NCBI RefSeq assembly: GCF_001458175.1
Contig: NZ_CYPW01000004.1
Coordinates: 1 to 64,000, forward strand
Length of the DNA: 64,000 nt
Reading direction: 5' to 3'
DNA from: Shimia marina
GTDB lineage: Bacteria; Pseudomonadota; Alphaproteobacteria; Rhodobacterales; Rhodobacteraceae
Below the pieces are notes generated by a model. It did no database searches, was not told the origin of the DNA, and saw only the letters and a list, made by a program, of their open reading frames with translations. Within the stretch, counting starts at the first letter, position 1. Every line of letters begins with the position of its first letter. The position numbers and the translations under genes are program-made. This document shows, in pieces, positions 1 through 64,000 of this stretch.

Positions 1-75
1 CCGCTCAGCAGGCCTTGACCGCAACCTAATCACAAGAAAGAAACAGGAACGGATTCTACATCCAAACGGCCCGGA

Positions 76-525
76 TCAAGGGGCTGGGTCAAGTGCGGCA
101 CGCTGACCTGTGCTGTCGATCTCATCAGAGCTGGCACCGGCGGGGACCAGCAACAGCCCACTGCGCGGCGGCTGAAGGGAGGCGTCGGGCGTGTCGAGTT
201 GGTCATAGGCCCAGCCCCAGCACCAGACCCGATCCACCCATCCCTTCATCATGGCAGGCATGCCCCACCAATAGAGCGGGAATACCAGACAGATCGCATC
301 AGCCCGCGCGATACGCGCGTGTTCTTCAGGCAGATCCGGAGGCAGGTTTGTGGTGCCGTTGCTGCTGATGTCTTCCATCGACCAGATGGGGGAGAAACCT
401 TCGGCGTGCAGGTCGGCCAGTTCGGTGGTGTGACCGGCGGCTTCGGCACCGGCCATGAAGCGACGTGCGGCAGCGGCGCTGAAGGCGTGTGGGTTTGGGT
501 GATCCAGAACGGTGAGAACGTGCAT
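76..525 (-). CDS. NAD(P)H quinone oxidoreductase, flavodoxin-fold, C-terminally short
   Basis: The protein begins MHVLTVLDHPNPHAFS and carries the family signature LVFPLYWWGMPAMMKGWVDRV at about residues 80-100, typical of MdaB/KefF/NQO-type FMN-dependent quinone reductases that detoxify quinones in the cytoplasm. An AGAGG box lies just upstream of the ATG. Family members usually run about 190-200 residues; this one stops at 149, just after the conserved GQRAALD segment. I read the remaining 75 bases in the other two frames and found no continuation of the family C-terminus, so this is a real truncation or an old deletion, not a simple one-base frameshift. The FMN-binding core is present, but activity is uncertain. 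Confidence 0.7.
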   Translation of the reverse strand: MHVLTVLDHPNPHAFSAAAARRFMAGAEAAGHTTELADLHAEGFSPIWSMEDISSNGTTNLPPDLPEEHARIARADAICLVFPLYWWGMPAMMKGWVDRVWCWGWAYDQLDTPDASLQPPRSGLLLVPAGASSDEIDSTGQRAALDPAP

Positions 526-631
526 TTTGACCTCTTTGACGTGCCGTGCAGATGCAATTGAGGGTAGCCTAGGATCTCAACCTAACTTGAGGGCAAGCTG
601 AAAGTTTTATGGTTTTACAGGGGAGTAAAAG

Positions 632-754
632 CCCGACCCCAACAAAGGAAACGACAGGACGTTGGGGTCGGGAGGAATGGTCGCACAGCGCCTGGGAAGC
701 GCGGGAAGCGTGCGACCGGGATCGGGGCAGAGAAATGGGATGAAAACTGCCCCG
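632..754 (-). other. Three tandem perfect stem-loops (3' UTR or small RNA candidate)
   Basis: Three consecutive inverted repeats lie just downstream of the small membrane protein gene: an 8-bp stem at 723-730/747-754, an 8-bp stem at 679-686/710-717 and a 12-bp stem at 632-643/661-672. Read on the minus strand, the last is followed by CTTTTACTCC, so it may act as a terminator. The single-stranded link between the last two contains CCTCCC, a motif used by some Rhodobacter stress small RNAs. The stems are seen directly; an RNA function is inference. Confidence 0.45.
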
Positions 755-761
755 AATGGGA

Positions 762-989
762 TCACTTGTCAGCGTCTCCGGGGATGAGGAGCGGGGGGCG
801 TGGTCCGGAGGGGGCAGGCAATGCGGAGGTGGGGGCGGATGGCACATTGGCAGCGCAGGCATGTGCTGGATCTGCGCGCAGTGGGGTGCTGCCAAGACCA
901 AGCACCAATGCGCCGGTGGCGATGGTCAGCCCGCTGCCGAAGATGGTCAGGACAACAGTTTTGGCGATGGTGGGCAGGGAGGGAAACAT
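762..989 (-). CDS. Small hypothetical protein with one hydrophobic segment
   Basis: A 75-residue ORF with an AAAGGA ribosome-binding site about 7 bases before the ATG. Residues about 8-32 form a hydrophobic stretch (TVVLTIFGSGLTIATGALVL) that could be a signal peptide or membrane helix, and the C-terminus is rich in Ala and Pro. I do not recognise a family. It is divergent from the AraC-family gene and followed on its own strand by the stem-loop array. Several overlapping plus-strand ORFs here lack ribosome-binding sites and are less convincing. Confidence 0.5.
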   Translation of the reverse strand: MFPSLPTIAKTVVLTIFGSGLTIATGALVLGLGSTPLRADPAHACAANVPSAPTSALPAPSGPRPPLLIPGDADK

Positions 990-1180
990 CTCTCAGTCCT
1001 TTCTTTTGTGCAGTTTGCTGCTGGAGTTACCGATCAGTAAACCAACGTTGGGTCACGAATATTGACAGGGCATGCCAAAGACTTGACAGCAGGCGTCAAA
1101 GCCTGTGATGCACGTCACATGCCCGTGATCGCGACAGGCGGGCGTGCTGTCAGATACAAGTTTTTTATGTGAGGTGGGCC

Positions 1181-2203
1181 GTGGCCGCCATTTCTTCGAT
1201 TTATGCGAGAAAGCAGATTGCCAATGCGGTGCGTCTTTCAGACAAAGCGCCGCTTTATGAAATGGTCGATCTGACGCCTGAGACGGCACAGGACCCCGCT
1301 GTCATGGTGCCTTTTCCGCTGTATCTGGATCTGCTGGAGACCATCGCAGAAAGCGAATGGCCGGATTTGCAGTTTCACATGAAGACCTGCGCCAGCATGC
1401 GGTGTGACGAATTTGGGGTCTTTGGCTTGGCGTTCAAAACCGCGCCGACCATCCAGCAGGGGTTTCAGCGGATTTCGCAATACATTCGCCTGCACAACCG
1501 TGTGTCTGATTTCTATGCCGAGCAGAGGGGCGATCAATATGTCTGGTCGGTGAAGGGCCCGCCGGTGACACGGCTGGGGGCGGCGCTGTCGCATGAAGCG
1601 GCGCTGGCGACCACCTTGACCCTATGTCGGGAGGCGACAGGCACGGCGCTGACGCCCAGGCATGTGCAGTTTGTGCACGAGCGCGAAGGGTCGATTGAGA
1701 CGCTGGTGACCCATTTCGGTTGTGAACCGCAGTTTGGGGCCGAAACAGATGCGATGATCTTTGACATGGCACAGGTGACGCAGGCCAGTGCGCTGGGTGA
1801 TGTGGCGATCTGGGAATATATGACGCAGCAGCTTGATCAGGCGCTGGAGCAACTGGATGGCGAAGCCTTGCCATTCGAGGCGCAGGTGGTTGAGGAAATC
1901 GCCAAACTGCTGAGTGGCGGGGTGCCGCATTTGTCGGAGGTGTCTTCTCTTATGGGGCTGGGGGAGCGCACGTTCCAGCGGCGTCTGTCGGAGCGCGGCA
2001 AGACCTTTCAGGCGCTGGTGGATCAGGCGCGGCATCAATTGGCGCAGCAGCTTGTTGCGGCGTCGAGCTACTCTCTGGTGGAGATTGCGTTTTTGACGGG
2101 GTTTTCCGAGCAGAGCGCCTTTTCGCGGGCTTTCAAACGTTGGTCAGGGCAGTCACCCAAAGCCTATCGTTTGTCCCTTCAGGATGGGGCTTTGCGCCCT
2201 TGA
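1181..2203 (+). CDS. AraC family transcriptional regulator
   Basis: The N-terminal ~210 residues resemble the arabinose-binding-like sensor domain (PF12625 type) found in OruR/ArgR-like regulators. The C-terminal ~100 residues hold the paired AraC helix-turn-helix with LSEVSSLMGLGERTFQRRL and the closing signature IAFLTGFSEQSAFSRAFKRWSG. The reading frame is open from a GTG at 1169, but a GAGG box at 1171-1174 sits six bases before the GTG at 1181, so I prefer 1181. It is divergent from the small membrane protein. The ligand and target genes cannot be deduced; the neighbouring quinone reductase is one possibility, as inference only. Confidence 0.9.
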   Translation: MAAISSIYARKQIANAVRLSDKAPLYEMVDLTPETAQDPAVMVPFPLYLDLLETIAESEWPDLQFHMKTCASMRCDEFGVFGLAFKTAPTIQQGFQRISQYIRLHNRVSDFYAEQRGDQYVWSVKGPPVTRLGAALSHEAALATTLTLCREATGTALTPRHVQFVHEREGSIETLVTHFGCEPQFGAETDAMIFDMAQVTQASALGDVAIWEYMTQQLDQALEQLDGEALPFEAQVVEEIAKLLSGGVPHLSEVSSLMGLGERTFQRRLSERGKTFQALVDQARHQLAQQLVAASSYSLVEIAFLTGFSEQSAFSRAFKRWSGQSPKAYRLSLQDGALRP

Positions 2204-2206
2204 GGG

Positions 2207-2869
2207 CTATGCTTGCGCGGCCTGTTCTTTGGCGGCCTTCTTAAGCAGCTTCCATGAGCGGGCAGAAAGATGGGGCCGGGCGTTTTGGAGGGGGATGTTG
2301 CGCCGGTGCAGGAAGCTGGCCAGCGCGTAGGCGCGGGTGGGTTGGCGCAGGTAGCCGGACCAGCCGAGGTCATCGGCATTTTGCAGCTGAATGACCCCAA
2401 ACCCCGCAATGATACAGCTCAGGTCCGTGGCCAGCTCATGGGCTTGGATGCCGCCGGGAAAATCGTCGACCACATCATGAAGCTGTGCATGCATGACCTC
2501 ATGGGCCAATGTGTTGATCAATGAGATCGGGCGATTGAGAAGCTCTGGGTCATAGGTGATCAGCGCGGTCTCACCGTCACTCTGAAACGTGCCAGCAACA
2601 TCGCCTGTGGATTGATAGCTGTGGCGGTATTCGGCCGGTACAACCCCCAAGGGAGAGAGGGCGAGCGTCATCTGGTTGCCCAGATGGCGCTGTATGTCGG
2701 CGAGCACCTGTGCGGCGGTGTCCTGAGGTGCGCCTTTCCTGGCGGAGAAAAAGGCCGCTGTGGGCAGGATCAGCCTGTCCGGTGTGGGGAAGCGGGCCTC
2801 ATACCAGTCAAAGCTTTCCGCGATCCACTCTGCCATGTCGTCTGATACGGTGGGGCGAGACCAAAACAT
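2207..2869 (-). CDS. Putative zinc metallopeptidase-like protein (HExxH)
   Basis: A 220-residue protein containing HEVMH at residues 123-127 within NTLAHEVMHAQLHD, with a conserved-looking Glu at 145 (AHELATDL) that could be a third zinc ligand, as in gluzincin-like peptidases. There is no signal peptide and no clear membrane segment, so it is probably cytoplasmic. It ends only 3 bases from the convergent AraC gene. I do not recognise a named family; peptidase activity is inferred only from the motif. Confidence 0.7.
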   Translation of the reverse strand: MFWSRPTVSDDMAEWIAESFDWYEARFPTPDRLILPTAAFFSARKGAPQDTAAQVLADIQRHLGNQMTLALSPLGVVPAEYRHSYQSTGDVAGTFQSDGETALITYDPELLNRPISLINTLAHEVMHAQLHDVVDDFPGGIQAHELATDLSCIIAGFGVIQLQNADDLGWSGYLRQPTRAYALASFLHRRNIPLQNARPHLSARSWKLLKKAAKEQAAQA

Positions 2870-2916
2870 GTCTCAGACTCCAAATACAGAAATACAGAGG
2901 GGCAGGCCGGGGTGCG

Positions 2917-3417
2917 TCAGGCGTCCCGGCTCAGGCGCTCTTCGAGCACTTCAAAGGGGACCCCGGGGGTGTCCTTGGCGCCGCGGATGACCAGAGAGGT
3001 TTTCACGCTGGCCACATTGTCCGCCTTAAGCAGCTCTTCGGTCAGGAAGGTTTGGAAGGTGGAGAGATCAGGGGCGACGCATTTCAGGATGAAATCCACC
3101 TCGCCATTGAGCATGTGACACTCGCGCACCAAAGGCCACTCGCGGCAGCGGCCCTCAAAGGCAGAGAGGTCTGCTTCGGCCTGGCTGACGAGGCCGACCA
3201 TGGCAAACACCTGTACCTCAAAGCCCAGCTCGCGGCTGTCGACATCGGCATGGTAGCCACGGATATAGCCGGAGTCTTCCAGCGTGCGCACGCGGCGCAG
3301 ACAGGGCGGGGCAGAGATGCCGACGCGTTTGGCCAGCTCCACATTTGTCATGCGGCCATCCGCCTGAAGCTCTGCGAGGATTTTGCGATCAATCGGATCA
3401 AGCCGGTGTCCGGGCAT
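2917..3417 (-). CDS. Lrp/AsnC family transcriptional regulator
   Basis: A 166-residue Lrp-type protein. The N-terminal helix-turn-helix reads LDPIDRKILAELQADGRMTNVELAKRVG and is followed by the typical SAPPCLRRVRTLEDSGYIRGY linker; the C-terminal half is a RAM/AsnC ligand-binding domain (about residues 75-150). Such proteins form octamers and sense amino acids. The gene is divergent from trxB, an arrangement I know from other Rhodobacteraceae. Repeats in the shared upstream region may be its operator. The effector amino acid is unknown. Confidence 0.92.
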   Translation of the reverse strand: MPGHRLDPIDRKILAELQADGRMTNVELAKRVGISAPPCLRRVRTLEDSGYIRGYHADVDSRELGFEVQVFAMVGLVSQAEADLSAFEGRCREWPLVRECHMLNGEVDFILKCVAPDLSTFQTFLTEELLKADNVASVKTSLVIRGAKDTPGVPFEVLEERLSRDA

Positions 3418-3470
3418 GTCTCTCGTCTCGTTTGTCAGATTTGCGGTTGTTATATCACTTAAGGGAGGTT

Positions 3471-3498
3471 GCGCAATTATGTTTCGTGATAGCGCAAT
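3471..3498. promoter_or_regulatory. Candidate Lrp operator: GCGCAAT direct repeat
   Basis: GCGCAAT occurs at 3471-3477 and again at 3492-3498, exactly 21 bases apart (two helical turns), between the divergent lrp and trxB genes. The first copy forms the palindrome TTGCGCAA. Two-turn phasing suits an Lrp-type octamer, but binding is inferred. Confidence 0.35.
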
Positions 3499-3634
3499 AT
3501 CCTTTTACGGTTTTCTCGAAGGTGGCGATTTTGCAGGCAGGTTGGTTCGCTTTTCCGTGATGGGCTTTTCCTGATGCGCCGGGATGGCTATATCGGCTGT
3601 CGACTTTGAATTTGCAACGCAGAAAGGTGCCGTC

Positions 3635-4576
3635 ATGGCCGAGACAAAACACACCAAGGTTCTGATCATTGGGTCCGGGCCGGCGGGCTATACAGCGGGC
3701 GTTTATGCGAGCCGGGCCATGCTGGAGCCGGTGCTGGTGCAGGGCATTGAGCCGGGCGGGCAGCTCACCACCACGACGGAAGTGGAAAACTGGCCGTCCT
3801 TTGTGGAGGTGCAGGGGCCTGAGCTGATGATGAAGATGGAAGAGCACGCCCGGGCAATGGGCTGTGAGATCATTGGCGATATCATCACCGATCTGGATCT
3901 GAGCGCGCGCCCCTTCAAAGCCAAGGGGGACAGCGGCACGCTTTACACTGCTGACGCCGTGATCCTCGCCACCGGTGCGCGGGCCAAGTGGCTTGGGCTG
4001 GAAAGCGAAGAGGCGTTCAAAGGCTTTGGCGTGTCCGCCTGTGCGACCTGTGACGGGTTCTTCTATCGCGGTCAGGAGATCGTGGTTGTGGGCGGCGGCA
4101 ACACCGCCGTTGAGGAAGCACTGTTTTTGACCAACTTTGCCTCCAAAGTGACGCTGATCCACCGCCGTGATGAGCTGCGCGCCGAGAAGATCCTGCAGGA
4201 TCGTCTGTTCAAGAACGAGAAGATCGAAACGCTGTGGTTCCATGAGCTGGAAGAGGTTGTGGGCGATGAGATGCCCAAGGGCGTCACCGGCGTGAAGGTG
4301 AAACACGTGGAGACCGGTGAGATCACCGAGATCCCGGCAAAAGGGGTGTTCATCGCGATTGGCCATGCGCCGGCAAGCGAGTTGGTGAAAGATCAGCTGG
4401 AGCTGCACAATGGCGGCTATGTGAAGGTTGAGGCGGGAACGGCCAAGACCTCCATTCCCGGTGTGTTTGCGGCAGGCGATCTGACCGATCATGTGTACCG
4501 TCAGGCGGTGACCTCTGCGGGCATGGGCTGCATGGCGGCGCTGGATGCGGAGCGGTTCGTTGCTGAAAACAGCTGA
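3635..4576 (+). CDS. trxB: Thioredoxin-disulfide reductase
   Basis: A 313-residue low-molecular-weight thioredoxin reductase that transfers electrons from NADPH through FAD to thioredoxin. The FAD-binding GSGPAG is at residues 13-18, the redox-active CATC pair is C136/C139 ([13 protein letters not shown]), the NADPH motif is [12 protein letters not shown], and the C-terminal FAD signature is [11 protein letters not shown] chose the ATG at 3635 because AGAAAGG lies upstream of it; the frame is open from 3584 but family proteins begin MxETKHTK. A strong terminator follows at 4598. It is cytoplasmic and central to redox homeostasis. Confidence 0.97.
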
Positions 4577-4597
4577 CGGCATGAACTGATGTGAAGG

Positions 4598-4630
4598 CGG
4601 GGGCGTGGCACGGGCTGCGCCCCCGTTTTT
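4598..4630 (+). terminator. Rho-independent terminator of trxB
   Basis: An 8-bp G/C stem CGGGGGCG / CGCCCCCG (4598-4605 with 4618-4625) is followed by six T. Confidence 0.85.
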
Positions 4631-4762
4631 TGTGGTGCGCCCATGCGCCTTTCTCTCTGGAAGTTGATACCATTGTGCAGTCTTGCGGAGGTGTCTGTGC
4701 CTTGACCGAGGGCGGCGGCTTGGACAGGGTTGAGCAGGAGAATGAGGGAAGGACAGCGGCGT

Positions 4763-6442
4763 ATGCGGGGCTTGTGGCAGGGCAATTGGCGGGTGAAGAC
4801 GCGTATTGTGTCGGGGCTGATCCTGTTTGCCTATACGCTGTGGCATCTGATCAGTGTGGGGCTGGGGCTGTTCTCGGCGGAGTGGATGGAGCAGTCGCAG
4901 CGGGAGTTGTCGCGGCTGATCAGCAACCCTGTTGGTGGCGCGCTGCTCTACGGGGCGCTGCTGACGCATATGGGGCTTGCGCTGTATCGTCTGGCCATGC
5001 GGCGCACCTTGCGGATGCCGATGCATGAGGTTGCGCAGGTCATTTTGGGGGTGGCGATCCCATTTCTGGTGATGATCCATGTGGTGCACACCCGGTTTGC
5101 CACAAATTGGTTCGGTGTCGATCCTGATATGGGCTACATCACCGGGCTGATCTGGGACAGCAAGAGCGGCTGGCAGCAGGCAGCCTTGGTTCTGGTGGTT
5201 TGGATCCATGGCTGTATCGGGTTGCATATGTGGTTGCGGGTGGTGCCATGGTGGCGCAGGAACCTGCCGGTCTTGATGGGAGTGGCCAGCCTTTTTCCCG
5301 GCTTTGCCTTGGCGGGGTTTCTGACGCAGGGGCGCTTGCAGAAGCTGCGGTTGTTTGACCCGAACACAGGGGCGCAGCTGCGTGCGGATTATGGGTTTCC
5401 GACCGCAGAGGGCTTTGCCCGGCTGGCGGAGATCCACCGGATGGGGCTTGGCGTTTTTCTGGCGATTTTGGGCTGCGTGGCGACGATATATCTGGGGCGC
5501 AAGCTGCTTGGTGCGCGCCGGGCGGTGCGCATTCAATATGTGGATGGCCCCGAAATTCAGGGGCAGCCGGGGATGACGCTTTTGGAGATGTCGCGCACTG
5601 CCGGTGTGCCGCATATGGCGCTTTGCGGTGGGCGCGGGCGGTGCACGACCTGTCGTGTGATCGTTGAGGCGGGTCTTGAGGCGCTGCCGACAGCAGCGGC
5701 CAGCGAAGCCGCCAGTCTGGCGGCGGTGAATGCGCCCCCCAACGCGCGGCTGGCCTGTCAGTTGCGCCCCAAGGAGCCCGCCACGGTTTTGCGGGTTTAT
5801 CGAAGCGACGGACAGCAGGCGCGGGCGCATCAGAGCCTTGGGCAGGAGCGTCAGATGGCGATCCTGTTTCTGGACATGCGTGGGTTCACAGCGCGGACGA
5901 CAGGGCAGTTGCCCTATGATGTGGTTTTCCTTCTGAACCGGTTTTTTGACGCGATTGTGCCGTCGATCACCGGCGCCGGTGGCACGGTGGACAAATATCT
6001 CGGGGATGGGTTGCTGGCGGTGTTTGAGCAGGAAGATGAGGCGGCCAGCGCGCGGGCCGCCATGGAAGCCGCGATTGGCATCAGCTCTGCACTGGCAACA
6101 TTCAATCAGGCGCTGCGATCGGAAAAGGCGCAGCCGGTGGCGATTGGCATGGGGGTGCATTCCGGCACTTTGGTTATTGGGGAAATTGGCGCCGCACAGC
6201 ATGCGCCGCGCACGATCATTGGTGATACGGTGAATGCAGCCAGTCGTCTGGAGGGCGCGACCAAGGAGCTTGGGGTGGAGCTTTTGGTGTCTGAAAGTGC
6301 GTTGCGGGCTGTGGGGCAGGATGTGGATGTGCTGGATCTTGAGATTCTTGAGCTGCGCGGCGTCGCTGAACCGATGCTGGCGCTGCCGGTGCAGATTGGC
6401 AGTGACTTGCGTGAAATCCTGATGCCTGCCGCTGTGGCGTGA
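4763..6442 (+). CDS. CyaC-type redox-linked adenylate cyclase: membrane anchor, [2Fe-2S] ferredoxin and class III cyclase
   Basis: Residues about 1-245 form a six-helix membrane anchor rich in histidines (H28, H69, H106, H109, H149, H155), resembling diheme cytochrome b anchors of succinate dehydrogenase type. Residues 255-345 are a plant-type ferredoxin domain with cysteines C288, C294, C297 and C332. Residues 365-550 are a class III cyclase with metal-binding D371 and D415, specificity Lys 411 and the transition-state motif NAASRLE. This is the architecture of Sinorhizobium CyaC, reported as quinone-responsive. The frame is open from a TTG at 4730; GGGAAGGA precedes the ATG at 4763, so I start there. 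All catalytic residues are intact, so cAMP output tuned by respiratory redox state is likely. Confidence 0.88.
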   Translation: MRGLWQGNWRVKTRIVSGLILFAYTLWHLISVGLGLFSAEWMEQSQRELSRLISNPVGGALLYGALLTHMGLALYRLAMRRTLRMPMHEVAQVILGVAIPFLVMIHVVHTRFATNWFGVDPDMGYITGLIWDSKSGWQQAALVLVVWIHGCIGLHMWLRVVPWWRRNLPVLMGVASLFPGFALAGFLTQGRLQKLRLFDPNTGAQLRADYGFPTAEGFARLAEIHRMGLGVFLAILGCVATIYLGRKLLGARRAVRIQYVDGPEIQGQPGMTLLEMSRTAGVPHMALCGGRGRCTTCRVIVEAGLEALPTAAASEAASLAAVNAPPNARLACQLRPKEPATVLRVYRSDGQQARAHQSLGQERQMAILFLDMRGFTARTTGQLPYDVVFLLNRFFDAIVPSITGAGGTVDKYLGDGLLAVFEQEDEAASARAAMEAAIGISSALATFNQALRSEKAQPVAIGMGVHSGTLVIGEIGAAQHAPRTIIGDTVNAASRLEGATKELGVELLVSESALRAVGQDVDVLDLEILELRGVAEPMLALPVQIGSDLREILMPAAVA

Positions 6443-6451
6443 CAGTCGCAG

Positions 6452-6474
6452 ATGCTGCAGTTGCAGCATTTTTT
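6452..6474 (+). terminator. Rho-independent terminator after the cyclase
   Basis: ATGCTGCA / TGCAGCAT, a perfect 8-bp stem with a 2-base link, is followed by five T. Confidence 0.75.
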
Positions 6475-6520
6475 CGCCGGTGGATGAAATAATGCTTTGA
6501 GAAATCGAGATCACAACATA

Positions 6521-6540
6521 TGTGTTCATGCGTGAACACA
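6521..6540. promoter_or_regulatory. Perfect 8-4-8 palindrome, candidate MarR-type operator
   Basis: TGTGTTCA-TGCG-TGAACACA is an exact inverted repeat of 8 bases with a 4-base spacer. It lies directly before the MarR-domain coding sequence and overlaps the alternative GTG and ATG starts at 6522 and 6528, which argues for translation starting downstream at 6558. Autoregulation by the MarR domain is inferred from position and symmetry. Confidence 0.6.
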
Positions 6541-6557
6541 CTTTGAGTCGTTTGTTG

Positions 6558-8633
6558 ATGTCGTTGCAGACCACAAATCCCAAGTCCGATGAGGAAGACC
6601 TGCTCTTCCGGCTCCTGCGCCAGCTAGATGTTGCGCCGGAAGCTTCTCAGCGCGCCACCGCGGCGGCGGTGGGCATCTCGCTGGGGCGGTTGAACGCGCA
6701 ATTGCGTGCAGCGGCGGATGCCGGGCTGATCACCATTAGTGATCGTGCTGGCCCGGACAAGCGACAGAGGTTTGCCTATTCACTGACCGCGCGCGGCGCA
6801 GTGGAGAAAGTGCGGCTCACAGATCAATTCCTCGCCCGCAAACTTGCAGAGTATGACGCGCTGCATGCGGAACTGACAGGCTCGGCAAGCGGCCTCGTCC
6901 CTATCAAACACAGGACACATCCAATGCAAAATAATCTGGCTCCGATTCCTGAGCTTTATGTCTCCTATGAGAGCGCTCAGAAGCTGAAAGTCGAAGCGGG
7001 TGATCTGGTCAGCTGGGATCTGACCCCCCGCCAGATCTGCGATCTGGAACTTTTGATGAATGGCGGCTTCAACCCGCTCAAGGGCTTCCTGACCGAAGAA
7101 GACTATGACGGTGTTGTGGAAAACATGCGTCTGGCGGACGGCTCTCTGTGGCCCATGCCGATCACTCTGGACGTGAACGAAGATTTTGCTGCGTCTCTGG
7201 AAGCGGGCCAGGACATCGCGCTGCGCGATCAGGAAGGCGTGATCCTCGCCACCATGACCGTGACCGACAACTGGGTGCCAAACAAAGCGCGCGAAGCCGA
7301 AAAAGTGTTTGGTGCGGACGATGATGCGCACCCAGCGGTGAACTACCTGCACAACCACGCGGGCAAAGTATACCTCGGCGGCCCGGTGACCGGCATCCAG
7401 CAGCCTGTGCACTATGACTTCCGCGCCCGTCGCGACACACCAAATGAGCTGCGCGCCTATTTCCGTAAAATGGGCTGGCGCAAAGTGGTTGCGTTTCAGA
7501 CACGTAACCCGCTGCACCGCGCGCACCAGGAGCTGACCTTCCGCGCCGCCAAAGAAGCGCAGGCCAACCTGCTGATCCACCCTGTTGTGGGCATGACCAA
7601 GCCGGGCGATGTGGATCACTTCACCCGCGTGCGCTGCTATGAGGCGGTTCTGGACAAATATCCTCAATCCACCACCTCCATGTCCCTGCTGAACCTGGCG
7701 ATGCGCATGGCGGGCCCACGTGAGGCGGTCTGGCATGGTCTGATCCGCGCCAACCACGGCTGCACCCACTTCATCGTTGGCCGCGACCACGCTGGCCCCG
7801 GCAAGAACTCCGCAGGCGAAGACTTCTACGGCCCATATGATGCACAGGACCTGTTCCGCGCGCATCAGGAAGAAATCGGCATCGAAATGGTCGACTTCAA
7901 ACACATGGTGTGGGTGCAGGAGCGCGCGCAGTATGAGCCTATGGATGAAATTCAGGACAAAGACGATGTCACCATCCTGAACATCTCCGGCACCGAGCTG
8001 CGCCGCCGTCTGGCCGAAGGTCTGGAAATCCCTGAGTGGTTCTCCTTCCCTGAGGTGGTGACAGAGCTGCGCAAAACCAAGCCGCCACGCGCGCAGCAGG
8101 GTTTCACCGTGTTCTTCACCGGCTTCTCCGGCTCCGGCAAATCCACCATCGCAAACGCGCTGATGGTGAAGCTGATGGAAATGGGTGGTCGTCCTGTAAC
8201 GCTTCTGGATGGCGACATCGTGCGTAAGAACCTCAGCTCCGAGCTGGGCTTCTCCAAAGAGCACCGTGACCTCAACATCCGCCGTATCGGCTATGTGGCT
8301 TCCGAGATCACCAAAAACGGTGGTATCGCGATCTGTGCGCCAATCGCGCCTTATGCCACCACCCGCCGCGCCGTGCGCGAAGACATCGAAGCTTTCGGTG
8401 CCTTTGTGGAAGTCCACGTGGCGACCTCGATTGAGGAATGTGAACGCCGTGACCGCAAAGGCCTCTACAAGCTGGCGCGGGAAGGTAAGATCAAAGAGTT
8501 CACCGGTATCTCCGATCCATATGATGTGCCTGTTGATCCAGAGCTGAGCCTTGAAACCGAAGGCACCGATGTGGACAACTGCGCCCATCAGGTGATCCTG
8601 AAGCTGGAAAGCATGGGTCTGATCTCCGGCTGA
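6558..8633 (+). CDS. EPS-associated MarR domain joined in frame to bifunctional sulfate adenylyltransferase / APS kinase
   Basis: One uninterrupted frame encodes three parts. The first ~110 residues match MarR EPS-associated regulators (SQRATAAAVGISLGRLNAQL, then LTDQFLARKLAEYDALHAEL). From the internal ATG at 6924 come 569 residues identical in length to a normal Sat-CysC enzyme: ATP sulfurylase with QTRNPLHRAHQEL and GRDHAGPG, then APS kinase with P-loop GFSGSGKST. The enzyme makes APS and PAPS from sulfate for assimilation or sulfation, in the cytoplasm. An AGGACA box precedes the ATG at 6924, so the enzyme could also be made alone. Start choices 6522 (GTG), 6528 and 6558 are all open; I prefer 6558 because the palindrome covers the earlier ones. 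No in-frame stop separates the parts, so a genuine fusion, or a lost stop codon, is possible. Confidence 0.82.
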   Translation: MSLQTTNPKSDEEDLLFRLLRQLDVAPEASQRATAAAVGISLGRLNAQLRAAADAGLITISDRAGPDKRQRFAYSLTARGAVEKVRLTDQFLARKLAEYDALHAELTGSASGLVPIKHRTHPMQNNLAPIPELYVSYESAQKLKVEAGDLVSWDLTPRQICDLELLMNGGFNPLKGFLTEEDYDGVVENMRLADGSLWPMPITLDVNEDFAASLEAGQDIALRDQEGVILATMTVTDNWVPNKAREAEKVFGADDDAHPAVNYLHNHAGKVYLGGPVTGIQQPVHYDFRARRDTPNELRAYFRKMGWRKVVAFQTRNPLHRAHQELTFRAAKEAQANLLIHPVVGMTKPGDVDHFTRVRCYEAVLDKYPQSTTSMSLLNLAMRMAGPREAVWHGLIRANHGCTHFIVGRDHAGPGKNSAGEDFYGPYDAQDLFRAHQEEIGIEMVDFKHMVWVQERAQYEPMDEIQDKDDVTILNISGTELRRRLAEGLEIPEWFSFPEVVTELRKTKPPRAQQGFTVFFTGFSGSGKSTIANALMVKLMEMGGRPVTLLDGDIVRKNLSSELGFSKEHRDLNIRRIGYVASEITKNGGIAICAPIAPYATTRRAVREDIEAFGAFVEVHVATSIEECERRDRKGLYKLAREGKIKEFTGISDPYDVPVDPELSLETEGTDVDNCAHQVILKLESMGLISG

Positions 8634-8657
8634 TCCGCCCCACAGTGAGATATTTGA

Positions 8658-8688
8658 AGAGGCCCGCAGCTGTTGCGGGCCTCTTTTT
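8658..8688 (+). terminator. Rho-independent terminator after sat-cysC
   Basis: An 11-bp stem AGAGGCCCGCA / TGCGGGCCTCT with a 5-base loop is followed by a T run. Confidence 0.92.
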
Positions 8689-8762
8689 GTGACTGGCTTG
8701 GGGACAGAGCAACGTCGTACATGGGGATTGACGCGTTGCCTGTGCTTGCCAGTGAGGGGAGG

Positions 8763-9263
8763 TTAGCCCTCTGGGATCAGAACTTTGTCGATCACGTGGA
8801 TCACACCATTGGACGCGCCGATGTCGGCGGAGACCACTTTGGCATCGTTCACTTTCACGCCGCTTTTGGCGTTCACGTTCAGACGGTTGCCTTCAACGGT
8901 CAGCACTTTGGCTTTTTTGCCTGCGATGTCACCGGACATCACTTTGGATGGCACCACGTGGTAGGTCAGGATGGCGACCAGCTGATCTTTGTTTTCGGGT
9001 TTCAGCAGGGTTTCCACTGTGCCCGCAGGCAGGGCTGCGAAGGCCTCGTCGGTCGGGGCAAAAACCGTAAAAGGGCCCTCACCTTTCAGGGTATCCACCA
9101 GACCGGCGGCCTGTACTGCGGCGACGAGGGTGGTGAAGCTGCCCGCGCCGACGGCGGTGTCTATAATGTCTTTTTTGCCGTGGCCATCTGCGAAGGCAAA
9201 TGTCGCGCCGGTGACGGCCATGGCTACGCCCATTACGGAAGCGATAAAGGTGCGTCTGAACAT
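8763..9263 (-). CDS. Fasciclin (FAS1) domain secreted protein
   Basis: A 166-residue protein with an N-terminal signal peptide ([20 protein letters not shown], cleavage near AFA-DG) and a single FAS1 domain over about residues 33-165. The H1 and H2 motifs are visible as [15 protein letters not shown] and [16 protein letters not shown]1 domains mediate adhesion at the cell surface or in the periplasm. It stands alone, convergent with sat-cysC across the terminator at 8658. Its binding partner is unknown. Confidence 0.93.
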
Positions 9264-9606
9264 GTTATTTCCTCTCCAATGTTGACGTGAAATCTACGGG
9301 GAGGGCAGTTCATTTGGATCAGGGAAAGATCTCAAAGGGATAGTTTTTTGTTTTTAAGTATATGAAATAAATGAATAAACGTTTTTGTGAAGCCTGCGTG
9401 ATCAGAGGGGCCCTGTCAGTTGCCACGCGGTTTCCAAGGCGAAACCGCTTCGTCATGGCAGATCTTGATGCGTTAAGTGACGTGAGTGGACTGGTTGACG
9501 AAATAAGGGTTGCACAGGGATATGCGGCTGCGGTGACGAAAACTCTGGATCTGGATTGACGGGTGGGTATGGTCGGGGCATTGGGGAAACGCCAAGGACA
9601 TATTTG
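9264..9606. other. Intergenic region between divergent fasciclin and ClpP-like genes
   Basis: An AT-richer stretch around 9340-9375. It holds an open frame of 62 codons (9371-9559) with no ribosome-binding site or recognisable motif. It probably contains the promoters of both flanking genes; no other feature is seen. Confidence 0.4.
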
Positions 9607-10734
9607 ATGACACTATTTGAACGCACCATCGCTTTGGTGTTTGGCGTATTTTGCGCCACTGGGCTGCGTGCAGCGACAATTGAAACCGTTGGAGAGTGGG
9701 ACGATCGCTGCACCTATTATTACAGCGGAGACGTGGTTGCAGGGGATGCGGCGAAAGTGGAGGCGCTGAACACCTTTGGTGCGGGCGGGGCGACCCTCTG
9801 TCTGAACAGCGGTGGCGGGAATTTCCTTGAGGGGCTGAAGCTGTTTGAGGTGATCTGGAACAAGCAGATGAATACGCGTGTTCTTGCGGGCCACACCTGC
9901 GCCTCTGCCTGTGCTATTGCGTGGCTCGGCGGGAGTGTTTCGGAGGGATCTCTTGGGGTTGCGTCGTCGTCTCGCAATATCGAGCCCGGTGCCCGGCTGG
10001 GATTTCATGCGCCCTATCTCGTGTTGCCGGATGGGGGGAGCTATGATGACTCTGAGGTGGAATGGGCCTACCGCGTGGGCATTCGTCATTCTCAGGGGCT
10101 CTTTGATATCCATCTGACGCAATTTGATGAGGCGCGGGCGCTCAATCAATATCTCTATCGTCAGACCATTGCCACGCCGGGGGAGGAGATGCACTGGATC
10201 GACACGGTGGGAGAGGCCGTGATGAGCGATGTGCTTGTGGACAGTCTTGTCGCGCCCACGAGCATCAAGAAGGCCAATCTCGTGCATCTGTGTGAGGCGG
10301 CCTATATGCGGCATCTTGATCTCTCCCCAGGATTGACGGACGCGGCATCCCGCTTCGCAGATCTTCGCACAGGCAGCTACAAAGAAGATCAGGTTGGCAG
10401 CTATTTCAAAAACGATCAGGAATATTGGGCCATCCGTCTTTATGGTGAGAGACGGCAGCAATATGTCTGTGTTGTGAGCGATGACCGGATTGGTTCTCTT
10501 CTCAGCAATATGAAACGCTACAATGCGGAAAAGACCTATCCGTACAATGGGCGGGCAGAGGTGCCGCATATTCATGTTGATCTCCGCTTTGCGGATGTTT
10601 GGCCAGATGGGCCTCTGGAGGATGTTTTGGCGGATTTGTCCGGCGTGGATCCTTATGGGCAGTCAACCTCCGTGAAACTGCCATTCTATGCGCTTTATGA
10701 TGCGGGCGTGCCACTGAGCGCGATTGCACGTTGA
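9607..10734 (+). CDS. Periplasmic ClpP-like fold protein of unknown function
   Basis: A 375-residue protein with a signal peptide (MTLFERTIALVFGVFCATGLRA-A). Residues about 60-150 carry ClpP/crotonase-fold hallmarks: LCLNSGGGNFLEGLKLFEVI, a CASACAIAWLGG motif with a candidate nucleophile Ser, and LGFHAPY supplying a possible His. The remaining ~200 residues are unrecognised. An AAGGA box lies nine bases before the ATG at 9607, which I prefer over the open frame from 9556. Many alphaproteobacterial proteins of this kind are annotated hypothetical; proteolysis is only inferred. Confidence 0.75.
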   Translation: MTLFERTIALVFGVFCATGLRAATIETVGEWDDRCTYYYSGDVVAGDAAKVEALNTFGAGGATLCLNSGGGNFLEGLKLFEVIWNKQMNTRVLAGHTCASACAIAWLGGSVSEGSLGVASSSRNIEPGARLGFHAPYLVLPDGGSYDDSEVEWAYRVGIRHSQGLFDIHLTQFDEARALNQYLYRQTIATPGEEMHWIDTVGEAVMSDVLVDSLVAPTSIKKANLVHLCEAAYMRHLDLSPGLTDAASRFADLRTGSYKEDQVGSYFKNDQEYWAIRLYGERRQQYVCVVSDDRIGSLLSNMKRYNAEKTYPYNGRAEVPHIHVDLRFADVWPDGPLEDVLADLSGVDPYGQSTSVKLPFYALYDAGVPLSAIAR

Positions 10735-10823
10735 GGGGCTAGATCCCTATGCGACACTGCGGCGATTGATTGGAGGGTGTCACCCTCATACCGTGTGCTC
10801 AGTACCACAGTAATGAGGATAGG

Positions 10824-11948
10824 ATGATGTTTTCCTTTGTTCGCAAGGGGCGCTTTGCGCCCATGGTGGCGGCACTTGCCATGGGCGTGCTGACCATGCC
10901 AAGCTTTGCTGATGCCTGTACCGGCATTCGGCTGACGGCGCAGGATGGCGGCGTTGTATATGGGCGTTCTATGGAATGGGGGGCGTTTGATCTAAATTCG
11001 CGCGTGGCAATTGTGCCGCGCGGTCATGTCTTTACAGGCAGCACACCGGAAGGGCCAAGCGGCAAGAGCTGGGAGGCCAAATATGGCGTTGTGGCGCTTG
11101 ATATGCTGGAAAAGGACCTGCTGGCGGATGGGATGAATGAAGCCGGGCTGGCCGCGGGGATGTTTTACCATCCGGGCTTTGCCAGCTATGCGCCCTATGA
11201 CGCAGCAGAGGCGGCCAATACGATCACGGCCGTGGATGTGCTGGGCTATATCCTGACGCAATATGCCACGATTGAAGAGGTGAAGGCGGGTCTGTCGCAG
11301 GTGCGTGTTGTGCCTGTGGTGGAAGAGGCGATTGGCATTCCTGTGGAGGCGCATTGGATGGTGGTTGAACCATCGGGCAAGGCGCTGGTGATTGAATATG
11401 CCGATGGGGCGGTGCAGTTTTTTGATGCGCCGCTTGGGGTGATCACCAATGCGCCGGAATATGACTGGCACATCACCAATCTGAACAACTATCTCAACCT
11501 CTCACCGGTTGCCCTGCCGTCTCGCAACCTGTCGGAGACGGATTTTGCGCCGCTTGGCGCAGGGAGTGGCATGATTGGCTTGCCCGGAGACAACACGCCG
11601 CCGTCGCGGTTTGTGCGAGCGGTGGCCTGGACACAGACAGCGCGGCCCACGTCGACCACTGCAGAAACCGCCTATGAGCTGTTCCGTATTCTGGACAATT
11701 TCAATCTGCCGCTGGGGGGAGCGGAAGGTTCTGACGGGGCCGTGGTCCCTGACGACATGCGCAGCTCTACGATCTGGACATCTGGCTGGGATCTGGCCGA
11801 GGGCAAGCTTTACTTCCATACGCAACACAATCGACGCCTGCGCAGTGTCGATCTGAACAAGGTGAGCTTTGAGGGGGAGGGGGTCACTCATATTCCGTTG
11901 GATCGCAACAAAGCGCAGGATGTGCTGGAGTTGACACCTGAGCCGTAA
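10824..11948 (+). CDS. Linear amide C-N hydrolase (choloylglycine hydrolase / penicillin V acylase family)
   Basis: A 374-residue Ntn hydrolase. A signal peptide ends at ...PSFADA, placing Cys (ACTGIRL) at the new N-terminus where it can serve as nucleophile; the following GGVVYGRSMEWG matches the family. The conserved NAPEYDWHITNLNNY block is at about residues 215-235. I chose the ATG at 10824 because GAGGATAGG precedes it. Gram-negative members are periplasmic and some cleave penicillin V or N-acyl-homoserine lactones; the substrate here cannot be deduced. A bidirectional terminator follows. Confidence 0.88.
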   Translation: MMFSFVRKGRFAPMVAALAMGVLTMPSFADACTGIRLTAQDGGVVYGRSMEWGAFDLNSRVAIVPRGHVFTGSTPEGPSGKSWEAKYGVVALDMLEKDLLADGMNEAGLAAGMFYHPGFASYAPYDAAEAANTITAVDVLGYILTQYATIEEVKAGLSQVRVVPVVEEAIGIPVEAHWMVVEPSGKALVIEYADGAVQFFDAPLGVITNAPEYDWHITNLNNYLNLSPVALPSRNLSETDFAPLGAGSGMIGLPGDNTPPSRFVRAVAWTQTARPTSTTAETAYELFRILDNFNLPLGGAEGSDGAVVPDDMRSSTIWTSGWDLAEGKLYFHTQHNRRLRSVDLNKVSFEGEGVTHIPLDRNKAQDVLELTPEP

Positions 11949-11969
11949 AACAGGTGCACGACCAAACAA

Positions 11970-11996
11970 AAAGGCCCGCCAGATTGGCGGGCCTTT
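11970..11996. terminator. Bidirectional terminator between amidase and bmpA
   Basis: AAAGGCCCGCCA / TGGCGGGCCTTT, a 12-bp stem with a 3-base loop, sits between convergent genes; A and T runs at both sides allow use on both strands. Confidence 0.88.
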
Positions 11997-12017
11997 CGTG
12001 TTTCAGAGAGAAACAGC

Positions 12018-13097
12018 TTAGTTCGGGATCTCGGCGGTGATGCCTTCGACGTAGAAGGACATGCCGGCCAGACCGTCGTCGCTGTAATCTTGCGCAACTT
12101 CGCCTTCGGCCAGCCATGGGGTGCCGTCCTGCTTGTTCAGCGGGCCGGTGAAGGCGTGGTAGGAGCCGTCTGCCAGTGCATCAACCAGTGCAAGTGCTTC
12201 GGCTTTCACGTCCGCTGGAACCGCGTCAGAGATTTCACCGATGCCAACCATGCCTGCGCCGATGCCGTCCCATGTGGAGACAGATTCCCATGTGCCGTCC
12301 ATGACAGCCTGAGTACGTGCCACGTAGTAGGGGCCCCATTCGTCGATGATGGAGGACACGCGTGGGAAGGGTGCGTATTCGCCCATGTCAGAGGCCTGAC
12401 CAAAGGTGATCACATTGCCTGCGGCCTGTGCCGCGGCCTGTGGTGCGGTGGAATCGGTGTGCTGCAGGATCACGTCCGCGCCCTGCTCGATCAGCGCCTT
12501 GGCAGCGTCGGCTTCTTTGGCTGGATCAAACCATGTGTAGGCCCAGATGATGGAGAATTCGACATCCGGGTTCACCTTCTTGGCGTGGATGTAGGCGGAG
12601 TTGATGCCGCGGATCACTTCTGGGATTGGGAAGGAGGCGATGTAGCCGATTTTGTTGGTCTTGGTCATGTGGCCCGCGATGTGGCCCTGAACCGCGCGGC
12701 CTTCGTAGAAGCGTGCGGAGTAGACAGAGACGTTGTCGGCCTGCTTGTAGCCAGTGGCGTGCTCAAACTTCACCTTTGGGAATTTTTTGGCGACGTTGAT
12801 GGTTGGATCCATGTAACCAAAAGAGGTGGTGAAGATCAGGTCCGCGCCCTGCAGCGCCATCTGGGTGATCACACGCTCGGCATCGGCACCCTCTGGCACG
12901 TTTTCAACAAAGGTGGTTTCCACTTTGTCGCCAAACGCGGCCTCAACTGCCTTGCGGCCTTTGTCGTGCTCATAGGTCCAGCCGCCGTCGCCCACTGGGC
13001 CAACGTAAACAAAGCCCACTTTGGTTGGGTCGGCCATCGCAGTGGTTGCCAGACCCAGCGCCAGCGTGGCGCCTGTCAGAAGTTTGGTCAGTTTCAT
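12018..13097 (-). CDS. BMP family ABC transporter substrate-binding protein
   Basis: A 359-residue periplasmic binding protein with signal peptide MKLTKLLTGATLALGLATTAMA and the Bmp/Med domain opening KVGFVYVGPVGDGGWTYEHDKG. BMP proteins typically bind purine nucleosides. The longer frame from 13169 is unlikely; a GGGGGA box precedes the ATG at 13097. It is the last gene of the transporter operon, 44 bases after the second permease, an arrangement that often gives the binding protein its own transcript. It ends at the bidirectional terminator. Confidence 0.93.
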   Translation of the reverse strand: MKLTKLLTGATLALGLATTAMADPTKVGFVYVGPVGDGGWTYEHDKGRKAVEAAFGDKVETTFVENVPEGADAERVITQMALQGADLIFTTSFGYMDPTINVAKKFPKVKFEHATGYKQADNVSVYSARFYEGRAVQGHIAGHMTKTNKIGYIASFPIPEVIRGINSAYIHAKKVNPDVEFSIIWAYTWFDPAKEADAAKALIEQGADVILQHTDSTAPQAAAQAAGNVITFGQASDMGEYAPFPRVSSIIDEWGPYYVARTQAVMDGTWESVSTWDGIGAGMVGIGEISDAVPADVKAEALALVDALADGSYHAFTGPLNKQDGTPWLAEGEVAQDYSDDGLAGMSFYVEGITAEIPN

Positions 13098-13140
13098 TTC
13101 GGGAAGTCCCCCTGTTAGTGGCAGTTTTTTGTAGTCTACC

Positions 13141-14061
13141 TCATTGCGAGGCATGGAAAGTGCGGCCAAGTGAGGCGGGCGCGCCGCTTTTGTCAGCCGA
13201 CATGATGACCAGAACGAGGATGGTTATCAGATACGGTGACATTGCCAAGTATTCCACCGGTATGGCAATACCTGCCGCCTGTAGATTGAGCTGTAAAACG
13301 TTGATACCGCCAAAAAGATAGGCGCCCAGCAAAACGCGCCAAGGTTTCCAAGAGGCGAACACCACAAGGGCGAGCGCGATCCAGCCGATGCCAGCGGTCA
13401 TGCCTTCGGTCCATTGGGGCACGCGGATGAGCGAAATATAGGCACCGCCAAGGCCTGCGCAGGCGCCGCCAAACATGATCGCCAGAATGCGCACGCGGAT
13501 GACGTTATATCCCAGCGCATGGGCGGCATCGTGGCTTTCGCCAACCGCGCGCAGGATCAAGCCGCCACGGGATTTTTTGAGGAACCACCAGACAGCTGCG
13601 GTGAGGGCGATGCCGATGTAAAGCACCGGATCATGGGAGAAGAGGATCGGGCCGAGCACCGGGATGTCAGACAGCACCGGGATGTCCAGCGTGGCCATGG
13701 CGGGGGGTTTGATGCCCACATAGGATTGGCCCATGAGCGCCGACAGACCAAGGCCAAAGAGCGTGAGGGCGAGGCCGGAGGCCACCTGATTGGCCAGTGC
13801 GAATTGGGTCAGGAAGGCAAACAGCAGGGAGAGCACCGCGCCTGCGACCATGGCGGCCAGCAGGCCCATCATTGGAGAGGTGGTTTCCACCGCGATGGCA
13901 AAGCCTGCGATGGCGCCGATGATCATCATGCCTTCGACGCCGAGGTTGAGCACGCCGGCTTTCTCCACGATGAGTTCGCCAATCGCGGCCAGAAGGAGCG
14001 GGGTGGCCGCCACCATCAGGGAAGCGATCAGCAGGACGGGGTTGATGGCTGAGAGATCCAT
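13141..14061 (-). CDS. ABC transporter permease (NupQ/YufQ-like)
   Basis: A 306-residue integral membrane protein with about eight to nine helices and the branched-chain/ribose-type permease signature GVNLGVEGMMIIGAIAG-like segment (here GVLNLGVEGMMIIGAIAGF). It contains the EAA-type loop GESHDAAHALGYNVIRVR that contacts the ATPase. Its start overlaps the stop of the upstream permease by one base. Together with its partner it forms the membrane channel of the BMP-type importer. Confidence 0.93.
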   Translation of the reverse strand: MDLSAINPVLLIASLMVAATPLLLAAIGELIVEKAGVLNLGVEGMMIIGAIAGFAIAVETTSPMMGLLAAMVAGAVLSLLFAFLTQFALANQVASGLALTLFGLGLSALMGQSYVGIKPPAMATLDIPVLSDIPVLGPILFSHDPVLYIGIALTAAVWWFLKKSRGGLILRAVGESHDAAHALGYNVIRVRILAIMFGGACAGLGGAYISLIRVPQWTEGMTAGIGWIALALVVFASWKPWRVLLGAYLFGGINVLQLNLQAAGIAIPVEYLAMSPYLITILVLVIMSADKSGAPASLGRTFHASQ

Positions 14062-15140
14062 TATGCGGCTCCCTTCTTTTTCAGGACGACGCGATAGTTG
14101 GTGAGCAGGTCAAGCGCGAGTAGGAAGAACAGGAGCATGCCTTGGAAGACCTGAATGGCCGCAGAGGGCAGGCCCAAGTTGCCCTGCGCGAGATCGCCGC
14201 CCACATAGGTCAGCGCCATCAGCAGCGCCGCGAGCAGAATGCCGACCGGATGCAGGCGACCGAGGAAGGCCACGATAATGGCGGTGAAACCATAGCCAGA
14301 GGCGAAGTCGATGTTGATTTGTCCAGACGGCCCGGTGACCTCAAACAGCCCGGCCAGACCAGCCAGCGCCCCGGAAGTGCCAAGGCAGAAGAGGATCAGG
14401 CGGGTAGGGTTCACGCCGGCAAACCGTGCGGCGCGCGGGGCTTCACCGGTGAGCCGGATGTTGAAGCCAAGGATATGGCGGTTGAGCAGCACATAGGCAA
14501 AGATCACCGCGATAAAGGCAAAGGCCATGCCCCAGTGCAGGCCTGCGGCCTCATTGATCCAGCTGGAGGCGGCCGGGAAATCAGAGAAGTTGCGGGAGCC
14601 GGGAAAGCCCATGCCTTCGGGGTTGCGCAGCAGGCCAAGGGACATGGAGGCCAGAAGCTGATCGGCCACATAGACCAGCATCAGCGACACGAGGATTTCA
14701 TTGGTGCCAAAGCGCACTTTCAGGAAGGCAGGAATCATGCCCCAGGCCCAGCCGCCCAAGGCCCCAGCCAAGATCATCAGCGGGAAGATCAGGCGGCTTT
14801 CGGTGGGATAGAAGGCCAGCCCCACGGCGGCGCCGCAGATGGCCCCGATGATGTATTGACCTTCGGCCCCGATGTTCCAGATGCCTGCCTTAAAGCCCAG
14901 CGAGAGGCCAATGGCGATCAGCACCAAGGGCGCGGCTTTCACCAGAAGCTGTGGGCGGTAGTAGAAGGCAAATTCGCCAAACACCGGATCATAAAAAATG
15001 GTGCGGATGGCTTCCAACGGGTTCTTGCCGAGCACGGCAAAGAGCGCGCCGCCCATGATCATGGTGATGAGCACTGCAATGAGGGGGGTGGCGAGCGAGA
15101 GCGCACGCGACGGGGTGGGGCGTTTTTGTAGCGCGATCAT
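14061..15140 (-). CDS. ABC transporter permease (NupP/YufP-like)
   Basis: A 359-residue permease with a membrane-spanning core starting at residue ~20 and the signature GFKAGIWNIGAEGQYIIGAI. The cytoplasmic coupling loop reads RLTGEAPRAARFAGVNPTRL. The gene overlaps the ATPase stop by four bases and the following permease by one, indicating translational coupling. It is the larger half of the heterodimeric channel. Confidence 0.93.
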   Translation of the reverse strand: MIALQKRPTPSRALSLATPLIAVLITMIMGGALFAVLGKNPLEAIRTIFYDPVFGEFAFYYRPQLLVKAAPLVLIAIGLSLGFKAGIWNIGAEGQYIIGAICGAAVGLAFYPTESRLIFPLMILAGALGGWAWGMIPAFLKVRFGTNEILVSLMLVYVADQLLASMSLGLLRNPEGMGFPGSRNFSDFPAASSWINEAAGLHWGMAFAFIAVIFAYVLLNRHILGFNIRLTGEAPRAARFAGVNPTRLILFCLGTSGALAGLAGLFEVTGPSGQINIDFASGYGFTAIIVAFLGRLHPVGILLAALLMALTYVGGDLAQGNLGLPSAAIQVFQGMLLFFLLALDLLTNYRVVLKKKGAA

Positions 15141-16681
15141 GCGCCTGCTCCTTCTTGTTGGTCACCAACATTGGCAACTTCCATGCCGTGGGCACCGCCC
15201 ATCATCAGGCCGATTTCATCAATGGTGAGACCGGCGGCAGGGCGGATGTCGGACATGCGGCCTTCGTTCAGCGCGCCGAAGCGGTCAGAGATTTCCATGA
15301 GTTCGTCGAGGTCCTGAGAGATCACCACGATGGCGGCGCCACCGGCGGCGAGATCGAGCAGAGCCTGACGGATGGAGGCGGCTGCAGCGGCATCCACGCC
15401 CCATGTGGGCTGATTGACCACCAGAACTTCGGGCCGTTGCAGGACCTCGCGGCCAATGACAAATTTCTGCAGGTTGCCGCCAGACAGGGCGCGCGCAGCC
15501 ACATGGTTGCCGGGGGTGCGCACGTCAAACTGTTTGATGATCTTATCGGCAAACTCTGCCGTCTTGGACCAGTTCACAAATCCCTTGTTAGAGAGGCCTT
15601 CGCGGATGGCGCCGGTCAGCAGGGCGTTTTCTGTCAGGCTCAGATCCGGCGCGGCGGCGTGACCGAGACGTTCCTCAGGTGCGGCGAGAATGCCCAGATC
15701 ACGACGCGCGTTGGGGCCAAGGTTGGCCACATCCTTGCCGTTGACCTTGATGGCGTCAGGCCATGTCAGCGCTTCGCCTGACAGGGCGGCCAGAAGTTCA
15801 TCCTGTCCGTTGCCTGCGACACCGCCGATGCCCAGAATTTCGCCCGCACGCACGGTGAAATGAATGTTCTTGAGCGTGGTGCCAAATGGATTGCTGGGCT
15901 CCAGAGTGAGGCCGGAGACATCCAACACCACATCGCCGGCTTTTTCGGTGGTGCGGGTCGGGGTTTGCAGCGTGTCGCCCACCATCATCTCCGCCATGTC
16001 GCGTGCAGAGGTTTGAGCAGGCACACATTCGCCAACGTTTTTGCCAAGCCGCAGAATGGTGGCGTGGTCACAGAGGGTGCGGATCTCTTCGAGCTTGTGA
16101 GAGATATAGAGGATCGAGGTGCCCTCTGCCTTCAGCTTGTTCAGGGTCTGAAACAGGATGTCGACCTCTTGCGGGGTCAGAACCGAGGTGGGCTCATCCA
16201 TGATCAGCAGCTTGGGATCTTGCAGCAGGCAGCGGATGATTTCGACGCGCTGACGTTCCCCGGCTGAGAGATCGCCCACGGTGCGGTTAGGATCGAGCGG
16301 CAGGCCGTAGGTTTCGGACACGCGGCGGATGCGGCGGGCGAGGTCGCGCATGGACGGTGGGTTTTCCATGCCAAGGGCGACGTTTTCTGCCACGCTCAGT
16401 GCGTCAAATAGCGAGAAGTGCTGAAACACCATGGCCACGCCTGAGGCGCGGGCGGCTTTGGGCTCAGACGGGGCAAAGGGCTGGCCGTTCCATGTCATGG
16501 TGCCGCTGTCCGGCTTCACAAGGCCGTAGATCATTTTCACAAGTGTGGATTTGCCTGCCCCGTTTTCGCCAAGCAGGGCGTGAACCTCGTTGTGTCCGAT
16601 GTCAAAGGAGACGTCATCATTGGCCACCACGCCGGGATAAGCTTTGGTCAGCCCCTTGATGGAGAGTAGCGGTGTTGTCAT
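15137..16681 (-). CDS. ABC transporter ATP-binding protein with two ABC domains (NupO/YufO-like)
   Basis: A 514-residue fused ATPase. The first domain has Walker A LLGENGAGKST, signature LSAGERQRVEI and Walker B LLIMDEPTS. The second has a changed Walker A (IGGVAGNGQDELLAAL) and signature LSGGNLQK, as usual in RbsA/NupO-like proteins where the second site is degenerate. A GGGGGA box precedes the ATG. It is the first gene of the operon, so the 390-base region upstream probably holds the promoter and leader. Confidence 0.95.
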   Translation of the reverse strand: MTTPLLSIKGLTKAYPGVVANDDVSFDIGHNEVHALLGENGAGKSTLVKMIYGLVKPDSGTMTWNGQPFAPSEPKAARASGVAMVFQHFSLFDALSVAENVALGMENPPSMRDLARRIRRVSETYGLPLDPNRTVGDLSAGERQRVEIIRCLLQDPKLLIMDEPTSVLTPQEVDILFQTLNKLKAEGTSILYISHKLEEIRTLCDHATILRLGKNVGECVPAQTSARDMAEMMVGDTLQTPTRTTEKAGDVVLDVSGLTLEPSNPFGTTLKNIHFTVRAGEILGIGGVAGNGQDELLAALSGEALTWPDAIKVNGKDVANLGPNARRDLGILAAPEERLGHAAAPDLSLTENALLTGAIREGLSNKGFVNWSKTAEFADKIIKQFDVRTPGNHVAARALSGGNLQKFVIGREVLQRPEVLVVNQPTWGVDAAAAASIRQALLDLAAGGAAIVVISQDLDELMEISDRFGALNEGRMSDIRPAAGLTIDEIGLMMGGAHGMEVANVGDQQEGAGA

Positions 16682-17073
16682 TGGCGTCCCCCTGCGGTGC
16701 GGTTCCGGCCAACCTCGCTAAACTGGCACACCGCTTGTTTTATAGCGCGCTCACCCTAAAAACGGGGCCCCGGAGTCTGCAAGACAAACTTCCCAAGCCC
16801 ATTTCTGCATCAGGACCAGCAGGGCGCGACTCGTCCGCCAGCCACCCCTCATATCCTTGGTTTTTAAGGGGTACGCCAGTCTATTTTCAACAATTCCTAT
16901 AAAGAGTTGCAGCTAGGGAAGTTGTGCTGTTGCGCAATTTTTATGCAAGTTCCCTTGGGGCAGGTGTCCTCAGACGGCCTCTCAAGCGTTGCCAAGTGAC
17001 GCCATTTTCCGGGGCCGACTCCCTCAGGGCGCTTGGAGGCGGGGGTGAGGGGGCCGGGTGCGAGTAGCATGCG
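16682..17073 (-). promoter_or_regulatory. Long leader of the BMP importer operon with candidate structured RNA
   Basis: This 392-base region has no gene. On the minus strand, CCAAG (16860-16856) can pair with CTTGG (16797-16793), enclosing two short hairpins: GGCG/CGCC (16839-16836 with 16826-16823) and CTGC/GCAG (16822-16819 with 16808-16805). The two loops contain the complementary GGAC and GTCC. About 20 bases further on, a GC palindrome (16763-16772) is followed by five T, a weak terminator. A regulatory RNA is inference; stems are short and could be chance. It does not match the canonical purine riboswitch. Confidence 0.35.
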
Positions 17074-17856
17074 CTAGTCGTCGGAGATGAGGGATTTGGC
17101 ATCGCGGGACAGCGCGCGGGCGGTGTTGGCCAGCAGCACGGTATCGATGCCAACCGCCACGAAGGTGGCGCCAAGATCGAGGTAGGTTTTGGCCCCTTCC
17201 AGAGACAGCGTGAGAATTCCGGCGGCTTTGCCTGCGGCGGTGATGCGGGTGATGGCATCGGCGATCACAGTCTGGACCTCTGGCGCGGTCAGATCGCCGG
17301 GGTAGCCCATATCGGCGGAGAGATCTGCTGGCCCAATGAAGACCCCATCCACGCCCTCTACGGCAAGAATGTCATCGAGATTGGCTATGGCGGCGCGGGT
17401 TTCGGCCTGTACCAGAACACAGATTTGCGCGTTGGCGGTGGTGGCATAATCCTCGATGGCGCCAAAGTTGGTGACACGTGCGCCGTAGCCGCCCATACCC
17501 CGCACGCCTTCGGGCGCGTAGCGGCAGGCGCGGACCACCCCGGCGGCCTGTTCGGCGGTGTCCACCATGGGCACCAGCACGGTTTGTGCGCCAGCGTCCA
17601 GCGCTTGTTTCAGCATCCAGTCCTCGCCGATCGGCACACGCACGACGGCGTGGCTTGAAGTGGGGGAGAGGACGCGCAGTTGATCTGTGATCGAGCGGAT
17701 GTCGTTTGGACCGTGTTCGCCATCCACAACCAGCCAATCAAAGCCTGTTGTGGTCATCAATTCGGCGGCAAGGGCGTCGCCAAAGGTCATCCAGCAGCCG
17801 ATTTGTGGTTTTTTCTGTGCCAAAGCGGCTTTGAACGGGTTGAGAGGTGCGGGCAT
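17074..17856 (-). CDS. HpcH/HpaI family aldolase
   Basis: A 260-residue class II pyruvate aldolase of the HpcH/HpaI type, which reversibly splits 4-hydroxy-2-oxoacids to pyruvate and an aldehyde with a divalent metal. The motifs WLVVDGEHGPND, VRVP and GVFIGPADLSADMG are visible. I start at the ATG at 17856 because CGGAGGCC lies just before it; the frame is open further upstream to 17970 but that would run through the terminator of the neighbouring gene. No pathway genes flank it, so the aldehyde substrate is unknown. Confidence 0.9.
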   Translation of the reverse strand: MPAPLNPFKAALAQKKPQIGCWMTFGDALAAELMTTTGFDWLVVDGEHGPNDIRSITDQLRVLSPTSSHAVVRVPIGEDWMLKQALDAGAQTVLVPMVDTAEQAAGVVRACRYAPEGVRGMGGYGARVTNFGAIEDYATTANAQICVLVQAETRAAIANLDDILAVEGVDGVFIGPADLSADMGYPGDLTAPEVQTVIADAITRITAAGKAAGILTLSLEGAKTYLDLGATFVAVGIDTVLLANTARALSRDAKSLISDD

Positions 17857-17941
17857 GAGGCCTCCGGCAGTTGTGATCTTCTGTTGGAGGGAGTTGAGCG
17901 CGGAAGCAGGCCGGTGTCCAGACGTTGGGGCTGGAAAAGAA

Positions 17942-17967
17942 ACAGGCCGACCCTTGGGCCGACCTGT
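17942..17967 (-). terminator. Rho-independent terminator after the Hint/RTX gene
   Basis: Minus strand ACAGGTCGGCCC pairs along 12 positions (two G-U) with GGGTCGGCCTGT and is followed by TTTCTTTT. Confidence 0.85.
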
Positions 17968-17991
17968 CAAAAGACGCCTTTGTGGCAGTGA

Positions 17992-19944
17992 TCAGCCCAA
18001 AAGCTGGGCTTCATGTCGCTTGAGCGAGAGGCGTGCGGCGGTGTAATTTGCCAGACCGGCCTCTTCGCGCAGCTCCGGGAAAATCGCGTAGATTTCGGCG
18101 CGCTGCTCTTTGCCCATGCCATCCATGGTGTATTCACCGGGCTGGAAGCTTTCGCTCCAGGCACCATCCGCGAGCACCACCTCATGGTTGTCACACATGA
18201 AGTGAATGTAATCGACACCGTCAACGACGGCTTTCTCAACACCATCAAGATGCAGCAGGTGTTTGGCCGCGACCAAGACTTCGCGCTCATCAAACATCAG
18301 TTCTGCCTGCTCGGACACCAACAGCATGCGGTGACTTGGAGAGACCATCATGTCGCGCTCTGGTTGGTTGGGGCCCAATGCGCCCTGTTTGATCAGGATT
18401 GGGCTCAGTTCTCTGCGTTCTGCCAGCTGTTGTGCAGTGAGATGCTTGCGGCCAGCCCAGCGAATAGGCTGCAACCCGTTGTCGCGGGTGACGACCTGAT
18501 CGCCTTCTCGCAGGGTTTCAACAGCCACTTCGCCAAGAGGCGTAAGAATTTTGGTGCCCGGCGTGAAGCAGACGATGACCGCACCGGCTTCGATGTTTTC
18601 AAAATCCAGCGTGCCGGTCACACCGCCAACGCCATCGAGAAACTCAATGGTGCCGTCAAAGCCATTTCCGTCGCTGTCGGTGGTCAGGTCTCTGACGCGC
18701 CAGTCCACGCCACGTTCACCGTAGATGTCGATACGGTCAGCATCCAGGCCACCGTCGCCACCCAAAATAGTGTCGCCGATACCTTCTTCGGCAGAGTTGA
18801 TGACAAAGAGATCCTGATCATCATTGCCTTCCAGCTGGTCTGCGCCTGTGCCCCCGGCGAGGGTGTCGTTGCCAGCACCACCGGAGACGGTATCATCGCC
18901 TTCCTGACCAAAGATCAAATCGTCGCCATCGCCGCCTGTCAGCAAGTCGCCGCCATCCACCGGAATGGCGCCATCTCCAGATTCAAAGAAGATGTCCGTG
19001 ACGGTGACATCCGCGGGCGTGTCGCTGAGGTTGACGAGGCGGACCTCGATGCGGGCCACGGGACCGGGAATGTTGACCAGAACCGAATTGGCTGCGGTTT
19101 CAGAATCGCCCGTTGAGGTGCCGCCGGAAATCGCGGCTTCGCGCCCGCCGAACCCGTCAATGTCCACCAGATGCAGGTTTGACATGTCTTCGGCTGTCAT
19201 GCTGACATCAATGAGGTTGCCGTCAGCATCCCATGCGATGACTTTCACAACCGCATTTTCATCCATGTCGTTGATGCGGAATTGAGCATTTTCCACAGTT
19301 TCAGAGAAGGCGAGCGTCTGTGACGTGGTTGCGCCTTCGCCTGCACCGGTGGTCGAGCGGACCGAGCTGTCGGTGTTGCCGGTTTCGGTGCCGGTATTCA
19401 CGCCACCCAGCAGCTGTGTGTCATCTTCAAAGGTGCTGGAGCCGCCTGTGGTCGCGGTGGTTGTGTAAGTGACTGTGACAGAACCGGTGTCCTGTACGAA
19501 AGGGCCGGTCAGGCTGTCGCCATCCGCCGGTGTGCCAACGCCATCCCAGTTGAAGCTTTCGATACCACCCGAAGAAGGGACCGGAGTGGTGCCGGGAGCA
19601 TAGCCGCCATAGATCGTGTCATCACCATCCATGCCGTCAATGGTATCACTGCCGCCTTCGCCAGCGAGCAGATCGTCCCCCGGTGTGTCGTTGCCGTCAG
19701 GCAGGCCCACTTCATCGCCCGCCACAATGTCATCACCGTCGCCAGCGCGCACAGTGTCATCACCGTCGCCGGCAAAGATCGTGTCATCGCCCGCGCCAGC
19801 GTGAATGCTGTCGTCGCCATCTTGAGCGCTAATGACATTGCCGCTGTTGTCGACAGTGTCGCCATTGGAATCGGTGAAACCTACATTGATCGTGTCGTCG
19901 GTTTCGGAACCATCCACGATTCCCGGACCGTTTGGATCAGCCAT
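17992..19944 (-). CDS. Secreted RTX-repeat protein with C-terminal Hint domain
   Basis: A 650-residue acidic protein without a Sec signal. Two blocks of calcium-binding RTX nonapeptides (GGxGxDxxx type) lie at about residues 40-115 (GDGDDTVRAGDGDDIVAGD) and 335-380 (GGDGDDLIFGQEGDDTV), separated by a beta-rich region. A Hint_2 domain starts near residue 458 (CFTPGTKILTPLGEVAVETL) and keeps the catalytic Cys and a downstream SPSHRMLL motif. Proteins of this type are frequent in Rhodobacteraceae and are probably exported by type I secretion; no T1SS genes are adjacent. Whether the Hint domain self-cleaves is unknown. It has its own terminator. Confidence 0.9.
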   Translation of the reverse strand: MADPNGPGIVDGSETDDTINVGFTDSNGDTVDNSGNVISAQDGDDSIHAGAGDDTIFAGDGDDTVRAGDGDDIVAGDEVGLPDGNDTPGDDLLAGEGGSDTIDGMDGDDTIYGGYAPGTTPVPSSGGIESFNWDGVGTPADGDSLTGPFVQDTGSVTVTYTTTATTGGSSTFEDDTQLLGGVNTGTETGNTDSSVRSTTGAGEGATTSQTLAFSETVENAQFRINDMDENAVVKVIAWDADGNLIDVSMTAEDMSNLHLVDIDGFGGREAAISGGTSTGDSETAANSVLVNIPGPVARIEVRLVNLSDTPADVTVTDIFFESGDGAIPVDGGDLLTGGDGDDLIFGQEGDDTVSGGAGNDTLAGGTGADQLEGNDDQDLFVINSAEEGIGDTILGGDGGLDADRIDIYGERGVDWRVRDLTTDSDGNGFDGTIEFLDGVGGVTGTLDFENIEAGAVIVCFTPGTKILTPLGEVAVETLREGDQVVTRDNGLQPIRWAGRKHLTAQQLAERRELSPILIKQGALGPNQPERDMMVSPSHRMLLVSEQAELMFDEREVLVAAKHLLHLDGVEKAVVDGVDYIHFMCDNHEVVLADGAWSESFQPGEYTMDGMGKEQRAEIYAIFPELREEAGLANYTAARLSLKRHEAQLLG

Positions 19945-20760
19945 AATACCCTCTTTCTACCCGACCACGCCGCCACTGCGCGAACAGGATCAGGGTGCGC
20001 CCACTGCAATAGACACACGACGCTGAACAGCGTTCGCAAGCGACATCGTCAGGATGCCCTTCACAAAATCAGTTGGCTGCCCCAAGCCAGAACTCAGTCC
20101 CCCAGTGGACTTGAGTCAAATATGATTGAAACAGGGAGGTGAAGAAACAAAAACCTGCAAAATTTGAGGAAAAGCGGCTCTAAATACGCCCTGCATAGGT
20201 GTGGTTTTTGGTGGTCGCTCAATCTCTGCGCAGTGAGATTGTTTCTGCTCATTATAGGGCAGAGGCATGAAACTTGGGGGTTGGGCGCCTTGATTCTGCC
20301 ATTGTTCGTTAATGGGTTGCTTCAATTCTGGCTAAGGTTGGGCGGTTGTTTCCAAATGCGCACCAATGCGTCTGGAGGGGGCGCTGGCTGGGCGGTGTTT
20401 CAAGCTAAGGTGATGTCGAAATTTAATTGTTTGAAATTCGCGAACAACTTGCCGGCATTTGGCAATATTGGATGAAATTCGTAAACTTTCGGGGAGGGTG
20501 CCTATACGAAATGAGGCGAATCGCTTTGCGACTCGTTTGACACTGTTTTGCGCATTCTCAGGCCAAATATGGATGCCGCTGCATTGGGGGAACGTGGTGC
20601 ATGGGCGGAGCTTCGCCGATGCCCAGAGGAGCGTTGAGCGTTGGCGGCTGGCAAGTTGCGTGTTCTGCTGTGCAGTCATGCATGGCAGTGGATAAGCGAG
20701 TAACGCAAATCAAGCGCACTATCGCACGTATCAATAATCGAAGATGTTTGGAAAACTCGG
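19945..20760. other. Gene-free stretch upstream of tRNA-Thr
   Basis: About 800 bases of lower-GC sequence between the Hint/RTX gene start and the tRNA. Open frames on both strands lack ribosome-binding sites, recognisable motifs and natural codon use. A small GGCG/CGCC hairpin is at about 20610. The promoter of the Hint/RTX gene must lie at its left end. I see no insertion sequence or attachment-site repeat. Confidence 0.5.
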
Positions 20761-20835
20761 TGGTGCTGCTGGGGAGGATTGAACTCCCGACCTCACCCTT
20801 ACCAAGGGTGCGCTCTACCACTGAGCTACAGCAGC
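20761..20835 (-). tRNA. tRNA-Thr (GGT)
   Basis: Minus-strand cloverleaf: acceptor GCTGCTG/CAGCAGC, D-arm TAGCTCAGTGGTAGAGC, anticodon arm CACCC-TTGGTAA-GGGTG (anticodon GGT), T-arm GGGAGTTCAATCCTCCC, and an encoded CCA end. Confidence 0.97.
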
Positions 20836-20922
20836 GTTACCGTGGCGCGGTGTTTAGGCGCAAATTTCGACGGGTGCAAGCGCAATCTGGACCCTTTTTT
20901 GCACCTCATGTATGGAAAGTGC

Positions 20923-21099
20923 ATGGAACGCAAAACGACCCCTAAAAATAAAGCCCAAAAAACTGCTCAGAGCCGAGAAGATCGGCTGAAAGCGGCCTTG
21001 AAAGCCAATATGGGGCGCCGCAAAGCGCAGGCAAAAGCGCGTGCAGCAACAGATACGCCCCGCGACTCGGGCATAGAAGATACTAAAAGGCAGGATTAA
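20923..21099 (+). CDS. Small basic hypothetical protein preceding murA
   Basis: A 58-residue, very basic, Lys/Arg/Ala-rich protein ([20 protein letters not shown]) with no membrane segment. A GGAAAG box lies just before the ATG at 20923; an in-frame ATG at 20908 is a weaker alternative. Its stop overlaps the murA start (TAATG), implying translational coupling. I recall similar short basic ORFs before murA in other Rhodobacteraceae. Function is unknown. Confidence 0.75.
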
Positions 21100-22367
21100 T
21101 GGATTCGATTATCGTACGCGGCAACGGGCCGCTCAATGGGCAGATTCCGATTGCAGGAGCGAAAAACGCTTGTCTGACGTTGATGCCGGCAACGCTTTTG
21201 AGCGAAGAGCCGCTGACATTGACCAATGCGCCGCGGCTGAGCGACATCAAGACCATGAGCCAATTACTTGGCTCTCTGGGGGCTGAGGTGACCAGCCTGC
21301 AGGATGGCAAGGTCTTGGCCATGTCGAGCCACGACATCAATAATCATGTGGCGGATTATGACATCGTGCGCAAAATGCGCGCTTCCAATCTGGTGCTGGG
21401 CCCGATGCTGGCGCGTCTTGGACATGCGGTTGTGTCCCTGCCTGGGGGCTGTGCGATTGGTGCGCGTCCGATGGATCTGCACATCTTTGGTCTTGAGAAG
21501 CTCGGGGCAGAGATTGAGCTGAAGGACGGTTATCTCCATGCCAAGGCACCAAACGGCCTGAAAGGTGCCGTGATGGAGCTGTCCTTTGCTTCTGTTGGTG
21601 CAACAGAGAACATCCTGATGGCCGCGACGCTGGCGAAGGGCACCACGGTGATCAAGAATGCCGCGCGCGAGCCTGAAATTGTCGATCTGGCCGATTGCCT
21701 GCGGGCCATGGGCGCACAGATTGAGGGGGATGGCACCAGTGAAATCACGGTGCAGGGGGTGGATCGCCTGCATGGGGCGACACACCCGGTGGTGACCGAC
21801 CGTATTGAACTGGGCACCTTTATGCTCGCCCCCGCCTTCTGCGGTGGAGAAGTGGAACTTCTGGGCGGACGTCTGAATCTGGTCGAAAGCTTTGTGGCCA
21901 AGCTGCATGAGGCGGGTATCGACGTGGAGGAGACGGAGAAAGGTCTCAAAGTGGCCCGCAAAAACGGTCGTGTGAAAGCGGTGGATGTGACCACAGAGCC
22001 GTTTCCGGGCTTCCCAACCGATCTTCAGGCGCAGTTCATGGCAATGATGTGTACAGCGGAAGGCACATCGGTTCTGGAAGAAAAGATCTTTGAGAACCGC
22101 TTTATGCACGCGCCGGAATTGATCCGTATGGGCGCCAATATCGAAGTGCATGGTGGTACGGCCACGGTGCATGGGGTGGAGCGCCTCAAGGGGGCGCAGG
22201 TGATGGCAACGGATCTGCGCGCCTCTGTGTCGTTGATTTTGGCCGGACTTGCGGCGGAAGGCGAAACCATTGTGAGCCGGGTCTATCACCTTGATCGCGG
22301 GTATGAAAAAATCGAAGAGAAACTGGGCGGCGTGGGGGCCCATATTGAAAGGGTCAAGGATCAGTGA
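21099..22367 (+). CDS. murA: UDP-N-acetylglucosamine 1-carboxyvinyltransferase
   Basis: A 422-residue MurA that adds enolpyruvate from PEP to UDP-GlcNAc, the first committed step of peptidoglycan synthesis in the cytoplasm. It opens [24 protein letters not shown]. The loop [13 protein letters not shown] holds the active-site Cys targeted by fosfomycin, and the C-terminus has [16 protein letters not shown]. Length is normal. It overlaps its upstream small gene and its downstream DUF2948 gene, indicating one transcript. Confidence 0.98.
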
Positions 22368-22843
22368 CACAGGATGCACGGTTTGAAGACGGCGGTGACC
22401 GCCCGCTGAATCTCGGAGCGCTGGATGGGGAAGACCTCCAGGTGCTGTCGTCGTTGACGCAGGATGCGGTGTTTCCCGCATCCGAGATGCAGTGGCTGCC
22501 CAAAGAGCGCCGCTTTGCCGTGCTGCTCAATCGATTCCGCTGGGAAGATCTGAAGGCTGCGGAGCTGCGCAAGCGGACGGTGGAGCGGGTGCAAAGCCTT
22601 CTGGTGATCGACAATGTGCTGAGCGTGGCCTCTCAGGGCGTGGCGCGCGGGGATGCTGATACGATTCTGTCGCTGCTCTCGATTGCCTTTGAGCCGGGCG
22701 AAGATGCGGAGGGGGCTGTGATTCTGACGCTGGCGGGTGATGGGGCGATTCGCCTGAAGGTCGAGGCGCTTGAAGTTTCCGTAAAGGATGTGACGCGGCC
22801 TTACATGGCGGTGTCACGCAATGCGCCGCAGCATCCCGAATGA
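22364..22843 (+). CDS. DUF2948 family protein
   Basis: A 159-residue protein of the alphaproteobacterial DUF2948 family, recognised by [24 protein letters not shown] and the C-terminal [19 protein letters not shown]. It starts with GTG at 22364, four bases inside murA. The family has no known function; it is regularly found between murA and hisD in Rhodobacterales. No signal peptide or membrane segment. Confidence 0.9.
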
Positions 22844-23343
22844 TCCGGACCCTCACGGCGGCGGATCTTTCGGCCTATCGCGCGCTTTGGATGATGGGGG
22901 TTTCGCAGGAACCCTCGGCCTTTCTGCTGACGGCTGAGGAGGTGGTGGCCACCGGGGAAGCCGCGCTTTTGGCCAAGCTGGCTGGTGGCGAGGTGATCGG
23001 CTGGTTTCAGGACGAGGCGCTTATGGGCTTTCTGGCCATGCGGCGCGGGGGCGTGACACGGCTGCGGCATATGGCCGACATCGGCCCGCTCTATGTGCAT
23101 CCGCAGGCCAGGCGGGCCGGTGCGGCCCGTGCTTTGATGGCGGCCGTAGAAGCAGAAGCCAGCGCTGCAGGGATCTTGCAGCTGGAGCTCTGTGTGGATG
23201 TAGAAAATGCGCCGGCGCGAGCTCTGTATGAGCGCCTTGGATTTGTGCAGATCGGGCTGAGGCCGCGGTCCGTTGTGATCGACGGTGTGCCCCGCGACGA
23301 TTTGCTGATGCTCAAACAGCTGGATACGCCGCGCAACGCTTGA
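22840..23343 (+). CDS. GNAT family N-acetyltransferase
   Basis: A 167-residue GNAT protein. The acetyl-CoA binding motif A is VHPQARRAGAARALMAA at about residues 87-103 and motif B is NAPARALYERLGF. It overlaps the DUF2948 stop by four bases, so it is co-translated. The acceptor substrate cannot be told from sequence. It appears as an extra gene in the otherwise familiar murA-DUF2948-hisD order. Confidence 0.9.
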   Translation: MIRTLTAADLSAYRALWMMGVSQEPSAFLLTAEEVVATGEAALLAKLAGGEVIGWFQDEALMGFLAMRRGGVTRLRHMADIGPLYVHPQARRAGAARALMAAVEAEASAAGILQLELCVDVENAPARALYERLGFVQIGLRPRSVVIDGVPRDDLLMLKQLDTPRNA

Positions 23344-23394
23344 GGACAGGGCAGGCGCGGTCTAAGAAGGCGCAACGTTTTCGGAGAGATCGCA

Positions 23395-24696
23395 ATGCCC
23401 GTTTTTCTTGATGCACAGGATGCCGACTTTGAGGCCAGCTTCACCGCGCTTTTGGGTGCCAAACGCGAAGACAGCCCGGATGTGGATGCCGTTGTGGCAG
23501 ATATCATCGCAGATGTGCGCCATCGTGGCGATGCGGCGGTGATCGAACTGACAGCGAAGTTTGACCGTCTGGAACTGACGCCGGAAACGCTGCGGTTTTC
23601 CGAAGAAGAGATTGAGGCCTATTGTGCGCAGGTGACAGAGGCGGATCGTGCCGCGCTGGAACTGGCGGCAGAGCGGGTGCGTGCCTATCACGCGCGCCAG
23701 ATGCCTGAGGATGCCAGCTGGACCGACGCAAGCGGAGCCATGCTTGGCTGGCGCTGGACGCCTGTGTCTGCGGCGGGGCTTTATGTGCCCGGTGGTCTGG
23801 CGAGCTACCCGTCCTCCGTGCTGATGAATGCGATCCCCGCCAAAGTGGCGGGCGTGGAGCGTTTGGCGATTGTGGTGCCAACCCCGAATGGGGTGGCCAA
23901 TCCGCTGGTCCTGTTGGCCGCCAAACTGGCCGGTGTCGATGAAATCTACCGTATTGGTGGGGCGCAGGCTGTGGCGGCGCTGGCTTATGGCACGGACACC
24001 ATCGCGCCGGTGGATAAGATCACGGGGCCGGGCAATGCTTTTGTTGCGGCGGCCAAACGGCGGGTCTTTGGCAAGGTCGGCATTGATATGATCGCAGGCC
24101 CCAGCGAAATTCTGGTGATTGCCGATAAGGACAACACGCCGGATTGGATTGCGCTGGATCTGTTGTCGCAGGCTGAACATGACGAAAGTGCACAGTCGAT
24201 CCTGATTACGGATGATGCGGATTTTGGCAAAGCGGTGGCCGCGGCGGTGGATAAACGTCTGGAAACGCTGGAACGCCGAGAGATTGCGGGCGCGAGCTGG
24301 CGGGATTATGGCGCGGTGATCACGGTGCCAGATTTGGAGACTGCGGCCGCGCTTTCAAACCGGGTCGCGCCGGAACATTTGGAGCTTTGCGTGGCAGATC
24401 CGGATGCGCTGTCTGACAAGATCACCCACGCGGGCGCGATTTTTCTTGGCCAATATACGCCGGAAGCCATTGGGGATTATGTTGGCGGGCCCAATCACGT
24501 CCTGCCCACGGCGCGGTCCGCAAGGTTCAGCTCGGGCCTTTCGGTGATGGATTTTATCAAGCGCACCACGCTGTCCAAAATGACACCAGAAGCGCTTAAG
24601 GCGATTGGCCCTGCTGCCGAAACCCTTGCGATTTCTGAAAGTCTTGAGGCGCATGGGCTGAGCGTACGTGCGCGACTGGATGCGCTGAACTCCTGA
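23395..24696 (+). CDS. hisD: Histidinol dehydrogenase
   Basis: A 433-residue zinc enzyme that oxidises L-histidinol to L-histidine in two NAD-dependent steps, the end of histidine synthesis. Key blocks seen are YVPGGLASYPSSVLMNAIPA, DMIAGPSEILVIAD, SQAEHDESAQSILIT (metal and catalytic His/Gln) and the C-terminal NHVLPTARSARFSSGLSV. The ATG has GGAGAGAT upstream. Length is normal for the family. Confidence 0.97.
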   Translation: MPVFLDAQDADFEASFTALLGAKREDSPDVDAVVADIIADVRHRGDAAVIELTAKFDRLELTPETLRFSEEEIEAYCAQVTEADRAALELAAERVRAYHARQMPEDASWTDASGAMLGWRWTPVSAAGLYVPGGLASYPSSVLMNAIPAKVAGVERLAIVVPTPNGVANPLVLLAAKLAGVDEIYRIGGAQAVAALAYGTDTIAPVDKITGPGNAFVAAAKRRVFGKVGIDMIAGPSEILVIADKDNTPDWIALDLLSQAEHDESAQSILITDDADFGKAVAAAVDKRLETLERREIAGASWRDYGAVITVPDLETAAALSNRVAPEHLELCVADPDALSDKITHAGAIFLGQYTPEAIGDYVGGPNHVLPTARSARFSSGLSVMDFIKRTTLSKMTPEALKAIGPAAETLAISESLEAHGLSVRARLDALNS

Positions 24697-24894
24697 CGGG
24701 GCGCAGGGGCTTTGCCCCGTCACAGCAGGCTGTGACTCCCCAGGATATTTAGGGTCAAATGAAGGACGCCCCGGTCCTCTCAGACCAGGGCGCTTCACTT
24801 GACGCGGCCATCGGCATCCCTGCCTGTACCGCAGGGGGTATTGTTTGCGCGCTTGGTTAACAAAGCCTTACTTCATTTGACCCCAAATATCCTC
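24696..24894. repeat. Stem-loop cluster with 23-bp near-perfect inverted repeat
   Basis: AGGATATTTAGGGTCAAATG... at 24742-24764 is repeated in inverse orientation at 24872-24894 with 22 of 23 bases identical, around 107 bases. Just before it come two perfect hairpins: ACGGGGC/GCCCCGT (24696-24702 with 24714-24720) and GTCACAG/CTGTGAC (about 24719-24736). No transposase is present. It resembles intergenic REP-like elements I know from Rhodobacteraceae; it may also terminate hisD and the convergent SDR gene. Confidence 0.65.
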
Positions 24895-24929
24895 GCCGAA
24901 GGCATAAAGGTGCTTGGCCTTGGGGCGGA

Positions 24930-25700
24930 TCAGTAGTGGCTGGTATAACCGCCATCCACCGCCCAGATTTGCCCGGTCACATAACTGGCGGCGGGGCTGG
25001 CGAGAAAGAGGATGGCGGGGGCAAGCTCTTCTGGAGCGCCCCAGCGTTTGAGAGATGTGGCATTTTCCAGTTTTCTGGCCAGCGCAGGATCTTTGGCCGC
25101 TTCCGCATTGGGGGTGGTTTTGAAAAAGCCCGGCGCGATGGCGTTGACGTTGATGCCATCGGTGCCGAGCTCTGCGGCGAGGGCCTTTGTCATGCCGTTG
25201 AGGCCCGCTTTGGCAGCGGTATAGGCAGCATCGCCAGCCTGAGCGATCAGCCCGGCAATGGAGGAAATGTTGACGATGCGTCCATAGCCCTTGGTGGCCA
25301 TCTGTGTTGCGGCCATTTGGCAGAGTTGGAAAGGGGCGATGAGATCCACATCCATCATGCGGGTGAGATCCGCATGTGTAAACGCCGGCAGCGCCCGGCG
25401 GTCGCGCAGGCCCACGTTGTTGACCAGAATGTCGAGGCCGCCGTGCTCTGCGAGTATTTTGAAAGCCTCCGCTCGGGCGCTGTGATCAGTGACGTCAAAG
25501 GGCAGCGCATGCGCTGTTTGGCCCGCGTCTGTGAGTGTCTTGGCGATGTCCTGACAGTGGGTCTCTGTGCGGCCATTGATCCAGACATGTGCGCCCGCCT
25601 GTGCCAGAAGCTCTGCGGCGGCGCGGCCCAGCCCATCGGTGCTGCCGGTGATCAGGGCGTTTTGACCGGACAGGTCGAAACAGGGGAGGGGCTGTGGCAT
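24930..25700 (-). CDS. Short-chain dehydrogenase/reductase
   Basis: A 256-residue classical SDR. It has the cofactor motif TGSTDGLG, NNVG, catalytic Ser in INISSIAG-like VNISSIAG, YTAAK active site and the closing ASYVTGQIWAVDGGYTSHY. The gluconate 5-dehydrogenase-like subfamily is the nearest match I can name, but substrate is unproven. AGGAG lies nine bases before the ATG. It is on the opposite strand to the surrounding housekeeping genes, next to the inverted repeat, and looks like an insertion into the hisD-UPF0262 interval. Confidence 0.92.
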   Translation of the reverse strand: MPQPLPCFDLSGQNALITGSTDGLGRAAAELLAQAGAHVWINGRTETHCQDIAKTLTDAGQTAHALPFDVTDHSARAEAFKILAEHGGLDILVNNVGLRDRRALPAFTHADLTRMMDVDLIAPFQLCQMAATQMATKGYGRIVNISSIAGLIAQAGDAAYTAAKAGLNGMTKALAAELGTDGINVNAIAPGFFKTTPNAEAAKDPALARKLENATSLKRWGAPEELAPAILFLASPAASYVTGQIWAVDGGYTSHY

Positions 25701-25863
25701 GGTCTTTGGCTCCTGTTGCTGTGGTGTTCGATCTGGCGCGGATCAGATGGGGCTGTCAATTGGCAACGTTGCGCGGATCCTGCATCAGACGCGGCGTGCC
25801 GCATGGACAAGCTTGCGCTGGCTGCGTTAGTCATGGGGTATCGCAATTCTTTAAGAGACAGCC

Positions 25864-26343
25864 ATGTCCCGGATCAGCCACATTCAGATCGATGACCGAA
25901 ACCTGCCGCCGCCGACGCCTGAGATTGATCAGGAGCGTAAAGTGGCCATTTTTGATCTGCTGGAAGACAATAGTTTTTCCTTGCCCAGGCGCGATGATCG
26001 TGTGGTGCCGGAGGGGCCGTTTTCTGTGGATTTGGCCATTCGTGACCGGCGCTTGGTGTTTGATGTGGCCTCTGAAGGTGGCGAGAAAGCGGCGGAGTTT
26101 CATCTGAGCCTGTCGCCTTTCCGCCAAGTGGTAAAGGACTACTGGGCCATCTGTGAGAGCTATTTTGATGCGGTGAAAAACTTGCCGCCGAGCCAAATTG
26201 AAACCATCGACATGGCGCGGCGTGGGATCCACAACGAAGGCGCGCGGGTGTTGCAGGAGCGGCTGGAAGGCAAGGCAGAGGTGGATACGGATACGGCCCG
26301 TCGCCTGTTCACGCTGATTTGCGTTCTGCATTTCGGAGGGTGA
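25864..26343 (+). CDS. UPF0262 family protein
   Basis: A 159-residue cytoplasmic protein of the alphaproteobacterial UPF0262 family, recognised by MSRISHIQIDDRNLPPPTPE and the C-terminal GARVLQERLEGKAEVDTDTARRLF. No function is known. It is followed at once by the phosphatase gene, whose ribosome-binding site lies in its last codons. Confidence 0.92.
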   Translation: MSRISHIQIDDRNLPPPTPEIDQERKVAIFDLLEDNSFSLPRRDDRVVPEGPFSVDLAIRDRRLVFDVASEGGEKAAEFHLSLSPFRQVVKDYWAICESYFDAVKNLPPSQIETIDMARRGIHNEGARVLQERLEGKAEVDTDTARRLFTLICVLHFGG

Positions 26344-26348
26344 GGCGC

Positions 26349-26843
26349 GTGTCAGGGGAGGGTCAAACGCAGCTTCAGTCTCAGCCATTGCCCCAATCGA
26401 TTCTGTTTTGCTGTGATCAGAACGCCGTACGCTCGCCCATGGCTGAGGGCATCATGAAAAAATTCTACGGCCACGATGTCTATGTGCAATCCGCGGGTAT
26501 CCGGAGTGATCTGGATATTGATGGCTTTGCCATCGCCGTCTGTGCGGAAATTGGCGTGGAACTTGATCGCCACCGTACCCGTAGCTTTGAGGAGATGGAA
26601 AAGCGCGGGGATGAGATGTCCAGCTTTGACATGGTGGTGGCGCTGACACCGGCGAGTCGCGCTGAAGCCGAAAAGCTCACCCGCTTTGACCATCTTGATC
26701 TGGAATTTTGGCCGGTCTCTGATCCAAGTGGCGCACAGGCCGGAGATGCGCGTGAGGCCAAGCTGGCGGCCTATCGCACGGCGCGTGATGAGATCGTGGC
26801 CTATCTGGAAGCACGCTGGGGCCTGCCGATTGCCTCACAATAA
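26349..26843 (+). CDS. Low-molecular-weight phosphatase family protein
   Basis: A 164-residue protein of the LMW tyrosine phosphatase / arsenate reductase fold. The P-loop is CDQNAVRS (C-x5-R-S) near residue 21, with the acidic DPSG segment near residue 128 where the general-acid Asp would be. I start at the GTG at 26349 because GGAGGG (26335-26340) is eight bases upstream. It is coupled with UPF0262, a pairing usual in Rhodobacterales. The substrate is unknown. Confidence 0.88.
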   Translation: MSGEGQTQLQSQPLPQSILFCCDQNAVRSPMAEGIMKKFYGHDVYVQSAGIRSDLDIDGFAIAVCAEIGVELDRHRTRSFEEMEKRGDEMSSFDMVVALTPASRAEAEKLTRFDHLDLEFWPVSDPSGAQAGDAREAKLAAYRTARDEIVAYLEARWGLPIASQ

Positions 26844-27040
26844 CGCGCGTGAGCACGCGCTTTACGAGCGCGCTATGACAGGAAGATACCCTCCCTTGCT
26901 GGGCGCGGAATGTGCGTCCCTGTGGCAATTCTCCGGATAATTCGGGTTCTTTTGTTATTGGACCTTGAAAAAAAGGGAGAAAGCCCTCATTTAGGCGCAC
27001 ATCCTGCAGAATGCTGCGGGAGCAAACCAAAGGAGAGACC

Positions 27041-27259
27041 ATGGCGAAGGAAGAACTGCTCGAATTTCCCGGTGTCGTGAAGGAACTCCTGCCAAATGCG
27101 ACGTTTCGGGTCGAGCTGGAAAACGGCCATGAGATCATCGCACATACGGCAGGGAAGATGCGCAAGAACCGCATCCGTGTTCTGGCTGGCGACAAGGTTC
27201 AAGTCGAGATGACCCCTTACGATCTGACCAAAGGTCGGATCAACTACCGCTTTAAATAA
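27041..27259 (+). CDS. infA: Translation initiation factor IF-1
   Basis: A 72-residue S1/OB-fold protein, [20 protein letters not shown]..., that binds the ribosomal A site during initiation. The ribosome-binding site AAAGGAGAGACC before the ATG at 27041 is strong and fixes the start. The ~197-base gap upstream is gene-free and probably carries its promoter. Confidence 0.98.
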
Positions 27260-27292
27260 GCATTTGCGCGGGCAGAAATGACGAGGTCCGGG

Positions 27293-27868
27293 ATGAAATT
27301 GATCTTGGGCTCAGGCAGTCCGCGCCGCCGGGAATTGCTGGCACAGATTGGGGTTGTGGCGGATGAGGTCCGCCCGCCCGATATCAATGAAGACCCCCAT
27401 AAAAACGAATTGCCGCGCCCTTATTGTGTGCGCATCGCTCATGAAAAGGCGGCGGCTGTTCTCGCTGCCCCTGACGATATTGTGCTCTGTGCGGATACCA
27501 CTGTGGCGCTTGGGCGGCGTATTATGGGGAAACCGGCGGATGCGGCGGAGGCTGCGGCCTTCCTCATGGCGCTGTCAGGGCGTCGGCATCGGGTGATCAC
27601 AGCGGTGGCGGTGAAACGTGGCGATCGGCTGTGGCAGCGCGATGTGGTGAGTGACGTGAAAATGAAGCGGCTCTCCAATGCGGAACTCAATGCCTATCTT
27701 GCCACAGGTGACTGGCAGGGCAAGGCAGGCGGCTATGCCATTCAGGGGCCTGCCGGGGCCTTTATTCCGTGGATCTCCGGATCCTTTACCGGCATTGTCG
27801 GGTTGCCGGTGGCAGAGACCGCAGGGCTTTTGCAGGCCGCAGGCTATCCGCTTTACACAACAGATTAA
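27293..27868 (+). CDS. Maf-like nucleotide pyrophosphatase
   Basis: A 191-residue Maf/YhdE-type protein with the signature [12 protein letters not shown] and ADTTVALG. These enzymes hydrolyse non-canonical nucleoside triphosphates and keep them out of nucleic acids. I start at the ATG at 27293; GAGGTCC lies before it. It lies between infA and the RNase E/G gene in the conserved block. Confidence 0.95.
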
Positions 27869-27880
27869 AGGAGCGCGCAG

Positions 27881-28915
27881 ATGAAGGGGCGTCAGATCAT
27901 TCTCGACCATATCAATGGGCGCGAGGCCGCAGCACTTATGGTGGATGGCTTGCTTGACGATCTGTTGATTGAGGGCGATGCGCCGCGTGTCGGCACCATC
28001 TATCGCGCGATTGCAGATCGCCCTGTCAAAGGACAGGGGGGGATGTTTCTGAAAACACCAGATGGCATGGCTTTCCTGCGGCAGGTAAAGGGCCTGGCTC
28101 CGGGCGATCGCATGCTGGTTCAGGTCACGGGATTTGCCGAACCCGGTAAGGCGATACCGGTGACCCAGAAGGTGCTTTTCAAGAGTCGCTATGTGATTGT
28201 GACCCCGGGTGCGCCGGGGGTGAATGTCAGCCGGTCGATCCGCGATGATGATACGCGCGATGCGCTTTTGGCGATTGCCCATGCGGAGGCCGGAGGGCTG
28301 CTGGCGGATGCCAATCTCGGGCTGATTCTGCGGTCGGCCTGCGATGGGGCGGACGCGGAAGAAATTGCTGAGGATATTCGCGCGATGCTGGACCTTTATG
28401 AGGCAGTGATGGCGGATGGTGAGGGAGATGCAGAAATGCTCTCTGAGGGCGATGGCCCGCATGTCTCTGCCTGGCGCGACTGGTCTGAACCTGCGGAGGT
28501 GGTGACCGAGGCGGGAAGTTTTGAAACCCACGGTGTGCTGGATGCGATTGAGATGGCGCAGGGGGCGCAGGTCACGCTTGAGGGCGGCGCATATATGTAT
28601 GTGGAACCCACCCGCGCGTTGGTGGCTGTGGATGTGAACACAGGCCGGGATACCTCGCCAGCGGCAGGCACCAAGGCGAATTTTGCTCTGGCCAAAGCCC
28701 TGCCGCGGGCGTTGCGGGTGCGCGGGCTTGGTGGGCAGATTGTGCTGGATCTGGCCCCTATGGCGAAGAAAGACCGTCGCGGATTTGAAACTGCATTGCG
28801 GGCGGCGTTTAAGCGCGATGTGATCGACACCACTCTGGTGGGGTGGACACCGCTTGGCCATTATGAGCTGCAGCGCAAAAACGCGCGTCCTGCGCTGAGT
28901 GAGGTGCTGAAATGA
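27881..28915 (+). CDS. Ribonuclease E/G family protein
   Basis: A 344-residue protein, shorter than RNase G (about 490) because it lacks most of the S1 domain and the C-terminal zinc-link and small domain. The DNase-I-like catalytic region is kept, with candidate catalytic Asp residues in VAVDVNTGRDTS and IVLDLAPMAKK. The gene has AAAGGAGCGC before its ATG. Its short form is usual in Rhodobacterales beside maf and yacG. Its RNA targets are unknown; a full-length RNase E probably exists elsewhere. Confidence 0.9.
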   Translation: MKGRQIILDHINGREAAALMVDGLLDDLLIEGDAPRVGTIYRAIADRPVKGQGGMFLKTPDGMAFLRQVKGLAPGDRMLVQVTGFAEPGKAIPVTQKVLFKSRYVIVTPGAPGVNVSRSIRDDDTRDALLAIAHAEAGGLLADANLGLILRSACDGADAEEIAEDIRAMLDLYEAVMADGEGDAEMLSEGDGPHVSAWRDWSEPAEVVTEAGSFETHGVLDAIEMAQGAQVTLEGGAYMYVEPTRALVAVDVNTGRDTSPAAGTKANFALAKALPRALRVRGLGGQIVLDLAPMAKKDRRGFETALRAAFKRDVIDTTLVGWTPLGHYELQRKNARPALSEVLK

Positions 28916-29094
28916 GCTGTCCGATCTGTAAGAAGGCGACGGTGCAGTCCTATCGTCCGTTCTGTTCCAAACGCTGTGCAGACATTGATCTGGGCAAGTG
29001 GTTTGGCGGAGAGTACGCGGTGCCATCGCAGGATCCGGAGGAGGCGATTGAGGCTCTGGAAGAGATGGAAAAACAAACTTCGCAGTTGCACTGA
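28912..29094 (+). CDS. yacG: DNA gyrase inhibitor YacG
   Basis: A 60-residue zinc-finger protein with ligands C3, C6, C18 and C22 (MSCPICKKATVQSYRPFCSKRC) and the family motif DIDLGKWFGGEYAVP. YacG binds GyrB and inhibits gyrase in E. coli. The start overlaps the RNase E/G stop by four bases. Confidence 0.96.
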   Translation: MSCPICKKATVQSYRPFCSKRCADIDLGKWFGGEYAVPSQDPEEAIEALEEMEKQTSQLH

Positions 29095-29172
29095 CTTTTT
29101 TGTCTTTTTCCTCTGGACAGCCCTGATTGGCTGACATAGAAGCACCCCACCCAAGGCGAGACGCCTTCCCGT

Positions 29173-29247
29173 GCCCGGGTAGCTCAGGGGTAGAGCAGTG
29201 GATTGAAAATCCTCGTGTCGGTGGTTCGATTCCGCCCCCGGGCACCA
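29173..29247 (+). tRNA. tRNA-Phe (GAA)
   Basis: Cloverleaf with acceptor GCCCGGG/CCCGGGC, D-arm TAGCTCAGGGGTAGAGC, anticodon arm GGATT-GAA-AATCC, T-arm GTGGTTCGATTCCGC and an encoded CCA. Confidence 0.98.
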
Positions 29248-29773
29248 TTTTTACAAAACATAAGAATGCCTTGGTAAATGTGCCTTCCCCATGCTGCGTG
29301 GGCTGGTGCGTTTTTTTGTGGGGGTGCTTTGGTTTTCTGAGGGCGGATTTGGGCTGTATCGTTCAAGGTATGTTGAGTTCCTCTCCAAAAGGCGTCAGAA
29401 GCGAGCGCGTATGCGCTGCCAGGCCTCCTGCAGGTTCGTGAGATTCGATCTTAGGGTCAGAAACTTACGGCAGGTCCTCGCCACGAAATCCACGAAAATG
29501 GAGTTGCCAAAACGCTGGTTTGGAGACGCTGCGTGAATTTACTATTGGATTTTGGATACAATTATTCTACAAGCCTGACAGATGCTGTAGGGAGGGTGCG
29601 GCAGATGTATGGTTTTACGCTGTTGCGCAGGGGGCTTTTGCGCGTTTGCGGGGCGAGACTCCTCCTTTCTGTTCAGATCCCAATACTTTGCGCGCAGGGC
29701 TTTAGCTTTGCCGCACACCAAAAGGGTGCCTTTGGCAGCCGACCCAAAATCTCACAACTTGGAGACGTTGATA
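29248..29773 (+). promoter_or_regulatory. Upstream region of the TRAP operon with GntR operator site 1
   Basis: No gene is seen in these 526 bases. TTGGATACAA at 29552-29561 lies inside a 24-base block (29543-29566) that recurs with one mismatch at 33067-33090 before the DHDPS-like gene. The TRAP promoter is presumably here. Open frames lack ribosome-binding sites. Confidence 0.7.
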
Positions 29774-30772
29774 ATGAAACTTCTGATGAAAACCGCGGCA
29801 GCTGGTGCGCTCGCCATGCTGACCAGCACCGCTGCGTTTGCTGCTGACATCGACCTGCGGTTTGCGGGCGTGTTCCCGATTGATCACCAGGGCACCAAAA
29901 TGATGGAACAGGTGGCTGCAGACGTGAACGCGGCGGGTGTTGGCCTGAACATGACCGTATTCCCAGCCAACCAGCTGGGCTCCGGTGAGGCGCTTTTTGA
30001 AGACGTGGCACGCGGCAACATCGATTTCGCCTCTGCGTTCATCTATTCTGACACTGACCCACGTCTGGAATTCCTGTCCATGCCTTTCCTTGTGAGCGGC
30101 TGGGACGATATGGACAGCGTGATGCGCAACCCTGAGTCTGAGTTCAGCAAGATCCTGCAGGAAATCACCGACGAATATGGCGTCAACGTGATTGCGGGCA
30201 ACCCAGAGGGTTTTGTCGGCATCGTGGCCACCAAAGAGCCTAAGAACTGGAACACTCTGGAAGACAAAGGCATGAACATCCGTGTTTGGTCTTCTGCTGT
30301 TCTGAAAGAAATGATCGAAAGCTTTGGCTTCCAGGCGACCACCATGGCATGGGGCGACATCTTCCCTGCGCTGCAGTCTGGCATCGTGGATGGCGCGATC
30401 TGCTGCACCAAGACCGCGACCTATTCCATCTTCGCGAAATCCGATGTGGGCAGCCACTTCATCCAGTACAACACCATTCCTGAGCAGACCTTCTACTACG
30501 GTTCTGAGCGGACTCTGGCGAAGCTGAACGACGAGCAGCGTGCTGTGATCGAAGCCGCGATGAAGAAAGCCTCTGACGATTTCTTCGCATACAACCGTGA
30601 GAATGACTCTGTATTTGAGCAGAAGCTGGTCGACAGCGGCTACACCATCCTGAAGCTCAACGACGAAGAGCAGGCGGCCATGGTTGAGCATGTGCGCACC
30701 AACATCTGGCCAACCATGGAAGGCTCCGTTGGCAAAGACGTGATGGATCGTCTGCTTGCTGCTGGCAAATAA
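29774..30772 (+). CDS. TRAP transporter substrate-binding protein (DctP family)
   Basis: A 332-residue periplasmic binding protein with signal peptide MKLLMKTAAAGALAMLTSTAAFA. DctP hallmarks are seen: a conserved GMNIRVWSSAVLKEMIESFG segment with the ligand-binding Arg and the FPALQSGIVDGA motif. The open frame begins earlier at 29609, but the signal peptide and GGAG box support the ATG at 29774. Together with the next two genes it forms a full TRAP system. A hydroxyproline-type solute is inferred from the neighbouring catabolic genes and shared operators. Confidence 0.95.
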   Translation: MKLLMKTAAAGALAMLTSTAAFAADIDLRFAGVFPIDHQGTKMMEQVAADVNAAGVGLNMTVFPANQLGSGEALFEDVARGNIDFASAFIYSDTDPRLEFLSMPFLVSGWDDMDSVMRNPESEFSKILQEITDEYGVNVIAGNPEGFVGIVATKEPKNWNTLEDKGMNIRVWSSAVLKEMIESFGFQATTMAWGDIFPALQSGIVDGAICCTKTATYSIFAKSDVGSHFIQYNTIPEQTFYYGSERTLAKLNDEQRAVIEAAMKKASDDFFAYNRENDSVFEQKLVDSGYTILKLNDEEQAAMVEHVRTNIWPTMEGSVGKDVMDRLLAAGK

Positions 30773-30854
30773 TTGCCTTAGCTGGGCCGGTGGTCTCCAC
30801 CGGCCCAACCTGTATTCAGCGACAAGCTAACGTGACGCAAAAGAGGCGCGCAGA

Positions 30855-31409
30855 ATGAACATCACAGAGGAACTGCCCAGAGTGATCGGGCTGCCCATGA
30901 AATGGGCTATGATACTTATGAAGATTATCGTGACCATTTCAGGTCTTTTGATGGCCGTGACTTTTGGGCTTGTTGTGATCATCCGCTATGGGTTTAGCGG
31001 GGATCTTTTTGCTTATGAGGAATGGCTTCTGGCTTTCAGCATTGTGGGCTTTTTTGCCGGAGCCGTGCTGGCGTCTGAGCGCAAGTTGCATATCAATGCC
31101 GACATTCTTGGGATCGTGATTACCAACCCCCGCCTGAGCTGGTGGAGGGGGTTTGTTGTCCTGACCATCGAATTGGCTGTGACCCTGTTTATCATATATG
31201 CCTGCTATGTCTCGCTTGCGGATGATTTCTCCTTTCCGCGGTTCCGCTCGACACCTGCTTTGCGCATTCCGTTTGTGTCCTGGCGCATCGCGATCATGAT
31301 TGCCTTTGGCTTCATGTCGATGTTCTCCGCTGCCTATCTCTATGTCCATATCCGCAAGGGCCTTGGCTTGCCATTGAAGTCGGAACGCTCTGAAGAGGCC
31401 ACACAATGA
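30855..31409 (+). CDS. TRAP transporter small permease (DctQ family)
   Basis: A 184-residue protein with four predicted membrane helices, the expected topology and length for DctQ. The family motif is seen in the YEEWLLAFSIVGFFAGAVLA region and the following SERKLHINADI. Its stop overlaps the large permease start by four bases. It scaffolds the large subunit in the inner membrane. Confidence 0.93.
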   Translation: MNITEELPRVIGLPMKWAMILMKIIVTISGLLMAVTFGLVVIIRYGFSGDLFAYEEWLLAFSIVGFFAGAVLASERKLHINADILGIVITNPRLSWWRGFVVLTIELAVTLFIIYACYVSLADDFSFPRFRSTPALRIPFVSWRIAIMIAFGFMSMFSAAYLYVHIRKGLGLPLKSERSEEATQ

Positions 31410-32695
31410 TCATCGTTGGAAGTCTGATTATCGTCTGCGTCATGCTGTTGCTTGGCGTCAGTGTTTATGTGGCCTTTGGGGCTGTGCTGGCCTTTATCGC
31501 TGTGGTTGGGGATCAGTCGATCTCTGGCTATCTGCCTACGGGATCCACGGGGATCCGCTCTCTGGTTCTGCTGGCGATTCCGCTGTTCATGATTGCGGGC
31601 GGTGTGATGGAGAAGGGCCGGATCGCGGCGCCTCTGGTTGCCCTTGCCGAATTGTTCATTGGCCATTTGAAGGGCGGGCTTGCGGCTGCGGCTGTTCTGG
31701 CCTGTGGGGTGTTTGGATCGATCTCCGGGGCGGCAAATGCCACGCTGACTTGTATCGGCGGCATTATGATGCCGCATCTGAAGCGGGCGAATTATCCGGC
31801 AGGGCAATCGGCGGCGCTTTTGGTCTCGGCGAGTCCTCTGGGGCTTTTGATCCCGCCCAGTTCCTCTCACATTCTGTATGGCTGGGTGGCGCAGCAGCAC
31901 GTTCTGAAATGCTTCCTGTCTACGGTGATCCCCGCACTGATTTTGATCACGCTGCTGATCATCACCAACCAGTTCATGCTGCGTAAATATGACAATATCG
32001 AACTGAAAGAGCGGCCAGACCCCTTTATGCCCGCGCTTAAAGCGCAGGGGCGTGTGGCTGGCCCGGCATTGATGATGCCGATCATCATTCTGGGCGGCAT
32101 TTACGGTGGTGTCATGACGCCCACCGAAGCTGCCGGGATTGCCGTGGTCTATGCCATTCCTGTGGCGATTTACTTTTATCGGGGGCTGACATGGAAAACG
32201 CTGGCGCAGACCATTCAGCAGTCTGGCATCACCATTGGTGTGGTGATGGTCATGATTTTCATGGTTGTGATTGTCTCTGACAATCTGATCGCGCAGGGCG
32301 CGCCGCGGATTGCCAAGGATATGGTGTATTCGGTTTCTGACAATCCGATTGTGATCCTGTTGATGATCAATGTGGTGATGATCCTGATTGGCATGCTGAT
32401 GGATGATATTTCCGGTCTGCTGCTCTCCACGCCTATCTTGCTGCCAATTGCACAGAGCGTGGGGATGGATCCGATCCATTTTGCCGCTGTGATTGGGGTG
32501 AACCTTGGCATGGCAAACATCACGCCGCCTACCGCGCCTTTGCTCTATCTGGGGTCGCAGGTGACAGACACGCCGGTTGCGAAGATGCTCTGGCCCACTC
32601 TGATTTTCATCGTGTTTGCCTGGTTGCCGACGCTGATGTTGACCACATTTGTGCCCTCTCTGGCGTTGTGGTTGCCGGAGTTGCTTCTGGGCTAA
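31406..32695 (+). CDS. TRAP transporter large permease (DctM family)
   Basis: A 429-residue membrane protein with about eleven to twelve helices that carries out sodium- or proton-driven transport. Typical blocks are GSISGAANATLTCIGGIMMPHLKR and NLGMANITPPTAPLLYLGSQ. It overlaps the DctQ gene and is followed by a strong terminator, so the three TRAP genes form one operon under the operator at 29552. Confidence 0.95.
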   Translation: MIIVGSLIIVCVMLLLGVSVYVAFGAVLAFIAVVGDQSISGYLPTGSTGIRSLVLLAIPLFMIAGGVMEKGRIAAPLVALAELFIGHLKGGLAAAAVLACGVFGSISGAANATLTCIGGIMMPHLKRANYPAGQSAALLVSASPLGLLIPPSSSHILYGWVAQQHVLKCFLSTVIPALILITLLIITNQFMLRKYDNIELKERPDPFMPALKAQGRVAGPALMMPIIILGGIYGGVMTPTEAAGIAVVYAIPVAIYFYRGLTWKTLAQTIQQSGITIGVVMVMIFMVVIVSDNLIAQGAPRIAKDMVYSVSDNPIVILLMINVVMILIGMLMDDISGLLLSTPILLPIAQSVGMDPIHFAAVIGVNLGMANITPPTAPLLYLGSQVTDTPVAKMLWPTLIFIVFAWLPTLMLTTFVPSLALWLPELLLG

Positions 32696-32721
32696 GACTC
32701 GAGACCTGATCTAAAAATAAC

Positions 32722-32749
32722 AAAAGCCGGCGTTTATGCGCCGGCTTTT
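32722..32749 (+). terminator. Rho-independent terminator of the TRAP operon
   Basis: AAAAGCCGGCG / CGCCGGCTTTT, an 11-bp stem with a 6-base loop and a T run. Confidence 0.92.
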
Positions 32750-32794
32750 ATCGTTTTGGGAGCGGTGTTTTTGGGGTTGTTGTGGAGGTGCCCG

Positions 32795-32890
32795 TCATGA
32801 ATGGGTCAGGATGGTGACCGCCGCGATCATGGCCATGCCTGCGGCGACAAAGCCTGCGTATTCCAGTGCGCCGAGCATTTTCTTGGTCAT
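32795..32890 (-). CDS. 31-residue small membrane protein
   Basis: A very short gene not in longer ORF lists. It begins MTKKMLGALEYAGF and continues with a hydrophobic helix VAAGMAMIAAVTILT, ending THS. An AAGGAG ribosome-binding site lies six bases before the ATG, which is unusually good for a chance ORF. It reads towards the TRAP terminator. I do not recognise a named family; a single-pass inner-membrane microprotein is the likely form. Confidence 0.6.
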   Translation of the reverse strand: MTKKMLGALEYAGFVAAGMAMIAAVTILTHS

Positions 32891-33228
32891 TGTGATTCTC
32901 CTTGTTTGATATCATCGGTGGGCCCGAGGAGACCCACTACGCCCAATTTTTGAGCGCGAGAAGATGATAGTCTGCATCTCCGCTATGCGTGTGCGTGTTG
33001 GCTCCTTGGCTCGGGCGTGGCGATGGTGTGGGCCTGATAAACTTTCTGCGGTCTGCTCAAAAATCTTATTGGATTTTGGATCCAATTATTGTACTTGAAG
33101 GGAGAAGCAGGGTGCCTTCTGCTCTAAGTGTAAAGTTTTGCGCGGTTTTTTAGAAGTCACCCTCGGAGGGCTCTCCTCCTTATCCGATCATGTTCAGGGC
33201 CATGTGCCCCCTTTAGACAGGAGTTCCC
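32891..33228 (+). promoter_or_regulatory. Upstream region of the hydroxyproline operon with GntR operator site 2
   Basis: No gene is seen. The perfect palindrome TTGGATCCAA is at 33076-33085 in the 24-base block (33067-33090) shared with the TRAP upstream region. The promoter for the operon starting at 33229 is expected here. Confidence 0.7.
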
Positions 33229-34188
33229 ATGTCGAACACCATTTTCGCGGGCACGATGCCAGCCCTGATGACCCCTTGTAAGGAAGACCGTACGCCAGAC
33301 TATGATGCGCTGGTGAAGAAGGGGCATGAAATGATCGCCGCGGGCATGTCCGCTGTGGTGTATTGTGGCTCGATGGGTGACTGGCCTCTGCTGTCTGACG
33401 AAGAGCGCATGACCGGCGTGGCGCGTCTGGTGGAGGCAGGTATTCCGGTTGTGGTCGGCACGGGCGCGATCAACTCCAAATCTGCAGCGGCTCATGCGGC
33501 CCATGCCCAGAAAGTGGGTGCGGCGGGTCTCATGGTGATCCCGCGCGTGTTGTCTCGCGGCACGTCCATTGCGGCGCAGAAGAACCACTTCAAAGCCATC
33601 CTTGAAGCGGCTCCAGATGTGCCTGCGATCATCTACAACAGCCCGGTTTACGGTTTTGCCACCCGCGCGGAGCTGTTCTTTGCGCTGCGTGCGGAGCATA
33701 AGAACCTTGTGGGCTTCAAAGAGTTTGGCGGCAAAGACGATCTGCGCTATGCGGCGGAGCACATCACAAGCCAGGACGATCAGGTGACCCTGATGGTGGG
33801 TGTGGATACGGAAGTGTACCATGGTTTCGTCAACTGTGGCGCGACCGGTTCCATCACGGGCATTGGTACGGCCCTGCCAAAAGAAGCACTTCTGTTGGCG
33901 GCGCTGTCGCAGAAAGCCGCGCAGGGCCATGCGGAAGCGCGGAAGCGTGCACAGGAGCTGGAAGAGGCTTTTGGTGTGCTTTCAAGCTTTGACGAAGGCA
34001 CCGATCTGGTGCTCTACTACAAGTATCTTCTCGTTCTGAATGGCGAGGAAGAATATCGTCTGCACTTCAACGAAACCGATGTTTTGTCTGATGCGCAGCG
34101 CAACTATTGCGAACAACAGTACAGCCTGTTCCGCAACTGGTTTGCGGACTGGAGCAAGCAGGGCGGAGTGATCGCTGAATGCATGTGA
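33229..34188 (+). CDS. DHDPS/NAL family protein, probable pyrroline-4-hydroxy-2-carboxylate deaminase
   Basis: A 319-residue TIM-barrel lyase of the dihydrodipicolinate synthase family. Tyr residues at 136/141 (YNSPVYG) and the Schiff-base Lys at 164 (GFKEFGG) are present. In hydroxyproline catabolism this family member deaminates and dehydrates Δ1-pyrroline-4-hydroxy-2-carboxylate to α-ketoglutarate semialdehyde. Context supports that role: it overlaps by 10 bases the 4-hydroxyproline epimerase gene and shares operators with the semialdehyde dehydrogenase. Lysine biosynthetic DapA is the less likely alternative. Confidence 0.88.
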   Translation: MSNTIFAGTMPALMTPCKEDRTPDYDALVKKGHEMIAAGMSAVVYCGSMGDWPLLSDEERMTGVARLVEAGIPVVVGTGAINSKSAAAHAAHAQKVGAAGLMVIPRVLSRGTSIAAQKNHFKAILEAAPDVPAIIYNSPVYGFATRAELFFALRAEHKNLVGFKEFGGKDDLRYAAEHITSQDDQVTLMVGVDTEVYHGFVNCGATGSITGIGTALPKEALLLAALSQKAAQGHAEARKRAQELEEAFGVLSSFDEGTDLVLYYKYLLVLNGEEEYRLHFNETDVLSDAQRNYCEQQYSLFRNWFADWSKQGGVIAECM

Positions 34189-35108
34189 TTGACAGTCACA
34201 CAGGTGGGATGCCCACACGGGTGATCCTTGATGGCGGTCCGGACCTTGGGTCTGGGCCGTTGGCCGATCAGGCGCGTGCTTTGGCGACGGATCATGAAGG
34301 CTTTTACAAATCCATTCTTCTGGAGCCGCGTGGCCAACCGGGGATGGTGGGGGCGCTGCTTGTTGCGCCACAGGATCCGACCTGTGAAGTGGGTGTGATC
34401 TATTTTGATGCCGATGCGGTGCTTGGCATGTGTGGTCATGGCACCATTGGCCTGGGTGTGACGCTGGCTCATATGGGGCGGATCGGCGTGGGCACCCATC
34501 GGATTGAAACGCCGGTTGGCGTGATCTCCATTGATGTGCTGGATGCCAATACGGTGCGTGTCACCAATGTGGAAAGCCGCCGTATCAGGGCCGATGTCAC
34601 TGTGGATGTGGCAGGCTATGGTTCTGTGACGGGCGACCTTGCCTATGGTGGCAACTGGTTCTTCATCGTGGATCCCAGCCCGATGGCGGTGGATAGTACC
34701 AATATCCGTGCGTTGACAGATATGACCATCGCGGTGCGCGAGGCCTGTGTGGCGCAGGGGGTGTGCGGCGAAAACGGGGAGCTTGTGGATCACGTGGTCT
34801 TTCAGGGCACATCGTCCAATGCCGATGTGCACAGCCGCAACTTTGTTCTGTGTCCGGATGATGAATATGACCGGTCGCCCTGCGGCACCGGCAGTTCGGC
34901 GCGGCTGGCTTGTCTGGCGGCGGCAGGGCGACTGGCCCCGGGTGAAGAGATCATTCAGGAGAGCGTCATTGGCAGCCCCTATCGCTTGTCTTATCAACCC
35001 GGCCCAAGTGGGGGCGTGATCCCGACCATCACTGGGCAGGCCTTTGTGATGGCCGAAGGTCAGTTGATCTTTGGGGCTGAAGACCCTTTCAAGCTGGGTA
35101 TTTACTAA
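34179..35108 (+). CDS. 4-hydroxyproline 2-epimerase (proline racemase family)
   Basis: A 309-residue proline racemase family protein. Both catalytic cysteines are present, C85 in GMCGHGTIG and C235 in RSPCGTGSSARLA, which is the epimerase/racemase configuration. It converts trans-4-hydroxy-L-proline to cis-4-hydroxy-D-proline in the cytoplasm. It overlaps the DHDPS-like gene (ATG at 34179). The following FAD oxidoreductase would use its product. Proline racemase is possible but the context favours hydroxyproline. Confidence 0.92.
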   Translation: MHVIDSHTGGMPTRVILDGGPDLGSGPLADQARALATDHEGFYKSILLEPRGQPGMVGALLVAPQDPTCEVGVIYFDADAVLGMCGHGTIGLGVTLAHMGRIGVGTHRIETPVGVISIDVLDANTVRVTNVESRRIRADVTVDVAGYGSVTGDLAYGGNWFFIVDPSPMAVDSTNIRALTDMTIAVREACVAQGVCGENGELVDHVVFQGTSSNADVHSRNFVLCPDDEYDRSPCGTGSSARLACLAAAGRLAPGEEIIQESVIGSPYRLSYQPGPSGGVIPTITGQAFVMAEGQLIFGAEDPFKLGIY

Positions 35109-35115
35109 AGCGTTT

Positions 35116-35146
35116 CGCCTTATTGTTGCGATGCAGCGATAAGGCG
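35116..35146. other. Intergenic stem-loop
   Basis: CGCCTTAT (35116-35123) and ATAAGGCG (35139-35146) form a perfect 8-bp stem with a 15-base loop, between the epimerase and the FAD oxidoreductase. No T run, so it may stabilise mRNA or be a REP-like element. Confidence 0.4.
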
Positions 35147-35212
35147 CAATGCGCCTGATTTTATGTAAGCGGCCTCCTCTGCCAGCGGGGGAGCGACCTT
35201 CAGGGGGATGAG

Positions 35213-36457
35213 ATGTCGGACGTTTTGGACATTGTGGTCATTGGTGCGGGGATCGTCGGTATCAGCGCGGCACTTGAGCTGCAGAGCCGTGGGCGCTCTG
35301 TCACCGTGATTGACCGCGTGGGGGTGGCTGAAGAAACCTCCAAGGGCAATGCGGGCGCGTTTGCCTATACCGACATCGTGCCGCTGGCCACGCCGGGCAT
35401 TATGCGCAAGGCGCCCAAATGGCTGTTTGACCCGCTGGGCCCGCTGTCGATCCCACCAAGCTATGCGGTGAAGATTGCGCCCTGGATGCTGCGGTTCTGG
35501 AGGGCGAGCTGGAAAGACCGCTATATGGCGTCACTGTCGGCGCAGTCCGCCATGATGGATTTCAGCCGCGCGGCGCTGGAGCGGCAGATTGCGGCGGTAG
35601 ATGGTGAGCCGATGATGCAGCGTGATGGTCAGATCATGCTCTATGAATCTGAGGCCGAGTTTCGGGCGAGTCAGTCGTCATGGCAGCTGCGCAAAGAGCA
35701 CGGCATTCCTTTTGATCTGCTCAAGAGCCCTGATGAGATTGCGGAAATTCAACCGGGCTTGAGCCGCCAGTTCACCTATGCAGGCTATACGCCGACGTGG
35801 ATGAATACCATTGATCCGGCAGCCTGGACGCGCCATCTGGCGGCCGAGTTTGAGGCGAGGGGCGGCAAAATTCGACGAGCGGAGATCACGCAGGTCACGC
35901 CACTGGACGGTCAGCTGCGCCTGAGCAGTGCGGCGGGGGAGATCATGGCGGGAACGCTTGTGATCTGTGCCGGGGCCTGGTCTCACAAACTGGCAGCGCA
36001 GCTTGGCGATAAGATCCCGCTGGAAACGGAGCGCGGCTACAATACGACCCTGCCGGAAGGGGCCTTTGATCTGCGCACCCATGTGACCTTTGGTGGGCAT
36101 GGGTTTGTAATGACGCGGATCAATGGCGGCGTGCGTGTTGGCGGCGCGGTTGAGCTTGGCGGTCTGGAACTGGCCCCAAATTATAAGCGTGCGGATACAC
36201 TTTTGGCGAAGGTGAAACAATTTGCGCCCGCGCTTGAGACCTCTGGCGGCACGCAGTGGATGGGTTTCCGTCCGTCCTTGCCAGACAGCTTGCCGGTGAT
36301 TGATCGTGCGCCACAGGCACCGCAGGTGGTCTATGCCTTTGGGCATGGGCATCTGGGGCTGACCCAGTCGGCGGGGACGGCAGAGCTTGTGGCTGATCTG
36401 TTGAGTGACAGCCCCGCGAAAATTGACATGTCCGCTTTTGCCGCGACGCGGTTTTAA
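35213..36457 (+). CDS. FAD-dependent D-amino acid oxidoreductase, probable cis-4-hydroxy-D-proline dehydrogenase
   Basis: A 414-residue DAO/DadA-type protein with the FAD-binding Rossmann motif [17 protein letters not shown] at the N-terminus and the C-terminal [16 protein letters not shown] and [13 protein letters not shown] blocks. It would oxidise cis-4-hydroxy-D-proline to Δ1-pyrroline-4-hydroxy-2-carboxylate, handing electrons to the respiratory chain. AGGGGGATGAG lies just before the ATG. Function is inferred from family and operon neighbours. Confidence 0.9.
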
Positions 36458-36489
36458 GCGCAAACCACCAAGGAACTAGAGGACGCAGC

Positions 36490-37515
36490 ATGCGCAGCAG
36501 CAAGACAATCCACGTGATTTCCGCTCATGCGGAAGGAGAGGTTGGCGATGTGATCGTAGGGGGCGTGATGCCGCCTCCGGGGGAGACGCTGTGGGAGCAG
36601 CGCCGGTTCATTGCAGAAGATCAGACTTTGCGCAATTTTGTACTGAACGAGCCGCGCGGCGGGGTGTTCCGGCATGTGAACCTGCTTGTGCCGCCAAAAC
36701 ATCCTGAGGCGGATGCCGCATGGATCATTATGGAGCCTGAGGATACGCCACCCATGTCCGGGTCTAACTCGATCTGCGTGTCAACAGTGCTTTTGGACGG
36801 CGGGCTGATCCCGATGCAGGAGCCTGTCACCCATATGACGCTGGAAGCGCCGGGCGGTCTGGTGCGGGTGCGTGCCGAATGCAAGGATGGCAAGGCAGAG
36901 CGCATTTTTGTGCAGAACCTTCCCAGTTTTGCAGGGCAGCTTGATATGTCCCTGGACGTGGAGGGCCTGGGCAAAATCACGGTGGACACGGCCTATGGCG
37001 GTGACAGCTTTGTGGTGGTGGACGCTCAGGCGCTGGGGTTTGATATTGTGGAAAGCGAAGCCAAGGACATTGCGCAGCTTGGGGTGAAGATCACCAATGC
37101 CGCCAATGAACAGCTTGGGTTCCATCATCCTGAAAACCCGGATTGGAAGCATATTTCCTTCTGTGCGTTCTGCGGCCCTCTGAGTGAGACAGAAGCTGGG
37201 CTGACTGGTAAGTCGGCGGTGGCCATTCAGCCGGGCAAGGTGGACCGGTCGCCAACGGGCACAGCGGTGTCGGCGCGGATGGCTTTGATGGCTGCGCGTG
37301 GGCAGATGCAGCAGGGGCAGACCTTTGAGGCCGTGTCCATCATCGGATCGCGGTTCACCGGGCGCATTCTGGAAACAACAACCGTGGGTGATCAGCCTGC
37401 GATCATTCCGGAGATTTCCGGCCGTGGTTGGGTCACGGGCATTCACCAGCATATGCTGGATCCTTCTGATCCCTGGCCTGGTGGATACCGTCTGCGCGAT
37501 ACATGGGGTGCGTAA
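36490..37515 (+). CDS. Proline racemase family protein with Ser/Thr active site, probable trans-3-hydroxy-L-proline dehydratase
   Basis: A 341-residue member of the proline racemase superfamily, clearly distinct from the 4-hydroxyproline epimerase upstream. Where epimerases have Cys-Cys, this protein has S90 ([11 protein letters not shown]) and T256 ([14 protein letters not shown]). Known trans-3-hydroxyproline dehydratases have Cys-Thr, so loss of the second Cys supports dehydration while the Ser at the first site is a further change. The adjacent convergent Ldh-type reductase would complete conversion to L-proline. Racemisation is unlikely with these residues. Confidence 0.82.
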
Positions 37516-37533
37516 GCAAAAGAGCACAGAAAG

Positions 37534-37563
37534 AAAACGCCCGGCTTTTGGCCGGGCGTTTTT
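37534..37563. terminator. Bidirectional terminator
   Basis: AAAACGCCCGGC / GCCGGGCGTTTT, a 12-bp stem between convergent genes, with T or A runs on both sides. Confidence 0.92.
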
Positions 37564-37572
37564 GTTTTGGGG

Positions 37573-38589
37573 TCAGGCTTTTAGCTTCAAGAGGTCTTCA
37601 TACAGCGCCTCTGGCACCTCGACATAGCCACGCTCCAGATTGCGGGCGCGGGCGGCAAAGCGACGTTGCGATGGCAGGCGCGCGCCCTGATCGACGATGT
37701 CCGCAAACAGGCGTTCGGCGCGCGCGTCATTGTCGGCCACGCGGCCATTGCTGAAATGCTCTGGGTCAAAGGCGAGCAGGATTTCCCCGTGGTAGGGCGC
37801 GCCGCCAGCGCCATTGGCGAAGGCCATGCTTTCCATGCTGGTCAGATCATCAATCAACGGGCCGGCAAGCAATTCGACCATGATCGACAAGGCAGAGCCT
37901 TTGTAGCTGCCAAAGGTGAGCATGGCGCCATCCATGGCGGCCTGTGCATCGGTTGTCGGCTTGCCGTCTTTGTCGATGGCCACACCTTCGGGCAGCGGTT
38001 TGCCTGCGCGCCGATAGAGTTCGATCTCGCCACGGGCAAAGCCGCTTGTGGCGAAATCAAATGTAAACGGATCTTTGCCGATACGGGGCCAAGAAAAGGC
38101 GATTGGATTGGTGCCAAGGCTGCCGCGCGTGCCGCCCGCAGGGGCCACCCATGCGTGGCTTGGCACCATGGCCAGACCGGCGAGGCCAGCATTTGAGAGG
38201 CGTTCCACTTCGGGCCAGAGCGCGGAGAAGTGGAAGCAGTTGTTGATCGCCATGGCGGCCATGCCATGTTTGCGGGTTTTCTCGATCAGCGCGGGCAGGG
38301 CCTTTTCGAAAGCGAGAAGAGACATGCCGCCCTTGGCATCTACGCGCACGATGGCATTGTCTGTTTCTGTGAGGGCGGGCAGGACATGGCCGTCAATCTG
38401 TCCGACCTGCATGGTCTGGGCACACATAAACAGGCGGAAAAGGCCGTGGGACTGGCAATCATCAAGCTGGCAGCGGTAGAGCATGTCTGTGATGGCTTCG
38501 GCGTGCTCAGGGCCATAGCCCACAGATGTCAGGACATCCTGACAGAGCGTTTTTATGTCGTCCAATTTGAGTTGTTTCATCGCGCTCAT
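37573..38589 (-). CDS. Ldh family oxidoreductase, probable Δ1-pyrroline-2-carboxylate reductase
   Basis: A 338-residue protein of the malate/lactate/ureidoglycolate dehydrogenase superfamily (MDH2-type, not Rossmann). Motifs are CQLDDCQSHGLFRL and a conserved NNCFHFSALWPEVERL region with the catalytic His, plus GTNPIAFSWP. DpkA-type members reduce Δ1-pyrroline-2-carboxylate to L-proline with NADPH. The pairing with the Ser/Thr proline-racemase-family enzyme supports that role. GGGAA precedes the ATG; an in-frame ATG at 38580 is also possible. Confidence 0.88.
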   Translation of the reverse strand: MSAMKQLKLDDIKTLCQDVLTSVGYGPEHAEAITDMLYRCQLDDCQSHGLFRLFMCAQTMQVGQIDGHVLPALTETDNAIVRVDAKGGMSLLAFEKALPALIEKTRKHGMAAMAINNCFHFSALWPEVERLSNAGLAGLAMVPSHAWVAPAGGTRGSLGTNPIAFSWPRIGKDPFTFDFATSGFARGEIELYRRAGKPLPEGVAIDKDGKPTTDAQAAMDGAMLTFGSYKGSALSIMVELLAGPLIDDLTSMESMAFANGAGGAPYHGEILLAFDPEHFSNGRVADNDARAERLFADIVDQGARLPSQRRFAARARNLERGYVEVPEALYEDLLKLKA

Positions 38590-38635
38590 CAGGGATTCCC
38601 GGTCATGTTTTGCAAAGGGTTGGTCGTTTAGGATA

Positions 38636-38645
38636 TTGGATACAA
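38636..38645. promoter_or_regulatory. GntR operator site 3 (TTGGATACAA)
   Basis: Matches the site before the TRAP operon. It lies 47 bases upstream of the Ldh-type reductase start, in the region divergent with gntR. Confidence 0.65.
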
Positions 38646-38721
38646 AAACCAGTCTATTGCGGCAATCCAGATTTCAGGTTTTTTTGCCAATGTTATCAGT
38701 GTATCACTTTGGTCGAGCATA

Positions 38722-38731
38722 TTGCATCCAA
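38722..38731. promoter_or_regulatory. GntR operator site 4 (TTGCATCCAA)
   Basis: One-base variant of TTGGATCCAA, 22 bases before the gntR start codon, consistent with autoregulation. Confidence 0.6.
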
Positions 38732-38752
38732 AATACAAAAGCGAAAACTTGC

Positions 38753-39433
38753 ATGCCAGCCAAACGCGCCGTCGTAAAACAAAGCTTGCCCGAACTGATC
38801 ACCAATGATTTGCGCGAGCGCATTCTCAGTGGAGATCTCAAAGAGGGTGAAGCCATTCGTCAGGAACTTTTGGCGGATGAGTACGATGTGTCCCGCATGC
38901 CGGTACGCGAGGCGCTCAAGCGGCTGAGTGCGGAAGGGCTTGTGCATTGGGAGAACAATCGCGGCGGCTATGTGATGAAGCATTCCCTGCGCGAGATTGG
39001 CGAGATCTTTGATCTCAGGGTGCTGCTGGAAGTGGATTTGTTCCGGCATGCCATCCCGGAGATGGGGGAGGCGGAGTTTCAGCGCTGTGAAGAGATTATT
39101 GCGGCGATGGATGAGTCTTATCAAGAGGATGACGTGTCACGCTGGGGTAAGCTCAACTATGATTATCACTGTGCGCTTTACAGTGCGGCAGGACGGCGGC
39201 TTTCGGAAGAGATGCTGGCGCGCTTGAATGTGCATTCTGACCGCTATGTGCGTATCCATCTCAGCGTGATGGAGCAACGCGAACCGGCACAGGTGGAGCA
39301 TCGCAATTTGTTGACTCTCGCGCGGGCCGGGGATGTGGAGGGGGCCTGTGATCTTCTGGTGCATCATATCACGCGTACCAAGTCAGAATTGCTTGAGATG
39401 ATTGCGGCGCAACGCAAAGCCGAAGAGGCTTAG
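38753..39433 (+). CDS. GntR family transcriptional regulator (FCD/FadR type)
   Basis: A 226-residue regulator. The winged HTH is at residues 10-75 (LPELITNDLRERILSGDL and DVSRMPVREALKRLSAEGLV) and the FCD ligand-binding domain occupies about 80-215. I start at the ATG at 38753 after the operator; the frame is open from 38555 but overlaps the divergent promoter region. Sited inside the hydroxyproline island with five matching operators around it, it is the probable local regulator. The effector is likely a pathway intermediate. Confidence 0.92.
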   Translation: MPAKRAVVKQSLPELITNDLRERILSGDLKEGEAIRQELLADEYDVSRMPVREALKRLSAEGLVHWENNRGGYVMKHSLREIGEIFDLRVLLEVDLFRHAIPEMGEAEFQRCEEIIAAMDESYQEDDVSRWGKLNYDYHCALYSAAGRRLSEEMLARLNVHSDRYVRIHLSVMEQREPAQVEHRNLLTLARAGDVEGACDLLVHHITRTKSELLEMIAAQRKAEEA

Positions 39434-39511
39434 CCTCGGGGCATTAGTGTTTTAGCGCCGGTGCCAAAGGAGCGGATGGGGCATCTGTCATGCTTGCCAG
39501 GGCCTCTTGAA

Positions 39512-39521
39512 TTGGATACAA
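39512..39521. promoter_or_regulatory. GntR operator site 5 (TTGGATACAA)
   Basis: Identical to sites 1 and 3, 38 bases before the aldehyde dehydrogenase start codon. Confidence 0.65.
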
Positions 39522-39559
39522 TATCCATAACTGAGATCCTTACCAATGGAACCAAGTCT

Positions 39560-41074
39560 ATGTCTTTCAAACCTCACGGAAAACACCTGATCGCCGGCAA
39601 TTGGGTGGCCGGTGCACAAAACTTCGCATCCAGCCCGGCGCATGGTCCCAGCCATGAGTATGCAGCGGGCAGCGTGGAGGATGTTGATGCCGCCGTGCAG
39701 GCGGCGGAAAAAGCTTTCTGGAGCTATGGCTATTCTTCCCGTGACGCGCGCGCCGCCTTCCTGAATGCCATCGCGGATGAAATCGAAGCACGTGCGGAGG
39801 CCATCACCGAGATTGGCACGCAGGAAACTGGCCTGCCAGAAGCGCGGTTGCAGGGTGAACGGGGCCGTACCACCGGGCAGCTGCGCTTGTTTGCCAGCCA
39901 CATCTTGCAGGGGGACTATCTGGATCGCCGTCACGATGAAGCTCTGCCGGAGCGCGCCCCTCTGCCGCGGCCCGATCTGAAAATGGTGCAGCGCCCGATT
40001 GGCCCTGTGGCTGTTTTTGGAGCCTCTAACTTCCCACTGGCCTTCTCCACCGCCGGTGGTGATACGGCTGCCGCGCTGGCGGCGGGCTGTCCTGTTGTTG
40101 TCAAAGGCCACTCTGCGCATCCCGGCACGGGGGAAATCATCGCAGAAGCGATCCATGCGGCGATTGCGCGCTGTAATGTTGATCCCGGCGTCTTCAGCCT
40201 GATTCAGGGTGGCAATCGCGCGGTTGGCTCCGCGCTGGTGCAACACCCTCTGATCAAGGCTGTGGGCTTCACCGGCTCGCTGGCGGGTGGCCGTGCGTTG
40301 TTTGACCTCTGTGCACAGCGCCCAGAACCAATTCCCTTCTTTGGTGAGCTGGGGTCGGTCAACCCGATGTTCATTCTCGATCACGCCCTGAGCAATCGCG
40401 GTGCAGAGATCGGTGCGGGCTGGGCCGGTTCGCTGTCCATGGGGGCGGGGCAGTTCTGCACCAATCCGGGCATTGCGATTGTCAAAGCGGGTGCTGAGGC
40501 GGATGCTTTTGTCGCAGCGGCTCAAGAAGCGCTTGGCCAAGTGGGCGCGCAGACCATGCTGACGGATGGCATTGCCGCGGCCTATCGCGATGGGCAGCGC
40601 CGCATTGCGGGCACCAGCGGTGTGCAGGAAGTGTTGACCTCCGTGTGTGATCTGCGGGATGCGACGCCATATCTCTATAAGACCACAGCTCAGAACTGGT
40701 TGGCCAATGAGGCTCTGGCGGAAGAGGTCTTTGGCCCGCTTGGCGTGGTCGTTGAGGTCACGGACATGGACGAGGCGCGCGCGGTGGCGATGAGCCTGCA
40801 GGGGCAGTTGACCTGCACCTTGCATATGGATGACGCGGATATGGGCGATGCGCAAAGCCTGATGCCGATCCTGGAGCGCAAAGCCGGGCGTTTGCTGGCC
40901 AATGGGTTCCCGACTGGCGTTGAAGTGGCAGACACGATGGTACACGGCGGCCCATACCCGGCCTCCACCAACTTTGGTGCCACCTCTGTGGGTACGCTTT
41001 CGATCCGCCGCTTCCTGCGGCCTGTGTGCTATCAGAATCTGCCTGACGCGCTTGTGCCGGAAATGGGTGCCTGA
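39560..41074 (+). CDS. Aldehyde dehydrogenase (NADP+), probable α-ketoglutarate semialdehyde dehydrogenase
   Basis: A 504-residue ALDH with catalytic C300 (SMGAGQFCTNPG), general-base E263 (FFGELGSVNP) and cofactor Lys 182 (VVVKGHSAHPGT). The sequence style is the KGSADH/2,5-dioxovalerate dehydrogenase group, which makes α-ketoglutarate and ends hydroxyproline breakdown. The longer frame from 39461 would run through operator site 5, so I take the ATG at 39560. The ribosome-binding site is weak. Confidence 0.92.
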   Translation: MSFKPHGKHLIAGNWVAGAQNFASSPAHGPSHEYAAGSVEDVDAAVQAAEKAFWSYGYSSRDARAAFLNAIADEIEARAEAITEIGTQETGLPEARLQGERGRTTGQLRLFASHILQGDYLDRRHDEALPERAPLPRPDLKMVQRPIGPVAVFGASNFPLAFSTAGGDTAAALAAGCPVVVKGHSAHPGTGEIIAEAIHAAIARCNVDPGVFSLIQGGNRAVGSALVQHPLIKAVGFTGSLAGGRALFDLCAQRPEPIPFFGELGSVNPMFILDHALSNRGAEIGAGWAGSLSMGAGQFCTNPGIAIVKAGAEADAFVAAAQEALGQVGAQTMLTDGIAAAYRDGQRRIAGTSGVQEVLTSVCDLRDATPYLYKTTAQNWLANEALAEEVFGPLGVVVEVTDMDEARAVAMSLQGQLTCTLHMDDADMGDAQSLMPILERKAGRLLANGFPTGVEVADTMVHGGPYPASTNFGATSVGTLSIRRFLRPVCYQNLPDALVPEMGA

Positions 41075-41096
41075 TTTTAGCGCTGTTGTCTGACGG

Positions 41097-41152
41097 CTGT
41101 GGCGGTCTCGGAGATCTCACTTGGTGAGGTTTCAGGGGCTGCCACAGTTTTT
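41097..41152 (+). terminator. Terminator after the aldehyde dehydrogenase
   Basis: CTGTGGC (41097-41103) pairs with GCCACAG (41141-41147) followed by five T; an inner CTCAC/GTGAG hairpin (41116-41128) lies in the loop. It sits between convergent genes. Confidence 0.65.
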
Positions 41153-41179
41153 ATAGGCGTAGCGGAGGATGTCTGCGCG

Positions 41180-42025
41180 TTAAGGTGTGAAATTCAGCGG
41201 CTGGTTGAAGCCAAAGCTTTCTCCTGAGAGTTTCTTAGGAGCTTTGGGCATTTTGCGGGCGTTCTTCACAGCGGCGATGGCGGCCCGGTCAATGTTGGGA
41301 TTGCCGGAAGACCGTATGATTTTCGCACTCAGAATTCTGCCATCGCGGTGAATTTTCAGCTTCAGCGTCACCCGCCATGTGCCGGTTTCGCCGCGCGGAA
41401 ACTTTTGATGACGCGCAATTCTGCTGCGGATTTTTGCGCCCCAGATCGCCTTTAGCTTCGCCTGTTTGCCCTTGGAGGCGGTGGCGACTGCGGCGCTTGC
41501 GTTGTCGCCTGCCTGCGTGCTCCCGCCACTGCCTGCGGCTTGTTTTTCCTGCCGACCTGCGGAAGATTTTTGCGCGACTTTGGCTTGGGTGACCTCTTTT
41601 TCAGGCTTTGGCGGTACCACCGGTGGCGGCGGAGCTTCAGGCTCCGGCTTTTTTTCTTCGGGTGGCGGAGGCGGCGGCGTGGTGATGTCAGCGGCCAGCT
41701 CAAAGCTCTCTGGTGGAGGCTCTTGCAGTGATGAAATACGCACGGCGGCTCTTGGCGCCACTGTGTCCAGTTGTGGTGTCTCCGGAAGATCTGGCACCGC
41801 GTCCGGCGGTGGCAAGTCTGTTTCTACAGCGGTCTGAGTTTCTGGCGGACGTTCCCAGGTGTGCACCATTTCTGTGATGGTCGGGGTGGCGCCTTGCATG
41901 GCGGCCATGGCGTCTCCCCCTTGTCCCCCGGCCTCAGCACCTGTGCTTGGAGCGGAGGCAAAGAGCACGACATGCACGAGAACGGCGATGCCGCCAGAGA
42001 TACCTATTTCAATGGCGCGCCTCAT
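41180..42025 (-). CDS. TonB energy-transducing protein
   Basis: A 281-residue TonB-type protein. An N-terminal anchor helix with a conserved-type His (ISGGIAVLVHVVLF), a Pro/Glu/Lys-rich periplasmic linker (PPPPPPEEKKPEPEAPPPP) and a C-terminal TonB domain (WRVTLKLKIHRDGRILSAKI ... IDRAAIAAVKNA) are seen. It passes proton-motive force from ExbB/ExbD to the TonB-dependent receptor. It is the last gene of the siderophore operon and overlaps the exbD stop by four bases. Confidence 0.92.
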   Translation of the reverse strand: MRRAIEIGISGGIAVLVHVVLFASAPSTGAEAGGQGGDAMAAMQGATPTITEMVHTWERPPETQTAVETDLPPPDAVPDLPETPQLDTVAPRAAVRISSLQEPPPESFELAADITTPPPPPPEEKKPEPEAPPPPVVPPKPEKEVTQAKVAQKSSAGRQEKQAAGSGGSTQAGDNASAAVATASKGKQAKLKAIWGAKIRSRIARHQKFPRGETGTWRVTLKLKIHRDGRILSAKIIRSSGNPNIDRAAIAAVKNARKMPKAPKKLSGESFGFNQPLNFTP

Positions 42026-42405
42026 TGTGGCACCACGATCAGTTCGACGTTGGACAAGCCTGCAACCGCGAGGTCAGAGAGAACTTTCGCCGCCAGCGAC
42101 GAGGGCACACGTTGGTCGGCGCGAAGGCGGATGACAGCGGAGGTGCCGCTGATGGCCTTGACGTTTGCAATGGCGGCCTCTGCCTCGGCACCTTCAAAGG
42201 AAAGCGTTCCGTCCTTGTCCAGAAATATCACCGGTTCTGCTTCTGGTTTTTTCTCTGACGCGGCGGTTGGTGGCGTGACCTTAAATGGCGCTGGCTCCAC
42301 CAAGCGGGACGTCATCAAGAAGAAGATCAAAAGCAGAAACACCACATTGATCATCGGAACGATGCTTTCGCCCTTGGGGCGTTTGTGGGGTTTGTCGATC
42401 TGCAT
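42022..42405 (-). CDS. ExbD-type protein with Asn in place of the conserved Asp
   Basis: A 127-residue ExbD/TolR-type protein with one membrane helix and a periplasmic domain. The helix begins GESIVPMINVVFLLLIFFLM: the position normally held by the proton-carrying Asp (D25 in E. coli ExbD, PxVDV) is N20 here, from an AAT codon. The rest of the fold looks intact. It lies between the Asp-bearing exbD and tonB and overlaps tonB. It may work as a hetero-partner of the other ExbD. Confidence 0.9.
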   Translation of the reverse strand: MQIDKPHKRPKGESIVPMINVVFLLLIFFLMTSRLVEPAPFKVTPPTAASEKKPEAEPVIFLDKDGTLSFEGAEAEAAIANVKAISGTSAVIRLRADQRVPSSLAAKVLSDLAVAGLSNVELIVVPQ

Positions 42406-42409
42406 GGCG

Positions 42410-42781
42410 TCACTCCACCAAAACGACCGAGGTGAAACCGGCCGATTGCAATTGTTGTGTCACATCGACAATGCGTTGCAGAGGGGTTTCCGGCCCGCCG
42501 CGCAGGATGAGCGTGTCCGTTGGGCTCTCTGTCAGAGGGGCAACGGCGGCTGCGATGTCGATGACCACAATGCCATTGAGTTTGAGGCTGTCGGGTTCCA
42601 CTTGAATCAGGCGGGGAGGACCGGAGTATTCACCGCCTCCGGCTGCCAAAGGGAGCGTCAACATAGCGTCAGAACCAAAGCGAGAAGCCAGCATGAAAAA
42701 CACCAGAAGCAGAAACACCACATCAATCATGGGGGTCAGGCTGGGTTTGCGCCGAGGGCGCGTGGGAGGAGCGAGCAACAT
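42410..42781 (-). CDS. ExbD biopolymer transport protein (Asp-bearing)
   Basis: A 123-residue ExbD-type protein with the standard proton-path Asp, D20, in PSLTPMIDVVFLLLVFFML. Its periplasmic part ends PLQRIVDVTQQLQSAGFTSVVLVE, the usual ExbD/TolR C-terminal pattern. It sits five bases before its Asn-bearing paralogue and five after exbB, so all three are translated together. Confidence 0.93.
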   Translation of the reverse strand: MLLAPPTRPRRKPSLTPMIDVVFLLLVFFMLASRFGSDAMLTLPLAAGGGEYSGPPRLIQVEPDSLKLNGIVVIDIAAAVAPLTESPTDTLILRGGPETPLQRIVDVTQQLQSAGFTSVVLVE

Positions 42782-42786
42782 CGCGC

Positions 42787-43797
42787 TTACTCAGCGACGA
42801 GATGCAGGGCCGGCTTTGGCTCCTGAGCCAGGAAAAGCCGTGTAACGCCATCTTCGACGTCGCGGTGAACACGATCGATCACGCTTTCAAACCACGTCAG
42901 GGCCGCCGATGCGGGGATCGCTACAGCCATGCCGGCAGCGGTGGTCAAGAGCGCTTCCCAAATACCGCCGGCCAACTGGGAAGGATCCGCATTAGACCCG
43001 GCAGATTGCAGAGCCTGGAAGGCGGCAATCATCCCCAAGACCGTTCCCAACAAACCCAAAAGCGGGGCAATTGTTGCAATCAGTTCCAAGGCGGACAGGC
43101 CAATGCGCGCTTCGGCGAGCTGGTTTTTGGCCACCCGCGCGGCATCTTCGCGCGCGCGCTCCTCATCCCATTTCTGCATAGCCTTGAGCGCTGCCGTAAT
43201 CACCTTGGAGCGGATGCCACGGCGCTTTTCTACGGTCTGCATGGCGGTCTGCAGATCGCCGTTCTCAAAGGCGCGCACGGCCTTGCCTGCCTTGCCGCGC
43301 GACCATGCCCCCATCAAGGCCAATTGCCAGATTTTCCAGAGGATCAATGCAAGCGTGATGACGGACAAGGCGGCAATGGCCCAAATGCTGGGGCCGCCGT
43401 CGCGCAGGAAGGCATGGGCATCAGAGGCTGCAGTCTGTGCCATGGCAGTAAGCTGTTCTTGGGTGGTGACCGGCGCGATTTCTGCGTCGGTGATCTCATC
43501 AAAAGCGGTGGCCGGGTCTGACACAGCGTCAGCGCTGGGAGAATCGACGCCTGCGTCTGTTGCTTCTGCTGTGTCTGGTTGCTCAGGTTGGAGGGCCGGT
43601 GAGGTGGACGTCTGCGTGTTTACATCTTCGGCCTCTGGCGCCGCAGGCGTGGCCAGAGTTGGCGTTTCTATTTCGACTTGGGGTGCAACCAAAGCGGGCG
43701 CTTCTGGCGCTGTCAGAGGGGCGGTTTCTGCGGTGGTTTGGGCAAATGCCATGACCGGCAAACAAAGGGCGCAGGTCATCAGGGTGAGCGATTTCAT
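42787..43797 (-). CDS. ExbB-type MotA/TolQ/ExbB proton channel protein
   Basis: A 336-residue protein. A signal peptide (MKSLTLMTCALCLPVMAFA) and an Ala/Pro/Thr/Glu-rich periplasmic segment of ~110 residues precede the core, which carries three helices with IATIAPLLGLLGTVLGMIAAF and GMAVAIPASAALTWFE. Extended N-termini are known in some Pseudomonas-type ExbB proteins. Start at 43797 overlaps the stop of the siderophore-interacting gene. It pairs with the two ExbD proteins to power TonB. Confidence 0.92.
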   Translation of the reverse strand: MKSLTLMTCALCLPVMAFAQTTAETAPLTAPEAPALVAPQVEIETPTLATPAAPEAEDVNTQTSTSPALQPEQPDTAEATDAGVDSPSADAVSDPATAFDEITDAEIAPVTTQEQLTAMAQTAASDAHAFLRDGGPSIWAIAALSVITLALILWKIWQLALMGAWSRGKAGKAVRAFENGDLQTAMQTVEKRRGIRSKVITAALKAMQKWDEERAREDAARVAKNQLAEARIGLSALELIATIAPLLGLLGTVLGMIAAFQALQSAGSNADPSQLAGGIWEALLTTAAGMAVAIPASAALTWFESVIDRVHRDVEDGVTRLFLAQEPKPALHLVAE

Positions 43798-44834
43798 GTG
43801 CGGCTCCAATATGTCGCGATGTAGTGATTTTTAACGTCGATGTCCTGGCTTTTGCAGAATGCGCGCATCTTCTGCGTATCTTCTTTTTCGGAAGCAAACC
43901 AGAGCATATGTTCTGGAAAAGAGGTGCGATCTGCGATGGCGACATCAGGGAGTGTCTGGTCAGAGTGAGGGCTGTGCCAAATCACCTTTAGGTTGGGATG
44001 ATCCGGAAGTGGATAGTCTTGAGTGCCGGCTTGCAGTACCACGCGGCCCCCTACGGAATGTGGCAGTGCTTCCAGCAGCCGAGCAGTGGCGGGAAAGGCC
44101 GTTTCATCGGCATAGATTGTGATCGCCTGGGTGTCAGGTATGCCACCGCCTCCCGGGCCGGTGATGCCAATTTGCGTGCCGATCGTGACGTTCTGTGCCC
44201 ACTCCGTGGTGCGACCGCCCTCGTGAACAAAGACGTCAAACACAAGTTCATTGCGATGTGTGTCGACGCTGCGAATGGTGTACACAGGGCGATGTAGGGC
44301 TTTGTCACCTTTGGGCCAGATCGTAACACCCTTATCGTTGAGGCGCGGCCATTGTGGGGCCTGATCCCCCTTTGGGGGCAGAATGATACGGAAATGAATG
44401 GCGTTTTGTGCGTAGCTGCTCAGATCTTGGGCTGACAGGGTCACGCGTAGAAAGCTTTTGCCGATTGGAGTAACTGCGGTCACTGTGGCGAGCTGGAAGT
44501 TTGGCGGGTGGCCTTTGTGCTGCGCGGCATCGGACCATGTGAGGCTTTCGGCCAATTGAGGGGCAAAGTGCTCGATGCTCTCAACAAGGCTTTCCTTCAG
44601 GATGAAAAGCTTGTCTGTCTGATCCGCCATGACACAGGCGTGCACGCCATTTTCCAGTGCATCAAATGTGAGATGACCGTATTCAGACACCATCATGACA
44701 CGGGCGTCGCTATTTTCTGGCAACTCCAGACCGTGCTCTTGGGCTTCATGCACCAGCAATGCGCGGATGGCCGGAAAAGCCAGACCAATCAGGCGTGTCT
44801 CAGCGCGAAATGGGAATTTTGTTTGCTCGTTCAT
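43794..44834 (-). CDS. Siderophore-interacting protein with N-terminal DUF2218
   Basis: A 346-residue two-domain protein. Residues 1-95 match DUF2218 (SEYGHLTFDALENGVHACVMAD). The rest is a ViuB/SIP-type flavoprotein reductase with FAD-binding HRPVYTIRSVD and a C-terminal NAD(P)H-binding segment ending AFCKSQDIDVKNHYIATYW. It reduces ferric siderophore in the cytoplasm to release iron. The gene lies between the ABC ATPase and exbB. Confidence 0.93.
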   Translation of the reverse strand: MNEQTKFPFRAETRLIGLAFPAIRALLVHEAQEHGLELPENSDARVMMVSEYGHLTFDALENGVHACVMADQTDKLFILKESLVESIEHFAPQLAESLTWSDAAQHKGHPPNFQLATVTAVTPIGKSFLRVTLSAQDLSSYAQNAIHFRIILPPKGDQAPQWPRLNDKGVTIWPKGDKALHRPVYTIRSVDTHRNELVFDVFVHEGGRTTEWAQNVTIGTQIGITGPGGGGIPDTQAITIYADETAFPATARLLEALPHSVGGRVVLQAGTQDYPLPDHPNLKVIWHSPHSDQTLPDVAIADRTSFPEHMLWFASEKEDTQKMRAFCKSQDIDVKNHYIATYWSRT

Positions 44835-44845
44835 AAAGAGCGCCT

Positions 44846-45628
44846 TTACTTCGGAATGACGTGCGGGTGCCCGTGCACCGGGTCTTTGATCACGGTGGAA
44901 GGCAGATTGAAGATCTTGGACATCATGTCTTCGGTCACAACGTCCTCAGGAGAGCCCTGGATGTGAACGGTGCCATTTTTGAGAGCGACGATGTGGTCGG
45001 CAAAGCGCGCGGCCAGGTTGATGTCATGCAGCACCATGGCCACAGTGCGACCGGTGTCCTGATTGAGCTTTTGCACCAGTGTCAAAAGTTCGATCTGATG
45101 AGGAAGATCCAGATAGGTCGTTGGCTCATCCAGCAGCAGAATATCTGTGTCCTGTGCCAAAGCCATGGCGATCCATGCGCGCTGGCGCTGTCCTCCAGAG
45201 AGGGTTTCAAGTGCCCGATGGGCATTGGCGGTCATGCCGGTCAATTCGAGTGCGCGCGCAACGGCAGCCTGATCGATTGTTGACCATTGCTGAAGTGCAG
45301 ATTGGTGTGGGGTGCGGCCTCTGCGGACCAGATCATGCACGGATAGTCCTTCGGGGGCGGCAGGGGATTGCGGGAGCACAGCAAGCTCCCACGCCACCTG
45401 TTTGGAGCGTTGCGACGAAATGGATTTGCCATCGAGCACGATCTGTCCGCTGTCGAGTTTTTGCAGACGCGACAGGGCGCGCAGCAGGGTGGATTTTCCG
45501 CAGGCGTTGGGGCCGACGATGACTGTCATCTTCCCATCCGGCAGGGACAGGGACAGCGCCTTCAGCACCTCCTGCTTTTGAAAAGCAACGGAGACCGTGT
45601 TGGCTTGCAAGCGATTGGAGGAGCGCAT
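44846..45628 (-). CDS. Iron-siderophore ABC transporter ATP-binding protein
   Basis: A 260-residue FepC/FecE-type ATPase with Walker A VGPNACGKST (Ala in place of the usual Gly, still P-loop GxxxxGKST), signature LSGGQRQRAWIAMAL, Walker B ILLLDEPTTYLD and the H-loop VLHDIN. I start at the ATG at 45628, which overlaps the permease stop by one base; the frame is open to 45667. It energises import of ferric siderophore. Confidence 0.95.
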   Translation of the reverse strand: MRSSNRLQANTVSVAFQKQEVLKALSLSLPDGKMTVIVGPNACGKSTLLRALSRLQKLDSGQIVLDGKSISSQRSKQVAWELAVLPQSPAAPEGLSVHDLVRRGRTPHQSALQQWSTIDQAAVARALELTGMTANAHRALETLSGGQRQRAWIAMALAQDTDILLLDEPTTYLDLPHQIELLTLVQKLNQDTGRTVAMVLHDINLAARFADHIVALKNGTVHIQGSPEDVVTEDMMSKIFNLPSTVIKDPVHGHPHVIPK

Positions 45629-46644
45629 CAGAAGTTTCCTTTGCGGAATTGAATCACCAAAAGCCACAGGAGGACCGGTGCGCCAATCAAGGCGGTAAAG
45701 ACACCGGCAGGCAATTGGATGAGAGGGACGGAGCGGGCGGCCAGATCGGCAATCAGGGTGACGGCTGCGCCGACCAAAGCGGCTGCGAAAATCGCGGGTC
45801 GCCCTCCCCGGATGATGCGCCGCGCAATCGGGCCGGCGACAAAGGCCACAAAAGGCAGGGGGCCAGCAACGCTGACGCTTAAGGCGACCAGAGCGACCGA
45901 CGTGCCAGCAACGGCAAGCCGGGTTGGGGTGAGCGCAATGCCGAGACCTGTTACGGTGTCGTCATTCATAGCCAGCCGCGCGAGGGGGAATTGCAGCCAC
46001 GCCAGAAGCGGTGTCAGCAACGCGATGCCGCCCCAGATCATAGCCACATCGCCATAAGAACGCGTATTCAGAGAGCCTGTGAGCCAACGCGCCATATCGG
46101 CAGCAATGCGTTCGTCGGTCCAGCTGAGCAGTAGATCAGCCCCCGCGCCCAAGGTGAGGTTGATGCCGATGCCAACGAGGATCAGACGCGTGGTGTTCAG
46201 CCCATTTTGCCAGGCCAGCAGGGTCACAAGGATGGCGGCACCCAAGCCGCCAAGCAATGCCCCCATGACCACCATGCCACCTGTTATCAGCACGCAAAGA
46301 AGTGCGCCAAAATTGGCGCCTGCGGTGAAGCCAATGACATCGGGGGAAGCGAGCGGGTTGCGCAGCATGCTCTGCATCATGGCCCCGGCCATGCCGAAAG
46401 CCGCCCCTGCGCCAATGGCGACCAGAATACGAGGCAGGCGATGTTCGCGCACGATCATGTTTTCCAGATCATCAAGGTGCCCGATCAGGCCCCGGAAGAG
46501 GTCGCTCACACTCAGCGGATATGCTCCTGCTTTCAAAGAGAGGAACGCAACTGCCAGAGTTATTGTGAGCAGGAGCAGGCAGGCGAAAACCGCGCGCCGG
46601 GTGGTTTGAAAAGACAGGGCCTTGGTTTGCAGGGTTACGTTCAC
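45628..46644 (-). CDS. Iron-siderophore ABC transporter permease (FecCD family)
   Basis: A 338-residue FecCD permease with about nine to ten helices, the LPRILVAIGAGAAFGMAGAMMQ block near residue 68 and the coupling motif GLGIALTPTRLAVAG. C-terminal GAPVLLWLLVIQFRKGNF is family-typical. It overlaps both neighbours, so the operon is tightly coupled. Confidence 0.95.
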   Translation of the reverse strand: MNVTLQTKALSFQTTRRAVFACLLLLTITLAVAFLSLKAGAYPLSVSDLFRGLIGHLDDLENMIVREHRLPRILVAIGAGAAFGMAGAMMQSMLRNPLASPDVIGFTAGANFGALLCVLITGGMVVMGALLGGLGAAILVTLLAWQNGLNTTRLILVGIGINLTLGAGADLLLSWTDERIAADMARWLTGSLNTRSYGDVAMIWGGIALLTPLLAWLQFPLARLAMNDDTVTGLGIALTPTRLAVAGTSVALVALSVSVAGPLPFVAFVAGPIARRIIRGGRPAIFAAALVGAAVTLIADLAARSVPLIQLPAGVFTALIGAPVLLWLLVIQFRKGNF

Positions 46645-47669
46645 AGGCGGCGCCCTCCGCCCTTACGCACCATCACAATCAGCGCGGGACCGCCGATCAA
46701 AGCCGCCATGACGCCCGCCTGCATGTTGCCGCCTAAAATGGGAAGGCGTCCGATGAGATCCGCGCTCAGCAAGAGGCCAGCGCCGATCAGAGCGCTGAAT
46801 GCCACCATCCAGCGCATGTCCTGTTGTGCCAGTGGGCGCGCGATGTGGGGGACCATCAGGCCAATGAAGGCGATGGGGCCGGCGAGGGCCACGGTGGAGG
46901 CCGCCAGCAAGACAATGGCAAGGCCGCTGATCAGTTTGGCGGCCCCAACATTGACGCCGAGGCTGCGGGCGGTGTCTTCGCCAAGCATAAGCGCGTTCAG
47001 TAGAAATGCCGCGACAAGAGCCACCAGAAACCCTCCTGCGAAGAAGGGCATCAAGGCGGTGATGTCAGCAAAGCTGATGCCATCCAAACCACCGAGAACC
47101 CAGAAGCGATAGACGTCCAAACTCTGGCGGCTCATGAGCAGGACGCCCCGTGTGATTGCAATGAAGAAGGCGCTGATTGCAGCGCCTGCCAAAAGCAGGC
47201 GCACAGGGCTGGCCTGTGCGCCGCCGCCAAGGCTGAACACCAATACCGCGCCGATGGCGCTTCCGAGCATGGCCACCCAGATGAACTGGCTCGGGTCAGA
47301 CCAGCGCAGGGCAAAGACCACAATGACCACGCCAAGACCTGCGCCCGCATTGATGCCAAGGAGCCCCGGATCGGCAAGCGGGTTGCGGGTCATGCCTTGG
47401 ATAAGCGCCCCGGCCACGCCAAGCGCAGCCCCTGTCAAAATCGCGGCCAGAAGACGTGGCAGGCGAATGTCCCGAATGACGATCTGTTCCGGGACCGACG
47501 GGTCATAAGCGCCAAAGGCCGCGCCGATATCTGCCCACGTCAGGTCACGCATGCCAAATCGCAGGGCGAGCACAGCGAGGCAGGTAACGCCAAGCAGCGT
47601 GATGAGCAAATGAAGCGGTCGCATGTCCTTGGGCATGGGGAGAACGTTGGTTTCGGCCTGTAGGCTCAT
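46641..47669 (-). CDS. Iron-siderophore ABC transporter permease (FecCD family)
   Basis: A 342-residue partner permease of the same family, with LPRLLAAILTGAALGVAGALIQGMTRNPLADPGLLG and the coupling segment RSLGVNVGAAKLISG. The two permeases form the heterodimeric channel. It overlaps the binding-protein gene by four bases. Confidence 0.95.
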   Translation of the reverse strand: MSLQAETNVLPMPKDMRPLHLLITLLGVTCLAVLALRFGMRDLTWADIGAAFGAYDPSVPEQIVIRDIRLPRLLAAILTGAALGVAGALIQGMTRNPLADPGLLGINAGAGLGVVIVVFALRWSDPSQFIWVAMLGSAIGAVLVFSLGGGAQASPVRLLLAGAAISAFFIAITRGVLLMSRQSLDVYRFWVLGGLDGISFADITALMPFFAGGFLVALVAAFLLNALMLGEDTARSLGVNVGAAKLISGLAIVLLAASTVALAGPIAFIGLMVPHIARPLAQQDMRWMVAFSALIGAGLLLSADLIGRLPILGGNMQAGVMAALIGGPALIVMVRKGGGRRL

Positions 47670-48658
47670 GGCGTGATCTCCGGCAGGATGCCCGCTGCGC
47701 GTGAGGTGGCGACTTCGGTGTGTGGATCGCCGTCCATGGAGGCTTCGAGCAGAGGCACCAAAGCGTCCAGCGTGTATTCAATACTGAGCGGGCTGGAGTG
47801 CGACATGGCGGCGGTTGTGTCGAGGCCCAGGTAGATTTCCCGACCTTCTTTATAGGCGCGCATGGTGTGGCGCAGGGGCAGTGTATTCAGCCGCTCGACA
47901 TTGTTGCCCGCGTCAATCCAGATCAAAGCGTCGGCATCAATTGGGGCTGTGACCTCTTCGGGAATAATCTTGTAGAGGCTGTCAAAGATGCCGATATCCT
48001 CAAGGCCTTCAGGTTCCTGAAAGCCGAGTTCAGCCATGAAGCGACCGCGGATGTCGCCTTGCGTGTAGGCACCGGTGCTGCCTGACCAGACCACGACGGC
48101 GCTGGCGCCCTGCCATTCTGGATGGGCCTCGCGGATGGCTTCGAAGCGTCCCTCAATTCTGGAGATATGCGCTTCGGCCAGTTCCTGTCGCCCGGTGGCA
48201 AGGCCGAGGGTGCGCAGCATGTCCGCCCAGGGTGCGCCATAGTCTCCCCAGTCTTCTTGGGGGGCGATGGTGGGGGCAATCTGACTGAGCAGGGCATAGT
48301 CGCTTGCACTCATGCCGCTCCACTGGCCAACAATCAGGTCAGGTTTGAGTGTGGCGATCTGTTCAATATTGATCTCACCCCACATCACAACGGGGGTGCC
48401 GTCCCCAAGAGCCTCTTGTGCCCATGGCCAGACGCCGTAGGGGTGCGGGCCGTACCACTTGCGCAGCGCTTGAGGGATGATGCCAAGAGACAGCAAAAAG
48501 TCATGGCCGATGAAGCTCAGAGAGACGATATTCTTTGGCTCTTCAGGGATGTGGGCTGTGCCGTAGCGATGGGTTATTTCAACCGGAAATGGTTCGGCTG
48601 ATAGGCCAAACGGGCAGAGCAATCCCGCCGAAATGATCAATGAACGTAGCGCGCGCAC
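47666..48658 (-). CDS. Iron-siderophore ABC transporter substrate-binding protein
   Basis: A 330-residue periplasmic class III binding protein (FepB/FecB-like) with signal peptide RALRSLIISAGLLCPFGLSA-E and the domain opening VEITHRYGTAHIPEEPKNIVSLSFIGHD. The frame is open from a TTG at 48712, but GTG at 48658 has AGGGA eight bases upstream and gives a better signal peptide. It passes ferric siderophore from the receptor to the permeases. Confidence 0.92.
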   Translation of the reverse strand: MRALRSLIISAGLLCPFGLSAEPFPVEITHRYGTAHIPEEPKNIVSLSFIGHDFLLSLGIIPQALRKWYGPHPYGVWPWAQEALGDGTPVVMWGEINIEQIATLKPDLIVGQWSGMSASDYALLSQIAPTIAPQEDWGDYGAPWADMLRTLGLATGRQELAEAHISRIEGRFEAIREAHPEWQGASAVVVWSGSTGAYTQGDIRGRFMAELGFQEPEGLEDIGIFDSLYKIIPEEVTAPIDADALIWIDAGNNVERLNTLPLRHTMRAYKEGREIYLGLDTTAAMSHSSPLSIEYTLDALVPLLEASMDGDPHTEVATSRAAGILPEITP

Positions 48659-48821
48659 CAGTGCTGTCCCTGTCTCATTGCCCCATGTGTGGCCCCTATG
48701 TGGGCGGAGCAATCTTGGAAACCTTTGGGCTGGCTGCGATGTTGAAAGTGTCTCAACACGACAGTGGCTAGGTGGGTTCGATTAACTTTTCAGATGGTTT
48801 CTGTCAAGTTTTCACATATTC

Positions 48822-48850
48822 AACTCAGCCGGGAAAGCCCCGGCTGAGTT
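48822..48850. terminator. Strong hairpin after the receptor gene
   Basis: AACTCAGCCGGG / CCCGGCTGAGTT, a 12-bp perfect stem with a 5-base loop. The T-rich flank is better on the plus strand; on the minus strand it may partly terminate or protect the receptor transcript ahead of the ABC genes. Confidence 0.65.
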
Positions 48851-48861
48851 TGTTTTTGAGA

Positions 48862-51072
48862 TCAGAAGGCTTTGGTGACCGATAGCTGCACATTGCGTCC
48901 TTCGCCGAAGTAGCATGTGAAGGTGGCGCAGCCGGTAATGACACGTTTGTCGGTCAAGTTGCTGACATTCAAAGCCACACGCCAGTCGTTCTTTTGGTAG
49001 CTGATGGCTGCGTCGAGCAATGTATAGGATTCGGTTTCGAATTCCGTTGGAAGGCCTGGCACTGCAAAGCCAGCAGAGCCTTTGGTTTTGCCTGTGAAGC
49101 GCGCTCCCAATCCGAAGTTCCATCCATCGAGGGATTTGGGTGCATAGTTGATCCATGCCGAAGCCATTTGTTCAGGCACCAGATCAATGTAGTCCTGTGT
49201 TTCTGTCTCCGTATCGAGGAGTGTATAGGAGGCTTGCACGGACACTTCACCGAAGTTGTGGAAAGCTTCCAGCTCGATGCCTTTGGAAGAGGCTTCGCCC
49301 GTCTGGATGCGTTGGGATGGATCGTTGGGGTCAGTTTGCAGCAGATTAGACTTTGTGATGTCGAATGCGGCAGCCGACAGCAGCGTATTGGTGCCTTTAG
49401 GCTGATACTTTACACCGATCTCATACTGTCGCCCTTTGGTGGGTTCAAAGGCTGTGCCGTCTGCTTGTGCTCCAAGCGTCTCTTGCTGAAAGCTCGTGGC
49501 CCAACTTGCATAGGGAGCAAGACCATTGTCCAAAACATACATGATCGCTGCGTTGCCAGTCCAATCGCTGTCTTTGGCCGCAGGGTCGACGCTATTGTTG
49601 TTGGGGTCAGTGCTTTCGCCACGCTCAATCTGGCTGAAGCGCAAACCAAAATCGAGGAAAAGCCTATCCTCAATGGTTGCGCGGTTTTGGTTGTAGACGC
49701 CCCATTCCGTTACCTTGACCGCAGGCGTGTCGATGATGGTTGGATTGATGATCGTGCCATAGTTGGGATCAAAAGGGTTGATCGGAGCGCCATGGTTGGC
49801 TGGATCTGTGTTGGCAGAAGAGTCTTTGTCAAACTTGGCCCGGTTGTAGTTGAAGCCCACAATGCTGCGCATTTCGACGCCGCCTAAACGGTATTCTGCG
49901 GTGGCGTAGGCATCAGCAGCTGCGGTTTTGAGCGTATTCCGGGATTTGTAGAACGTTCTGTTGATCGTGCCGTCCGCATTGTAGCGGCCAAGATAAAGAT
50001 ATTGCGCAACTGCAGGTATGTTGCCCGCTGCGATCAGGTCTGTCGCACCGTACCAGTAGGCGTGATCATAATCACCTTTAGAATCGCTGTAGCGTGCATT
50101 CGCATTCAGAGACCAAACCTCATTGAAGCGATGTTGGAAGTTGGCGGAGATGCTGCCAGATCTCGCATCATAACGATCAAACCCGGGCTCACCGACATAT
50201 AGATCTGAGTCAAACTGGCGACCAGCGTGGGGGGAAGGGACCGCACCGAAACCCGGAATGACAAATTGGTCTGGTACCGGCTGCAAGGTGCCAATGTAGG
50301 ATGCGAACTGAGACGCAGGAGTTGCGTTGTTTTTTTGATACTCAGCAAGGATAGTGACCTCGGTATCTGCGCCAAGCTTCCAGGTGAGCGAGGGCGCAAT
50401 CGCTATGGCATCATCTTGAGAGTAGGCTAGAACATCGTCTGAATCGCGGAGCAAGCCGACAAAGCGGTACTTGAGCGTTCCGTCTTCATTCCCATCGCCA
50501 CTGAAGTCTACTGCAACCTGCTTGCGCTTATTGGTTCCAATCTGTGCTTGAACAATATTGGGTGCGTCTTGTGCAGAGGTTTTGGAGGTTGTGTTGATCA
50601 CGCCACCTACGGAGCTATCGCCATAAAGGCCAGACGCCGGGCCGCGCAGTACTTCAACACTGTTCAGGAGGAAGGTTTCGGGACGTGGGCTGTTGTAGAA
50701 GCCATAGCGGGTTGGGAGGCCATCCCGCAAGAAACTTGGATTGAAGCCACGGACGTAGGACCAGTCTGCGCGGTTATCCATGCCAAAGGCACCGGCGCGC
50801 ACGCCGGGCGTGTAGGCGAGCACTTCTTCCAGATCGCGTGCGCCGCGTTCTTGGATCTGATCTGCGGTGATGACGCTGACCGAGCGGGGTGTTTCCGCAA
50901 TCGCATCGCCGGTTTTCGCGACTGTACCGGTCTGCAGAGAGATGGTTTCGCCAAAGAAGCCTTCGGTATTGGCTCCGCTTACATTGATATCTTCGAGATC
51001 GATGTCCTGTGCAAAGGCCGGGAGGGCCGCAACCAGCGCGCACAGGGACACAGTCGTACGTCGCAAGAGCAT
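48862..51072 (-). CDS. TonB-dependent siderophore receptor
   Basis: A 736-residue outer-membrane receptor with signal peptide (MLLRRTTVSLCALVAALPAFAQ), a TonB-box/plug region (ETPRSVSVITADQIQERG, VEVLRGPASGLYGDSSVGGVIN), and a 22-strand barrel ending in the terminal Phe of VQLSVTKAF. The RGFNPSFLRDGLP segment is typical of hydroxamate-type (FhuA/FoxA-like) receptors, though the ligand is unproven. It has its own promoter region and a hairpin before the downstream ABC genes. No siderophore synthesis genes are in the window, so it may take up xenosiderophores. Confidence 0.95.
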   Translation of the reverse strand: MLLRRTTVSLCALVAALPAFAQDIDLEDINVSGANTEGFFGETISLQTGTVAKTGDAIAETPRSVSVITADQIQERGARDLEEVLAYTPGVRAGAFGMDNRADWSYVRGFNPSFLRDGLPTRYGFYNSPRPETFLLNSVEVLRGPASGLYGDSSVGGVINTTSKTSAQDAPNIVQAQIGTNKRKQVAVDFSGDGNEDGTLKYRFVGLLRDSDDVLAYSQDDAIAIAPSLTWKLGADTEVTILAEYQKNNATPASQFASYIGTLQPVPDQFVIPGFGAVPSPHAGRQFDSDLYVGEPGFDRYDARSGSISANFQHRFNEVWSLNANARYSDSKGDYDHAYWYGATDLIAAGNIPAVAQYLYLGRYNADGTINRTFYKSRNTLKTAAADAYATAEYRLGGVEMRSIVGFNYNRAKFDKDSSANTDPANHGAPINPFDPNYGTIINPTIIDTPAVKVTEWGVYNQNRATIEDRLFLDFGLRFSQIERGESTDPNNNSVDPAAKDSDWTGNAAIMYVLDNGLAPYASWATSFQQETLGAQADGTAFEPTKGRQYEIGVKYQPKGTNTLLSAAAFDITKSNLLQTDPNDPSQRIQTGEASSKGIELEAFHNFGEVSVQASYTLLDTETETQDYIDLVPEQMASAWINYAPKSLDGWNFGLGARFTGKTKGSAGFAVPGLPTEFETESYTLLDAAISYQKNDWRVALNVSNLTDKRVITGCATFTCYFGEGRNVQLSVTKAF

Positions 51073-51165
51073 GACACGTTTCCCATTCCTGTTGGTGTGT
51101 GATGCCTGGCGATGCGCTGGGTTGTGAAGGCGCGATAGGAAGGCTCGGGGGAAACGTCAATTTGC

Positions 51166-51175
51166 TCACATGTGA
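51166..51175. promoter_or_regulatory. Palindrome TCACATGTGA upstream of the receptor
   Basis: A perfect 10-base palindrome, with further TGTGAA repeats just to its right (51171-51176 and 51181-51186), lies ~90 bases before the receptor start. It may be an operator; a Fur or Irr match is not evident. Confidence 0.3.
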
Positions 51176-51328
51176 ACGAATGTGAAATGTTGCTTTGTGG
51201 GCACATCTTTATGATGTGTCGCTGGGGCAGGTGGGGGCGGCGCGATATCTGCACAGGTTTCGTGTTCAGGGAGCGTGATGTCGCAATCGAGTATTGACCG
51301 TGCAATTCGACTTCTGGCATCTACCCCT

Positions 51329-51510
51329 CATGTCCGGTTCTGGGAGGAATCTCAGAAGCAATAGGGAATGCAGTGCGGTGTCTTGACGCCAATTCTGCAA
51401 CTGCCCCCGCAACTGTAGGCGGAGAGCACGGCTGATACATGCCACTGGGAGTGCCCGGGAAGGCCAGCCTGAGTGTTTTGACCCGCAAGTCAGGAGACCT
51501 GCCAGACATG
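51329..51510 (+). promoter_or_regulatory. Cobalamin (adenosylcobalamin) riboswitch
   Basis: The plus strand carries the B12-box hallmarks in order: GGGAATGCAGTGCGGTG, CCCCCGCAACTGTAGGCGG, ATGCCACTGG, CCGGGAAGG and AAGTCAGGAGACCTGCC. The outer stem CATGTC / GACATG (51329-51334 with 51505-51510) closes it. It is ~140 bases before the transporter operon, which it should shut down when cobalamin is plentiful. An expression platform hairpin CGCCC/GGGCG follows at 51511. Confidence 0.95.
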
Positions 51511-51650
51511 CGCCCTCGGAAGGGGCGTTCATCATTGGCGACGGGGTGCGCGCCAGATCCATGTCTGTCCTTGGGGCACATTGGGGCGCGCGTCTTGGCG
51601 GTATTTTAGGAATGCGCCGGGGAAGGCGCGACGTGATAAGGACCTGATTT

Positions 51651-52436
51651 ATGAAAAAACTGCTTTTGGCGGCCACTGCTGCTTTGTCGATCCCGGCAAT
51701 GGCGCAGGCGCATTTTCTGCTTGAGTACACAGAAAATACTATGATCGAGCGTCCGGGGGATGTTCCTGTGAAGCTGATCTTCTGGCATCCGCATGAAGCC
51801 GGTCACGTGATGACGCTTGAAAAGCCCGAAGAGTTTTTTGTCATCCACAATGGCGAAAAAACCGATCTGATGGACACGCTGGAAGAGACCACTTTTGATG
51901 GCCCAGACAACAGTGCCAAAGCCTTTCTCGGCTCCGTGCCTGTGAAACGCTCCGGTGACTATGTGGTCGTGACTGTGCCTGCGCCTTACTATGAAGAGTC
52001 CGAAGACATCTTCATTCAGCAGATCACCAAAACCTATCTGAACCGCAATGCGCTGCCGACCGACTGGGATCAGCCTCAGGGGCTGGCCACGGAAATTCTG
52101 CCGCTTAACAAGCCCTACAACATTGTGGCAGGCTCCACCTTCACCGGCCGTGTGTTGAGCGAAGGCAAGCCCGTTGCAGGCGCAGAAATCGAAATCGAGT
52201 ATATGGCCGCAGAACCTGATCTGGCGGGCACCGGTGCCAAGGCGGCAACCGTTGGTGCGTTGCCGGGTGGGGCCATCGTGGCGATCTCCGATGACAACGG
52301 CTATTTCTCCTTTGGTGTGCCAAAAGCAGGCTACTGGGGCTTTGCGGCGCTGGGCTCTGGGCCGGCAACCGAGCATGAAGGTAAGGAACTCAGCCAAGAT
52401 GCTGTGATCTGGATCCGCGCCTGGGATCTGGAGTAA
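51651..52436 (+). CDS. DUF4198 periplasmic protein (NikK-like), first gene of the cobalt/nickel transporter
   Basis: A 261-residue secreted protein with signal peptide MKKLLLAATAALSIPAMAQA followed by the mature start HFLLEYTEN, placing a His at or near the N-terminus. The DUF4198 domain includes FWHPHEAGHVM and a C-terminal VPKAGYWGF segment. Similar proteins (NikK) accompany CbiM/NikM-type ECF transporters and may hand over metal. The His-rich start fits metal binding. AAGGA precedes the ATG. Being behind a cobalamin riboswitch points to cobalt. Confidence 0.87.
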   Translation: MKKLLLAATAALSIPAMAQAHFLLEYTENTMIERPGDVPVKLIFWHPHEAGHVMTLEKPEEFFVIHNGEKTDLMDTLEETTFDGPDNSAKAFLGSVPVKRSGDYVVVTVPAPYYEESEDIFIQQITKTYLNRNALPTDWDQPQGLATEILPLNKPYNIVAGSTFTGRVLSEGKPVAGAEIEIEYMAAEPDLAGTGAKAATVGALPGGAIVAISDDNGYFSFGVPKAGYWGFAALGSGPATEHEGKELSQDAVIWIRAWDLE

Positions 52437-52443
52437 GCCTAAA

Positions 52444-53055
52444 ATGCACATTGTTGACGGAGCCTTGTCAAACCCTGTGGTGATCGGTGGCGCTGTCGCC
52501 GCGGTCGGGGGGATCGCCATTGGCCTGAGATCGCTGGATCTTGACCGCATTCCCACAGCGGGTGTGCTGTCTGCCAGTTTCTTTGTGGCCTCTTTGATCC
52601 ATGTGCCAATTGGCCCGTCCTCTGTGCATTTGATACTCAACGGTCTGGCCGGGCTTTTGCTTGGCTGGGCCGCCTTTCCGGCCTTGTTTGTCGGTCTTCT
52701 GTTGCAGGCTGTGTTCTTTGGCTTTGGTGGCCTGACCGTGCTTGGGGTCAACACCGTGAATATTGCTTTGCCTGCTGTCTTGGCCTGGATGATTTTTGGG
52801 GGCCTGATTGGGCGAGGCTCTCCGGTTCATGGTGCCATCTGGGGCGGGATTGGTGGCGCTTTTGCCATCGCCGCGACCACGGGATTTGTGGCGATTTCGC
52901 TTGCCTTGTCCGGTGATGAATTCCTGCCTGCTGCCAAGCTTGTCTTTTTTGCCCATATTCCGGTGATGGTGATCGAAGCTGTGTTGACGGGATTTGCCGT
53001 TCTGCTCGCACGTAAGGTCAAGCCGGAGCTTTTTGTGAAAGGGGCTTCCGCATGA
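52444..53055 (+). CDS. cbiM: CbiM-type cobalt/nickel ECF transporter S component
   Basis: A 203-residue membrane protein with about six to seven helices, opening MHIVDGALSNP; His 2 of the family's MHI-x-(D/E)-G start coordinates metal with the N-terminal amine. The IHVPIGPSSVHLILNGLAGLLLGW motif is characteristic. It is the substrate-binding core. It overlaps the next gene by four bases. Confidence 0.94.
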   Translation: MHIVDGALSNPVVIGGAVAAVGGIAIGLRSLDLDRIPTAGVLSASFFVASLIHVPIGPSSVHLILNGLAGLLLGWAAFPALFVGLLLQAVFFGFGGLTVLGVNTVNIALPAVLAWMIFGGLIGRGSPVHGAIWGGIGGAFAIAATTGFVAISLALSGDEFLPAAKLVFFAHIPVMVIEAVLTGFAVLLARKVKPELFVKGASA

Positions 53056-53633
53056 AATCGTGGGTCGTGATTGCCTGTCTCATCTGTGCACCTTTGCCAG
53101 CCTTGGCGCATAAAGTGATTGCCGGCGTGTTTCCCGCCGGCGATGCCATTGAGGGAGAGCTTGGGTTTTCCAATGGCGATATGGCAGTGGATCAGGAAGT
53201 GATTGTCTATGGTCCTGATGGGGCCGAACTCGGCCGCACTGTGACGGATGCCGATGGTTTTTTCCTTTATGTCCCTAAGCAGCCTGTCGCGCATAGGTTC
53301 ACTGCGGATCTGGGGGCAGGGCATGTGGCCAATGTCACCATGAATGCGCAGGAGGTTGCCGAAATTATGGGCGTTGCAGCGGAGGTTGTCGAAACCTCCG
53401 AGGTTCAGGCCACCGTAGCAGGGCCTGAGGCGGTTATCTTCGCTGGGCTATCGGATGAAGAGCGCGCCGCAATTGCCAAGGCCGTGCGTGATGAACTGCG
53501 CCCTTTGCGACGTGAGATTGCGGCCTACCGGGAACAGAATGATCTTCAGACCATCCTTGGGGGTATTGGGTATATCCTTGGTCTGTTTGGGATTGGATTT
53601 TACATCGCGGCCCGCAAGAAGTTGGCTGGCTGA
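53052..53633 (+). CDS. NikL-like auxiliary component of the ECF transporter
   Basis: A 193-residue protein with signal peptide MKSWVVIACLICAPLPALA, mature start HKVIAGVFPAGD, an Ig-like extracellular domain (GPDGAELGRTVTDADGFFLY), a charged linker and a C-terminal membrane helix ILGGIGYILGLFGIGFYIAA. It replaces the usual CbiN between CbiM and CbiQ. As with the NikK-like protein, the mature N-terminus starts with His. Starts and stops overlap neighbours. Confidence 0.82.
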   Translation: MKSWVVIACLICAPLPALAHKVIAGVFPAGDAIEGELGFSNGDMAVDQEVIVYGPDGAELGRTVTDADGFFLYVPKQPVAHRFTADLGAGHVANVTMNAQEVAEIMGVAAEVVETSEVQATVAGPEAVIFAGLSDEERAAIAKAVRDELRPLRREIAAYREQNDLQTILGGIGYILGLFGIGFYIAARKKLAG

Positions 53634-54415
53634 TGGCACATGTGCTGGAACCCCAAGCTAAGACGCTGGCTGAGGCAGAGCAAGATGCGCCTTATGGCCT
53701 GATTGCGGATATTGATCCGCGTGTGCGTATTGTTATGGCCTGTGTGTTTGCAGTTGTGACGGTTGCGCTGGGCTCCGTGCCGGGCTTGCTCGCCGCGTTG
53801 AGCATCGCGATTGGGTTGCTTCTTCTGTCGCGTTTGCCGATCCGGCGCACGCTAAAGCGTATGGCCATGATGGATGGTTTCATCATTTTTATGCTGGTTT
53901 TAATGCCGTTTTCCATGCCCGGAGACGTGATGTTCACGGTGTTTGGCTTTCCTGCAAGTTGGCAGGGGCTTTGGAAAGCTTTCGAGATCGCATTGACGGC
54001 CAACGCCGTTATTCTGACCCTGATGGTTCTGGTGGGCACGATGGAGCCCGTAACACTTGGCCACGCGTTACATCGGCTGCGGTGTCCGGAAGTTCTGGTG
54101 CATTTGATGATGTTCACCATCCGCTACATTGAGGTGCTACGGGAAGAGTATTTACGGCTGCGCAGCGCGATGAAAATTCGCGGATTTCGGCCCGGTACCA
54201 ACTGGCATACATATCGCAGTTTTGGCTATCTCGTCGGTATGATGATGGTGCGGGCGATTGAGCGATCCGAGCGCATTCTGGGGGCCATGAAGTGCAGAGG
54301 TTTCTCTGGGCGGCTGATGTTGCTACAAGAGTTCTCTATGAGCAGGCGCGACCACGTGTTTGCCGCTCTCTTGGGAGCCGCCTGTATCGGACTACTGATT
54401 GTGGATTTTGCATGA
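53633..54415 (+). CDS. cbiQ: CbiQ-type ECF transporter T component
   Basis: A 260-residue membrane protein with about five to six helices. The cytoplasmic coupling motif is seen as RLRSAMKIRGFRPG and again ERILGAMKCRGFSGR, the two AxxRG-like helices that contact the ATPase. It overlaps the stop of its upstream gene (TGATG) and the start of cbiO (ATGA). Confidence 0.93.
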   Translation: MAHVLEPQAKTLAEAEQDAPYGLIADIDPRVRIVMACVFAVVTVALGSVPGLLAALSIAIGLLLLSRLPIRRTLKRMAMMDGFIIFMLVLMPFSMPGDVMFTVFGFPASWQGLWKAFEIALTANAVILTLMVLVGTMEPVTLGHALHRLRCPEVLVHLMMFTIRYIEVLREEYLRLRSAMKIRGFRPGTNWHTYRSFGYLVGMMMVRAIERSERILGAMKCRGFSGRLMLLQEFSMSRRDHVFAALLGAACIGLLIVDFA

Positions 54416-55062
54416 CCATCTTGCAGCTCGATGACATCCATTTTGCCTACGCGGGACAGGCGCCGATTTTGGCCGGGGCTTCTATGCAGCTTGAGGCGGG
54501 GCAACGGCTCTCAATCACGGGGCCCAATGGTGCCGGTAAATCCACGTTGTTTCGCATCTCCCTTGGCTTGCAGAGCCCGACTGCAGGGCAGGTGACAGTG
54601 TTTGGCAAACCTCGAAACGTAGAGGCGGATTTTTTGGATGTCCGTCGTCGTGTTGGTCTGGTGTTTCAGGATCCTGATGATCAGCTTTTCTGTCCCACGG
54701 TTGCGGAAGACATTGCCTTTGGTCCGCTGAATTTGGGGCGTAGCAAGGAAGAAGCCCTGCAGATTGTTGACCGTGTTCTCACGGATCTGGATCTGATGCA
54801 TCTGAAGGAGCGGATCACGCATAAGCTGTCTGGCGGGGAGAAGCGTTTGGTGACCTTGGCAACCGTTTTGGCCATGGAGCCGGAAGCGCTGTTGTTGGAT
54901 GAGCCAACCAATGCGCTGGATACAAAAAACGAAGCGCGTTTGCTGGAGATTTTGCAAGCGCTTCCGCAGGCGATTTTGCTGGTGAGCCACTCTCCTGCTT
55001 TCCGGCAGGCTTTGGCTCCGGACTCACTGATTCTAGAAGATGGGCAGCTGATCTCGGCGTGA
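54412..55062 (+). CDS. cbiO: CbiO-type ECF transporter ATP-binding protein
   Basis: A 216-residue ATPase with Walker A ITGPNGAGKST, Q-loop VFQDPDDQLFCPTVAEDIAFG, signature LSGGEKRLVTLATVLA and Walker B ALLLDEPTNALD. The ATG at 54412 overlaps the cbiQ stop, which fixes the start. A normal CbiO has ~270 residues, so this one is on the short side at the C-terminus. It completes the cobalt/nickel importer. Confidence 0.95.
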   Translation: MTILQLDDIHFAYAGQAPILAGASMQLEAGQRLSITGPNGAGKSTLFRISLGLQSPTAGQVTVFGKPRNVEADFLDVRRRVGLVFQDPDDQLFCPTVAEDIAFGPLNLGRSKEEALQIVDRVLTDLDLMHLKERITHKLSGGEKRLVTLATVLAMEPEALLLDEPTNALDTKNEARLLEILQALPQAILLVSHSPAFRQALAPDSLILEDGQLISA

Positions 55063-55417
55063 GCTGAACGGTGGTGGGCAGAAGGAGTTTTGACGGAAAA
55101 CACCTCTTTGCGGGCGATCACATACACCTGAAAGCCAGGTTTTTGGGGAGGTGTGGCGGCTCACTTCATGATTGCGTTGCGGCGTTCGTAGATTTTGCGT
55201 GGCTCTTGGATTGCTTTTTCGTGCGGGTCTGCAACTATATGAATTATAATAACATATAGGCGTTTTCTGTATCTATCGTTGTCTCTTCATTATGGAGATG
55301 AACAACCTAGGGTTTTTGCCTTGCGACACGTCAAGTGTCGTTTTTCGTACCTGTAAACGCAAATTTAAGAGCTGAAAACACAGGCTCAGGCGCGAACAGT
55401 AACAAGGGCCGCCCGAT
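55063..55417 (+). promoter_or_regulatory. Intergenic region with two hairpins and a possible short transcript
   Basis: ACCTG-AAAGC-CAGGT-TTTT at 55126-55144 may end the cbi operon. A perfect TATAAT at 55245-55250 is followed 75 bases later by CGACAC-GTCAA-GTGTCG-TTTTT (55324-55345), a complete terminator 70 bases before the chemoreceptor start. Either a short RNA or a transcription attenuator for the chemoreceptor is possible; no -35 box is clear. Confidence 0.5.
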
Positions 55418-56872
55418 ATGAGCAATGTCACCGACAACCTCCCCGAACGATTTTCTCTGACCAATGAAAGTCTGGAGGACCTCCAAGAAGCTGGGGTTTT
55501 TTTGACCCCAATGTTGGATGAGGCGCTGGATGATTTCTACGCATTTGCCTTGCAGGATGAAACGATGGCGGCGTTTTTCACGCAAGATGGCGTTCTGGAG
55601 CATGCGCGCGGGCGGCAGAAGGCCCATTGGGCGATGATGATCAATGGGGACTTTTCCGAGGCATATCTCGCTTCAGCCGAGGCCATCGGTAAAGTGCATT
55701 TTCGTATTCAGCTTCCGTTTGAGTTGTATTTGTCTGGTTACGCCCGTGCGACGACCTTCATGCAAGATGCATTGGTTCGAGCATGGTCAAAGAGATATGG
55801 ACAACGTGTGCGCCTGAAATTGGCGCGGCTTGTGCCTGCGCTGTCGCGTGCCTTCGCAATGGACACGACTTTGGTGATTGCAGCGTATTTCCGGGCCCAG
55901 AATGAAGAACAGCGTCGCGCCTTCGGGCATTTGCAGCGTGGCATGGAACGTGTGTCTGCCAAAGACCTCTCTCAGGATATTCCGTCGCCAGATCAAAGTG
56001 ATTACCCCGCCCGCTACGACGACATCCGTGAAGCTTTCAATTTGCTGTCTGGCGCGATGCGAGAGATGGTGCAGACCATTGCAGAAACCTCTCGTGGTCT
56101 CGATCAGACAGCAGACCATGTAAAGGTGGCAAGCAATGATTTGGCACGGCGTACTGAGGCGCAGGCGGCGACGCTGGAACAGACAGCTTCCGCAGTGGAA
56201 GAGATCAATACCCATGCCAAAGCTTCCAGCAAAGCCACAGAGCAGACCAACAATGCGGTTACTGCGGCAAGAGATGCGGCCGAGCTTGGGGTCAGTGTTG
56301 CGCGTGAGAGTATTGATCAGATCGGAAATATTGCGACTGCGTCCAAACAGATTGCGGAAGTTACGGGGGTAATTGATGATATTGCCTTTCAGACCAATCT
56401 CTTGGCCTTGAATGCCGGCGTGGAAGCTGCGCGTGCAGGTGACGCGGGACGTGGTTTTGCGGTCGTGGCCTCTGAAGTGCGCGGGCTGGCACAGAAGGCT
56501 TCTGATGCGGCCAAAGAAATTGATACGTTGATACAACGCTCATCCTCCATGGTGGAGCAGGGTGTTGTTTTATCACAGCGGGCGGGGCAGGCATTGGAGA
56601 CGATCCTCAAGGAGGTTGAAAATGCGGCTCAACTGACGGGAGAGGTGTCCACAGCATCTCAAGAGCAATCCGTAGCCCTTTCCGAGATTGCGGAAAGCGT
56701 TTCGCATTTGGATGTTGTTACGCAAAAGAACGCTGCGATGGTCGATCAAACGGCTACAGCCATGACGGGAATGCGTGAAGATAGCGCGGCGATGTCCCAG
56801 ATTGTAAGTGAATTTCAGCTTCAGAAACTGGACGGCACGTCAGAGTGGCATCCCAGTGCCGGTGTGGCATAG
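55418..56872 (+). CDS. Globin-coupled soluble methyl-accepting chemotaxis protein (HemAT-like)
   Basis: A 484-residue protein with no membrane helix. Residues 10-165 form a protoglobin sensor whose proximal heme ligand is probably H94 (AIGKVHFRIQLPFELYLSGY). After a short linker (PSPDQSDYPARYDD) comes a chemotaxis signalling domain with the hairpin tip VIDDIAFQTNLLALNAGVEAARAG and EVRGLAQKASDAAKEI. It should sense oxygen, or another gas, in the cytoplasm and control CheA. No che genes are adjacent. The start is preceded by a terminator-like hairpin. Confidence 0.94.
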   Translation: MSNVTDNLPERFSLTNESLEDLQEAGVFLTPMLDEALDDFYAFALQDETMAAFFTQDGVLEHARGRQKAHWAMMINGDFSEAYLASAEAIGKVHFRIQLPFELYLSGYARATTFMQDALVRAWSKRYGQRVRLKLARLVPALSRAFAMDTTLVIAAYFRAQNEEQRRAFGHLQRGMERVSAKDLSQDIPSPDQSDYPARYDDIREAFNLLSGAMREMVQTIAETSRGLDQTADHVKVASNDLARRTEAQAATLEQTASAVEEINTHAKASSKATEQTNNAVTAARDAAELGVSVARESIDQIGNIATASKQIAEVTGVIDDIAFQTNLLALNAGVEAARAGDAGRGFAVVASEVRGLAQKASDAAKEIDTLIQRSSSMVEQGVVLSQRAGQALETILKEVENAAQLTGEVSTASQEQSVALSEIAESVSHLDVVTQKNAAMVDQTATAMTGMREDSAAMSQIVSEFQLQKLDGTSEWHPSAGVA

Positions 56873-57096
56873 TCCGGCGCCGGTGTGTGTTGGAGGATCG
56901 TGTCTTTTCGGCACGCTCTATTAAATTTTCCGAGTGAATGTATCAACTTTTGGTTGCGGAGCGGTGTCGTGCCAAAGTTCTATGAATGTATGTTCAGTGG
57001 GTGAATGATGGCGGAAGATGTGCCGCTCAATAATGGAAAACTGTGCGCTCAAGTGGGAACGGCTTTGGTGCGCGCTGAAAAACTCTGGGGTGAAAT

Positions 57097-59427
57097 GTGG
57101 TTACGGCTACACAAAATGTGTTTGCAAAATATACAGACGGTCGGATTCGTGTGGAAAGGGCTCCTGGGGGTGCTTTTGCGGGCATTTGGCAGGTCGATTT
57201 TGTTTCAAAATCGGTCTGGTGGAGCCGTGAAGCGCAAATGCTTCATGGGGTTGATGCAGCTTATCAGCCAACCTTTGAGAATGCTTTTGAGTATTGCCTA
57301 CCTGAGTATCGCGATGCGCTAAAATCAAGCCTGTTGCAAGCCATAGATCAGGGAAATGAGTGGCAATGCAAGTTCGATGTTCAACTGAGTGATGGATCCC
57401 GAAAACGGGTGAAGGCGGAGGGGCGACCCATTGTTGAGGGTGGGCATGTTACGGCCTTCATGGGCTGTTTTGAAGAACTCGACGCGCAGGTGAATTTCCC
57501 TCTGTGTTCCCCCGCAACTCCGGTTGCCATTGAAGCGCGCATGCGAGAATTGTTTGAGTTACGCGCAATCATTGATGAGGCCGCGATTTTCTCAGTATCA
57601 GACAAACATGGCAAGATTCTGAGCGCCAATCAGAACCTGATCGAGATATCTGGCTATTCGGAAGACGAGCTGCTGGGGCACAGTCACAACATCATGAATT
57701 CTGGATTTCATGGTCCTGAGTTTTTTGCACGGATGTGGGAAAAGATCGCCTCGGGTGAGGTGTGGCGCGGCGAGATTTGCAACAAGAACAAATCTGGTGA
57801 TTTGTTGTGGTTTGATACCATCATCTATCCTGTGCTTGATCAAAACGGGCAACCTGATCGGTTTTTATCGCTTCGTTTGGATATTACGGAGAAAGTGCAA
57901 TCCTCGCATCTTGTCTCGGAATTTTTTGATGTGTCAAACTCTCCGAGTTTTGTTTTGGATGGCCGGGGCTACCTGCGCAGAGTCAATGAGGCCTTCTGTG
58001 GCTCGTTGGGGTACTCTTCGAGCGATTTGATGCACACGCCTCTGCTGAACCTGATCAAGCCAGAAGAACGTCATGCGGCGACCGATGCGTTCCGAAAGAT
58101 TGTGGTTGGGCGGCCAGGGGCCAGTCTTGAGTTTACCTGTTTGCATGCCAGTGGAGCTGAGAGGGTTTTAACCTTCCGTGCCAATCGGTTTGAAGGGCAG
58201 ATTTTTGGATCTGCTGTTGATGTCACTGAGGAGTTTGAGCGCAAGAAGTCTCTCCAACAAGCAAAGCAGGCGGCGATCGAGGCCAATCAGTCCAAGTCCG
58301 CATTTCTTGCAAATATGAGCCATGAAATTCGCACGCCGCTCAACGCGATTATTGGGGTGGCTGATGTTCTGTCCAGGGATCAGCACTTGGAGAACCATCA
58401 GCGAGAATTGGTGGATATGATCTATGATGCTGGCAGCATGCTGGAAGGCTTGCTGACGGATATTTTGGATCTTTCTAAGATTGAAGCCGGTAAACTGAAG
58501 CTTGAAGAAACCACGTTCTTGCCGATGGAAGAGGTGCGGTCGGCATTGCGTCTGCATATGCTCAGGGCCCAAGAGCATGGAGTGTTCTTTGCTTGTACCG
58601 AGGATATGGCTGAGGGCGTGCAGCTTGTGGGGGATCCGCTGCGGCTACGTCAGATCATTTCCAATCTGGCCTCCAATGCTGTGAAGTTCACCGAAAAGGG
58701 CAGCATTCAAGTGCATGCAGCCGTCAAGATGAATGAAGCTTTGCCGATCTTGGAGCTTTATATCCAAGACACTGGCATTGGGTTTCCGGTCGAAACAGCG
58801 GGCGAAGTTTTTGAGAGATTTGAGCAAAGCCGGAGTAGCGACACACGAGTGTTTGGCGGCACCGGTTTGGGACTGGCGATCAGTTCGTCCCTCGCGCGTG
58901 ACATGGGGGGCAGTTTGCGTGTGCGCTCCAAGCCCGGTGCTGGCACGCGATTTGATCTGAGTATTCCTTTTGTTGTGGCGCCGTCTAAAACCACTCTGAA
59001 GGAAGCTGTGAAGTCTGACGCTACGGTGCCCGATCTTTCGACCAAGAAAATTCTTGTGGCGGAAGACAGCATGGTTAACCAGAAAGTGCTCCGCCTAGTT
59101 CTGCGCCCGACACAATGTGACATTGTTTTTGTCGAGAATGGAGAGGAGGCAGTAAGAGCCTTTCAGGAGGCCGAAAGGGCCTTTGATTTGGTGCTGATGG
59201 ATATGCGTATGCCGAAGATGAATGGCCATGACGCTGTGAAGCTCATTCGCTCCTTTGAGGTTCGGAATGCCTTGGTGCCGACGCCCATAATCATGGTGTC
59301 CGCCAATGCAATGGGGCACAATGTGCAAGAAGCGATGCAGGCAGGGTGTAATACGCATATCGCTAAGCCTATTCGACAAAAAACACTGTTTGCCGAGATT
59401 GCGCGATTTTTGCCCGATCCGGGATAG
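57097..59427 (+). CDS. PAS-containing hybrid histidine kinase
   Basis: A 776-residue cytoplasmic protein. Three PAS-type domains precede the kinase (about residues 20-130, 155-270 with the GYSEDELLGHSHNIMNS block, and 275-390). The HisKA box is NMSHEIRTPLNAIIG with H409; the HATPase has N-box NLASNAVKFTEKG, DTGIGF and GGTGLGL. A C-terminal receiver has the acidic ED pair ILVAEDSMV, phospho-acceptor D702 (LMDMRMP) and Lys in AKPIR. The start is a GTG at 57097 with GGGGTG upstream; no ATG lies near the first domain. Its partner and signal are unknown. Confidence 0.92.
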   Translation: MVTATQNVFAKYTDGRIRVERAPGGAFAGIWQVDFVSKSVWWSREAQMLHGVDAAYQPTFENAFEYCLPEYRDALKSSLLQAIDQGNEWQCKFDVQLSDGSRKRVKAEGRPIVEGGHVTAFMGCFEELDAQVNFPLCSPATPVAIEARMRELFELRAIIDEAAIFSVSDKHGKILSANQNLIEISGYSEDELLGHSHNIMNSGFHGPEFFARMWEKIASGEVWRGEICNKNKSGDLLWFDTIIYPVLDQNGQPDRFLSLRLDITEKVQSSHLVSEFFDVSNSPSFVLDGRGYLRRVNEAFCGSLGYSSSDLMHTPLLNLIKPEERHAATDAFRKIVVGRPGASLEFTCLHASGAERVLTFRANRFEGQIFGSAVDVTEEFERKKSLQQAKQAAIEANQSKSAFLANMSHEIRTPLNAIIGVADVLSRDQHLENHQRELVDMIYDAGSMLEGLLTDILDLSKIEAGKLKLEETTFLPMEEVRSALRLHMLRAQEHGVFFACTEDMAEGVQLVGDPLRLRQIISNLASNAVKFTEKGSIQVHAAVKMNEALPILELYIQDTGIGFPVETAGEVFERFEQSRSSDTRVFGGTGLGLAISSSLARDMGGSLRVRSKPGAGTRFDLSIPFVVAPSKTTLKEAVKSDATVPDLSTKKILVAEDSMVNQKVLRLVLRPTQCDIVFVENGEEAVRAFQEAERAFDLVLMDMRMPKMNGHDAVKLIRSFEVRNALVPTPIIMVSANAMGHNVQEAMQAGCNTHIAKPIRQKTLFAEIARFLPDPG

Positions 59428-59779
59428 GACTGCGGCTTTGGTCCATCTGAAAAAACGACTCAGCATTCGGCAATGCCATCTCGCAGCGGTATGGGGTTTG
59501 GGCAGTCAGTTTGGGCGGACCTTGAGCTCAAGGCTATGAAGCAGATGACGCCGCGTTTCAAAGGAGAGCAGCCCGAGCCGGATGTGACGGCGCCGGTGTT
59601 TCCGTGACTCCAAAGTGCGCGCAGCTATCCTTATGAGTGCGCCCTGAAACGGGATTTCAGGATGATTTCTATACTTTGGGTTAGTGCCACACGCTTTTTG
59701 TGTGGCGCACATACCTGCGTGCTGCGGTCGCAAACGGATAGGGCCGTTAGGTTGAAGGCGTTTAGTGATCGAGGTTGCC
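59428..59779. other. Gene-free region before the polysaccharide operon with a 14-base palindrome
   Basis: No credible gene. CCTTGAGCTCAAGG at 59520-59533 is a perfect 14-base palindrome and could be an operator. The polysaccharide operon promoter should be in this interval. Confidence 0.45.
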
Positions 59780-61204
59780 GTGAAGATTCGCCATCAAAAC
59801 CCAAGTGCAGATTTGAGCTGGACAGTTCAAGCGCCGCTGACGTTGGAAACCCCAACGGGCGAGCAAGTCGGCATCTCGGCTTGGTCCCTGGCGGGATTGG
59901 AGTGGCCGGAAGATGCTGGAGAGTGCCCGCAAACGGGCGTTCTGAGCGTTCCGTTTCAAGGCGTAGACGTGCGTTTCCCTGTGCGTCTGGTGCAAAAAGA
60001 AGCGGGCGCGCTGGTGGCTTTTGAAGGGTTGAGCGGGCGCCAGCGCGAAACTCTGGCAATTTTCTATCGGTCGCTCTTGTCCGGGAAAATGGCCAGCAGT
60101 GGTGAGGTGATCACGAGTTTGGATACACCTGTTGATCTGGTGCCCATGGGAGAAACAGAGGAAGAGGTGGCTGCCAGCTCACAGAAAGGGCTGCCCGCCC
60201 CGCTGCGCATTGCGATCAATGTCACGATGTATGTTTTGGTGGCCGGCCTTATCTTGAGTATTTTGGGCGCGTCATTGTTCAAGAGCGTGACCCGAATTGA
60301 TGTACAGCATGGTCGTGTGGTTGCCCCCATTGTTGAGCGGCTGCCATCCAATGAGGGCTATGTGAAATCCATACATGTCGAGGCTGGGCAGGCTGTTGAA
60401 GCCGGGCAGATCCTTGTGCGTTTGACCGATCCAATTGCTCAAGGTGCTTTGACGGAAACTCGGGCCAAGCTGACGCTGGCGCAGAAAGAATATCTGGATG
60501 TGCAGGCCGCCATTGCGCAGTTGGAAACAGAGCGCCCCGATCTCACATTGGAAACACGCGGCGCATTGTTTTCCCAGACCTATGCCCGGTTTGTTGGGGA
60601 TCGAGGCTTTGACACCCTTTGGGCGCGCTGGCTCAAGCTGCGTGAGAGCGACCCGCTGGCGGCTGAAGGTATTGATCCTTTCGCCTTTGCCATTGCGCGA
60701 CTGCGCGAAATTGAAACAGCATTGCTTGCAAAAGTGCGCAGCCTGCGCGCGGCGCGGGATGGGCAAAAGAGAGGTCTGTCCCTCAATCATGTGCGTGCGC
60801 CTTCTGACGGTATTGTGCATGAGGTGCTGGTGCGCAAAGGCCAGTTCTATGGCCCCAAAGATTTGGCCGTGGTGTTTGAAAGCAATGCCCCCCGCGTTGC
60901 CATGGGGTGGGTCAGTGAGCGTTATGCAGAAACGCTTTTTATTGGCATGCCTGCTCAGATCGGTGTGAACGTCGCCGGAGAACGCCAAAGTATTTCCGGA
61001 GAAGTCAGCGATGTGCGGGCCGGCAGTGATCCGCGTCGCCCCGGGGAATTCGGAATTATTGTGACGGTCACCCCCTTGGGCATGGAGGCGGAAGAGACCA
61101 AAGCAGTCCTGCGGATGGATGCGCCGGTGAGTTTGGAAACGCGTCGTCCCTTTGCGCAGAAAATCTTCAACCGTGTGAATGAATGGGTGAAACGCAATGG
61201 CTGA
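59780..61204 (+). CDS. Alg44-like protein: degenerate PilZ, one membrane helix and HlyD-type periplasmic domain
   Basis: A 474-residue protein with the Alg44 layout. Residues 1-115 form a PilZ-like domain but lack the RxxxR c-di-GMP motif and have A in place of D/N in the (D/N)xSxxG motif (ISAWSLAGLEW). A membrane helix follows (INVTMYVLVAGLILSILGASLF), then a periplasmic HlyD/membrane-fusion domain with a biotinyl-lipoyl-like half (VKSIHVEAGQAVEAGQILVRL) and coiled coil. GAGG lies five bases before the GTG at 59780; a GTG at 59765 is also in frame. It is coupled to the glycosyltransferase by overlap. Control by c-di-GMP is doubtful. Confidence 0.85.
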   Translation: MKIRHQNPSADLSWTVQAPLTLETPTGEQVGISAWSLAGLEWPEDAGECPQTGVLSVPFQGVDVRFPVRLVQKEAGALVAFEGLSGRQRETLAIFYRSLLSGKMASSGEVITSLDTPVDLVPMGETEEEVAASSQKGLPAPLRIAINVTMYVLVAGLILSILGASLFKSVTRIDVQHGRVVAPIVERLPSNEGYVKSIHVEAGQAVEAGQILVRLTDPIAQGALTETRAKLTLAQKEYLDVQAAIAQLETERPDLTLETRGALFSQTYARFVGDRGFDTLWARWLKLRESDPLAAEGIDPFAFAIARLREIETALLAKVRSLRAARDGQKRGLSLNHVRAPSDGIVHEVLVRKGQFYGPKDLAVVFESNAPRVAMGWVSERYAETLFIGMPAQIGVNVAGERQSISGEVSDVRAGSDPRRPGEFGIIVTVTPLGMEAEETKAVLRMDAPVSLETRRPFAQKIFNRVNEWVKRNG

Positions 61205-62783
61205 TCTGTCTTCGGAATATGCTTTTGACAAGGATCTGACAGAGCGGCTGCGAGATTTGCAGACGCCCATTAAACCCTATTGGGAGCGTTGGACTGCGCC
61301 CCATTTGATCGCTTTGATGGCTGTCTTTGTTGCGCTGTTTTGGCTTTTGACCAACGTGCCCAATCGATTTGTGGATCCAAATGCGGCGCATATCACCGTG
61401 GTGCTTGGTACGCTGGGCATCTGGCGCTTTGGCTGGTGGTTTACACATGCGGTTCGGGCAATGATCTATGCCCGTTTCAAATGGCCGGAAATGCGCCGTC
61501 AGGCAGACGCGCTCTGGGATGCAGGTTGGCGCCCTAAGCGGCTGCATATCCAGATGACCACCTATTATGAGGAGCCTTCGATCACCAAGCGGGTCATCGG
61601 CTCCATTCTGGGCCAGATCCGCCGTGAGCGTATTCCCACCACCCTCTACATCGGCACAGGCAGTTCCTATGATGAAACCATCATCCGGGAGTTTGTGGAG
61701 ACCTATGCGCAGGACATTCCAGATGATCTCGCAGAGCTGGTTTTTGTGCGTCAAAACCAGCCCGGCAAACGCATGGCGATTGGCCTGATCCTGCGGGCCA
61801 TTTGCCGGACCGCGGCGAACCCCGATGACATGGTGATTTTTATGGATGGGGATGCGCTTTATGGGGGGGATGTGCTCAAAAAGACTCTGTCGATGTTTGC
61901 CTACGATCCGGAGCTGCAGGCACTGACCACAGATGAAGAGGTCATCTGTTATGGGCCAACATGGATCGCAAAGTGGCTTGATATGCGGTTTGCACAGCGC
62001 CGCCTGGCGATGCAGAGCCATGCGATGTCCAATCGGGTGCTGACCCTCACCGGTCGGATGAGCGTCTTTCGCGCACAGCATATTCTGGATCCGAAGTTCA
62101 TCCGCACCATCGAGGCGGATCACCTCAATCACTGGCTGTGGGGGCGGTTTCGTTTTCTTTCGGGTGACGACAAGTCGACCTGGTATCGTCTGCTCAGTGT
62201 CGGTGCCAAAATGACATATGTGCCGGATGCGACCGTCTACACGATTGAGGTGATCAAAGAGAATGGTCTCTTGCGGATGATCCAGAACTTTCGCCGCTGG
62301 TCGGGCAACATGTTGCGTAATGGAAGCCGTGCGATCGCGCTGGGCCCGCGCCGGATGCCTTTCTTCATTTGGTGGTGCGTGGTCGACCAACGGCTTGCCA
62401 TGTGGACGATGATGGTCAGCCCCATTTTGGCCGTTTTGGGCAGCATGATTGCACCGGGGTATTTTTGGAATTGTCTGATCTGGGTGTTGTTCTCCCGCGT
62501 GGTGCTTTGCCTGTTTTTGATTGGCTACAGCCGACGCGCAGACATGACGTGGCCCTTCATTCTGTACCTCAATCAGGTGATCAACGCGTCGGTGAAGATC
62601 TACATGATTTTCCATCTGTCCAAACAGAAGTGGTCCAATCGGGGCAATCAGAGCTCTGGAGAAGGCACGGGCCTTGTGGAAAGACTTCGGAATGGGTTTG
62701 CCAAATTCCAGCTGGTGACAGCAGTCTCAGGATTTTTGACCCTGCTGATGATCTATATTGGTCTGATTGAAATGCCCTTTTGA
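61197..62783 (+). CDS. Alg8-like family 2 glycosyltransferase (polymerising)
   Basis: A 528-residue membrane glycosyltransferase. Two N-terminal helices are followed by a cytoplasmic GT2 domain with the acidic motifs MDGDALYGG and TTDEEV, SGDDKSTW for the catalytic base, and NFRRWSGNM in the place of the Q(Q/R)xRW motif, then about five C-terminal helices. Alg8 polymerises GDP-mannuronate; the neighbouring GDP-mannose-forming enzyme makes a mannose-derived donor likely. It overlaps the Alg44-like gene by eight bases. The polymer is unproven. Confidence 0.9.
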   Translation: MADLSSEYAFDKDLTERLRDLQTPIKPYWERWTAPHLIALMAVFVALFWLLTNVPNRFVDPNAAHITVVLGTLGIWRFGWWFTHAVRAMIYARFKWPEMRRQADALWDAGWRPKRLHIQMTTYYEEPSITKRVIGSILGQIRRERIPTTLYIGTGSSYDETIIREFVETYAQDIPDDLAELVFVRQNQPGKRMAIGLILRAICRTAANPDDMVIFMDGDALYGGDVLKKTLSMFAYDPELQALTTDEEVICYGPTWIAKWLDMRFAQRRLAMQSHAMSNRVLTLTGRMSVFRAQHILDPKFIRTIEADHLNHWLWGRFRFLSGDDKSTWYRLLSVGAKMTYVPDATVYTIEVIKENGLLRMIQNFRRWSGNMLRNGSRAIALGPRRMPFFIWWCVVDQRLAMWTMMVSPILAVLGSMIAPGYFWNCLIWVLFSRVVLCLFLIGYSRRADMTWPFILYLNQVINASVKIYMIFHLSKQKWSNRGNQSSGEGTGLVERLRNGFAKFQLVTAVSGFLTLLMIYIGLIEMPF

Positions 62784-62881
62784 TCGGGATCTATCCTTTT
62801 TCGTAAACAGATGACCCTCCGCCCAATCCTGTGTGTTGGCTGGCTTTGTAGAGTGAAGCCAGATGAAAATGAGAGGTTTCA

Positions 62882-64000
62882 ATGATCTATCCAGTCATTC
62901 TTGCAGGCGGCGCGGGCGCGCGTCTATGGCCAGTATCTCGCCGCAGCTTTCCCAAACAGTTTGCAAGCCTTATGGACGGGCCAAGTCTGTTTCAGCGTAC
63001 GGTGGAAAGGGTGATTGCGCCTGGTTTCGCCGCTCCAACAGTGATCGCGGCCGAAGACTATCGCTTTCTGGCGCAAAAGCAGGTCGATGACATTCAAGCA
63101 CCTTTGGGGCAGCTGATCGTGGAGCCGGTTGCGCGCAATACAGCGGCTGCCATTTTGGTTGCGGCGCTGACACATAAAGATACGCCAGACGCGGTACTCT
63201 TGGTTTTGCCCAGTGATCATCACGTAGAGGATGAGCGTCTTTTTTTGCGTACGGTCAATAAGGCGGCAGCCGTGGCGCGCAAAGGATTGATTGCGGCATT
63301 GGGTGTACAGCCAGCCAAGGCATCAACGGAATACGGCTACCTAAAGGTCGAAGGTGGCAACGACGACGCGCTTGTCATCTCTCGCTATTTTGAAAAGCCA
63401 GAGTCTTGCCATGCTGAAGCGATGGTTGCTGAAGGGAACTGGCTTTGGAATACGGGCATCTATTTGTTTCGCGTGGATACAATTTTGCGCGCGTTTGAAA
63501 GCCACGCTCCGGATTTGATCGGCCCAGCCGAAGCAGCGCTTGCTTTGAGTGGGGAGGATTTGGGGTTCCGGAGGCTGGATCGGAAGGCATTTGGTCGCTG
63601 CGCCGATCTGCCTTTTGGCAAAGCGGTGATGGAAAACCTGGACGAATGTACCGCTTTGCACCTTGCCTGTGGGTGGGCTGACCTGGCTGATTGGCATGCT
63701 GTGAAAGAGGTGTGTGAGACCGATGGCGCTGACAACCTTGTCGCGGGCAATGCCTCTGCATTTGAATGCACAGGGAGTATTTTGAAATCCGCTGATCCAG
63801 ACACAAAGATCGTTGGTATGGGACTGAAAGATATTGTGGCGGTCGCGACAGATGATGGAATTCTGGTTGCTGACCTGTCCCATAGTTCTGACGTGGGGGA
63901 AATGGTTGAAACGCTGCGGGCGGAAGGGGCCGTGCAGGCAGATGGCTTTCGGCGCTGCTATCGTCCATGGGGATATTATGAAACGCTTTCCTTGGGTGAG
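62882..64000 (+). CDS. Mannose-1-phosphate guanylyltransferase / mannose-6-phosphate isomerase (partial, runs off window)
   Basis: An open frame of 373 codons without a stop at the window end; complete family members have about 470-480 residues. The nucleotidyltransferase signature is ILAGGAGARLWPVSRRSFPKQF at the N-terminus, with VARNTAAAI, the FEKPE motif and NWLWNTGIYLF. The final CYRPWGYYETLSLGE begins the cupin isomerase half. GAGAGG lies just before the ATG at 62882. It supplies GDP-mannose for the polysaccharide encoded upstream and is 98 bases downstream of the glycosyltransferase. Confidence 0.95.
   Translation, partial: MIYPVILAGGAGARLWPVSRRSFPKQFASLMDGPSLFQRTVERVIAPGFAAPTVIAAEDYRFLAQKQVDDIQAPLGQLIVEPVARNTAAAILVAALTHKDTPDAVLLVLPSDHHVEDERLFLRTVNKAAAVARKGLIAALGVQPAKASTEYGYLKVEGGNDDALVISRYFEKPESCHAEAMVAEGNWLWNTGIYLFRVDTILRAFESHAPDLIGPAEAALALSGEDLGFRRLDRKAFGRCADLPFGKAVMENLDECTALHLACGWADLADWHAVKEVCETDGADNLVAGNASAFECTGSILKSADPDTKIVGMGLKDIVAVATDDGILVADLSHSSDVGEMVETLRAEGAVQADGFRRCYRPWGYYETLSLGE

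Follow-up and report, generated by a model that had tools for sequence, protein, structure and literature searches.

A MarR-like domain fused to the sulfate-activating enzyme Sat-CysC in Shimia marina: a putative self-regulating enzyme with two translation starts

In the analysed stretch of the Shimia marina genome (64,000 nucleotides, here called the window), a MarR-like DNA-binding domain is joined in a single reading frame to Sat-CysC, the enzyme that activates sulfate. We suggest that the gene probably encodes a trigger enzyme that regulates itself, one frame giving a major 569-residue enzyme and a minor 691-residue enzyme-repressor. Comparison across genomes of the family establishes the fusion, the signal for an internal translation start and the operator ahead of the gene, and shows that the three occur together at the level of sequence. 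The features to which the text refers are as follows (window positions, strand, description).

6495..6500, forward: promoter-like hexamer CTTTGA (consensus CTTTGC/CTTTCC-like), 24-29 nt before the operator core; putative promoter element
6521..6540, no strand assigned: operator palindrome TGTGTTCA-TGCG-TGAACACA, both arms exact; core GTTCA-N4-TGAAC at 6524-6537
6540..6549, forward: leader ACTTTGAGTC, conserved in the nucleotide profile; within it, GAG may serve the long form as a weak Shine-Dalgarno sequence
6558..8633, forward: long form MarR-Sat-CysC, 691 aa, with ATG 6558 as the probable start; GTG 6522 lies in the operator
6591..6875, forward: MarR-like winged-helix domain (TIGR04176 match), long-form residues 12-106, with a C-terminal helix at 78-107
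6876..6923, forward: linker TGSASGLVPIKHRTHP, 16 codons, flexible (low model confidence), which holds the internal ribosome-binding site
6912..6915, forward: internal Shine-Dalgarno sequence AGGA, 8 nt before ATG 6924, found in 57/58 fusions
6924..8633, forward: short form Sat-CysC (ATP sulfurylase and APS kinase), 569 aa, own start ATG 6924
8658..8689, forward: GC hairpin and T run resembling an intrinsic terminator, located by eye

The fused frame and its internal start

The original prediction held that a MarR domain runs without a stop into Sat-CysC and that the enzyme has an internal ATG with a ribosome-binding site of its own. Both statements are borne out: the frame at 6522-8633 (forward strand) is open for 703 codons, a profile search finds a MarR_EPS-like domain (TIGR04176) and Sat-CysC (NF004040) within it, and AGGA stands 8 nt upstream of ATG 6924. 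The enzyme part scores 1046.9 bits against NF004040 (cutoff 669) over model positions 4-571 of 572, and we therefore assign it to Sat-CysC; its relatives in the PDB are the fungal ATP sulfurylases 1i2d and 1m8p, which match best, and 2gks and 3cr8. The P-loop motif GFSGSGKST and the motif RNPLHRAH are legible in the frame. The MarR part falls just below the curated cutoff of the MarR_EPS equivalog model (88 bits), scoring 81.8 bits with the whole frame and 86.4 with the domain alone. In the AlphaFold model, this part (mean pLDDT 85.3) is predicted to be a winged helix followed by a long C-terminal helix and then by the low-confidence linker. Foldseek gives 24 matches to it with E<=0.001, of which nearly all have MarR family in their titles and the best is 3k0l (E 8.4e-5); by target-normalised TM, Sso10a-2 (4hw0) ranks first of the 50 matches listed, at 0.75. 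The predicted fold is thus that of the MarR superfamily. The full-length model has a mean pLDDT of 47.9, at which no contact between the domains is visible. With an enzyme and a predicted DNA-binding domain in one chain, the protein has the composition of a trigger enzyme.

The first possible start of the frame, GTG 6522, sits within the operator palindrome. At least seven of the 25 loci from the same genus (L011-L014, L016, L018, and L023) have an in-frame stop after the operator core and ahead of the ATG that follows. We therefore consider ATG 6558, which is 17 nt 3' of the 20-mer operator, the more likely start of the long form, giving a fusion of 691 residues.

The internal start is preserved to a degree that the protein sequence does not demand. 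AGGA-N8-NTG occurs at the homologous place in 57 of 58 fusions from the family, the AGGA beginning 12 nt before the start codon; the exception is L065, which has CGGA, and in L082 the signal is shifted by one codon with its spacing unchanged. Of 585 in-frame codon positions, no other one shows the pattern in any fused sequence and in none of 20 unfused Sat-CysC genes searched by script. The arginine codon at the Shine-Dalgarno column is AGG in 56/57 cases, a codon that accounts for 77 of the 2644 arginine codons overall (this column included), and the base that follows is A in 58/58, even though the residue it helps to encode varies between T, S, N, M, and I. The start codon is ATG or GTG in all 58 fusions (GTG twice). 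Among the loci of the best 80 of 286 relatives by similarity (a set that overlaps the Shimia genomes and is not independent of L001-L028), 79 have AGGA-N8-[AG]TG and one AGGA-N8-TTG; the codon thus varies within ATG, GTG, and TTG only, while the residue varies between M, V, and L. The ribosome-binding site and start codon are kept at the nucleotide level, and this pattern of conservation points to selection on the ribosome-binding site and not only on the protein. Compared with other windows of the gene, the 51-nt region around the internal start also has much less structure (median z 2.27, n=58), and the region around the MarR start resembles it in this (1.97, n=56). Pairing with the anti-Shine-Dalgarno sequence extends over 4-5 nt at the internal start in 57/58 fusions and over 3 nt at the MarR start in 45/56. 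It had been proposed that one frame might yield two products; conservation of the internal start across tens of genera makes this very likely.

The operator and its other occurrences

The palindrome predicted to stand before the gene is present with exact arms, and its core is conserved ahead of the fused genes. Allowing up to three mismatches, the window contains two sites of the TGTGTTCA-TGCG-TGAACACA type, against 0.18 expected. A script finds GTTCA-N4-TGAAC ahead of 56 of the 58 family fusions; of the remaining two, one is cut by a contig end (L074) and the other has one mismatch (L080). All 80 loci of the best 80 relatives, the set that overlaps the Shimia genomes, have the core. Within 600 nt of unfused Sat-CysC genes, it is found in 0/34 loci (14 of the 30 returned by a search and 20 picked from the list, several with long upstream frames). 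A nucleotide profile built from 104 dereplicated loci out of 136 fused ones, with 32 left out, and aligned on the operator shows a CTTTGC-like element at -29, with T at 97% and 93% at -28 and -27, then an ATG element that abuts the operator, then ACACTTTGAGTCG. The operator would thus overlap a promoter-like region. Three loci (L092, L094, and L099) have a second copy of the operator some 48-50 bp upstream of the first.

The same palindrome precedes stand-alone MarR_EPS genes. We assembled 14 of the 45 weaker matches from the family scan and 12 of 20 plasmid matches, which, with one identical pair, gave 25 distinct genes. GTTCA-N4-TGAAC lies about 80-120 nt upstream of 12 of these (L105, L110, L114, L275, L277-L283, and L285), where chance would give about 0.014 sites in 25 windows of 330 nt at the Shimia marina rate of 7 sites per 4.0 Mb; the strict palindrome is missing from the other 13. 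By source, it is found with 9/12 plasmid genes and 4/14 genes from the family scan. All four of the MarR_EPS regions that were viewed widely hold polysaccharide genes. As the palindrome is shared between the fusions and the stand-alone genes, the MarR domain probably reads the operator, and part of the MarR_EPS family probably binds GTTCA-N4-TGAAC.

Elsewhere in the genome, the strict site is sparse. Shimia marina has seven sites and none of a control pattern; four other Shimia genomes have 2, 3, 7, and 6 sites against 1, 2, 1, and 2 of the control, so most sites away from sat are near chance. The site of sat is the only one that all five Shimia genomes in the comparison share. Five of the six further sites in Shimia marina lie inside open frames, those of an infC-like gene (identified by eye), SecB, an aminotransferase, a periplasmic binding protein, and a Mg-chelatase subunit. 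The sixth, the only other one outside coding sequence, is just before ggt, which encodes gamma-glutamyltranspeptidase (G000:C17:28254-28267; L151 1501-1514). It is strict in one of 24 comparable Shimia genomes, S. marina itself (L301 is not comparable), and we have set ggt aside as a weak candidate for a further target. By eye, a degenerate TTCACATGTGAA-like palindrome stands before ggt in six near relatives (L288-L293, with a mismatch in one of them), and a role for ggt as a second, sulfur-related target is possible.

The original prediction further placed sulfate activation under a polysaccharide regulator, and this is the part that did not hold; the continuous polypeptide, the operator in front of it, and the two products stand. 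The MarR domain is below the MarR_EPS cutoff, and the gene is not a stand-alone gene in a polysaccharide locus: it is fused to Sat-CysC and its neighbours in the window, judged by eye, are adenylate cyclase-like, thioredoxin reductase-like, and fasciclin-like, with no genes for extracellular polysaccharide (EPS). A profile search of the Shimia marina genome finds one Sat-CysC match only, and profile scans find no stand-alone MarR_EPS gene. The sole PF01507 match is a CysH-like reductase beside genes that by eye resemble those of sulfite reductase, so no CysD is seen in the genome. With one copy of Sat-CysC and no CysD, the fusion appears to be the only route of sulfate activation in this genome and looks like a general enzyme of sulfate assimilation. 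A link to sulfated polysaccharides is not supported. A weaker form of the idea survives, in that the operator is also frequent at true MarR_EPS genes that neighbour polysaccharide genes. The gene just upstream of the fusion, at 4730-6442, seems by eye to combine a membrane segment with a 2Fe-2S ferredoxin-like stretch and a class III adenylate cyclase.

Distribution and descent of the fusion

When the joint was sought in other Rhodobacteraceae, as had been suggested, it was found to be widespread. By profile scan, 58 of the 295 family genomes, from 57 of 294 genera, have the fusion; in each of them the domain scores >130 bits and shares one open frame with Sat-CysC, and the frame in G080 runs off a contig end. 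None of the 58 frames contains a stop. The other 45 matches in the family, all at <=95 bits, are separate frames of 119-335 aa. An earlier scan of 60 relatives had found the fusion in 25/25 members of the genus and in three further genera. In a scan of 385 genomes of the class (E<=1e-15), 16 genomes matched, with no fusion beyond the two Shimia already known; the frames in the other 14 are 108-286 aa long, too short for a fusion. The gene is also present, 85% identical to the query, in a contig titled Nocardioides marinus (L191); the assembly is probably Leisingera-like and mislabelled.

The 58 fused MarR domains fall on one side of a branch and 14 stand-alone domains on the other (SH-aLRT 100, by a quick method with few columns), and a single clade fits one origin of the fused MarR domain. 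Its sequence is under purifying selection, with dN/dS values among the 25 Shimia genomes of 0.076 (MarR part; 234/300 pairs usable), 0.096 (linker), and 0.046 and 0.034 (enzyme).

Sat-CysC is present at E<=1e-200 in 159/198 family genomes and is fused in 36 of these 159. On a tree of 57 fused and 34 unfused Sat-CysC rows, the two kinds are scattered, with 17 changes, at least four of which are forced by starred branches; the tree, built to count gains and losses, is poorly resolved (32/88 inner branches open). The scatter implies that loss or transfer has occurred and, taken with the proportion of Sat-CysC genomes that have the fusion, that the fusion is dispensable in many lineages.

Proposed mechanism and relation to known systems

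We propose that one transcript would begin at or near the operator. The weak ribosome-binding site at ATG 6558 would give a minor amount of the 691-residue MarR-Sat-CysC, and the stronger, open internal site at ATG 6924 a major amount of the 569-residue Sat-CysC; the relative strength of the two starts is judged from their sequences. Both forms would contain the same sulfate-activating enzyme, and the dose of regulator would be set by translation. The long form, probably a dimer joined by its long helix, by the enzyme part, or by both, would bind GTTCA-N4-TGAAC over the transcription start, thereby repressing its own gene, a role suggested by the position of the operator. The enzyme part would act as the sensor, so that accumulated product shuts off sulfate activation. 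Fungal ATP sulfurylase is allosterically controlled by PAPS, and for this reason we name PAPS as the likeliest ligand. We infer two cellular proteins, their amounts, repression, the oligomers, and the ligand. In an excerpt of one report, the values for the SAT gene of R. pomeroyi (0.44-2.42) do not bear the significance mark that cysJI and cysH bear (PMC9769926); we count this against the model, and the gene in question may be unfused.

Several other readings have to be weighed. It is very unlikely that only the 691-residue fusion is made and that AGGA with the rare AGG codon slows the ribosome and lets one domain fold before the next, with no initiation at 6924. The site does lie within the interdomain linker and the codon is indeed rare, at 77/2644; however, pausing needs neither a start codon at a fixed spacing of 8 nt, swapped for GTG or TTG only, nor an unstructured region resembling that of the MarR start. 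The converse, in which the 569-residue Sat-CysC is the sole functional product, 6924 is the real start, and the MarR frame is little translated or serves for coupling only, is also improbable. The internal ribosome-binding site looks the better of the two and unfused relatives make the same enzyme, but the MarR domain is kept, to judge from its dN/dS and its confident winged-helix model, and the frame crosses the 16-codon linker without a stop in 58/58 fusions.

A polysaccharide regulator could control the supply of PAPS for sulfated EPS, with EPS regulators and the fusion binding each other's promoters through shared operators. This agrees with the frequent occurrence of the operator at stand-alone MarR_EPS genes near polysaccharide genes and with the presence of both kinds of gene in seven family genomes (G190, G209, G213, G238, G250, G265, and G284); we nevertheless hold it to be improbable, as Shimia marina has no detected stand-alone MarR_EPS gene, its single Sat-CysC match is accompanied by a CysH-like reductase, and its six other strict sites comprise five in open frames and the one before ggt. 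Unlikely too, if a little less so, is a fusion that activates instead of represses or that regulates further promoters as well. The strict site directly before ggt would speak for a wider regulator, yet its restriction to one of the 24 comparable Shimia genomes speaks against it, and the operator borders directly on the conserved ATG element and the presumed transcription start, the usual position for a repressor. We therefore retain the self-repressing trigger enzyme as the probable reading. A broader version is more tentative and, in our judgement, doubtful: a design common to the family, in which a self-repressing sulfate-activating enzyme, the ratio of two starts, and mixed oligomers that read the product pool are combined with an operator shared with EPS regulators, so that polysaccharide synthesis and sulfate activation would be wired through one DNA site where both kinds of gene are present.

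Parts of this arrangement are familiar. The enzyme of the window is a full-length match to Sat-CysC as represented by NF004040, 2gks, 3cr8, and the fungal 1i2d and 1m8p, and differs from its NF004040 kin by the N-terminal MarR domain, the operator, and the conserved internal start; the operator is absent from the 34 unfused members of the family examined. With MarR_EPS (TIGR04176), it shares the domain (22/22 fused domains scanned match) and the identical palindrome seen before 12/25 stand-alone genes, whereas it falls below the curated cutoff, is fused to an enzyme, and belongs to a separate clade. Like the trigger enzymes PutA, BirA, and NadR, it combines a metabolic enzyme with a DNA-binding domain; for PutA, binding is reported at the putA/putP spacer only (excerpts of PMC8249747 and PMC5343134). 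Both the enzyme and the DNA-binding family are other than in these three proteins as there described, and the second, internal start, which would give the enzyme without its DNA-binding part, also sets the window gene apart from them as far as those descriptions go. The PAPS reductase of Tuber melanosporum is likewise a sulfur-assimilation enzyme, reported as a transcription activator (excerpt of PMC4848566); in contrast, it is a moonlighting enzyme from a fungus and belongs to a later step, and the excerpt mentions neither a MarR fusion nor a second start. AerR of purple bacteria resembles the window gene in having two isoforms that differ N-terminally and in regulatory effect, but it is a photoreceptor whose forms differ by 41 residues according to the excerpt of PMC6199135, where the window gene would gain or lose a whole DNA-binding domain. 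Among the matches listed in a search of titles and abstract openings in the open-licence literature, we found no sulfate-activation enzyme with a DNA-binding domain of its own, absence there being no proof, and no trigger enzyme with a built-in second start. Trigger enzymes, sulfur enzymes that act in transcription, and regulators with two isoforms are known kinds; none of the titles and abstract openings listed combines Sat-CysC, a MarR domain, an operator, and a second start.

If the model is correct, it would provide a testable answer to the question of how many marine Rhodobacteraceae control entry into sulfate assimilation, and it would suggest a DNA site for the MarR_EPS family. It would also mean that annotation from either start alone misses one of the products of the gene.
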